NCBI GenBank assembly: GCA_945865815.1
Contig: CAMBFR010000042.1
Coordinates: 1-33,099 of the forward strand
Source: Candidatus Sulfopaludibacter sp. SbA3
Lineage (GTDB): Bacteria; Acidobacteriota; Terriglobia; 20CM-2-55-15
DNA length: 33,099 nucleotides
Reading direction: 5' to 3'
Part shown: in pieces, positions 1 through 33,099 of the stretch
Position numbering within the stretch: the first letter of the stretch is position 1
Layout: each line of letters starts with the position of its first letter
Position numbers and translations under genes: made by a program
Notes under the pieces: model-generated
What the model was told of the DNA's origin: nothing
Seen by the model: the letters and a program-made list of their open reading frames with translations, nothing else
Database searches by the model: none

Positions 1-10
1 GTTGGAGCCT

Positions 11-39
11 GGCACGGGGCTGAAGCCCCGCGCCCACAG
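11..39. repeat. REP-like palindromic repeat, family B, single copy
   Basis: The core GGGGCTgAAGCCCC is palindromic, with outer arms GGCAC on the left and CGCCCACAG on the right. Related copies occur at 11995-12080 (head-to-head pair) and 19935-19964, so this is a dispersed intergenic element. It lies just beyond the 3' end of the minus-strand dehydrogenase that stops at 57, where it could also act as a transcription-ending hairpin. Confidence 0.7.
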
Positions 40-56
40 CTGGAACGACGGGATCG

Positions 57-1181
57 TCATCTGTACGAAATCCGGTAAATCACGTTCGCCTGGTCGTCGG
101 ACACCAGCAGTGCGCCATCCGGCATAACCTGTATATCCGCCGGGCGGCCCGAGTTGTTCTGGCCCTCCAGCCAACCTTCCGCGAACGGCTCATATTTCAC
201 GGCGCGATTGTTCTCCACGCGGACAAGCGCCACGCGGTAGCCGATCTTCCCGCTGCGATTCCACGAGCCGTGCTCGGCAATGAAAATCTGGTTCCTATAT
301 TCGGCCGGAAACATCGATCCGGTGTAGAAACGCATTCCGATGGCTGCGCCGTGGGGGCTCAGCGTAATGGCGGGAGGCGTGAATTTGCTGCAATCCGCGT
401 TCTGGCCGAACTCCGGATCCTTGATCGTCCCGGCATGGCAGCTTGGAAAACCAAAATGCAAACCGGGTCCCGGCACGCGATTGAGCTCATCGGGAGGAAT
501 GTCGTCTCCCAGGTTGTCGCGGCCGTTGTCGGTGAACCAGAGGTCGCGGCTCTGCGGGTGCCAGTCGAATCCGACGGTATTCCGCACGCCGCGGGCGAAC
601 ACTTCAAAAGCCGATCCGTCCGGTTTCATGCGGGTAATCGAGCCGTAGCGCTCGTCGTCCCTGGTGCAGACGTTGCAGGGGGCGCCGATAGGCACGTACA
701 ACATGTCATCGGGACCGAATGCGATAAATTTCCAGCCGTGCAGGAAATCATTCGGAAGATCGGCCTTCACAACAACCGGCGGCGGCGGATTGTTCAACCG
801 GGATTCGATGTTGTCATAGCGGATGACGCGGTTCACCTCGGCGACGAAGAGGGCGCCGTTCCGGAACGCCACACCATTGGGCATGTTCAGTCCCTTCGCG
901 ATCGTGATCACTTCGTCGGCGATGTTGTTCTTATCGCGATCGACCACGGCAAACACTTCCCCTGCCCCATTCCGCTGCATCGCGCCTGTTCCGACAAACA
1001 GAGTCCCGTTCGTTCCGAGCGCCATCGAGCGCGCCCCGCGCACGCCGTTCGCATACACACTGATGTTGAATCCGGGCGGCAATTTGATCTTTTCCAGCGA
1101 CAATGCCTGGCTGCCACCGACGGAATAAACCAGGAATCCCACAACAAAAAGAGCAATCAGAGTCAACGTCCAACGTCTCAT
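57..1181 (-). CDS. PQQ-dependent sugar (sorbosone/glucose) dehydrogenase-like, secreted
   Basis: This 374-residue protein has an N-terminal signal (MRR then a hydrophobic stretch, cleavage near GGSQA, residues 22-26). The body is a beta-propeller of the soluble glucose/sorbosone dehydrogenase family. Visible family signatures are WFTDNGRDNLGDD with PPDELN near the middle and FIAEHGSWNRS towards the C-terminus. It probably oxidises a sugar or sugar alcohol in the periplasm using PQQ; the substrate cannot be read from sequence. A CxxC pair (GAPCNVCTR) probably forms a disulfide. The start is supported by AAGGAG ahead of the ATG, and the ATG overlaps the TGA of the upstream DinB gene by 4 nt, indicating translational coupling. 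Some family members do not bind PQQ, so cofactor use is inferred. Confidence 0.85.
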   Translation of the reverse strand: MRRWTLTLIALFVVGFLVYSVGGSQALSLEKIKLPPGFNISVYANGVRGARSMALGTNGTLFVGTGAMQRNGAGEVFAVVDRDKNNIADEVITIAKGLNMPNGVAFRNGALFVAEVNRVIRYDNIESRLNNPPPPVVVKADLPNDFLHGWKFIAFGPDDMLYVPIGAPCNVCTRDDERYGSITRMKPDGSAFEVFARGVRNTVGFDWHPQSRDLWFTDNGRDNLGDDIPPDELNRVPGPGLHFGFPSCHAGTIKDPEFGQNADCSKFTPPAITLSPHGAAIGMRFYTGSMFPAEYRNQIFIAEHGSWNRSGKIGYRVALVRVENNRAVKYEPFAEGWLEGQNNSGRPADIQVMPDGALLVSDDQANVIYRISYR

Positions 1182-1660
1182 TTCTTCTCCTTATACGCGG
1201 CTCGATTCTGTCGAATCTGATCGGCGTGATTGTGCGCATGCGCCGCGTAGATCTGCAGCCACGTTTCGATGGAATAGGGACCGCTCTCGGAATGCTCGCC
1301 CCCGCGCTTCCATTCTTCTTCCGACATCAGGTCGAGCAATTGAGCCGTCGCGGCGCGCGCGCCCTCGAAAGCTTTGAGGGCGGGCTCGATGGGTCTCTTC
1401 GAATAGTGGAGCTTCTTTGCGAACTCGTCCTGATCGTATGCCTGGATATAGGGCTGACGCTCGACGAGCAGCTTGCGCAAGCGCATCGCGCTGGTGGCTT
1501 CGCTATCGGCGAGATGATGAACGATCTGGCGGGAACTCCATTTGCCCCGCGCGCGGCTGAAATCCAACTCCGCTTCAGATACGCCCTTGAGCGCATCGGC
1601 GACCTCTTTATATCCGTCCTTGTACCGCACGATCAGCGAAGCGCGTTCCTTGATTGTCAT
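1178..1660 (-). CDS. DinB-family protein
   Basis: This 160-residue four-helix-bundle protein is of the DinB/YfiT type. The metal-ligand pattern is visible: a His in WSSRQIVHHLADSE (N-terminal third) and HAHNHADQI near the C-terminus. Members bind a divalent metal and many are thiol transferases or thiol-dependent enzymes, but the substrate here is unknown. The start was set at the ATG at 1660 because AGGAG lies six bases upstream; a TTG two codons earlier is possible but overlaps the ribosome binding site. It is the first gene of a two-gene operon with the sugar dehydrogenase (4-nt stop/start overlap) and is divergent from the tannase gene across about 50 bp. A second DinB protein lies at 8053-8556. 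Confidence 0.88.
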   Translation of the reverse strand: MTIKERASLIVRYKDGYKEVADALKGVSEAELDFSRARGKWSSRQIVHHLADSEATSAMRLRKLLVERQPYIQAYDQDEFAKKLHYSKRPIEPALKAFEGARAATAQLLDLMSEEEWKRGGEHSESGPYSIETWLQIYAAHAHNHADQIRQNRAAYKEKK

Positions 1661-1728
1661 CAGCAACTCCTGAGTTATCCTAACGGAACAATTGCCGTCT
1701 GCAGGAGGAATTTATCAGAACAACAACC

Positions 1729-3219
1729 GTGACGCTCATCGTCCTGTCATTGATGATGTTCGCAGCCATCCCAGCCAGTGCCGCAAACTGTGAAAGCCTC
1801 GCCGCGCTCGCCCTGCCGGGCACGTCGATTACGCTCGTCGAAACACGGACGGACGGAACCTTTACTCCGCCTGGGGCGGCGGCGCTTACCGGCCTTCCCG
1901 TATTCTGCCGGGTGGCAGCCACGTTGAAGCCATCGAGCGATTCCGACATCAAGATCGAAGTGTGGTTGCCGGCCGAAAACTGGAATGGCAAGTACCAGGC
2001 CGTGGGTAACGGCGGCTGGGCCGGCTCGATCGTCTACGCGGCGCTTGCGGAAGGAATCAAGCGCGGATATGCCACAAGCTCGACCGACACCGGACACGTC
2101 GGCGGGACCGCGAAAGACATGCTGGGACATCCCGAGAAGCTGATTGACTACTCCTACCGGGCAATTCACGAAATGACGGTTACGGCAAAAGCCATGACGC
2201 AGGCGTTTTATGGGAACGATCCGCGGCTCTCGTACTTCGTCGGATGTTCCGCCGGCGGCAGGCAAGCCATGCTGGAAGCCCAGCGTTTCGCCGGCGATTT
2301 CGACGGCATCATCGCAGGCGCTCCCTCCCTGAACACCACGCCAATGTATACGGCTGCAAGAATGTGGATCGCTCACGCGGCGTTGAAGGATCCGGACGCC
2401 TACATTCCCCGGACAAAGTACGCGATGATTCACCAGGCCGCGGTGAACGCCTGCGATACCATCGACGGCCTCCGGGATGGACTCATCGACGACCCGAGGC
2501 TGTGCCATTTCGATCCGAACGTGCTTCTGTGTAGTGACGCCGACAATGCTTCATGCCTGACCGCGCCGCAGGTGGAGGCCGCCAGGAAGATTCTGACTCC
2601 TGTAAAGCATCCGCGAACGGGCCAGGAGCTTGTTCCCGGGCTCGAACCCGGATCCGAGCTCGGATGGGGCGTGCAGGCCGGCGGCCCGGAACCGTACGCC
2701 GTGGTTCACGAAGGACTAAAGTACGTTGTTTATCAGGATCCCAACTGGGATTGGCGCACATTCAACTTCGAGACCGACCTGATCAAGCTCGAACACCTGG
2801 AGGACCCGGCTAACGCCACAAGTCCCGATCTCAGCGCATTCGCAGCGCGAGGCGGAAAACTCCTCATGTACCACGGCTGGGCCGACCAGCAGGTGGTGCC
2901 GCGCACAACGATCAACTACTACGAAACCGTTCTGGAGAAGATGGGTGGCGCCGCCAATACTTCGGACTGGTTGCGGCTGTTCATGGCCCCTGGAATGGCG
3001 CACTGCCGCGGCGGAGACGGGCCGAATGAATTTGATACGTTGACGGCCCTGGAACAGTGGGTCGAGAACGGCGCCGCTCCGAACGAGATTGTTGCTTCAC
3101 ACGTCACCGCGGATAGCGTGGATCGCACCCGGCCGCTCTGCCCTTATCCCCAGGTAGCGCGCTACACCGGCGCCGGCGGCAGCGACAGCGCAGCGAACTT
3201 CGTATGCCGATTGCCCTAG
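1729..3219 (+). CDS. Tannase/feruloyl esterase family protein, secreted
   Basis: This secreted serine esterase of about 496 residues belongs to the tannase/feruloyl esterase family (alpha/beta hydrolase). The CS-D-HC motif of the family is visible: GCSAGGRQA (Cys173-Ser174, nucleophile), HGWADQQVVP (Asp), and PGMAHCRGG (His-Cys). The adjacent cysteines are expected to form a disulfide joining nucleophile and base. Likely substrates are gallate, ferulate or similar plant phenolic esters. The coordinates use the GTG at 1729, but AGGAGG at 1703-1708 sits 20 nt away. An in-frame ATC at 1714 is five bases from that site and would add IRTTT, giving the signal peptide a normal Arg-containing n-region. 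No ATG lies between the in-frame stop at 1681 and the signal peptide. Translation may therefore start at the non-canonical ATC. Confidence 0.9.
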   Translation: MTLIVLSLMMFAAIPASAANCESLAALALPGTSITLVETRTDGTFTPPGAAALTGLPVFCRVAATLKPSSDSDIKIEVWLPAENWNGKYQAVGNGGWAGSIVYAALAEGIKRGYATSSTDTGHVGGTAKDMLGHPEKLIDYSYRAIHEMTVTAKAMTQAFYGNDPRLSYFVGCSAGGRQAMLEAQRFAGDFDGIIAGAPSLNTTPMYTAARMWIAHAALKDPDAYIPRTKYAMIHQAAVNACDTIDGLRDGLIDDPRLCHFDPNVLLCSDADNASCLTAPQVEAARKILTPVKHPRTGQELVPGLEPGSELGWGVQAGGPEPYAVVHEGLKYVVYQDPNWDWRTFNFETDLIKLEHLEDPANATSPDLSAFAARGGKLLMYHGWADQQVVPRTTINYYETVLEKMGGAANTSDWLRLFMAPGMAHCRGGDGPNEFDTLTALEQWVENGAAPNEIVASHVTADSVDRTRPLCPYPQVARYTGAGGSDSAANFVCRLP

Positions 3220-3238
3220 CCCTTTCCGCGGCTATAAT
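3211..3238 (+). promoter_or_regulatory. Promoter of the small membrane protein gene
   Basis: A perfect -10 TATAAT (3233-3238) is preceded 16 nt upstream by TTGCCC (3211-3216). The -35 box overlaps the last codons of the tannase gene. Transcription should begin near 3245, giving a leader of about 24 nt with AAGGGGA as ribosome binding site for the ATG at 3269. Confidence 0.6.
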
Positions 3239-3268
3239 GTTTTCCACATAAGGGGAACAAGAGAACCA

Positions 3269-3841
3269 ATGGTTGTATTACAGCGCAACGAAGTGAATCG
3301 AAATCATACTGTTTATGTCCTGGCGGCGCTTATGGCTGCCTCTGTTCTGCTGGGCGTGATTCTCACCTACTCAGGCCGTTCCGGAGCCCTCCAGATCGCG
3401 CTCGTACTGCTCGCCACCAGCGCCGTGGCGACTCTTGTGCTTGCAGGACTTCAGTTCCTGACTTCTCCGAAACGTAGCCAGGCGCTGATCTTCTATCGAG
3501 ATGACAGCATGGTCGTCGCGACCAATGCGCTTCATGAAGGGTTCAAGCTGCGGTATCTCCGCGACATCCTCGGCGAAACCGTGTCCGCATTCAGCGACGA
3601 GGACCGCCTGCACTGGAAGGATCTGGAAGCCGACGGATTCTACGCCGGCATCTGTACTCGCGGGGCCCGCAGGCTGGTGGTGACCCGCCTTTGCACGATG
3701 ATATTCGATGATGTTTTCGTGAGCGACCAACATGGCCGGTGGGAATACTTCGACTCATCCTGCACCGCCGACCCCTCATTCTCGAAGCGCGTGACGCCGC
3801 CGCTCAAACGGTGGAAAGGAATGCCGATCGAGCAAGGCTGA
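3269..3841 (+). CDS. Hypothetical membrane-anchored protein
   Basis: This 190-residue protein is not recognised. It has two hydrophobic segments, about residues 14-35 and 41-65, separated by a short loop (YSGRSGA), and then a soluble C-terminal domain of about 120 residues containing four Cys (GICTRG, RLCTM, SSCTA regions). With a positively charged N-terminus the soluble domain is probably cytoplasmic, though topology is inferred. It has its own promoter (TATAAT at 3233) and ribosome binding site. The stop codon lies inside a 9-bp tandem repeat (3835-3873), so changes in repeat number would move 3' sequence but not alter the protein. Confidence 0.7.
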   Translation: MVVLQRNEVNRNHTVYVLAALMAASVLLGVILTYSGRSGALQIALVLLATSAVATLVLAGLQFLTSPKRSQALIFYRDDSMVVATNALHEGFKLRYLRDILGETVSAFSDEDRLHWKDLEADGFYAGICTRGARRLVVTRLCTMIFDDVFVSDQHGRWEYFDSSCTADPSFSKRVTPPLKRWKGMPIEQG

Positions 3842-3873
3842 TCAGGCTGATCAGGCTGATCAGGCTGATCAGG
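3835..3873. repeat. 9-bp tandem repeat (ATCAGGCTG)
   Basis: Three perfect copies of ATCAGGCTG (3841-3867) are flanked by partial copies (AGGCTG at 3835-3840, ATCAGG at 3868-3873). Each unit contains the palindrome TGATCA. The stop codon of the upstream gene (3839-3841) is part of the array. The unit length of nine matches the second tandem array at 9621-9665. Confidence 0.95.
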
Positions 3874-3935
3874 AAAGAGGAGATGGACCGGCGCATGAAA
3901 GCGGATCACGGAGCATAAGCGCCGGAACATTTAGC

Positions 3936-3965
3936 TTGACGGCCAGCGCGGCGGCGCGCTAAGTT
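3936..3965 (+). promoter_or_regulatory. Possible promoter of the riboswitch-controlled operon
   Basis: TTGACG (3936-3941) is a near-consensus -35 box, followed after 18 nt by TAAGTT (3960-3965), a weak -10. It would start transcription near 3972, about 30 nt before the riboswitch aptamer. The sequence between is T-rich. The -10 match is poor, so another start site in the T-rich stretch is possible. Confidence 0.35.
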
Positions 3966-4000
3966 TTTGTTCGTTTAATTGTTCTTTGTCTCTTGGTCAG

Positions 4001-4048
4001 TACGTGGCGATTTAAGGCAACTTGCTCCACGTAAAAAACTGCTAAACA
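4001..4048 (+). promoter_or_regulatory. SAM-II (SAM_alpha) riboswitch aptamer
   Basis: A 7-bp perfect stem (TACGTGG 4001-4007 with CCACGTA 4027-4033) encloses a 19-nt loop that begins CGATTT and ends CTTGCT. An A-rich stretch and GCTAAA (4041-4046) follow. These are the conserved parts of the SAM-II pseudoknot: GTGG, GATTT, CTTGC, CCACG, an AAA run, then GCTAAA, where the loop TTGC faces GCTAA. Order and spacing agree with the family as I remember it. SAM binding would fold the pseudoknot and reduce expression of the downstream threonine-synthase-like/ThiS-like operon. The terminator at 4063-4097 suggests transcriptional control. No covariance model could be run. Confidence 0.75.
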
Positions 4049-4062
4049 ATCCACAAGGGTTC

Positions 4063-4097
4063 AAAAAAGCCCCGTGCCGTTTGGCGCGGGGCTTTTT
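4063..4097 (+). terminator. Intrinsic terminator of the riboswitch leader
   Basis: A 10-bp stem, GCCCCGTGCC (4069-4078) with GGCGCGGGGC (4083-4092) and one G-T wobble, has a GTTT loop and is followed by TTTTT. Preceding A residues extend the stem and make it potentially bidirectional. It lies between the SAM-II aptamer and the ATG at 4127 (GGAGG ribosome binding site just after it). This is the usual place for a riboswitch expression platform. Confidence 0.9.
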
Positions 4098-4126
4098 CAC
4101 TTTGGGGAGATTCGGAGGAATAGTTA

Positions 4127-5365
4127 ATGGGCTTCGTCAAAGGGCTCCGGTGCCGCGAATGCGGACGTATATATCCCGCCAGGCTCCTGGCCGGGTGTGA
4201 GGACTGCTTTGGTCCTCTCGAGGTTGATTACAACTACGAAGGCATCAAGGGCGTGCTGTCACGAGAAGTGATTGCGTCCCGCCCACGGTCGATGTGGAAG
4301 TACCAGGAGCTTCTGCCGCTGGATAACCCGCCGGTAGTGGGACTCTCGAGCGGCGGCACTCCCCTTGTTCGCGCCAGGCGCCTTGGCCGCGCCCTCGGCC
4401 TCGATAACGTCTACGTGAAGAACGACAGCGTTAGCTCGCCCACACTTTCGTTCAAGGATCGGGTGACCGGGGTCGCCATTAACAAGGCGATCGAGTTCAA
4501 ACTCGAGGCGGTAGGCTGCGCCTCCACGGGAAATCTTGCGAACTCCGTGGCCGCTAACGCCGCGGCGGCCGGCATTCCCTCTTTCATCCTGATTCCGGAA
4601 AATCTGGAACAGGCCAAGATCACCACAACCGCGGTTTTTGGCTCGCGCCTGATCGCCGTGAGAGGAAACTACGACGATGTGAACCGCCTTTGCAGCCAGA
4701 TTGCGGATCGGCATCCATGGGGATTCGTGAACGTCAACCTTCGCCCCTACTATGCCGAAGGTTCCAAGACGTTCGGTTTTGAAATCGCCGAAGACCTCGA
4801 CTGGCGGGCCCCTGCCGCGATCGTCGTGCCCATGGCCGGCGGGTCTCTGATCTCGAAGCTCTACAAGGGTCTTCACGAACTCGAGCAACTGGGGCTGCTG
4901 AAGGCGCCGCTGCACACCCGGCTCTACGGAGCTCAGGCAACCGGCTGCAATCCGATTACAGCCGCGGTCAAGAAAGGGTCGGCGGAGATCCAGCCTGTGA
5001 AACCCAATACCATAGCCAAGTCCCTCGCCATCGGAAATCCCGCCGATGGATACTACGCGGCGCGATTGATGGTGAAGAGCGGAGGATGGGGAGAGGATGC
5101 TTCCGATGAAGAAATCGTGGCCGGCATCCATCTGCTCGCCGAAACTGAAGGAATTTTTACCGAGACCGCAGGCGGCGTCACGATTGCCGTAACGAAAAAA
5201 CTGATTGCACAGGGACGACTGAAACGCGACGAACTGACCGTGCTCGCCATAACCGGCAACGGCCTGAAGACGCTCGACGCTATACCCGTCGCCCGTCCCG
5301 AAGTGATTGAACCCCGGCTGGCCGCCTTCGAAGCATTAATTGGAGGTAAGTCTAATGTCGCTTAA
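4127..5365 (+). CDS. Threonine synthase-like PLP enzyme, probable sulfur amino acid role
   Basis: This 412-residue fold-type II PLP enzyme is of the threonine synthase family. An N-terminal zinc ribbon is visible (Cys9, Cys12, Cys24, Cys27), then the PLP-lysine motif SPTLSFKDR (Lys110), a phosphate-binding CASTGN loop at about 131-136, [11 protein letters not shown], and [16 protein letters not shown]. True threonine synthases convert O-phosphohomoserine to threonine. Three facts point elsewhere: a SAM-II-like riboswitch and terminator precede the gene, the next gene is a ThiS-like carrier with a C-terminal Gly-Gly overlapping by 11 nt, and no hom or thrB is nearby. I infer that it may replace the phosphate of O-phosphohomoserine or O-phosphoserine with sulfur delivered by the carrier. 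The start follows GGAGG at normal spacing. Fold confidence is high; the reaction is uncertain. Confidence 0.9.
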
Positions 5366-5630
5366 GGTGATCATTCCTACCCCACTGCGCCGGTTCACAT
5401 CCGGAGCAGAGCTCGTTGAACTCGAGCCCGGAACCGTCCGCGAAATTCTGGACCGCCTCGAAACACGCTATCCCGGATTCCGGGCAAGCGTGTGTGACGA
5501 ATCGGGATCCCTGAAAAGGTTCATCAATATATATGTCGACGGCGAAGACATCCGTTTTCTCGACAATCTCGGCACCCCCACAAAGGACGGCTCGGAAATC
5601 GCCATAGTGCCTGCCATCTCAGGCGGCTGA
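5355..5630 (+). CDS. ThiS/MoaD-like sulfur carrier protein
   Basis: This 91-residue beta-grasp protein of the MoaD/ThiS/CysO type ends in PAISGG. The free C-terminal Gly-Gly is the feature that is adenylated by a ThiF/MoeB-type enzyme and turned into a thiocarboxylate. Other family marks are [19 protein letters not shown] and [13 protein letters not shown]. The start is the ATG at 5355, with GGAGG (5342-5346) eight bases upstream; it overlaps the 3' end of the threonine-synthase-like gene by 11 nt, implying coupling and stoichiometric expression. By analogy with CysO-CysM it is probably the sulfur donor for that enzyme. A role in molybdopterin or thiamine synthesis is less likely, since no moa or thi genes adjoin it. 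The activating enzyme is not in this window. Confidence 0.88.
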
Positions 5631-5666
5631 TTCAGCTGCCGGCAAGCATTCGCACCGCAATTTAGG

Positions 5667-5672
5667 TATAGT
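5667..5672 (+). promoter_or_regulatory. -10 box of a leaderless promoter (cupredoxin gene)
   Basis: TATAGT ends eight bases before the ATG at 5681. There is no purine-rich ribosome binding site in the gap, and the expected start of transcription falls at or next to the ATG. No convincing -35 is seen. The same arrangement occurs at 10181, 13381 and 19261. Confidence 0.5.
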
Positions 5673-5680
5673 TTCCGACT

Positions 5681-6340
5681 ATGCCAAGGAAGCTTGCCGG
5701 ATCGTTCGTTCTCGTACTGCTGGCCGTAATCTCCGCTGACGCCTCGACACTGACAGGCCGTGTCCGTGTTGCCGGACGCAAAGCCGGTGCCGCCGCTGTC
5801 CGGATCATCGTTTACGCCGAACGCCTGGGTGGCGGTGGCCAGGTTCAGCCGGACGACTTTAAGATCGCTCAACGAGACAAGACATTCTCGCCCCGCGTTC
5901 TCGCCATTCCGGTGGGCTCGACGATCCATTTTCCAAACGAGGATCCCATTTCCCACAATGTATTTTCGCTGTCGCGGCCGCCCTTCGACCTCGGCCTCTA
6001 TCGGGCGGGGGAATCGAAAAGCCGGGTATTCGGCAGGCCGGGCACTTTCTGGATCTTCTGCAATATCCATCCTCAAATGGCAGCCGCGGTACTGGTCGTA
6101 CCGACGTCCTATATTGCCGAGGCAGATGCAGCAGGTGACTTTCGATTGGAACTTCCCGCCGGACGTTACACTGTTACTGCCTGGTCCGAACGGTCCCGGA
6201 TATCGAGCGGAGAAATTACGGTAGGCGCGACTTCTGAAACTGTCGATCTGACGCTGGATGAATCGAGGCATGTCGACATCCCGCACAAGAACAAGTATGG
6301 GAACGACTATCCGAAGGCGGCTTACGAGAACAAAGACTAA
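5681..6340 (+). CDS. Secreted cupredoxin-domain protein (plastocyanin-like)
   Basis: This 219-residue protein has a signal peptide (MPRKLAG then a hydrophobic segment ending near SADA, residue 21). A cupredoxin-like beta-sandwich follows with a complete type 1 copper ligand set: His92 in PISHNVFS, then Cys127, His130 and Met133 in FCNIHPQM. It resembles the 'plastocyanin / methylamine utilisation' proteins of Acidobacteria and Proteobacteria. The segment after residue 145 (GDFRLELPAGRYTVTAWSE) looks like a carboxypeptidase-regulatory type beta-sandwich. The likely role is periplasmic electron transfer or copper binding; the partner is unknown. The 3' end overlaps the convergent cyclase gene by 4 nt. 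Start choice rests on the signal peptide and the -10 box directly before it; there is no ribosome binding site. Confidence 0.85.
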   Translation: MPRKLAGSFVLVLLAVISADASTLTGRVRVAGRKAGAAAVRIIVYAERLGGGGQVQPDDFKIAQRDKTFSPRVLAIPVGSTIHFPNEDPISHNVFSLSRPPFDLGLYRAGESKSRVFGRPGTFWIFCNIHPQMAAAVLVVPTSYIAEADAAGDFRLELPAGRYTVTAWSERSRISSGEITVGATSETVDLTLDESRHVDIPHKNKYGNDYPKAAYENKD

Positions 6341-7947
6341 CCCATTCTGTAAACGGATACCGGCTCGCTGAATCCCTTCACCGTCAGCGGCTCGATTTTC
6401 TGTGCCGCAACCAGGCCGGCCACGAGTTCATAGGCCGATTCCGATAAAAGCGTTTCGCCGGCGCGCGCCTGGCTGCAAAGCCGGGAGCACAGATTCACAT
6501 TTGAGCCGATTGCCGTGAAGTCCAGCCGGTCGTCACTGCCGATGCTTCCCAGGATCACCTCTCCGGTGACAATTCCCACGCCAACTCGAACAGCGGCCTC
6601 GCCGGGACGGGATGCATTCAAGGCGCCCAGCGCCTTATGTATCTCAACAGCGCACCGAATGGCATTGAGTGCCATGTCATTCCCGTCGAACAGCGCCACA
6701 ACGCAGTCGCCGACGAATTTGTCGACGTCACCGCCGAACTTCTTGACTCTTTTCGCCTGGAGGCTGAGGCACGAATTCAGAAGTGTCACTGTTTCTTCAG
6801 GACTCATGTTCTCGGTCATCGCGGTAAAGCCCCGCATGTCCGAGAAGAAGATCGTCAAAATCAGCTTCTCTCCGGCGGAGATCTTTTTTTGCGCGTTGGC
6901 CTGGATCATGTCGACCGTCGATTGCGACACGAACTTCTGCATGTCCGAACGTTCACGAAGGCCCTGGATCATGGTGTTGAATGACCCGGCGAGGACGCCG
7001 ATCTCATCGCTGGTGCGAACATCGAGACGGTATTCGAAATTTCCGGCGGCCACCTGCCGGGTACCTTCGACGAGCTTTGCCACGGGCGCCGTCAGGTTGC
7101 GGGCCAGAACGGCGCTTCCCGTTACGCCTCCGGTTGCTGCAATTATCCCGAGCACAAGCAGGCCGATCTGTATCCGCCGGTACGGCAGCATCGCCCGATC
7201 GTGCGATTGCATGATCACGGCAAGAGGCCTGGGTCCGCCGGCGCCGCCGAACAGCATCGCAACCGCCTCGTAGGTTTCTCCTCCAATAGTCACGGCTTTC
7301 TGCGAAACATTCGACTCTATGACAGCGTCCCACTCCGCTCGCGTTTTCCACGGCAGGTTGGACTGCAGGATGCTGGAACCGATGACCCGGTCGCTGACAA
7401 TGACGATGTCGTCGCTGCTGATCTCGTTGAGGTCCCGCGCGAAGGTATCGTCGATCCGAATTCCCGCGAGCACGTATCCAAAAACGAATCCCGCGGCTTC
7501 GGCAGGCATCGTCGCCACATGATAGTTGCCGCTTTCCAGTGTCAACACCCCCGTCTCGGGAGGGAGTGGAATGTCTCCGGGATCCGCCTGATCCGTCCTT
7601 GCCAGCACGCGCCCTTCCCCGTCGAAGGCGATCAGCAGGTCCAGTTGATCGCTGTTCTCCCGCTGGTAGGACTGAAGAAAATCCCGGACGGTGAGTGCTT
7701 CACTGGTGAGCGCAGCTTTCAAACTCGGGAACGATGCAACAAGTCCCGCGGTCAGGCCCATGCTGTCCAACCGCTGCCGTTCGGCGCCTGCGACCAGTTC
7801 GCGGCCTCTCTGGAGATCGCCCTCCAGGCGCTCGTCGACAAACGCTTCCGCCTGGAAGTTGACGTAAACCAGCATCGTCACGATGAGTGCGACCAGAAGC
7901 GAACTGGAGTAAACAAGAATCTTGCGGCGCAGCGAAGTGGACTGCAT
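6337..7947 (-). CDS. Membrane class III adenylate cyclase with HAMP domain
   Basis: This 536-residue receptor-type cyclase has a first membrane helix at about 10-28, a periplasmic sensor region at about 30-258, a second helix at about 260-282, a HAMP linker at about 283-335 and a class III catalytic domain at about 362-536. Metal-binding Asp370 (FSDMRGFT) and Asp414 (KFVGDCVV) are present, as are transition-state Asn485 and Arg489 (NVNLCSRL). The substrate-selecting pair is Lys410 and Thr478; the Lys/Thr pair marks class IIIb cyclases, of which several are stimulated by bicarbonate. It should make cAMP in response to an external signal. It is convergent with the cupredoxin gene (4-nt overlap). 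A perfect 39-bp inverted repeat begins 10 bp upstream of its ATG. No clear ribosome binding site is seen. Confidence 0.93.
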   Translation of the reverse strand: MQSTSLRRKILVYSSSLLVALIVTMLVYVNFQAEAFVDERLEGDLQRGRELVAGAERQRLDSMGLTAGLVASFPSLKAALTSEALTVRDFLQSYQRENSDQLDLLIAFDGEGRVLARTDQADPGDIPLPPETGVLTLESGNYHVATMPAEAAGFVFGYVLAGIRIDDTFARDLNEISSDDIVIVSDRVIGSSILQSNLPWKTRAEWDAVIESNVSQKAVTIGGETYEAVAMLFGGAGGPRPLAVIMQSHDRAMLPYRRIQIGLLVLGIIAATGGVTGSAVLARNLTAPVAKLVEGTRQVAAGNFEYRLDVRTSDEIGVLAGSFNTMIQGLRERSDMQKFVSQSTVDMIQANAQKKISAGEKLILTIFFSDMRGFTAMTENMSPEETVTLLNSCLSLQAKRVKKFGGDVDKFVGDCVVALFDGNDMALNAIRCAVEIHKALGALNASRPGEAAVRVGVGIVTGEVILGSIGSDDRLDFTAIGSNVNLCSRLCSQARAGETLLSESAYELVAGLVAAQKIEPLTVKGFSEPVSVYRMG

Positions 7948-7957
7948 GTTCGTTCGA

Positions 7958-8043
7958 GGCAGGAATTAATTCAGGTGACGTTGATCGAATTGTTCTCGAA
8001 CTTCAGAACAATTCGATCAACGTCACCTGAATTAATTCCTGCC
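7958..8043. repeat. Perfect 39-bp inverted repeat with 8-nt loop
   Basis: The left arm at 7958-7996 (GGCAGGAATTAATTCAGG and onward) is an exact reverse complement of the right arm at 8005-8043; the loop is CGAACTTC. It fills the gap between the cyclase start (7947) and the 3' end of the DinB gene (8053). The arms are not rich in the GC-plus-T pattern of a terminator and do not resemble the other repeats of this window. It may be a cruciform-forming regulatory element, a miniature element remnant or a fold-back assembly artefact. Confidence 0.97.
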
Positions 8044-8052
8044 CGCGTCTTC

Positions 8053-8556
8053 CTATGCGGGGGCCTGGAAGGGAAAATCGGCGCTGCCGCCGTAGATGCT
8101 GGGGACCTTTGCGCCCATGGGCCTCAGGTATGCGGATAACTGGCCGCGATGATGAACCGAATGATGCGTCAGGAATGTCAGATACATCACGGCCGGCTGC
8201 TCCATTCCGAAGAACGGAACCGTCTTCACAAGACTCTCAGCCGGCAGGGCTTTCACCCGGGCCATCTGCTCCTTCAGGTTCTTTTCGTACCAGTTCAGAA
8301 TGTCGCCCATCGTCGCCGGTTTTGGGGCCTCACCGTCCGGCATCGCAAACGCGCCGTCTGCGACGCTCTTGAGAAACCAGATTTCCGATTCCGGAATGTG
8401 CCAGGCCAGTTCGTGGGCCGTCATCGATTTCTCGGATGGCCGATAACCTTTCTTGTCGTCGGGAACGGCGGCAATGACCTTCCTTGTGGTTTGCGATTCC
8501 TGTTCGATGCTTCCCACAAAAAAATTAAGAAAAATCTTTCCCTGTTCAGGACTCAT
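8053..8556 (-). CDS. DinB-family protein
   Basis: This 167-residue helical-bundle protein of the DinB superfamily carries likely metal ligands in TAHELAWHIPESE (about residues 47-59) and THHSVHHRGQLSAYLRPMG (C-terminal third). The latter is the usual HxxxHRGQ signature. It is possibly a metal-dependent thiol transferase; the substrate is unknown. The start is the ATG at 8556, with AAGGAG at normal spacing; an in-frame TTG at 8577 lies upstream of that site and is rejected. The gene follows the asparaginase gene on the same strand by 17 bp and may be cotranscribed with it. It is distinct from the DinB at 1178-1660, with low similarity outside the motifs. Confidence 0.9.
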   Translation of the reverse strand: MSPEQGKIFLNFFVGSIEQESQTTRKVIAAVPDDKKGYRPSEKSMTAHELAWHIPESEIWFLKSVADGAFAMPDGEAPKPATMGDILNWYEKNLKEQMARVKALPAESLVKTVPFFGMEQPAVMYLTFLTHHSVHHRGQLSAYLRPMGAKVPSIYGGSADFPFQAPA

Positions 8557-8573
8557 AACACTCTTCTCCTTGT

Positions 8574-9659
8574 TCAATAGATATCAAAAATACGCTGTAT
8601 TTCCCTTGAATCGTGCGTCTTCGTGAGGGCCAGCATCAGCAGAATTCTCGCGTGAGCCGGAAGGAGGCGCTTTACGGCTATCATCGGCTGCGGTTCTGTG
8701 TACGGCGACGATGGCGTAATGACCTGAGCGCCGGAAGGAAACGTGGTGGCAACGACGGTCCCGCTCTTCTGCAGTGCATCGTAGTATGTGCGTTCATCCG
8801 GGGCCAGGGCGGTTGTGGCGACGACCACGCCCCTGGCGTCGGTCCTGCCGGCAGGATCGGCGCCCGCATACAGGTAATGCACGTCCACGCGCGGCAGCGC
8901 GCGAATCCCGGATACGTCAAAGTCTGAATTCGCGGTGTGCTTGCGAGTGGACGAATAAAAAAATTCCACGCCGTGCGGCGCAACAATGCCGAGCGTTCCC
9001 ATTTCGTCGTCGTTGAAGCCGCCATTGCGGGCGTATAGCTTCTGGGCGTCGCGCGCGGAGATGATGCGCTCATCCATGACGATCATGCCGCCCTTATCGC
9101 GCGCCTCGGGAGCGGCGGCGACGCGGACGGCCGAGAGCAGGTTCAGCGGGCCATCCGGGCTGATCCCCGTCGGCGGCCGGTACGCGCCAACGACCACGAC
9201 GGGCTTGGAAGACCTTACGGTCAGATGAAGAAAGAACGCGGTTTCGGTCAACCGGTCTGTGCCGTGCGTGACAACGACGCCTGCAATGTCGTCACGGTCG
9301 GCCAGGATAGTGTTGATGCGCCGCGCCAGTTGCAGCCAGAGCTCCGGCGTGATCCGGGCGCTGGCCACGTTCAAAAACTGTTCGGTTTCGACCTGCGCGT
9401 ATTTCTGGATCTCCGGCACCAGATCCACGAGTTCGTTGACCGTCTTGCGGATTTCGTATGGACCAAGCGTTCCGGGCTCGCGCTGTTCGCCCGCGATGGT
9501 GCCGCCCGTCGCCAGTATCAGCACCTTGGGAAGCGCCGGCCGGGACTGCCTTGATATTGCCGGCGATCCTGCAAGCAGCACGATGGCGAGAACAGCGGCA
9601 ACTCTTGAGAGGCGCGTACGCGACAATCGCAACAATCGCAACAATGGCATCAGCGGCAT
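8574..9659 (-). CDS. Periplasmic type II L-asparaginase
   Basis: This 361-residue enzyme hydrolyses L-asparagine (possibly glutamine) to the acid and ammonia. The two catalytic threonine motifs are visible: LATGGTIAG (Thr54) and VVTHGTDRLTET (Thr134, Asp135). The family segments GAYRPPTGISPDGPLNL and DERIISARDAQK follow. A hydrophobic signal segment (residues 18-36, ending near SPAIS) indicates export, as in type II high-affinity enzymes. The N-terminus MPLMPLLRLLRL is encoded by an array of 9-bp repeats (9621-9665), so its true start is uncertain: ATG codons occur at 9659 and 9650 and neither has a ribosome binding site. It lies downstream of a small membrane-protein gene. Confidence 0.93.
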   Translation of the reverse strand: MPLMPLLRLLRLSRTRLSRVAAVLAIVLLAGSPAISRQSRPALPKVLILATGGTIAGEQREPGTLGPYEIRKTVNELVDLVPEIQKYAQVETEQFLNVASARITPELWLQLARRINTILADRDDIAGVVVTHGTDRLTETAFFLHLTVRSSKPVVVVGAYRPPTGISPDGPLNLLSAVRVAAAPEARDKGGMIVMDERIISARDAQKLYARNGGFNDDEMGTLGIVAPHGVEFFYSSTRKHTANSDFDVSGIRALPRVDVHYLYAGADPAGRTDARGVVVATTALAPDERTYYDALQKSGTVVATTFPSGAQVITPSSPYTEPQPMIAVKRLLPAHARILLMLALTKTHDSREIQRIFDIY

Positions 9660-9665
9660 CAGCGC
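9621..9665. repeat. Compound 9-bp tandem array over the asparaginase start
   Basis: Five consecutive 9-mers occur: CGACAATCG, CAACAATCG, CAACAATGG, CATCAGCGG, CATCAGCGC. The first three and the last two form two related groups. The array covers the start codon(s) and first codons of the minus-strand asparaginase gene, so each unit adds three residues and the last units each add an ATG. Confidence 0.85.
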
Positions 9666-9685
9666 ATTTAATCACAGTACCGGCG

Positions 9686-10174
9686 TCAGAACCAGTCTTC
9701 GTCTTCTTCGTCTCCCGTCTTCAGGCCGGACCAGAATCGATCGAGCACCGCGCCTATGCCGCCTCCGACCCAGTACCACTGGAGAGTGCCTACCACGTAT
9801 GCAGTCCCGATTGTCCAGGCGGCCAGCTGAGGAGGGTTCAGACCAAGACGGTTCAGGACCGCAAACAGCCCAAGCAGAGTCAGCATCGGCGCCGTATCGA
9901 AGATCAGCATCATCCGCCAGAACTCGGTTCGATTTAACAGGAACGCGCCGAAAGCCGGCTCCGCAAAACCCAGCTTGCTGCTGGCCCTGTACTCGAAGTA
10001 GGAAAATATGAAAAAGCCGGTCGCAAGAAGGACGTGGGAAAGGGCAGAAGTCCATGCCACGCGCTGCCAATAATTCCTGCTGTTGAGATTGAATAGATTC
10101 CCCCAGGTCAGCAGGTGGTACAAACCAAAGACCAGCAGCGGGGGCAGCGCGAGCGTTGCGGCGAGGTAAAACAT
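9686..10174 (-). CDS. Hypothetical integral membrane protein, four helices
   Basis: This 162-residue protein is not recognised. Hydrophobic segments are visible at about 3-22, 41-62, 87-108 and 116-135. A short acidic C-terminal tail (KTGDEEDEDWF) follows. Between helices 1 and 2 is the polar stretch NLNSRNYWQR. The start is the ATG at 10174; a TATAAT box ends only six bases before it, so the transcript is probably leaderless. The gene is followed by asparaginase on the same strand after 26 bp and could share its transcript. Function cannot be assigned. Confidence 0.75.
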   Translation of the reverse strand: MFYLAATLALPPLLVFGLYHLLTWGNLFNLNSRNYWQRVAWTSALSHVLLATGFFIFSYFEYRASSKLGFAEPAFGAFLLNRTEFWRMMLIFDTAPMLTLLGLFAVLNRLGLNPPQLAAWTIGTAYVVGTLQWYWVGGGIGAVLDRFWSGLKTGDEEDEDWF

Positions 10175-10180
10175 CGCGCG

Positions 10181-10186
10181 ATTATA
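10181..10186 (-). promoter_or_regulatory. -10 box of a leaderless promoter (membrane protein gene)
   Basis: Read on the minus strand, a perfect TATAAT is followed by six bases (CGCGCG) and the ATG at 10174. There is no room for a ribosome binding site. The -35 region is weak. It lies directly after the stop codon of the RidA gene. Confidence 0.6.
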
Positions 10187-10194
10187 TGCGGTTT

Positions 10195-10581
10195 CTAATC
10201 CACGAACGCTTCGGCTTCAATCTCAACCAGCATCCCGGGGGAGATCAGGCGGCTGACTTCAACCATGCTCGTGGCCGGACGAATGGTTCCGAAAAACTGC
10301 CCGTGCGCGCGGCCGACCTTTTCCCACTCCTCGATGTTAGTGACGTAGATGCGCGTCCGCACCACATGTTCAAGCGAGGCTCCACAACGCTTGAGCGCGG
10401 CCTCGATGTTGCGTATCGCCTGAACGGTCTGGGCAGAGGCATCGCCGAGTCCTACTATTTCGCCCTTCTCACCAGTGGCGGTTGTTCCCGACACGTGAAT
10501 CCAGTTACCCACCTGTACCGCTCGCGAGTAACCGATAATGGGCTCCCACGCAGTCCCGGTTTCGATGTTCTTTCTTGCCAT
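10195..10581 (-). CDS. RidA family protein (YjgF/UK114)
   Basis: This 128-residue trimeric enamine/imine deaminase-type protein shows the family blocks [54 protein letters not shown] and the C-terminal [11 protein letters not shown]. The conserved Arg (in VVRTRIYVT) and Glu (in VEIEAEA) of the active site are present. RidA hydrolyses reactive 2-aminoacrylate and related enamines released by PLP enzymes, although many relatives in such gene contexts have unproven substrates. A GAGGT ribosome binding site precedes the ATG. No functional link to its neighbours is evident. Confidence 0.93.
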
Positions 10582-10620
10582 GTGATATCTACCTCAGCAC
10601 ACCTGCATTGTTGCCGAGTC

Positions 10621-11391
10621 CTACCGGGACTCCGGCTGATGTTTGTAATCGAGATTCGGCTGGTGCGGCCGCAGGTTGTCCAGATCCAGATTATTTTCCG
10701 TGCACGTGTAAGGCAGAATGCGGTCTTTGGAATCGTCAAAACGAGTAAAACTCCGCGTGATGGACCAGGGCCTGGTGAAAAACACGGGGTCGTCGAACGT
10801 GGCCGTCCACCGGAGCGTGTTCTGATCGATCTTGCTGATTCGCTCCGTCATATGAAGCTTGCCGCTGTGCTCGTGTCCGGCGGTATCCAGCCAGGTGCGC
10901 TCGTCGATTCCGACGCTGTCGATCACCAGCGTGTCACCCTCCCATTTGCCCGTCGAATTCCCCATAAACTCGGGATAGTCCATGATGTCTTCCGGATGGC
11001 CGCGCCCATCCATATATATAACGCGCCAGATCGTCTGATACTCGAACAGGAAGCCGATCATGTTTTCCTGTTGGACCAGAATGAACGGAAGCGGAGCCGT
11101 GAAGGCGCGCGAAGGCCCCGGGGGCAGGCAACGGCCGGTGGGATCCTGCGCCGTATCCACCGTTCTCCAGCGTTCTGCCCCATACGCGTTGTACGGAGGT
11201 TGAACCGGATTCTGCGGCGTTCCAATCGCCGAGGCGAGGTCCGGAGTGTACTGGTTTCGCCAGATGCCGCTCAGGTCCCGCGGATTCCTCACAGCCCCGC
11301 TCTGCGCTTCGGCATCGAAGGGCTGGAACATCACCGCCAGCATGAGGACCAAACCGGCTATCGGACGTGCAATGCGCTTACTGGTTTCCAC
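10621..11391 (-). CDS. Secreted protein of unknown function (paralog of 12642-13367)
   Basis: This protein of about 256 residues has a signal peptide (ETSKRIARP then hydrophobic, ending near DAEAQ). I do not recognise a named family. Visible blocks are NPRDLSGIWRN near the mature N-terminus, LFEYQTIWRVIYMDGRGHP, KWEGDTLVIDSVGIDERTW and DDPVFFTRPW. The same blocks occur in the protein at 12642-13367. The start is set at GTG 11391 because GGAGGAGG lies just before it; ATG 11406 and TTG 11409 are alternatives that overlap the binding site. It is the second gene of a two-gene operon, 18 nt after the DUF6152 gene. It is probably periplasmic and beta-rich. Confidence 0.8.
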   Translation of the reverse strand: METSKRIARPIAGLVLMLAVMFQPFDAEAQSGAVRNPRDLSGIWRNQYTPDLASAIGTPQNPVQPPYNAYGAERWRTVDTAQDPTGRCLPPGPSRAFTAPLPFILVQQENMIGFLFEYQTIWRVIYMDGRGHPEDIMDYPEFMGNSTGKWEGDTLVIDSVGIDERTWLDTAGHEHSGKLHMTERISKIDQNTLRWTATFDDPVFFTRPWSITRSFTRFDDSKDRILPYTCTENNLDLDNLRPHQPNLDYKHQPESR

Positions 11392-11409
11392 GGAATCCTC
11401 CTCCATCAA

Positions 11410-11808
11410 CTACCTGTCGCCTCCGGACGAAGCGCCGAATACTCTCTTGCCATCGGCCAATATCGCGGTCCTCATGTTGGCAAGGTTGGTCCCATCCTTG
11501 GCAAGCCAGCCGTCTACAGTCACGACGTCGCCCGGCTTCAGGGAATCCTTTCGCCAGCCGGCCCTGTAAAGCCCACTGGGATTGCCGCCTTCGACGGCCC
11601 ACCTGGCAACGTTGCCCGCCTCATCCTTCACATCCAGATAGAAATAGATGTGCGGGTTCATCCATTCCATTTTCGTCACTGTCCCCTTGAGAGTGACAGG
11701 CTTGGACCGGTCGTACTGCGCCGCAAACGAGTGATGCGAAACCGCAGGCGCGGCGGCCAGGAGCAAACCGAAACCCGCACAAAGGAAATGAAGCCTATTG
11801 CGTCTCAT
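11410..11808 (-). CDS. DUF6152-like secreted protein
   Basis: This 132-residue precursor has a signal peptide of about 24 residues (MRRNRLHF then hydrophobic, ending PAVS). The predicted mature protein begins HHSFAAQYD. The rest (GTVTKMEWMNPHIYFYLDVKD, PGDVVTVDGWLAKDGTNLA) reads like a small OB-type beta-barrel. The DUF6152 assignment is from memory of the HHSFAAQYD signature. Function is unknown. The start is the ATG at 11808, with GGAGGT seven bases upstream; a longer reading frame from 11844 runs into a palindromic repeat and is rejected. A possible -10, TATGAT, lies at 11835-11830 at the edge of that repeat. The paralog at 12224-12625 is arranged as a mirror image. Confidence 0.85.
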   Translation of the reverse strand: MRRNRLHFLCAGFGLLLAAAPAVSHHSFAAQYDRSKPVTLKGTVTKMEWMNPHIYFYLDVKDEAGNVARWAVEGGNPSGLYRAGWRKDSLKPGDVVTVDGWLAKDGTNLANMRTAILADGKRVFGASSGGDR

Positions 11809-11834
11809 CGAGATACCTCCGTATTCGTTATCAT

Positions 11835-11936
11835 AGTGGTCCAATTCGGGGACAGGCTACTCAATTTCCTGTTTTCATCAATGAAAGCATTCACTCAAAA
11901 TGGGAATTGAGTGGCCTGTCCCCGAATTAGACCACT
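11835..11936. repeat. REPIN-like element, family A
   Basis: Two 35-nt arms in inverted orientation (11835-11869 and 11902-11936) match at 32 of 35 positions. Each has AGTGGTC at the outer end and the core CCAATTCGGGGACAGGC or its relative. The 32-nt spacer contains TTTCAT-CA-ATGAAA. Total length of about 102 bp and head-to-head arms are typical of REPINs, which are mobilised in trans by REP-associated tyrosine (IS200/IS605-like) transposases. It lies at the centre of the mirrored operon duplication, within the 415-bp gene-free stretch 11809-12223. An 11-nt match to its outer end occurs at 25022-25032. Confidence 0.8.
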
Positions 11937-11994
11937 ACTCCTTAAGGGCAACAATTTACCTGAGTCAATCGTGGTGCTGGATTTTGGAGGTACG

Positions 11995-12080
11995 CTGTGG
12001 GCGCAGGGCTTCAGCCCCGTGCAGAATTCCAGAAAATTCCTGTTTGATCCTGGCACGGAGCTAAAGCCCCGCGCCCACAG
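11995..12080. repeat. Head-to-head pair of family B REP-like repeats
   Basis: The left copy at 11995-12022 (CTGTGGGCGCAGGGCTTCAG and onward) and the right copy at 12052-12080 are inverted relatives, separated by 29 nt containing the close pair ATTCCAGAAAATTCCTG. Single copies of the same family are at 11-39 and 19935-19964. Together with the family A element it fills most of the gap between the mirrored operons. Confidence 0.8.
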
Positions 12081-12137
12081 TAGATTGAAAACATTCGCGA
12101 ATATTTCAAACCTGCTTCAAGCCGATACGAATTCACC

Positions 12138-12166
12138 TTGACACCATCATTGTTGCGCTCAACAAT
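12138..12166 (+). promoter_or_regulatory. Promoter with overlapping operator-like palindrome
   Basis: TTGACA (12138-12143, perfect -35) is followed after 17 nt by AACAAT (12161-12166). The inverted repeat ATTGTTG-CGCT-CAACAAT (12149-12166) covers the end of the spacer and the whole -10, where a repressor would block polymerase. It drives the plus-strand DUF6152 operon (ATG 12224, about 50 nt leader, AAGGAG binding site). No equivalent palindrome is evident upstream of the mirrored copy. Confidence 0.6.
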
Positions 12167-12223
12167 TCCTCAGCAATTCGATGCAAACGGCTTGCGGAGA
12201 GAAATCGAGAAGGAGATATCGCC

Positions 12224-12625
12224 ATGAAATGTACAATGTCCCGCTTCGTAGCCTTGGCTTTCGCTTTGGTTTGGGCAGCGGCGCCGGTTTCGGCGCACCA
12301 CTCATTTGCCGCGCAATACGACGCCAAACAGCCCATTACGTTCACAGGTACAGTCATGAAAATGGAGTGGCAGAACCCGCACATTTTCTTCTATGTGGAT
12401 GTAAAGGACGCCAGCGGCAAGGTTATGAATTATGCCGTGGAAGGCGGTCCGCCGAATACCCTCTACCGATCCGGTTGGAGGAAGGACACCATCAAGATTG
12501 GCGAAACAGTGACCGTTGAGGGCAGCAAGGCCAAGGATGGATCGAACCTCGTGAATGCCCGAAGCGTCGTGATGGCGAACGGCAAGAGGGTGTTTGCCGG
12601 TTCCAGCGAGAATGTGGCCCGTTAA
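12224..12625 (+). CDS. DUF6152-like secreted protein (paralog of 11410-11808)
   Basis: This 133-residue precursor has a 24-residue signal peptide ending PVSA. The mature protein would start HHSFAAQYDAKQP, as in the mirrored paralog. Shared blocks are GTVMKMEWQNPHIFFYVDVKD, LYRSGWRKDTIKIGETVTVEG and AKDGSNLVNARSV; over the mature region more than half of the residues are identical by eye. The ribosome binding site AAGGAG and a good promoter (TTGACA at 12138) precede it. It is the first gene of a two-gene operon with the secreted protein at 12642. Function is unknown; an OB-like barrel with an exposed N-terminal His-His is inferred. Confidence 0.87.
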   Translation: MKCTMSRFVALAFALVWAAAPVSAHHSFAAQYDAKQPITFTGTVMKMEWQNPHIFFYVDVKDASGKVMNYAVEGGPPNTLYRSGWRKDTIKIGETVTVEGSKAKDGSNLVNARSVVMANGKRVFAGSSENVAR

Positions 12626-12641
12626 TCAGAAGGGCATGAGA

Positions 12642-13367
12642 ATGAGAATAAGCACGCGTTTTGCACGTTGGGTCATTTCGGCAACCGCCGTTTTCGGAGT
12701 CTTGATCCTGTCGGCCACTCCTTCAGGGGCGCAAGGCGTGCCCTCTCCACGGGACTTCAATGGCGTTTGGCAGGCGCCGTTCACCACCGATTTAGCTCGA
12801 CCCCACGGAGGGCCGCTTCCCCTTACTCCGCATGGGGAGGAAAGCCACAAGAATGCCGATAGTTCGAAGGATCCCGCCGCGTCCAAGTGCCTTCCGACGG
12901 GGCCAACACGGGCAATCCAGTCGCCTAATCCATTTCAGATTCTTCAGGGACCGAACGCCATTGCCGTGCTCTTCGAGTATCAGGGGCACTTTCGCATCAT
13001 TTACATGGATGGAACGGCTCATCCCGCAGACATCATGGACTACCCGGGGTTCCAGGGACATTCGATCGGCAAGTGGGAGGGTGACACCCTGGTCGTCGAC
13101 ACGGTTGGCATCGACGAACGAACCTGGCTGGATACCTCCGGCCACCAGCATAGTGACAAGCTGCACGTGATCGAGCGGTTCCAAAAGACCGATGCGAACA
13201 CCCTCAAATGGACGGTCACTTATGAAGATCCCGTCTTTTTTACCAGACCTTGGACGGTGTCGTTGGATTTGAAGCGCCAGGATACGCGCCTCATGTCGTT
13301 CGCATGCAACGACAACAACATTGATGCGGAGCACATGCAGCCTTATTTCCTTAATCAGAGCCAATAA
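12642..13367 (+). CDS. Secreted protein of unknown function (paralog of 10621-11391)
   Basis: This protein of about 241 residues has a signal peptide (MRISTRFARW then hydrophobic, ending SGAQG). It shares with its paralog the blocks SPRDFNGVWQ, LFEYQGHFRIIYMDGTAHP, the DIMDYP motif, KWEGDTLVVDTVGIDERTW, HSDKLHVIERF and EDPVFFTRPW. The spacing of these blocks is the same, so the fold is certainly shared. The start at 12642 fits AGAAGGG about seven bases upstream; an ATG at 12636 is also possible. It lies 16 nt after the DUF6152 gene, in the same order as the mirrored operon, which suggests that the two proteins work together. No catalytic motif is recognised. Confidence 0.82.
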   Translation: MRISTRFARWVISATAVFGVLILSATPSGAQGVPSPRDFNGVWQAPFTTDLARPHGGPLPLTPHGEESHKNADSSKDPAASKCLPTGPTRAIQSPNPFQILQGPNAIAVLFEYQGHFRIIYMDGTAHPADIMDYPGFQGHSIGKWEGDTLVVDTVGIDERTWLDTSGHQHSDKLHVIERFQKTDANTLKWTVTYEDPVFFTRPWTVSLDLKRQDTRLMSFACNDNNIDAEHMQPYFLNQSQ

Positions 13368-13380
13368 ATACGCGCGCTGG

Positions 13381-13386
13381 TAGAAT
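13381..13386 (+). promoter_or_regulatory. -10 box of a leaderless promoter (M16 operon)
   Basis: TAGAAT ends seven bases before the ATG at 13394. It overlaps an upstream ATG at 13385, which would then be outside the transcript. No ribosome binding site is present for either start. Confidence 0.45.
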
Positions 13387-13393
13387 GGCCGCG

Positions 13394-14731
13394 ATGATCC
13401 TACTGCCGTCCCTTCGCCGCACGCTTTTTTGCGTACTTTTGGCGTTTCCTGCGGCCGTGCCCGCCCTCGCACAGGACTACGGCATCCAGACTTACACGCT
13501 GAAGAACGGCATGAAGATTCTCGTCGAGGAGGATCATTCCATCCCGAATATCGCCCTGTACATCTTCTACAAGATCGGATCCCGCAACGAGCGGCCGGGC
13601 ACGACCGGGATTTCGCACTTCTTCGAGCACATGATGTTCAATGGCTCGCAGAAATACGGGCCCAAACAATTCGATGAAACCATGGAAGCGGCGGGAGGTT
13701 CGAACAACGCTTATACGAGCAATGATCTCACCGTCTATCAGGACTGGTTTCCACGGTCCGCATTGGAAAAGGTTTTCGACCTCGAGGCCGACCGTATTCA
13801 CAACCTGAGCCTCGACGAAAAAATGATCGAGTCCGAGCGGGGCGTCGTGGCGTCGGAGCGGCGCTCATCCGTCGACGCGAACAATTCCGGCCTTCTCCAG
13901 GAACAACTGGAAGCGGCCGCCTACACGGCTCACCCTTATCAATGGCCTGTTGTCGGCTGGATGGCCGACATCGAGAGCTGGACCATGGAAGACCTGAAAC
14001 GTCATTTTGAGATCGGCTACTCGCCCGCAAACGCGACAATGGTCGTCGTGGGCGATGTAACCGGCGCGGAAATTCTGCGGCTCGCACAACGATATATGGA
14101 GCCCATTCCCTCGCGCGGTTTGCCTCCGCCGGTCACGACCCGCGAGCCGGAACAACTCGGAGAACGCCGCACCATCGTCAGGAAATTCGCCCAATTGCCG
14201 CTCGTGATGATTGCGTACCATACGCCGGAATCCGCCCATCGCGACTATTACGCGCTGCAGGTTCTGCGAACGATCCTCTTCGATGGCGAGAGCTCACGCA
14301 TGTACAAACGGCTTGTAGACCAGGATCAACTCGCGATATCTGTTCGCGGCAGTTACGGATTCGCATTCGATCCCACCCTATTCCGGATCACGGCGCAGCC
14401 CAAAGCAGGGATCCGGCCGGAGACCGTCGAAAACGCAATCTATGAAGAGTTGAATCGCCTCAGAGAAGGGCTCGTCACCGACCAGGAAATTCAGAAAGCG
14501 AAAAACATTCTGCTGGCCGATTTCTACCGCCGCATGAAAACGATCAGCGGAAAGGCCAATGCCCTGGGCAACTACGAGATGTTCTTTGGAAATTATCGAA
14601 AAATGTTTACGGCGGCAGACGACTTCAATCGGGTCACAAAGGAAGATGTACAGCGCATCGTGCGCACGTACTTTACGGACAGGAATCGGACGGTAGCCAC
14701 GCTGGCGCCCGAGAACGGAGGCGCGCAATGA
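13394..14731 (+). CDS. M16 family zinc peptidase (active subunit)
   Basis: This secreted insulinase/pitrilysin-type metallopeptidase has about 445 residues. The signal peptide is MILLPSLRRT plus a hydrophobic run ending PALAQ. The inverted zinc motif HxxEH is present in GISHFFEHMMFNG (His75, Glu78, His79), and the third ligand Glu155 lies 76 residues later in ESERGVVASERR. It probably forms a clamshell heterodimer with the next gene, whose ATG overlaps this stop by 4 nt. Such periplasmic pairs degrade peptides. The start at 13394 fits the -10 box TAGAAT at 13381; an ATG at 13385 adds three residues. Confidence 0.93.
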   Translation: MILLPSLRRTLFCVLLAFPAAVPALAQDYGIQTYTLKNGMKILVEEDHSIPNIALYIFYKIGSRNERPGTTGISHFFEHMMFNGSQKYGPKQFDETMEAAGGSNNAYTSNDLTVYQDWFPRSALEKVFDLEADRIHNLSLDEKMIESERGVVASERRSSVDANNSGLLQEQLEAAAYTAHPYQWPVVGWMADIESWTMEDLKRHFEIGYSPANATMVVVGDVTGAEILRLAQRYMEPIPSRGLPPPVTTREPEQLGERRTIVRKFAQLPLVMIAYHTPESAHRDYYALQVLRTILFDGESSRMYKRLVDQDQLAISVRGSYGFAFDPTLFRITAQPKAGIRPETVENAIYEELNRLREGLVTDQEIQKAKNILLADFYRRMKTISGKANALGNYEMFFGNYRKMFTAADDFNRVTKEDVQRIVRTYFTDRNRTVATLAPENGGAQ

Positions 14732-16137
14732 TGAAAATGCCGCGAAGAGCTCTGCTGGCTGGAGCGGCCATGGCGCTTGCGAATTCCTGGATGTACGCGC
14801 AGACGGATCCGGCGAGACCCCTCGTCCCGCCTTACGAAAAGATCCAGCTACGGAACGGCGTGACGCTGTTGCTCATGGAGCAGCATGAAGTGCCGATCGT
14901 CAGTTTCAATGTGATCGTCAAGGCCGGCTCTGTCGCGGACCCCATGGGGAAGGAGGGCGTCGCGTCGCTGACGGCCGACTTGCTTCGCAAGGGGACGACG
15001 GCGCGAACCGCGGATCAAATCGCCGTGGATCTCGACTTCATCGGCGGCGATTTCGATGTCAACGCCGCGCTGGATTTCACGAGCGCGAGCGCGGAATTTC
15101 TGGCCAAAGACCTCGGCCAGGGCCTCGATCTTGTGGCGGAAGTGCTCACGAAGCCGTCTTTTGCCCAGGCAGAGTTCGACAAGCTGCTGCAGCAGCGCAT
15201 CAACGGAATCAAGTCGGCAAAGGATCAGGCGTCCAACGTCATTGCGAGATACTTCAATGCGTACCTTTACGGATCGCATCCGTATGGGCGCCCCGTCGGC
15301 GGGGACGAAACATCGCTGGCCGGAGTACGCCGCGAAGATGTGGTGAATTTTTACCAGACCTATTACTCGGCGGCCAATGTGATCATCGCGGCCGTGGGAG
15401 ACTTTCGGATTCCCGAAATGCGGCGCCTGCTCGAGTCACGATTCGATTCCTGGCCGGCAAAATCGGCGCCGCAAACGCAGGTTTCAGAGCCCGAACCCGT
15501 GCGCGGCAAGCGAGTGCTCCTGGTCGACAAACCCGACTCGACGCAAACCTACTTTTACATCGGTAATCTGGGCATCCGCCGCACCGATCCCGATCGCGTA
15601 GCGGTCGCGGTTGTCAACACGCTGTTCGGCGGCCGGTTCACTTCGCGGCTCAACACGGCGCTCCGCGTGGACTCGGGCCTGACGTATGGCGCGTCATCGC
15701 AGTTCGATCAGAGACAGCATCGGGGTCCGTTCCAGATCTCGACCTACACTCGAAACGAATCCACCGAGAAAGCCATCGATATGGCGCTCGAAATCCTGAA
15801 AGCGCTCCACGAGCAGGGCGTAACAGATGCAGAACTGCAATCGGTCAAGACCTACATGAAGGGCCAGTTCCCACCCACGATCGAAACATCCGATCGCCTC
15901 GCCTCGAATATCGCCCGGCTGGAGTTCTATGGCCTCGATAAGAGTGACGTGGATAGTTATTACGCGAAAGTGGATGCAGTAGATCAGGATGCCGCCCGCC
16001 GCATCATCCGGCAGCATTTCCCGCTGGAGAACCTGGCCCTGGTGCTGGTCGGCAAAGCGCCGGAGATCCGGCAGATCGCAGCGAAGTATTCGAGCGTTCC
16101 TCTCGACTTTAAATCCGTTGCCCAGCCTGGGTTCTAG
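14728..16137 (+). CDS. M16 family peptidase-like protein (non-catalytic partner)
   Basis: This 469-residue M16 homolog has a signal peptide (MKMPRRALLAG, ending MYAQ). At the place of the HxxEH motif it reads GVASLTADLLRKG, so zinc ligands are missing and it cannot be catalytic alone. The C-terminal M16 half is well preserved, with the substrate-binding Arg/Tyr region LNTALRVDSGLTYGASS. In other M16 dyads (mitochondrial processing peptidase, bacterial pairs) the inactive subunit supplies this region to complete the active site. The gene overlaps the active subunit by 4 nt and is followed by a terminator at 16159-16183, giving a self-contained two-gene operon. Confidence 0.92.
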   Translation: MMKMPRRALLAGAAMALANSWMYAQTDPARPLVPPYEKIQLRNGVTLLLMEQHEVPIVSFNVIVKAGSVADPMGKEGVASLTADLLRKGTTARTADQIAVDLDFIGGDFDVNAALDFTSASAEFLAKDLGQGLDLVAEVLTKPSFAQAEFDKLLQQRINGIKSAKDQASNVIARYFNAYLYGSHPYGRPVGGDETSLAGVRREDVVNFYQTYYSAANVIIAAVGDFRIPEMRRLLESRFDSWPAKSAPQTQVSEPEPVRGKRVLLVDKPDSTQTYFYIGNLGIRRTDPDRVAVAVVNTLFGGRFTSRLNTALRVDSGLTYGASSQFDQRQHRGPFQISTYTRNESTEKAIDMALEILKALHEQGVTDAELQSVKTYMKGQFPPTIETSDRLASNIARLEFYGLDKSDVDSYYAKVDAVDQDAARRIIRQHFPLENLALVLVGKAPEIRQIAAKYSSVPLDFKSVAQPGF

Positions 16138-16158
16138 CGCGTGTCCCCGTAAGTTCTG

Positions 16159-16183
16159 AAAATCCGCGACTTCCGGATTTTTT
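16159..16183 (+). terminator. Intrinsic terminator of the M16 operon
   Basis: The stem AAAATCCG (16159-16166) with CGGATTTT (16174-16181) has a 7-nt loop CGACTTC and runs into a six-T tract (16178-16183). It stands 21 bp after the stop codon of the second M16 gene. Confidence 0.85.
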
Positions 16184-16277
16184 CTCTCAATCGCACGACT
16201 TTCAGCGCGGAAGTGACTGGTATCGCGTGCACTCCGCGTGGCATCCCGATTGCAGAAATGGATTTCCATGAACAAGG

Positions 16278-16367
16278 ATGCACGTCCACGTCAAAGGACC
16301 GGACGGCGAAGCCAAGTTCTGGGTGGAACCGAATATCGAGTTGGCGCAGAATTACGGTTTGACTGCG
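16278..16367 (+). pseudogene. Remnant of a DUF4160-type gene
   Basis: About 30 codons read MHVHVKGPDGEAKFWVEP followed by NIELAQNYGLTA. This is the conserved middle of the small DUF4160 family (usual form: HG-PHFHV, EAKFWL, ELA-N-GL). The expected preceding part continues in another frame (DFHEQG, 16261-16276), so there is a frameshift, and the expected helical C-terminus is lost after 16367. The family is about 80-90 residues and is often found beside DUF2442 in toxin-antitoxin-like pairs. The reading frame runs on into the CDGSH gene, which has its own start. Together with the terminator before it, this accounts for the 317-bp stretch 16138-16454. Confidence 0.5.
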
Positions 16368-16454
16368 CGGTCCCCTCGCTCGTTGCGCTCGCTCGGCGCG
16401 GGTTATCGGCAGAATCGCTGGACGGCTGGTGTCGATCACTCGTGGAGGTGCAAG

Positions 16455-17087
16455 ATGAATGAACCACCGACAATCGAATGCAAGCAGAACGGTCCATACC
16501 TGGTCAAGGACCTCACGGACCTCAGAAGCTCCAACGGAGCCGCCATTCCGACCAAGCCCGTGATCGCTCTCTGTCGGTGTGGCGGATCTTCCAACAAGCC
16601 ATTCTGCGACGGCACACACCAGAAGAATGGCTTCTCTGGGGTGAAGCAGGGTGACGCCGGCGCCACCACCCTGCAGGACTACCGGACTCTGGGCATTACT
16701 ATCCACGACAATCGGGGAATCTGCGCGCACGCTGGACACTGTACGGCGGGTCTCGCTTCGGTCTTCGAGTACGGAAGCGAACCCTGGATTGATCCCGATG
16801 GGGCCAAAGTGGAGGCGATCGTTCAAACCATACGAAACTGTCCGTCCGGTGCCCTGAGCTACACCATTCATGGGGTCGAGGAGCACGGCCAACAGAACAA
16901 CCCGGCGATCAGCGTCACCAAAGATGGGCCGTACGCAGTCGTGGGCGGAGTCGCACTGCTTGATCAAACATGGGGCCAGGGAGCCTCAACGGAGCACTAC
17001 ACGTTGTGTCGTTGCGGAGGATCAAAGAACAAGCCGTTCTGCGACGGAACACACTGGAACATTGGCTTCAAGGACGAAAAGAACTAG
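16455..17087 (+). CDS. Double-CDGSH iron-sulfur protein with central ferredoxin-like domain
   Basis: This 210-residue protein has three metal sites. The N-terminal CDGSH motif CRCGGSSNKPFCDGTH supplies Cys40, Cys42, Cys51 and His55. A central Fer4_19/DUF1271-like segment has GICAHAGHC (Cys90, Cys96) and NCPSGALSY (Cys129). The C-terminal CDGSH CRCGGSKNKPFCDGTH supplies Cys185, Cys187, Cys196 and His200. CDGSH motifs bind 2Fe-2S clusters with 3Cys-1His ligation (mitoNEET type). Likely roles are redox sensing, electron or cluster transfer in the cytoplasm; no signal peptide is present. The start is the ATG at 16455, with GGAGGTG five bases upstream; the in-frame DUF4160 relic upstream is not part of it. 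Confidence 0.9.
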   Translation: MNEPPTIECKQNGPYLVKDLTDLRSSNGAAIPTKPVIALCRCGGSSNKPFCDGTHQKNGFSGVKQGDAGATTLQDYRTLGITIHDNRGICAHAGHCTAGLASVFEYGSEPWIDPDGAKVEAIVQTIRNCPSGALSYTIHGVEEHGQQNNPAISVTKDGPYAVVGGVALLDQTWGQGASTEHYTLCRCGGSKNKPFCDGTHWNIGFKDEKN

Positions 17088-17131
17088 CGCAAGCAACGCT
17101 GGCACCACGCACCTGAGCCTCGCCGAAGAGA

Positions 17132-17148
17132 CCGGCGTCGCACGCCGG
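17132..17148. other. Small hairpin between convergent genes
   Basis: CCGGCGT (17132-17138) pairs with ACGCCGG (17142-17148) around CGC. It lies between the convergent CDGSH and ttcA stops and might end transcription from either side, but neither flank has a clear T tract. Confidence 0.3.
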
Positions 17149-17201
17149 AATTTGTGCAGGGGCGGTTTGGGCAACTGGCCGTCCTCGCGACGGCAGCCGA
17201 G

Positions 17202-17969
17202 CTAGAAATCCCGATCGTCGTCGGCCTCATGGCCTGCCAGGGCTCGCTCGCGGGGACCGAACAGCGTGTAAGGATTCACGTTTCCGAGAGCGGCCGTAAC
17301 CGACTCGCCAATCCCAATGTGGCGGGACTTCATTGTCTGAAGGAACTCGCGGATTTCCCTGCGCACGCTTTCCTTCTCTCCGCACACGCATGTAATCGCC
17401 AGGAAACCCGCGGCGCGGGCATATTCGGTCGAAAGATCTTCGCTGACATAGGCGAGGGGACGAATGAGCCTCAGACTTCCCTTTCGGGACTCCGCTACGG
17501 GCGGCAACGATGCGATTCGTCCATTGAAGAGCACATTGCGCAGTAAGGATTCCGCGCAATCATCGGCCGTATGGCCGAGCGCGAGAACCGAACATCCGAG
17601 TTCGGACGCCACGTTATAAAGGTGATACCGCCGATGCCGGCTGCACACGTCGCAACCATGAGGCACCCCATCAGCGATCAGGCTGAGCGTGGCCGAGTCC
17701 TCGCGCAGGACCCACTCGATCCCCAGGTCGCGAATCTTTTCCTCGAGCGCCAGAATCGGCAGCTTGAATTTCCCCTGCTCGATCGTGACCGCAACCATCT
17801 CGTAAGGAAATGGCGCGCGCTTCCGGTATGCCGCCAGCGCATGCAGCATAGTCAGGCTGTCTTTTCCGCCCGACACGCCCACCGCGATCCGGTCGCCGGC
17901 CCTCAACATGGAAAACGTACCCATGGCCCGTCCCATGAGATCGAGGACTTTCTGTTCGACACTATTCAT
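17202..17969 (-). CDS. ttcA: TtcA-family tRNA 2-thiocytidine synthetase
   Basis: This 255-residue PP-loop ATPase shows the ATP-pyrophosphatase loop GVSGGKDSL (residues 31-39). Cys106 and Cys109 (HGCDVCSRHRR) and a later cysteine (Cys194 or Cys196 in ITCVCGEK) would ligate the 4Fe-4S cluster that TtcA uses to thiolate C32 in certain tRNAs. The blocks LALGHTADDCAESLL and PLAYVSEDLSTEYARAAGF are typical. It is slightly shorter than the E. coli protein (about 310 residues). It follows xseA with a 2-nt gap, so the two are cotranscribed. A related TtuA-type function (5-methyluridine 54 thiolation) cannot be fully excluded; TtuA usually has added zinc fingers, which are absent here. Confidence 0.82.
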   Translation of the reverse strand: MNSVEQKVLDLMGRAMGTFSMLRAGDRIAVGVSGGKDSLTMLHALAAYRKRAPFPYEMVAVTIEQGKFKLPILALEEKIRDLGIEWVLREDSATLSLIADGVPHGCDVCSRHRRYHLYNVASELGCSVLALGHTADDCAESLLRNVLFNGRIASLPPVAESRKGSLRLIRPLAYVSEDLSTEYARAAGFLAITCVCGEKESVRREIREFLQTMKSRHIGIGESVTAALGNVNPYTLFGPRERALAGHEADDDRDF

Positions 17970-17971
17970 GA

Positions 17972-19252
17972 CTATTCCTTCGACCGAACCTGAGCGCTCA
18001 ACTTCCCTTGATGCAGCCGGACCTCGACCAGGCCATCGACTTCGACATCTGAAGAGGAGCGGACGACCCGGCCCTCGGGCGTCAAGCAGACCGCATAGCC
18101 GCGTTCAAGAACCGCAAGAGGACTCAACGCATCCAGCGTATGCGCGGCGGCCGAGAATCCCTGATGCCACTTCCGCAGGCTTTGATGAATCGCCGAAGAC
18201 AGGCGCTGCTCACAGATCTCCACACGGTGGGTCCGCGTTCGGATCACGGCGCCGGACCGTCCAACCTGCTCCAGGCGGAACGCAAGATCGTCCACGCGTT
18301 GAACGAGCCGTCGAATCCGCGTCTCGGCAACGACGAAACCCCGGCTTCCAACCTTGCCGGCCAGGAAATTTCTCAGCGTGCTGAAACGACGCCGAATGTG
18401 CCCCTGGAGCCTCTCTTCCAGACCGGCGACCCGCTGCAGCAGTTCCTCCTGCGACTTGATCACGATTTCGGCCGCGGCGCTCGGCGTGGCGGCGCGCAGA
18501 TCCGCAACGAAATCGCTGATTGTGAAATCCACCTCGTGACCGACGGCCGAGATAACGGGCTTCTCCGACCGCGCAATCGCGCGAACCACTCGTTCTTCAT
18601 TGAATGCCCAGAGGTCTTCCATCGAACCGCCGCCCCGAGCAATGATGATCACATCCACGTCGGTATGCTGGCTCAGGTGGTCGATGCCTTCCATGATCTG
18701 TAGCGATGCGCCTTCTCCCTGAACCTCGGCCGGATAAATAAGGACGGAAACGGCCTTGTGCCGCCGCTTCAGCACCGTCAGGATGTCGCGCAGCGCCGCG
18801 CTCTTCGGAGACGTTACGATCCCGATCTTGCGCGGAAGCATGGGAATCGGACGCTTGCGTTCGAGCTGAAAGAGTCCTTCCTTCTCGAGTCTCTCCTTCA
18901 ACTGCTCGAAGGCCAGTTGAAGGGCGCCCAGGCCAGCGGGTTCCAGTACGTCGACAATAACCTGATACTCGCCCCGGCCTTCATACGTGCTCACGCGGCC
19001 CCGCGCCCGGAACAGCTTTCCGTTTTCAGGCCGGAATCTCAACAGCCGCGCCGTATTCCGGAAACACACGGCGGGAATCTGGGCGCGATCATCCTTCAAA
19101 GTGAAGTAAAGGTGTCCGGCCGAGGAGCTCTTGAAATTCGAGATTTCACCCTCGACCCACACGTCCCCGAAACGCCGCTCGATCATTTCGCGGATCTCCA
19201 GGCTCAGCTCCGAAACCGTGTAGATTTTGCGTTGAAATTCCGGGATTTTCAC
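17972..19252 (-). CDS. xseA: Exodeoxyribonuclease VII large subunit
   Basis: This 426-residue large subunit of the bidirectional single-strand exonuclease acts in DNA repair with XseB. An N-terminal OB-fold (VWVEGEISNFKSSSAGHLYF, with LKDDRAQIPAVCFR) is followed by the catalytic domain with RPIPMLPRKIGIVTSP, IIARGGGSMEDLWAFN and PVISAVGHEVDFTI, and then a helical C-terminal region. Length fits the family (about 400-460). The start is the GTG at 19252: on the minus strand a -10-like TATACT ends six bases before it, suggesting a leaderless transcript. No xseB is found in this window. The gene is divergent from the PPDK_N-like gene with only 23 bp between starts. Confidence 0.95.
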   Translation of the reverse strand: MKIPEFQRKIYTVSELSLEIREMIERRFGDVWVEGEISNFKSSSAGHLYFTLKDDRAQIPAVCFRNTARLLRFRPENGKLFRARGRVSTYEGRGEYQVIVDVLEPAGLGALQLAFEQLKERLEKEGLFQLERKRPIPMLPRKIGIVTSPKSAALRDILTVLKRRHKAVSVLIYPAEVQGEGASLQIMEGIDHLSQHTDVDVIIIARGGGSMEDLWAFNEERVVRAIARSEKPVISAVGHEVDFTISDFVADLRAATPSAAAEIVIKSQEELLQRVAGLEERLQGHIRRRFSTLRNFLAGKVGSRGFVVAETRIRRLVQRVDDLAFRLEQVGRSGAVIRTRTHRVEICEQRLSSAIHQSLRKWHQGFSAAAHTLDALSPLAVLERGYAVCLTPEGRVVRSSSDVEVDGLVEVRLHQGKLSAQVRSKE

Positions 19253-19258
19253 GCTGGC

Positions 19259-19266
19259 AGTATAGT
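19259..19266. promoter_or_regulatory. Overlapping divergent -10 elements (xseA / PPDK_N-like gene)
   Basis: AGTATAGT carries TATAGT for the plus strand (19261-19266, nine bases before the ATG at 19276) and TATACT for the minus strand (19264-19259, six bases before the GTG at 19252). Both genes would be transcribed leaderless from one symmetric element in a 23-bp gap. No strong -35 is seen on either side. Confidence 0.5.
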
Positions 19267-19275
19267 CTATTCAGC

Positions 19276-19932
19276 ATGGATCACGCTCTCCACTGGCTGC
19301 CGGATCTGACAAAGGACGTGACCGGCGTTCCGTGGTCGCCGCTTGGTGATGCCCTTCGGTCGGGCCTGCCCGTACCGAATGGGTTCGCCGCAGGACCCGG
19401 CGTTCCGGAAGAAAGCGTCCGGGCTGCGTATGAAACATTGAAGATCCGGGAGCGAACGCACTTTGTGGCCGTGAGAGGGCCCTCGCATGCCGTACTGGAC
19501 ACCATCGGATCCGATCCACTGATCCACACCATGCGTCGTCTCCGGCTGGAAGCGCCTGACGCGACACTGCTGGTGCAGCGCATGGTCCATTCTGCCTGGT
19601 GCGGCAAGGCCGGTTGGGACGGAGAAACGGCTCAGCGCGTTCTACGGATAACCGCCAATGAAGGAATGCTGGTTCACGATCCCGATGTTTACCTGTTCAA
19701 CGCCGCCACCTGTGAGTGCACGGCAAAGACCATCCAGCAGAAGCAGCGCAAGACGATTCGGCGTGTCGATGGCATATCGAAGACGATCGAAGTTCAGGGT
19801 GAGCGAATGGCGTTAGACTCCGTCCATTTGAAACGGATCGCTGAACTAGTGGATCGTGTGGGGTCCGGAATCGGGTGGGCGCTCGACGACAATTCCCGCC
19901 TGTGGCTGATCAGCATTCATCCTGGCTCATAG
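19276..19932 (+). CDS. Miniature PPDK_N-like (PEP/pyruvate-binding ATP-grasp) protein
   Basis: This 218-residue protein resembles a shortened N-terminal nucleotide-binding domain of PEP synthase/pyruvate phosphate dikinase. Matching parts are LGDALRSGLPVPNGFA (family: aGLPVPpGF), FVAVRGPS (AVRSS), LLVQRMVHSAWCGKAGW (vQ-MV-S--SGv), then HDPDVYLFN and the end GWALDDNSRLWLISIHPG (WA-D--g-LyiLQsRP). The family domain is normally about 320 residues, so nearly one third is absent, and the Lys of the GGKaa loop is not found. No phosphohistidine or PEP-utiliser domain follows. It may be a regulatory or degenerate relative; function is unknown. The start rests on the leaderless-type -10 at 19261. Confidence 0.65.
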   Translation: MDHALHWLPDLTKDVTGVPWSPLGDALRSGLPVPNGFAAGPGVPEESVRAAYETLKIRERTHFVAVRGPSHAVLDTIGSDPLIHTMRRLRLEAPDATLLVQRMVHSAWCGKAGWDGETAQRVLRITANEGMLVHDPDVYLFNAATCECTAKTIQQKQRKTIRRVDGISKTIEVQGERMALDSVHLKRIAELVDRVGSGIGWALDDNSRLWLISIHPGS

Positions 19933-19934
19933 CC

Positions 19935-19964
19935 GTGGGCGCGGGGCTGAAGCCCCGCACCCAC
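19935..19964. repeat. Family B REP-like palindrome between convergent genes
   Basis: A 30-bp nearly perfect palindrome has the core GGGGCTGAAGCCCC and outer arms GTGGGCGC and GCACCCAC. It lies 2 bp after the stop of the plus gene and 14 bp before the stop of the minus-strand M28 gene, so it probably serves as a bidirectional terminator or RNA-stabilising hairpin. Confidence 0.85.
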
Positions 19965-19978
19965 AACCTGCACGTCGA

Positions 19979-20932
19979 TTACCGAGCCGCGGCCCGCTGA
20001 ATATCTTCCAGATTTTTGTCGAACTCGCGGATGGCGTCGATGATGGTTTCCACTGCGCCCACGTAGAACGCCGGCATGATGCTTTCGTATTCGTCGTTCG
20101 CCTTGTGGTGGTAGTCGTAGTCCTCGGTCCCAAAGTAGATGAACGGAATTCCGGCGCGGTGGAATGCAATGTGATCCGAATCGTCGGTCCAGTCATCGGC
20201 GCCCACCTCATCCGGCCGATCGTGGCCCAGCAGGAACTTCAGCGCGGGCCGCGGCGCCAGCTTTTCCAGGTAAGGACGAAGGTATGGGTAGTGATACGTC
20301 CCGACGGCATAAAGCACGCTGCTCTTGTCGCGGCAAATCATGTCGAGATTGACGTTCATCACCATCGCACTTCCGCTGACGGGCGGTGCGCGGACGAATT
20401 CCCTGCCGCCATTGATACCGGACTCTTCGGCGTCGAGAGCCACAATCAGGATGGAATTGTCGGGTGGGTGCTCTTGAAAGTATTTGCCGACCGCAAAAAG
20501 AGCCGCCGTGCCGGAAGCATTATCATCGGCGCCATTGAAGACCTGGCCGTTGATCACGCCCACATGGTCGTAGTGCGCCGTGACCACCAGGAAGCGGTCC
20601 GGACGGACCCGGCCTTTCACATACCCGGCGACATTCGCACCCTCCAATGCCGCGGAGGACCCTCGGAATGAGAACGTGAACGGACGAAGATAGGAATCAC
20701 CGACCGGAGCAATTCCGGATTGCCTGAATCTGTCGAGGATATACGCACGGGCCTTGAGATGGCCCGCAGTGCCGGGCTTGCGCCCCTGCATATCATCGGC
20801 GGAAAGAATCTGCAGGTCGCGGAGAAGCTGCGGCGCATCGATAACGTTAGATCGAAGCGCCGCGGTTGGAGCCTGAGCCAAGTTAACGGACGAGAGCAGC
20901 AGCGCGGCTGCAACAATGAAAATTCGAACCAT
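19979..20932 (-). CDS. M28 family zinc aminopeptidase, secreted
   Basis: This 317-residue peptidase has a signal peptide (MVRIFIVAAALL, ending near NLAQA). The dinuclear zinc site is visible: His120 in VTAHYDHVG, Asp136 in FNGADDNASG, Glu169-Glu170 in LDAEESGING (general base and ligand), Asp in VNLDMICRD and the C-terminal His of the HHKANDEYE region. It probably removes N-terminal residues from peptides in the periplasm; in animals the same fold also gives glutaminyl cyclases. It is the last gene of a six-gene minus-strand operon, 7 bp after the AhpD-like gene, and is followed by a palindromic repeat. No strong ribosome binding site is present. Confidence 0.92.
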   Translation of the reverse strand: MVRIFIVAAALLLSSVNLAQAPTAALRSNVIDAPQLLRDLQILSADDMQGRKPGTAGHLKARAYILDRFRQSGIAPVGDSYLRPFTFSFRGSSAALEGANVAGYVKGRVRPDRFLVVTAHYDHVGVINGQVFNGADDNASGTAALFAVGKYFQEHPPDNSILIVALDAEESGINGGREFVRAPPVSGSAMVMNVNLDMICRDKSSVLYAVGTYHYPYLRPYLEKLAPRPALKFLLGHDRPDEVGADDWTDDSDHIAFHRAGIPFIYFGTEDYDYHHKANDEYESIMPAFYVGAVETIIDAIREFDKNLEDIQRAAAR

Positions 20933-20939
20933 ACCGGGA

Positions 20940-21272
20940 TTACGCCTGATCGTAGAACTTCATCGCAAGCGTTCCATGCGCCGCTGCGGCGCCGGCTCGA
21001 AGCGCGGCTGCCAGCAGAACGGCCTCGGCGACCTCTTCTTTGGTGGCCCCTGCCTTCTTCGCGGCCTTGGTATGCACTTCGATGCAATACACGCACTGTG
21101 TCGTGTGTGCGACGGCGATGGCGATGAGTTCCCTGTACTTGCGCGGAATGTTGCCGTCCTCGCGCGCGACAATCCGGTCGAGATTGACCCACGCGGTGAA
21201 TTCCGTGGGCGCCAGCTTCGACATGTCTCTCAGAAGTTTCAGGTCATTTTCGTCGTGGTAATGGTTCGACAT
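20940..21272 (-). CDS. Carboxymuconolactone decarboxylase / AhpD-like protein
   Basis: This 110-residue all-helical protein of the CMD/AhpD family carries the redox motif in TTQCVYCIEVHTKAAKKAGA (Cys-x-x-Cys followed by xxxHxxxA), with the usual Glu just upstream in YRELIAIAVAH. Members act as alkylhydroperoxidases or disulfide reductases, or as decarboxylases; the CxxC favours a thiol redox role. It is short compared with AhpD (about 175 residues), which is normal for the single-domain branch. AAGGAGGA precedes the ATG. It belongs to a peptide-processing operon, 24 bp after the glutaminyl cyclase gene; the functional link is unclear. Confidence 0.9.
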   Translation of the reverse strand: MSNHYHDENDLKLLRDMSKLAPTEFTAWVNLDRIVAREDGNIPRKYRELIAIAVAHTTQCVYCIEVHTKAAKKAGATKEEVAEAVLLAAALRAGAAAAHGTLAMKFYDQA

Positions 21273-21296
21273 TATGAGTCCTCCTTTTATTGGTCC

Positions 21297-22040
21297 TTAT
21301 CTTCGAGACGCAATCTTGATCTCGAATATCTTCGGCCACAATTTGCCGGTTACGAACAAGCGATCCGTCCGCGAGTCGTAGGCAATCCCATTCAGAACGG
21401 CGTCGGCTGAGGTCACCTCGCCGGGACTTAGCAGCCCGCGAAGGTCGATCCAGCCCAAAACATCTCCTGTTTGCGGCGAAATTCGGGCGATTCGATCCGT
21501 CTGCCAGACATTCGCCCAGATTTCGCCACGAACATACTCCAGTTCGTTCAATTGCCGGACCGGCATACCTCGATCACGCACTCTCAGCCTTCCGGTTTCC
21601 TGGAAAGACAGCGGGTCGAGAAAACGAAGCGTGTCCGTACCGTCACTCAGGATCAGCCTCCGGCCGTCGTTGGTGAGACCCCATCCCTCGCCACTGTATG
21701 AAAAACTTCGTTTGACCTTCAGAGACGCGCGATCGTAAACAAACCCGGTATTCGTGGTCCACGTGAGCTGCAGAAGATCGGCGCCCCAGTTGGTAAGCCC
21801 CTCGCCAAAGTACGCCGCCGGCAGGGCGTACTCCTGGAGTACCTTCCCTGTCTGCAATTCCGTCTTGCGAACGCTGGACCTTCCGGCAAGACCCGTTCCC
21901 TCATAGAGGAAACCATCCAGATAAATCAGGCCCTGCGTGAATGCATTTCGATCGTGAGGAAAGACACGCACAACCTCATACCCGGCGACTGGCGCCGGAG
22001 CAGTAGCCTGGAGAATGAGACTCAGTAGTAGAGACAGCAT
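21297..22040 (-). CDS. Glutaminyl-peptide cyclotransferase (plant/bacterial beta-propeller type)
   Basis: This 247-residue secreted enzyme turns N-terminal glutamine of peptides into pyroglutamate with release of ammonia. The five-bladed propeller family is recognised by VVRVFPHDRNAFTQGLIY, FLYEGTGLAGRSSVRK, LTWTTNTGFVYDR, GEGWGLTNDGRRLILSDGT and LNELEYVRGEIWANVW. The signal segment MLSLLLSLILQATA lacks a positive n-region: the codons just upstream (KVILSS) would supply a Lys but contain no ATG, GTG or TTG, and an AGGAGT site lies there. The start is therefore uncertain by a few codons. It stands in an operon between GNAT and AhpD-like genes, with two M28 peptidases nearby, suggesting shared peptide modification. 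Confidence 0.92.
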   Translation of the reverse strand: MLSLLLSLILQATAPAPVAGYEVVRVFPHDRNAFTQGLIYLDGFLYEGTGLAGRSSVRKTELQTGKVLQEYALPAAYFGEGLTNWGADLLQLTWTTNTGFVYDRASLKVKRSFSYSGEGWGLTNDGRRLILSDGTDTLRFLDPLSFQETGRLRVRDRGMPVRQLNELEYVRGEIWANVWQTDRIARISPQTGDVLGWIDLRGLLSPGEVTSADAVLNGIAYDSRTDRLFVTGKLWPKIFEIKIASRR

Positions 22041-22062
22041 GGACGAAAGGATGACTTTACTC

Positions 22063-22572
22063 CTATTCCTCCGTTAACAGCTTCTCAATGATTGTCTCGT
22101 CCACGTACCGTCCTTTGATCTTTGCCTGCCGGCGCGCCGTTCCAACGATTTCAAATCCGTGATGACGATATGTCGACAAGGCAGCCGGGTTGTCGGCTCG
22201 TACGAATGTGAATATTTTCTCGTAGTCCTTGTGGCGCGCCGCCTGAAACATCGCTTCAAAAAGCCGCTTCGCAACGCCCTGACGGCGGCTGGTCTCGGCC
22301 ACATAGGTACCTAGAACCCCAACGTGGTCGAATGCATGCGTGTAGCTCGCAAAAGGTTCCATGCTTTGAAAGCCCAGTATCTGCCCGTCCGGCTCTCGAG
22401 CGGCTACAAGAAAAATGCCGCGCGGCGGATGATTCCGGATGTAATTGCGTTCTTCCTCCACGCTGAATGGAGTATCAAACGCAGTGAAGGCGCCGGCCTC
22501 AATAATAGGAGTCAGTATTCGGACGATGTCGTCCGCGTCTTCCGGAACCGCTTCCCGAACAATCAGGTTCAT
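22063..22572 (-). CDS. GNAT family N-acetyltransferase
   Basis: This 169-residue acetyltransferase shows the GNAT core: VREAVPEDADDIVRI at the N-terminus, LGFQSMEPFASYTHAFDHVGVLGTYV (beta-strands 3-4), the acetyl-CoA loop ETSRRQGVAKRLFEAM (R/Q-x-x-G-x-A) and VRADNPAALSTYRHHGFEIVG. It is similar to the phosphinothricin/amino-acid N-acetyltransferase branch. The substrate is unknown. Its ATG overlaps the stop of the M28 peptidase gene by 4 nt, so translation is coupled. It is probably cytoplasmic, unlike its exported neighbours. Confidence 0.92.
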   Translation of the reverse strand: MNLIVREAVPEDADDIVRILTPIIEAGAFTAFDTPFSVEEERNYIRNHPPRGIFLVAAREPDGQILGFQSMEPFASYTHAFDHVGVLGTYVAETSRRQGVAKRLFEAMFQAARHKDYEKIFTFVRADNPAALSTYRHHGFEIVGTARRQAKIKGRYVDETIIEKLLTEE

Positions 22573-24287
22573 GGAGTAACCCCCAACCGCGCGGCGATCT
22601 CCCGATACCTTCTTTCCAGCGCGCTGAGGTCGCCTGTGACGGAGCCCGCCGGAAATACGCCCGCCCCATATGCTGCCGCGGCTGTGTCGTGGGCCTTGCT
22701 GATGATTTCCTGGGCGCTCGCATAGTCGCGGCTGAGATTCGCCGCCGTGCTTCCCTCGATAAGGGTTGCCGCCTCGCCCTTGGCCTTCTCAATCCGCATG
22801 CGCAGGATGGCGCGGCCGCGCTCGGCAAAAGGATCCGCGCCGGTTGCGTCCCGCCGCACAACGTATGAAGCGAGAGCTACTCCGAAGAAGACCGAGCGCT
22901 TCAGCGTGGTTGCGTCAATGTGTTCAATGGAGTCTTCGCTGGTGTGGATGTAATGAAACGATGGATAGGCGAAGCTGATCGACGGAATGTCGCGGCCCTG
23001 CTTTTCGAACACGATGTGATCGGTTAGCTCCGCATACTGCCAGGAACGGTATGTCAGCGGCTCGTCCTGCCTGCCGGTCGGAGCGACAAACAACGGGTTC
23101 GGCTTGTGATAGACGTCGGCGTAGTTGTTCTGCATGTATTCGCAGAGGTCCTCAAACAAGTCATTGGCAAGAGTCGGCAGCCGATCGGGTTCGCGAATGA
23201 AGACCAGATCGTTCCGATAGTCCTTGTCGCCGCCGGCCTGGTCGATATTGATATTGAGCGCGATTTTGCTCGCTTCCCCGGGCTTGTTCTGGAAGTAGGC
23301 TTCCGTCCCCCGGATTTCGGTAACCCACCAGAAGCGGATGGTGTGCGTGGGCGCCGGCAGCACTCCGGCTTTGATAAGCGACGTGAGCGTTCGCGCAATT
23401 TCGAGCAATGCGGCGCTTCCGGAGGCATTGTCGTTTGCCCCCGGATTCTGGTGATCGAGGTGTGCCGAAAATACGAGGTCGCGAGGCGCCGCGGCCGTTG
23501 AACCCGGAATTTCAGCGGTCACCATCTCGAATTTGCCCGGCGAATATGAAGTAGCGCGCACATGCGCGCGTACGCGGACCTTCTGGCCCGCGCTCATCCG
23601 CCTGCTCAATGCCATGCCGGCGGAAGGCGAAAGCATGAATGCGAATCCGCCCGGTCTGCCCTGCGCATCGTTCGCAGCAATGGTGTTCCAGCTCACGGCG
23701 TCCGCTGAAGGCTCGACGCCAAAGAAGCTGCTGGAAGAATAGGACACGATTCCCGCGGCCCCGCGCTGGAAAACGGCCTGTGCCTGCACGCGGCGGGGCG
23801 CACCCGATGTCAGCACTATCTTGCCGGCCACATCGAGACCGGCGTAATTCGCGGCGGCTGTTCCCTGGCCCACGTCGATCAGTTCGGATTCGACATCCGC
23901 GCTGCCGCTGTTACCCGCCAGCGCGACGGGCACAAGACGCATGTCCGCCAGGCGGAGAACCTGCGGCTCGATCATCATGAGTTCCGCCTCGACCGGATCC
24001 CATCCCGCGCTGTTCGCATCGAACGACTCGATCTGAACTTTCTGTAGACCGATCTTGCGCGCTTCGCCGGCAACGTACTCGGCCGCCTGATGAAAGCCGT
24101 TGGAGACCGGATAGCGCGCAATCGAACTGAGGGCCTTTGTGTGGGCGTACGTGTTCTCGCCGGATGCTTCGTTCAATATCGCGCGAATCGTCGGCTCATC
24201 GATAAACGTCGATCGCTTGCTGCCAAGAACCTGGGCGTGGCTGAGAGCCGGGAAGAGTAACGCGATAAGAACGATCTTTACTTTCAT
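22569..24287 (-). CDS. M28 family peptidase, secreted, with PA-like insert
   Basis: This protein of about 572 residues has a signal peptide (MKVKIVLIAL, ending SHAQ). Residues about 120-225 resemble a protease-associated domain (LIDVGQGTAAANYAGLDVAGKIVLTSG). The M28 core follows: VFSAHLDHQNPGANDNASGS (His and Asp ligands), WWVTEIRGTEAYF, ALNINIDQAG, and SFHYIHTSEDSIEHID (His ligand). In the catalytic pair the usual Glu-Glu is Glu-Ile, so the second Glu ligand may be replaced, perhaps by the Glu five residues on; activity is therefore less certain. The start is the ATG at 24287: GGAGCGG lies just upstream and ATGA overlaps the preceding stop. A further upstream ATG at 24302 is rejected. Confidence 0.9.
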   Translation of the reverse strand: MKVKIVLIALLFPALSHAQVLGSKRSTFIDEPTIRAILNEASGENTYAHTKALSSIARYPVSNGFHQAAEYVAGEARKIGLQKVQIESFDANSAGWDPVEAELMMIEPQVLRLADMRLVPVALAGNSGSADVESELIDVGQGTAAANYAGLDVAGKIVLTSGAPRRVQAQAVFQRGAAGIVSYSSSSFFGVEPSADAVSWNTIAANDAQGRPGGFAFMLSPSAGMALSRRMSAGQKVRVRAHVRATSYSPGKFEMVTAEIPGSTAAAPRDLVFSAHLDHQNPGANDNASGSAALLEIARTLTSLIKAGVLPAPTHTIRFWWVTEIRGTEAYFQNKPGEASKIALNINIDQAGGDKDYRNDLVFIREPDRLPTLANDLFEDLCEYMQNNYADVYHKPNPLFVAPTGRQDEPLTYRSWQYAELTDHIVFEKQGRDIPSISFAYPSFHYIHTSEDSIEHIDATTLKRSVFFGVALASYVVRRDATGADPFAERGRAILRMRIEKAKGEAATLIEGSTAANLSRDYASAQEIISKAHDTAAAAYGAGVFPAGSVTGDLSALERRYREIAARLGVTP

Positions 24288-25000
24288 TGTTGTCCGCTCC
24301 ATTCAAGCAATGGATCGAGCCCCTCGAGGGGCCCCTGGTGACCGAACGCCAGATACCGAATCTCACTGCGCCGTCCGCGAAGACGCTCGGCCAGTTCCTG
24401 GAGTGACTGCCGGTTGAGCGCGGGATCCATCGAAAAGATGCGTATTGCAGGCGCCAGCATTCCGTTAGACGACGCGACAGCGCTGTCTCCAAAAAACAGT
24501 ACGCCGTGTACCAGGTAAGCGGCGCTGTCGGCAGTATGTCCGGGCAAAGCGAAGACTTCCACTCGGGTCCCATCGAGATCCAGGACTTCGCCGTCGGACA
24601 CTCGCCGTGTAACCGGCTCGTCATCAGGATCAAGGCCATAGACCTCGGCCATGGGAAACGCCCGGGCGCCTCGTGTGTGATCGCCATGGCCGTGGGTGAA
24701 CAGGATGGCGCGAACATCTTCAGGAGTTTTTCCGAGCCGAGTCAGTGCCGCGCGGATCGCCGCGGCCTCCGGGTCGAGCGTGGCGTCGATCAGTCCGAAG
24801 CCGCCGTCTTCGAGCCGGAACAGGTATGCGGCAACCTTCATCATCGCCGCATCGACCGTCACGACAGTGACGGCCCCGTCGGCAATCGCGGCGCCGTCCT
24901 CCAGTGGAAGACCACTGGTGATAAAGATCCAGACGCCGGCGGCTCCCAGGACGACCAGGGCGACGATTCCGATCAGCACATATTTGATATAGCGGCGCAT
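24284..25000 (-). CDS. Membrane-anchored metallo-beta-lactamase fold hydrolase
   Basis: This 238-residue protein has an N-terminal membrane helix (residues 8-28, MRRYIKYVLIG) and an MBL domain. The zinc motif LFTHGHGDHTRGA gives His103, His105, Asp107 and His108. Further ligands are the His in ALPGHTADSAAY, the Asp in VLFFGDSAV and the late His in YLAFGHQGPLEGL. It is probably a hydrolase of the glyoxalase II-like broad class; the substrate is unknown. It is the first gene of the six-gene operon, overlapping the M28 gene by 4 nt. A longer frame to 25303 runs through a palindromic repeat and the end of the next gene and is rejected. The binding site before the ATG is weak. Confidence 0.9.
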   Translation of the reverse strand: MRRYIKYVLIGIVALVVLGAAGVWIFITSGLPLEDGAAIADGAVTVVTVDAAMMKVAAYLFRLEDGGFGLIDATLDPEAAAIRAALTRLGKTPEDVRAILFTHGHGDHTRGARAFPMAEVYGLDPDDEPVTRRVSDGEVLDLDGTRVEVFALPGHTADSAAYLVHGVLFFGDSAVASSNGMLAPAIRIFSMDPALNRQSLQELAERLRGRRSEIRYLAFGHQGPLEGLDPLLEWSGQQ

Positions 25001-25052
25001 TCTTCGGTTTGCGAAGGCACTATTAGACCACTGGGCAGGTCTCAGCTCAAAG

Positions 25053-25161
25053 GCCCTCACCCGCCGCTTCGCGGCACCCTCTCCGGGTGGGAGAGGGACA
25101 GCCCCGCGGAATGTGTCCTTCTCCCTCCGGGAGAAGGTGGCCCGAAGGGCCGGATGAGGGC
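25053..25161. repeat. REPIN-like element, family C
   Basis: Two inverted 45-nt arms (25053-25097 and 25117-25161) each contain two hairpins. The first hairpin is GCCGC-TTC-GCGGC in one arm and GGCCC-TTC-GGGCC in the other: both strands of the stem changed together. The second is built from CTCTCC/GGGAGAG or CTTCTCC/GGAGAAGG. Similar CCCTCATCC-type repeats are widespread in bacterial genomes. It lies between the PQQ dehydrogenase stop (25180) and the MBL start (25000). Confidence 0.85.
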
Positions 25162-25179
25162 TGATGGAATTACGAAGCT

Positions 25180-26802
25180 CTATTGAGGTAGCGCCCAGGC
25201 GGTCAGTGTGGCGCCTGCAGGTACGAGGAGGTATTGCCTGCCGTCGACCATATAGGTGACTGGTGAAGTGCCATGCATGGTTGCGCCCATCTGATAGTGC
25301 CACAGGAGTTGACCTGTGCGGGAGTTGAGTGCCAGCAGGTTGCCTTCAGCGTCTCCGCTGAAGATCAGGCCCGCGGCGGTCGTCATCAGTCCGGCGGTCG
25401 ATGGTGTGATGTACTTGAATTCCCATTTCCGTTCGCCTGTTGCCGGGTCGATGGCACGCAAAGCCCCGAAGGCGGGTTCGGACTGGAGACGCTGCCCTGC
25501 GCCTCCGGTGTAGCGCTGGCCCGGCTCGTATTCGGGTTTCCAGGAATAGTAGGTCATGCAGACTTCGCGCGCGTTCACGAAGAAGTTTTGTGTAGCGGGA
25601 TCAAATGAAGGCTGCCAGAAATTGGTGCCGCCAGTGAGGTCAGGGCAGGTTACGGAGCCCTCCTCAGTCGGAATATTCCCGGGCAGAAGCACGGGTCTGC
25701 CATCGGCGCCAATTTCTGTAGCCCACGTCGTTTTCACAAAGGGTTTGGCGACGATCGGCTTGCCGGTTGTTCGATCAAGCGTGTAATAAAAGCCGTTACG
25801 ATTGGCAAACATCACCACTTTACGTGGCTGTCCTCCGATGATCAGGTCTGCAAGAATCGGCACTTCTGTGGCATCCCAGTCGTGCACGTCCCCGGGTGTG
25901 AACTGGTAGTGCCAGCGGAGTTCCCCCGTATCGGCGTCGAGCGCAACCAGCGAGTTGCTGTAGAGGTTGTCTCCCTTGCGGCTTTCGCTGTAGTAGTCAG
26001 GCCCCGGATTGCCGATGCCATACATCAGGAGATTCTGTTGCGGATCATACGCGCCCGTGACCCAGACGCTGGCGCCGCCGATCTTCCACGAATCGCCGGC
26101 CCAGGTGTCGTTTCCGGGTTCACCGGGTCCCGGGATAGTGTAAAAGCGCCAGGCCCGATTACCTGTCTGCGCATCGAACGCCTCGATGTATCCCCGGATG
26201 CCATACTCGCCCCCTGCTACTCCAACGATTACCTTGTCTTTGACCGCAAGCGGCGCAATCGTGGACGAGTAACCGACCTTGTAATCGCCGAGCGTCGCGT
26301 CCCACATCACGGAACCGGTTTTCGCATCGAGCGCAATCAGGTGCGCGTCGAGTGTCGCCATGTAGAGTTTGTCACCGAGCATGGCGAAACCGCGGTTGAC
26401 GAGCCCGCAGCAGGCGGTCAGGTTTGACGGCAATTCCCGGCGGTAGCGCCATATCTGCCGCCCCGTTCGCGCATCTATCGCCCATGCCACATTTTGCGGT
26501 CCGGTGACGTACAGGACGTTGTCTCGAAAGAGAGAAGTCGTTTCGAAGTTGCCCAGCACGCCCGTCTGAAATGTCCACTGCGGTGCGAGCTTGCTGACGT
26601 TGTCCGGCGTGATTTGCGTCAGCGGACTGTAGCGCCGATTGGAGTAATCCCCTCCAAAAGTCAGCCATCGCGAGCCATCGGCAGGCAGTCCGCCGAGTAT
26701 TTCCTCCGGGGTTACCAGAGATGGCAACTGCTGCGCCACAAGAAGGGCGGCCCCGATGCACATGAGCGATGCGAAAGCGGCGAGTCGAGCAAAAGCGCGC
26801 AT
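25180..26802 (-). CDS. PQQ-dependent alcohol dehydrogenase, probably lanthanide-type
   Basis: This 540-residue eight-bladed quinoprotein of the methanol/ethanol dehydrogenase family has a signal peptide ending LLVAQ. The vicinal disulfide that covers PQQ is Cys131-Cys132 (NLTACCGLV). Metal ligands in order are Glu199 (VAGGEYG), Asn265 (GIGNPGPDY) and Asp308 (GDVHDWDATE). Asp310, two residues after the catalytic Asp, matches the extra Asp that marks lanthanide-dependent XoxF/PedH enzymes; calcium enzymes have a small residue there. It lacks the C-terminal heme domain of quinohemoproteins, so electrons probably go to the diheme cytochrome encoded just upstream (8-bp gap; AGGAGG overlaps its stop). 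The substrate is an alcohol or aldehyde of unknown identity. Confidence 0.92.
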   Translation of the reverse strand: MRAFARLAAFASLMCIGAALLVAQQLPSLVTPEEILGGLPADGSRWLTFGGDYSNRRYSPLTQITPDNVSKLAPQWTFQTGVLGNFETTSLFRDNVLYVTGPQNVAWAIDARTGRQIWRYRRELPSNLTACCGLVNRGFAMLGDKLYMATLDAHLIALDAKTGSVMWDATLGDYKVGYSSTIAPLAVKDKVIVGVAGGEYGIRGYIEAFDAQTGNRAWRFYTIPGPGEPGNDTWAGDSWKIGGASVWVTGAYDPQQNLLMYGIGNPGPDYYSESRKGDNLYSNSLVALDADTGELRWHYQFTPGDVHDWDATEVPILADLIIGGQPRKVVMFANRNGFYYTLDRTTGKPIVAKPFVKTTWATEIGADGRPVLLPGNIPTEEGSVTCPDLTGGTNFWQPSFDPATQNFFVNAREVCMTYYSWKPEYEPGQRYTGGAGQRLQSEPAFGALRAIDPATGERKWEFKYITPSTAGLMTTAAGLIFSGDAEGNLLALNSRTGQLLWHYQMGATMHGTSPVTYMVDGRQYLLVPAGATLTAWALPQ

Positions 26803-26810
26803 GAAACCTC

Positions 26811-27614
26811 CTATTGGCGTACCGCGGGATCAAAACCGCGGAGCGTCTGCAAATAGCGGACAACATCGTCGAGATCGCTTTCGCTGAGACGATCCGGACC
26901 GAAAAGCGGCATTGCGGACCTGGTTACATCCACAACGGATTTCACCTTATCCTTCTCATATCCCTGGATCCGTTCTCGAGTGTCCATGATTTGAACGGAG
27001 AAGAGATCCTCGTTTTTCTTGACGCCCTGGATGGGCGGGCCCGATGCGGGCGTGATCGTGACAGGAGCAAAGCCCGGCCGAAAATCCTCGGCGCCACGCC
27101 GAATCCGGATTTTCATCGCCTCAACCGACCTTGACGCGCCGATGCGCGAGAGGTTGGGCCCCAGGCGTCCTCCAACACCGCCGACGCGGTGACATCCGAT
27201 ACAGCTGGCGCGGAAGATGCGCTCGCCATTCTCTGCATTGCCTCGAGGTGGATCCGTCGGAGCGGGCGCGGCAAGAGTGCGCAGATACGCCAGCATCTGC
27301 CAGATTTCGCGGTCGGAAGTGCGCGGCGCAATAAACGCCGGCATTTCGGTTTCGGGAATACCAGTTCGGATGGTTCGAAATAAACCGGCGTCCGTGCGGC
27401 CCGATGCCCAGATCTGCGTGATGTCGGGACCACGAACACCATGAGCATCCGTTCCGTGACAGTCTGCGCATCTCTGCCGGAATCCACCCATGCCGGCCTG
27501 TATGGCAACCGGGTCCCCTTCAAACGGGTTCTTCTCAGGAAGATCCTGGGCCGTCAGCCAGGGAACGGCAGCAAGCGCCAAAACGAGCGCGGCAATCGCT
27601 CGATTCCATGTCAT
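26811..27614 (-). CDS. Secreted diheme cytochrome c
   Basis: This 267-residue protein has a signal peptide (MTWNRAIAALVLAL, ending LTAQ) and two heme c attachment motifs, CADCH (Cys49, Cys52, His53) and CIGCH (Cys138, Cys141, His142). Distal Met candidates are in ETEMPAFI and in the C-terminal SAMPLFGPD. It is the likely electron acceptor of the PQQ dehydrogenase encoded next in the operon. The C-terminal region after the second heme (GFAPVTITPASGPPIQGV) resembles domains seen in related PQQ-associated cytochromes. The start is the ATG at 27614, preceded by GGAGGTG; an in-frame start at 27695 would precede the signal peptide and is rejected. Confidence 0.92.
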   Translation of the reverse strand: MTWNRAIAALVLALAAVPWLTAQDLPEKNPFEGDPVAIQAGMGGFRQRCADCHGTDAHGVRGPDITQIWASGRTDAGLFRTIRTGIPETEMPAFIAPRTSDREIWQMLAYLRTLAAPAPTDPPRGNAENGERIFRASCIGCHRVGGVGGRLGPNLSRIGASRSVEAMKIRIRRGAEDFRPGFAPVTITPASGPPIQGVKKNEDLFSVQIMDTRERIQGYEKDKVKSVVDVTRSAMPLFGPDRLSESDLDDVVRYLQTLRGFDPAVRQ

Positions 27615-27714
27615 GGGAGAGCACCTCCGGTATTCAGATGGATTCCTGCGCGTCACTGGCAGCGGCAGAGTGATCGCGAAAGAGTAACAGAACAAGATTT
27701 AGGATGAATCCGGC

Positions 27715-27795
27715 ATGAAGAGTACGACCATCACTATCGAATTAGCAAAAACTCTTTTCGCGATAGAATCGGCGGCGAGGAGGCCCTATGAATAG
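27715..27795 (+). pseudogene. N-terminal fragment of an IS110-family transposase
   Basis: Twenty-six codons begin MKSTTITIELAKTLFAI and then lose similarity before a stop. IS110-family transposases (DEDD type) begin with a TT-x-GIDLAK-x-VF motif whose Asp is catalytic; here that position is Glu (IELAK). The remaining 300 or so residues are missing. The fragment ends inside the amidohydrolase start region and contributes the promoter and ribosome binding site sequence of that gene. The short length keeps the call moderate. Confidence 0.5.
27742..27769 (+). promoter_or_regulatory. Promoter of the amidohydrolase gene
   Basis: TTAGCA (27742-27747) and TAGAAT (27764-27769) are separated by 16 nt. 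The start of transcription would lie near 27776, followed at once by GAGGAGG (27777-27783) and the ATG at 27788. The -35 box lies inside the transposase remnant. Confidence 0.45.
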
Positions 27796-29170
27796 GTCCG
27801 CGCTGGTGATTGCCGGTTGCCTGCTTTTCGCTACCGCCTGTTCGGCTCCCGAAGTCCAGACTCCGGCGGCATCCGCGCAGGTAACGATATTCGAGGGCGC
27901 CACGCTGATTACCGGTGACGGCAGTCCGCCGCTTGAGAATTCCGCCTTCATCGTCGAGAACGACCGGTTCACGCGAGTCGGCCGGAAGGGCGAGCTTGAA
28001 CCACTCCCGGGCGCGGCTCGCGTAGATCTGACCGGCAAAACCGTGCTCCCGGCGCTGATCGACGCACATTCGCACATCGGGTACATGAAGAACGTGAGCA
28101 GCGGACCGCAGAACTACACGCGTGAGAACATTCTTGACCACATGTACCGGCTCGCATACTTCGGAGTCGCCGCCAGCCAGGCGATGGGCACCGACTTCGG
28201 AGAGCTGCCGTTCCAACTCCGTGACGAACTGCTGGCTGGGAAGCACGCCGGCGCGGCGCGGTTCCTTACGGCCGGTCGAGGTCTGGCGCCAATCGACGAA
28301 ATCAGCCCCAATAACATGCGCCAGGCTGCGTTCGTAGTGACGACTGAGGAGGGAGCGCGCGCCTCGGTCCAGGAACTTGCTGCGCGAAAGGTAAAGATTA
28401 TTAAGACCTGGGTGGATGATCGCGGGGGGACCATCCAGAAGCTGACACCCAATCTGTATCGGGCAATCATCGACGAGGCGCACAAACAGAACCTTCGCGT
28501 AGCCGTCCACGCTACGGGTTTGGCGGACGCGAAAGATCTGCTGCGCGCCGGGGTCGACGTATTCGCGCACATGATGGGCGACGTCGATGACGAACTCGTC
28601 GACCTGTTCAAGCAGCACCCTGATACGGCAGTCTTGCTGGCGCTGGGAGGACCCCGGCGAACGATCTATGCACCGTGGCTCAATCCGCCGCACCCCCTCG
28701 TCGCAGAGACTGTCTTGCCCGAACAGATCAAGCGTTTACAGGACCGGCTTGCAGGCACGGCGCCGGCAGCGCTTGCCGAAGGCCGCCAGGCCTGGGATCG
28801 GCTGGCCCGCGGAATCGTCAGACTCAATGCTGCGGGCGTCAGGATCGGCGTCGGAACTGACGGCGGCGGACAAACCGGAGATCAGTTCATCGGCTGGACG
28901 ATGCACACGGAATTGGAAAACATGGTTGCCGCCGGCATGACACCGGCTCAGGTCCTCGTCGCAGCCACCCGGACTTCCGCTGAAATTCTCGGGCTCGATG
29001 ATCTCGGTATGGTAACCGCCGGCAAGAGCGCCGACTTTGTCGTACTCAACGCAAATCCCCTGAACGACATCACGAATACGAGAAACATCTCCAGCGTCTA
29101 TCTCCGCGGCAAGGAGGTCGAGCGGTCAAAGCTGAAAGCAGGATGGACGGGCGGCGGAAATGCAAATTAG
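27788..29170 (+). CDS. Amidohydrolase family lipoprotein
   Basis: This 460-residue metal-dependent hydrolase is of the imidazolonepropionase/prolidase-like branch. The signal peptide ends with a lipobox (LFATAC, Cys18), so the protein is membrane-anchored by lipid. Metal ligands are visible: His94 and His96 (DAHSHIGYM), a probable carboxylated Lys in KIIKTWVDD, His in RVAVHATG, His in VFAHMMGD and Asp in GVGTDGGG. The C-terminal return to the beta-sandwich reads GKSADFVVLNANPL. Members cleave cyclic amides or C-terminal dipeptides; the substrate is unknown. The ribosome binding site GGAGG precedes the ATG. It is a single-gene unit followed by a hairpin at 29181. Confidence 0.93.
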   Translation: MNRSALVIAGCLLFATACSAPEVQTPAASAQVTIFEGATLITGDGSPPLENSAFIVENDRFTRVGRKGELEPLPGAARVDLTGKTVLPALIDAHSHIGYMKNVSSGPQNYTRENILDHMYRLAYFGVAASQAMGTDFGELPFQLRDELLAGKHAGAARFLTAGRGLAPIDEISPNNMRQAAFVVTTEEGARASVQELAARKVKIIKTWVDDRGGTIQKLTPNLYRAIIDEAHKQNLRVAVHATGLADAKDLLRAGVDVFAHMMGDVDDELVDLFKQHPDTAVLLALGGPRRTIYAPWLNPPHPLVAETVLPEQIKRLQDRLAGTAPAALAEGRQAWDRLARGIVRLNAAGVRIGVGTDGGGQTGDQFIGWTMHTELENMVAAGMTPAQVLVAATRTSAEILGLDDLGMVTAGKSADFVVLNANPLNDITNTRNISSVYLRGKEVERSKLKAGWTGGGNAN

Positions 29171-29180
29171 ATCCGGGGAC

Positions 29181-29208
29181 CGGACGCGGGCGCCAAAGCC
29201 CGCGTCCG
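29181..29208. terminator. Strong hairpin between convergent genes, probable terminator
   Basis: An 11-bp perfect GC-rich stem (CGGACGCGGGC with GCCCGCGTCCG) has the loop GCCAAA. It stands 10 bp after the amidohydrolase stop and 19 bp from the fbaB stop on the other strand. There is no T tract on either side, so termination may need Rho or be partial. Confidence 0.6.
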
Positions 29209-29227
29209 TAAAACGAGGGGAAGAGGG

Positions 29228-30283
29228 TTACGCGACGGTTACATCCTTCGACAGGTACACATCCTGGATCGCGTTCAGCAGGCCGATGCCTTCTTTTATC
29301 GGGCGCTGGAAGGCTTTGCGGCCGGAGATCAGGCCCATGCCGCCGGCGCGTTTATTGATCACCGCGGTCTTCACGGCTTCCTTCAGGTCGCTTTCGCCGG
29401 CAGACGCGCCGCCGGAATTAATCAGGCCGGCGCGGCCCATGTAGCAATTGGCGACCTGGTAACGGGTCAGACAGATCGGGTTGTCGCTGGTCAGATCGCT
29501 GTAAACCTTCTTGTGAGTCTTTCCGAAGTTCACCGCATTGTATCCGCCGTTGTTCTCCGGCAGTTTCTGTTTGATGATGTCGGCTTCGATCGTGACACCG
29601 AGGTGGTTTGCCTGTCCAGTCAGGTCGGCTGCAACGTGATAGTCCGCTTCCTTTGTCTTGAACGCGGGGTTGCGGAGATAGCACCACAGGACCGTATACA
29701 TGCCGAGATCGTGCGCCTGATTGAACATCTCGGTGACTTCCTGGATCTGCCGCTTCGATTCCTCGGATCCGAAATAGATCGTGGCGCCGACGCCGGAGGC
29801 GCCCATGTCAAAAGCCTGCTTGATGTTGGCGAACATGATCTGGTCGTACGAGTTCGGATACGACAGGAATTCGTTATGGTTGAACTTCATCAGGAACGGG
29901 ATCTTGTGCGCGTACTTGCGCGCAACCGAACCCAGGACGCCGAGTGTTGACGCGACCGCATTGCAGCCGCCTTCGATCGCCAGTTTGACGATGTTTTCCG
30001 GATCGAAATAAATCGGATTCGGGGCAAACGACGCGCCGGCCGAATGCTCGATCCCCTGATCCACAGGCAGGATCGAAACATACCCGGTTCCCGACAATCG
30101 TCCGGCTTTGAAAAGCTGCTGCAGGCTGACCAGCACGCGCGGCGGGCGGTCCGATGCGAGATGGACCCGGTCGATGAAATCCGGTCCCGGCAAATGGAGG
30201 CTTTCCTTCGGAATGGTCGAACATTGGTGGCCCAGCAGAGCGTCGGCATCGGCGCCGAGTATTTCCTTAATTTTCCCGTCCAT
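29228..30283 (-). CDS. fbaB: Class I fructose-bisphosphate aldolase (FbaB/DhnA type)
   Basis: This 351-residue cytoplasmic TIM-barrel aldolase splits fructose 1,6-bisphosphate into dihydroxyacetone phosphate and glyceraldehyde 3-phosphate by a Schiff-base lysine. It is close to E. coli FbaB in length and sequence: [89 protein letters not shown] and [12 protein letters not shown]. The start is the ATG at 30283, with GGAGG upstream. It is the last gene of the sucC-sucD-ndk-DUF2905-fbaB cluster, 37 bp after the DUF2905 gene. This type differs from the animal class I aldolase and is the gluconeogenic or archaeal-like branch. Confidence 0.96.
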
Positions 30284-30320
30284 TAATTCCTCCGTAAGTC
30301 ATGAATGATTTCAAGTATAC

Positions 30321-30539
30321 CTACCTGCGATTCAACACCGCGAGAATCAGCGAAAGTATCAGGCTGATCAGAATCGATGTGCCGAGGGGGAAGTAGAACC
30401 GGACGTTCTCGCGCTCGTAGGAAAAATCCAAAGGCAGCCGGCCGAGGCGAAACGGCAGGCGTGGACCAAGCATCAATATGACACCCAGAAGCGCAATCAC
30501 GACGCCGGTGATGATGAGCAATCTGCCGAATTGCTCCAT
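30321..30539 (-). CDS. DUF2905 family small membrane protein
   Basis: This 72-residue protein has two membrane helices (about 5-25 and 51-70) joined by the conserved loop LPFRLGRLPLDFSYERENVRFYFP. This loop is characteristic of DUF2905. Function is unknown; the family is widespread in bacteria and often lies among housekeeping genes. It starts 15 bp after the ndk stop, within the sucCD-ndk operon. Confidence 0.92.
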   Translation of the reverse strand: MEQFGRLLIITGVVIALLGVILMLGPRLPFRLGRLPLDFSYERENVRFYFPLGTSILISLILSLILAVLNRR

Positions 30540-30554
30540 GCCAAATACCAGGCC

Positions 30555-30968
30555 CTAAACCATCTCCAACTGACTGAAGAAATAGGAAATCTCGAAGGCC
30601 GCCGTATCCTGGCTGTCGGATCCATGCATCGCGTTCCGCTCGATATTGGCCGCAAACTGTTTTCGAATCGTTCCGGCGTCGGCTTTCGCCGGATCGGTCG
30701 AGCCCATGAGTTTCCGCAGCTTGTCGATTGCGGCATCGCCTTCAAGAACCATCATGATCACGGGCCCCTCGGTCATGAACGCGATCAGGCTGCTGAAGAA
30801 CGGACGGTCCTTGTGAACGGCATAGAACCCTTCCGCTTGCGGCTTTGTCAGTTGCACCATCTTCATTCCGAGAATTCGGAAACCTTCCTTCTCGAGACGG
30901 GAGATGATGGCGCCTGCGTTTCCGTCCTTGATGCTGTCCGGCTTTAAGATCGTAAATGTAGTCTGCAT
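30555..30968 (-). CDS. ndk: Nucleoside diphosphate kinase
   Basis: This 137-residue enzyme transfers the terminal phosphate of ATP to other nucleoside diphosphates through a phosphohistidine. The active-site motif NAMHGSDS (His about 116) is intact, as are the N-terminal TFTILKPDSIKDG and MGSTDPAKADAGTIR segments. Length is standard for the bacterial tetrameric form. It follows sucD with a 5-nt gap and has GAGGT before its ATG. Linkage with succinyl-CoA ligase makes biochemical sense, because that enzyme yields ATP or GTP that Ndk interconverts. Confidence 0.98.
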   Translation of the reverse strand: MQTTFTILKPDSIKDGNAGAIISRLEKEGFRILGMKMVQLTKPQAEGFYAVHKDRPFFSSLIAFMTEGPVIMMVLEGDAAIDKLRKLMGSTDPAKADAGTIRKQFAANIERNAMHGSDSQDTAAFEISYFFSQLEMV

Positions 30969-30973
30969 GGTGT

Positions 30974-31843
30974 TTACCTCAGCACACTCTTAATCGCGTC
31001 ACCGATATCCGCTGGACTCTTAACAACTTTGATCCCGGCAGCTTCCATGGCCGCCATTTTTTCCTTCGCGGTTCCCTGCCCGCCCGCAACAATCGCGCCC
31101 GCATGGCCCATGCGGCGGCCCGGAGGCGCCGTCTGACCGCAAATGAATCCGACGACGGGCTTCTTCACATTCTTCTTGATGTAGGCGGCTGCTTCTTCTT
31201 CCGCCGTGCCGCCGATCTCGCCGATCATGACGATCGCCCGGGTTTCGGCGTCATCATTGAAAAGCCGGATGGCATCAATGAAGTTCGTTCCAATGATCGG
31301 GTCGCCGCCGATCCCAATACACGTCGACTGGCCGATCTGACGGCGCGTGAGCTGTCCGACAGCTTCGTAGGTCAACGTTCCGCTTCGGGAAACCACGCCG
31401 ACAGGCCCTTCGAGGTGAATATGTCCGGGCATGATTCCAATTTTGCATTTCCCGGGCGAAATCAGACCCGGACAGTTCGGTCCGATCAGGCGCGTCGACT
31501 TGCCTTTAAGGAATGTCGCCGTCCGGATCATGTCGAATGTGGGAATTCCTTCCGTAATGCAGACGACGAGTTCAATTCCGGCATCGGCCGACTCCATGAT
31601 CGCGTCGGCGGCAAACGGCGGCGGAACGAAGATCACGGACGCATTTGCGCCTGTCTTGCGCCGCGCCTCGTCAACGCTGTTGAAAACGTCCATCCCTTCA
31701 TGTTTCGTGCCGCCTTTCCCCGGCGTCACGCCCCCGACGACGTTCGTGCCGTATTTCACCGCCTGCAAGGCATGAAATGTCCCTTCGCGGCCCGTAATTC
31801 CCTGCACGATCAAACGGGTGTTTTTATCGACAAGTACGCTCAT
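30974..31843 (-). CDS. sucD: Succinyl-CoA ligase (ADP-forming) alpha subunit
   Basis: This 289-residue TCA-cycle subunit binds CoA with its N-terminal Rossmann domain ([16 protein letters not shown] and the GGVTPGKGG motif). It carries the phosphorylated histidine in [13 protein letters not shown] (near residue 247). The segment [18 protein letters not shown] is diagnostic. It couples succinyl-CoA cleavage to nucleoside triphosphate synthesis together with SucC, which is encoded just upstream with an 11-nt gap. Confidence 0.98.
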
Positions 31844-31854
31844 TTATAAATCCT

Positions 31855-33021
31855 CTAATTACCGGCTCCGGCAGCCGCGACAACTTTCTCAGCGGCGTCC
31901 TTCATGCCATCGGCGACTATAAAATTGAGTCCGGACGTCCGAAGAATATCCTGGCCCTGCTCCACGTTCGTGCCTTCGAGACGGACAACCACCGGAACTT
32001 TGATGCCCATGGACTTGGCCGCCTCGACCACGCCCGACGCCACAATATCGCATCTCATGATTCCGCCGAAAATGTTGATCAGCACCGCCCGCACGTGCTG
32101 ATCGGAAAGCAGAATGCGGAACGCGTTCTTCACCTGCTCGGCGGATGCGCCGCCTCCCACATCGAGAAAATTCGCAGGGCTGCCCCCGGCCAGCTTGATG
32201 ATGTCCATCGTGGCCATGGCCAGGCCCGCTCCGTTGACCATGCAGGCGACGCTTCCATCGAGCTTGATGTAATTCAGGCCGAACTTGCTGGCCTCGACTT
32301 CAAGCGGGTCTTCCTCGTTGAGATCGCGAAGCTCTTTCAAGTCCTGGTGGCGATAAAGCGCGTTGTCGTCAAAAGTCATCTTGGCGTCGAGCGCATACAC
32401 TTTGCTGTCGCCCGTTATCAGAAAGGGATTGATTTCGGCCAGTGATGCGTCCGTGTCTTCAAATGCCTTGTACAAGGCGACCATGAACTGCGCCGCATCA
32501 TTGATTAATTCCGGGGCGATACCAAGACCGAATGCCAGCTTGCGCGCCTGAAAGGGCTGCAGGCCCAGACCCGGCTGTACGAATTCCTTAAGGATGAGTT
32601 CGGGATTCTTCGCTGCCACTTCCTCGATGTCCATGCCTCCGGAAGCCGAAGCCATGAACACCGGCATGCCCGTCTGGCGATCGATCACGATGCCAAGATA
32701 GAGTTCTTTCTTAATGTTGAGGCCTTCTTCAATCAGGACTTTCTGAACCTTGCGCCCTTCCGGACCCGTCTGTGGCGTGACAAGATTCATGCCCAACATC
32801 TGTCCGGTAATTTTTTCGGCCTCGTCAGGCGTCTTCGCGAGTTTGACGCCTCCGCCCTTTCCGCGGCCGCCGGCGTGAATCTGGGCCTTAACGACAACCA
32901 AACCTCCGAGCTTGTGGGCGATCTCGCGCGCCTCTTCCTTGGTGTAGGCGACTTCGCCCCGCGGTATCCGGACGCCGTATCGCGCGAGAATCTGCTTCGC
33001 CTGGTACTCGTGTATTTTCAT
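31855..33021 (-). CDS. sucC: Succinyl-CoA ligase (ADP-forming) beta subunit
   Basis: This 388-residue subunit has an N-terminal ATP-grasp domain ([37 protein letters not shown]) and a C-terminal CoA-ligase domain ([47 protein letters not shown]). Length equals that of E. coli SucC. It is the first gene of the operon sucC-sucD-ndk-DUF2905-fbaB. A GAGGGA binding site and a good promoter at 33061-33089 precede it. Confidence 0.98.
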
Positions 33022-33060
33022 GGTCCCTCACAGGGTAAATACTGCAAACGCAAACTGTTT

Positions 33061-33089
33061 AATCTACAAGCGCCCGAAGAGGCTGTCAA
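33061..33089 (-). promoter_or_regulatory. Promoter of the sucC operon
   Basis: On the minus strand a perfect -35 TTGACA (33089-33084) is followed after exactly 17 nt by TAGATT (33066-33061). Transcription should start near 33054, giving a leader of about 33 nt before the sucC ATG at 33021. Confidence 0.7.
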
Positions 33090-33099
33090 TGCGCGGTGG

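Follow-up and report, generated by a model that had tools for sequence, protein, structure and literature searches.

The SAM-II class (SAM_alpha) of S-adenosylmethionine (SAM) riboswitches controls metX, metY, and related genes, with a terminator following the aptamer in many cases (PMC2258182, PMC9373788), and a form with long loops (RF01726) is known from Bacteroidetes and marine sequences (PMC2864571). The base triples of the SAM-II crystal structure 2QWY include G8-C23-G42, U11-U21-A45, and U12-U20-A46 (PMC3764141). Tandem arrangements have been reported as SAM-II/SAM-V in Pelagibacter (PMC11508383) and as tandem SAM riboswitches in Bacillota (PMC12452182). As far as their work is related in PMC12172450, Hasebe et al. 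(2024) described MetM as a Streptomyces homocysteine synthase using O-phosphohomoserine; by the same account, S. albulus carries a SAM riboswitch 5′ of metM as well as the sulfur-carrier gene metO.

The window, which is the whole 33,099-nucleotide stretch of Acidobacteriota DNA that was analysed, contains a related arrangement (Table 1). An Acidobacteriota sub-type of the SAM-II-class riboswitch very probably controls metM-metO here by transcription attenuation, as end-product feedback; this model draws on sequence, conservation, covariation, and genomic context, from which we infer that SAM binds, that transcription terminates in the cell, and that the enzymes have the proposed activity. The original prediction had placed a SAM-II-class element at this site, with a 7-bp stem around a 19-nt loop, GATTT, CTTGC, an A run, and GCTAAA, and all of these blocks are present at coordinates correct within 1-2 bases. 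The P1 strands are TACGTGG (4001-4007) and CCACGTA (4027-4033), enclosing the loop at 4008-4026 with CTTGC at 4021-4025, and the A run (4033-4038) lies 3′ of P1, ahead of GCTAAA. Single bases act as spacers, with C4008 between P1 and GATTT and T4026 between TTGC and P1, and the linker ahead of GCTAAA is short.

Table 1. Features of the metM-metO leader and operon in the window.
Feature	Position	Strand	Evidence
Probable promoter: TTGACG, 16-nt spacer, GCTAAG (weak -10)	3936..3963	+	by eye; weak evidence
P1 stem and 19-nt loop	4001..4033	+	sequence; covariation of the stem (101 distinct homologues)
GATTT, major-groove strand of the SAM pocket (G8-U12 in the SAM-II crystal structure)	4009..4013	+	mapping on 2QWY triples
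P2b pseudoknot, 5′ strand: TTGC (U20-C23)	4022..4025	+	sequence
P2b pseudoknot, 3′ strand: GCTAAA (G42-A47); doubles as one side of the proposed antiterminator	4041..4046	+	complementarity to 4079-4085
Intrinsic terminator hairpin: 15-pair stem, GTTT loop, U tract	4064..4097	+	fold
GTTTGGC anti-aptamer segment, terminator loop and 3′ arm	4079..4085	+	complementary to 4041-4047 GCTAAAC
metM-like, PLP enzyme with a threonine synthase annotation; probably a homocysteine synthase that uses O-phosphohomoserine	4127..5365	+	TIGR00260; Nonomuraea orthologue beside MetO homologue; tree
metO-like, ThiS/MoaD-family sulfur carrier ending in GG	5355..5630	+	PF02597, 58.8 bits

Upstream of the aptamer, a TTGAC element with a better -10 recurs in relatives at the same distance as in the window, where a consensus scan called neither the promoter at 3936..3963 nor the hairpin at 4064-4097. 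A perfect 9-bp tandem repeat of AGGCTGATC (4.3 copies, 3835-3873) was also observed; it spans the stop codon of the ORF at 3269-3841 and reaches the space before the metM promoter.

Downstream, a threonine-synthase-like gene adjoins that of a ThiS/MoaD-family carrier with a C-terminal GG, whose best solved relatives are 4n6e and CysO (3dwg), and almost every SAM-II locus with sufficient sequence has metO next to metM. A Nonomuraea orthologue (MetM 51.6% identical) stands in the order SAM-I, metM, MetO homologue. O-phosphohomoserine is probably the substrate from which MetM and MetO form homocysteine, the sulfur being delivered as a carrier thiocarboxylate. Indirect support for this route comes from the window's own genome, which encodes homoserine kinase (ThrB) and a rhodanese-ThiF protein (a candidate loader, its rhodanese part read from the sequence), while a search of it for MetX and MetA found neither; an alternative homocysteine route may nevertheless exist, since a cystathionine gamma-lyase/synthase-like PLP enzyme is present. 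The regulon had been thought unexpected when the locus was first described, but this view has to be given up: the gene pair corresponds to MetM/MetO, a methionine pathway which, in the Streptomyces work cited above, is already placed behind a SAM riboswitch. Two adjacent M16-family peptidase genes lie elsewhere in the window (13385-16137).

The riboswitch could be as described and the enzyme still be a normal threonine synthase, or some other PLP sulfhydrylase, rather than a homocysteine synthase. The product does pass the TIGR00260 threonine synthase model with 264 bits (cut-off 167), and threonine synthase activity has been shown in vitro for a Microcystis homologue (PMC12172450). This reading is nonetheless unlikely, as the genome holds two further threonine-synthase-like genes and lacks a detected MetX or MetA as alternative route, the MetM clade is separate in the tree, and metM is nearly always found beside a GG-ending sulfur carrier and behind SAM-I or SAM-II.

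At Rfam gathering cut-offs, no RNA family was called in the window, and an RF00521 search of its genome gave no match; with relaxed thresholds, the window copy scored 21.7 bits with RF01726 (cut-off 44) and 20.7 bits with RF00521 (cut-off 36). Other Acidobacteriota homologues do pass RF00521, namely L098 (43.2 bits), L163 (42.0 bits), and L138 (36.3 bits), the latter two being metM loci, while L017 scores 34.6 bits. The null result in the window and its genome is thus taken as a sensitivity limit, and the window copy is a diverged member whose relatives Rfam recognises: it is assigned to the SAM-II class through homology to copies that pass RF00521 and is not called a member of RF00521 itself. 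The covariance search proposed with the original prediction therefore went against this single copy and in favour of its homologues at the same gene, and the sub-threshold score does not refute the class because those homologues pass, no pocket base is missing, and P1 shows covariation. Sub-threshold matches to F6, Thr_leader, Leu_leader, and others at the locus, which rest mainly on the terminator hairpin, were rejected.

The pocket itself maps completely, every base of the published triples being found in the window copy by sequence mapping and kept in relatives. Thus, G8-C23-G42 corresponds to 4009/4025/4041, U11-U21-A45 to 4012/4023/4044, and U12-U20-A46 to 4013/4022/4045. GATTT is unchanged throughout alignment A1, and the P2b strands TTGC and GCTAAA are invariant in alignments A1 and A2. 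Folded on its own, the aptamer has an unremarkable minimum free energy (z -1.8), as expected, because the pseudoknot cannot be modelled.

A SAM-II fold with a different ligand or specificity (e.g., SAH), or an element nearer to SAM-V, would be suggested by a P1-to-GCTAAA stretch shorter than that of the crystallised SAM-II construct, and by the low score of this copy. Ligand shifts through few changes are also known in other riboswitch classes. Such a departure is very unlikely given the complete SAM-II pocket triples, targets that belong to methionine synthesis, which is repressed by SAM, and not to SAH recycling, the occurrence of SAM-I at the same site in sister families, and a SAM_V model that reported no match to the window even at E values up to 10.

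P1 is the part of the aptamer for which covariation can be read. Across 101 distinct homologues, one P1 pair occurs as C-G in 72, A-U in 15, U-G in 6, G-C in 2, and U-A in 1, and is unpaired in 5; sliding the partner columns destroyed the signal. Compensatory changes fall on the two outer pairs, which vary on both sides (21 cells versus 10.6 when shuffled). The inner four pairs never vary in alignment A2 and are not counted as evidence, since the search pattern fixed them. A covariation test in homologous leaders had been proposed for both helices; P1 shows the signal, and P2b gives none because TTGC and GCTAA are invariant.

The proposed switch depends on competition between the pseudoknot and an antiterminator for one strand. 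Briefly, with SAM bound, the TTGC/GCTAA pseudoknot would hold GCTAAAC (4041-4047) in the aptamer, leaving GTTTGGC free, so that the terminator forms and transcription stops; without SAM, GCTAAAC would pair with GTTTGGC, masking the terminator loop and the start of its 3′ arm, and transcription would continue into metM-metO. SAM-induced termination is predicted from this competition, and high SAM would most likely stop metM-metO transcription. Such a switch would amount to end-product feedback, since MetM and MetO probably make homocysteine.

The terminator is strong in its own right (-28.1 kcal/mol, z -6.7), none of 200 shuffles being as good. Its anti-aptamer segment and the aptamer strand change together in relatives, as GCTAAAT/ATTTAGC, GCTAAAC/GTTTAGC, and GCTAAAGAG/CTCTTTGGC, and this co-varying pairing makes the element look like a SAM-induced transcription OFF switch. 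Of 135 loci, 91 have TTTRGC no more than 130 nt downstream, compared with 7.6% of shuffled sequences; roughly one in three homologous loci lacks the exact anti-aptamer motif. For the adjoining pair, 63 of 80 distinct contexts are Watson-Crick where 28.5 would be expected, and 0 of 10000 permutations, uncorrected for kinship, reached the observed count. Family f5 follows the same logic through an unrelated terminator stem. An antitermination scheme in which the P1 strands pair with the terminator 5′ arm was dropped after folds of truncated transcripts gave inconsistent support. At loci L008 to L013, a segment 3′ of GCTAAA (CAGCTCGACAGGG in L008) was seen by eye to be complementary to one past the terminator (CCCTCTGTCGAAGCTG).

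Control could instead be mainly translational, like that of the SAM-II RNA from the Sargasso Sea, and the terminator would then be incidental. Some SAM-II RNAs do act on the ribosome-binding site (PMC9373788), and the last tandem copies of L016 and L017 have no clear terminator. In the window, however, some 70 nt separate the pseudoknot from the downstream ribosome-binding site, which is situated past the terminator, and the anti-aptamer is located in the terminator and co-varies, which makes such control here highly improbable.

Attenuation by a SAM-II-class riboswitch is also favoured by conservation. A nearly unchanged core lies 5′ of orthologous metM genes at 12 loci of families f1 and f8 and again in f5. 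MetM identity falls to 56-58% in f5 and the aptamer core is still kept; the element thus exceeds chance, as its core recurs before the orthologous gene despite this divergence. That a plain terminator at 4064-4097 merely ends an upstream transcript, with SAM-II-like letters that are fortuitous or come from another leader, fits the lack of an Rfam call at the gathering threshold in the window and the strength of the terminator alone, but is hardly credible for a core kept in three families and many genera before metM and other met genes, with relatives that pass RF00521 and with a co-varying P1 and anti-aptamer.

The metM orthologue is present in most relatives. A covariance model (R1) built from 16 copies matched 51 of 399 genomes of the class and, across the phylum, 47 of the 396 genomes sampled, covering 28 genera with at most four matches per genome, and it found one convincing copy in the window's own genome. 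A pattern scan of named genomes returned at least 115 stretches, of which 108 are labelled Acidobacteriota (Blastocatellia, Terriglobia, or unassigned), two Chlamydiota, and three unassigned bacteria; single records labelled Actinomycetota and Betaproteobacteria may both be mislabelled bins. The possibly unexpected host phylum of the original prediction also holds, the phylum being Acidobacteriota. Both Chlamydiota-labelled loci (L140 and L160) have the aptamer sub-type before a metX-like gene, which may be real or a binning error.

Among these same stretches (at least 115), the downstream gene encodes a MetY-type O-acetylhomoserine sulfhydrylase in 48, MetM in 32 plus L074 and L078, a bifunctional homocysteine methyltransferase/MTHFR in 9, MetX in 5, a nitrite/sulfite-reductase-like protein in 2, and aspartokinase in 1, with a few ambiguous; family assignments were checked on representatives, and the assignment of the aspartokinase (L123) relies only on its N-terminal letters. 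In genome G017, another copy stands before asd-lysC. This gene set, consisting mainly of methionine genes, fits a SAM sensor. The nitrite/sulfite-reductase-like cases (L087 5879 and L111 6513, Pyrinomonadaceae/Blastocatellia) hint at SAM-controlled sulfur assimilation.

SAM-I (RF00162) occupies the same site before metM in families f2, f3, f6, f7, f9, f10, and part of f5. Among 76 metM sequences, 39 have one SAM-II copy, 9 have two, 27 have SAM-I, and one (L138) has neither within 450 nt, because a short-chain dehydrogenase gene separates its tandem aptamers from metM. On the metM tree, SAM-II requires at least three changes, and a single clade of SAM-II-controlled metM is rejected (p-AU 5.9e-37, quick tree). 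With SAM-I on the outer branches, SAM-II probably replaced SAM-I at metM at least twice, and transfer of the whole operon could contribute to the pattern. At some loci, two SAM-II copies follow one another and the first has a terminator of its own; the window has one copy. At L016 and L017, the second, metM-proximal copy lacks a clear terminator of the anti-aptamer type and may act on translation or be decaying.

Barrick and Breaker saw no species with both SAM-I and SAM-II (PMC2258182). Genome G029 has both classes, SAM-II at metM and SAM-I at a NifS-type cysteine desulfurase; as a draft, it may contain a binning error. This desulfurase gene lies directly behind SAM-I (L218, 1857-3250), and its product could feed sulfur to MetO. 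On balance, it seems rather likely that the SAM-II sub-type, which largely escapes the Rfam cut-offs, serves Acidobacteriota as a major SAM sensor, and that at metM-metO the two classes were exchanged at least twice, with some genomes holding both and others tandem SAM-II attenuators. If true, this would offer a natural series for studying the replacement of one riboswitch class by another, a comparative set in which one gene is under two unrelated SAM sensors. It would also extend the SAM-II class to a soil-abundant phylum and explain the regulation of the little-studied MetM/MetO homocysteine route there. Because Rfam cut-offs miss many copies of the sub-type, SAM regulation in Acidobacteriota is probably under-annotated.

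Compared with SAM-II (RF00521), the element shares the H-type pseudoknot with P1, GATTT, TTGC, and GCTAAA as well as methionine gene targets, but differs in its occurrence in Acidobacteriota, in having one base (T) and not two between TTGC and P1, and in a loop and pre-GCTAAA linker that are shorter than the RF00521 consensus. It resembles RF01726 in the A run followed by TGCTAAA and in its best sub-threshold score of any SAM family, whereas its loop is short and that score falls below the cut-off. SAM-I (S box, RF00162) has the same expected ligand and the same site before orthologous metM in sister families, with an unrelated aptamer fold. Like S. albulus MetM/MetO, to the extent that the latter is described in PMC12172450, the window has a threonine-synthase homologue beside a sulfur carrier behind a SAM riboswitch, which here is of the SAM-II class. 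The Pelagibacter and Bacillota tandems likewise place two SAM aptamers in series, and some Acidobacteriota loci instead pair two SAM-II copies. None of the open-access papers searched describes SAM-II from Acidobacteriota, and such a description may exist elsewhere. Taken together, SAM-II itself, a SAM riboswitch at MetM/MetO, and SAM riboswitches in tandem are already known separately; SAM-II in Acidobacteriota and at metM, the tandem SAM-II copies, and the class swap are new.
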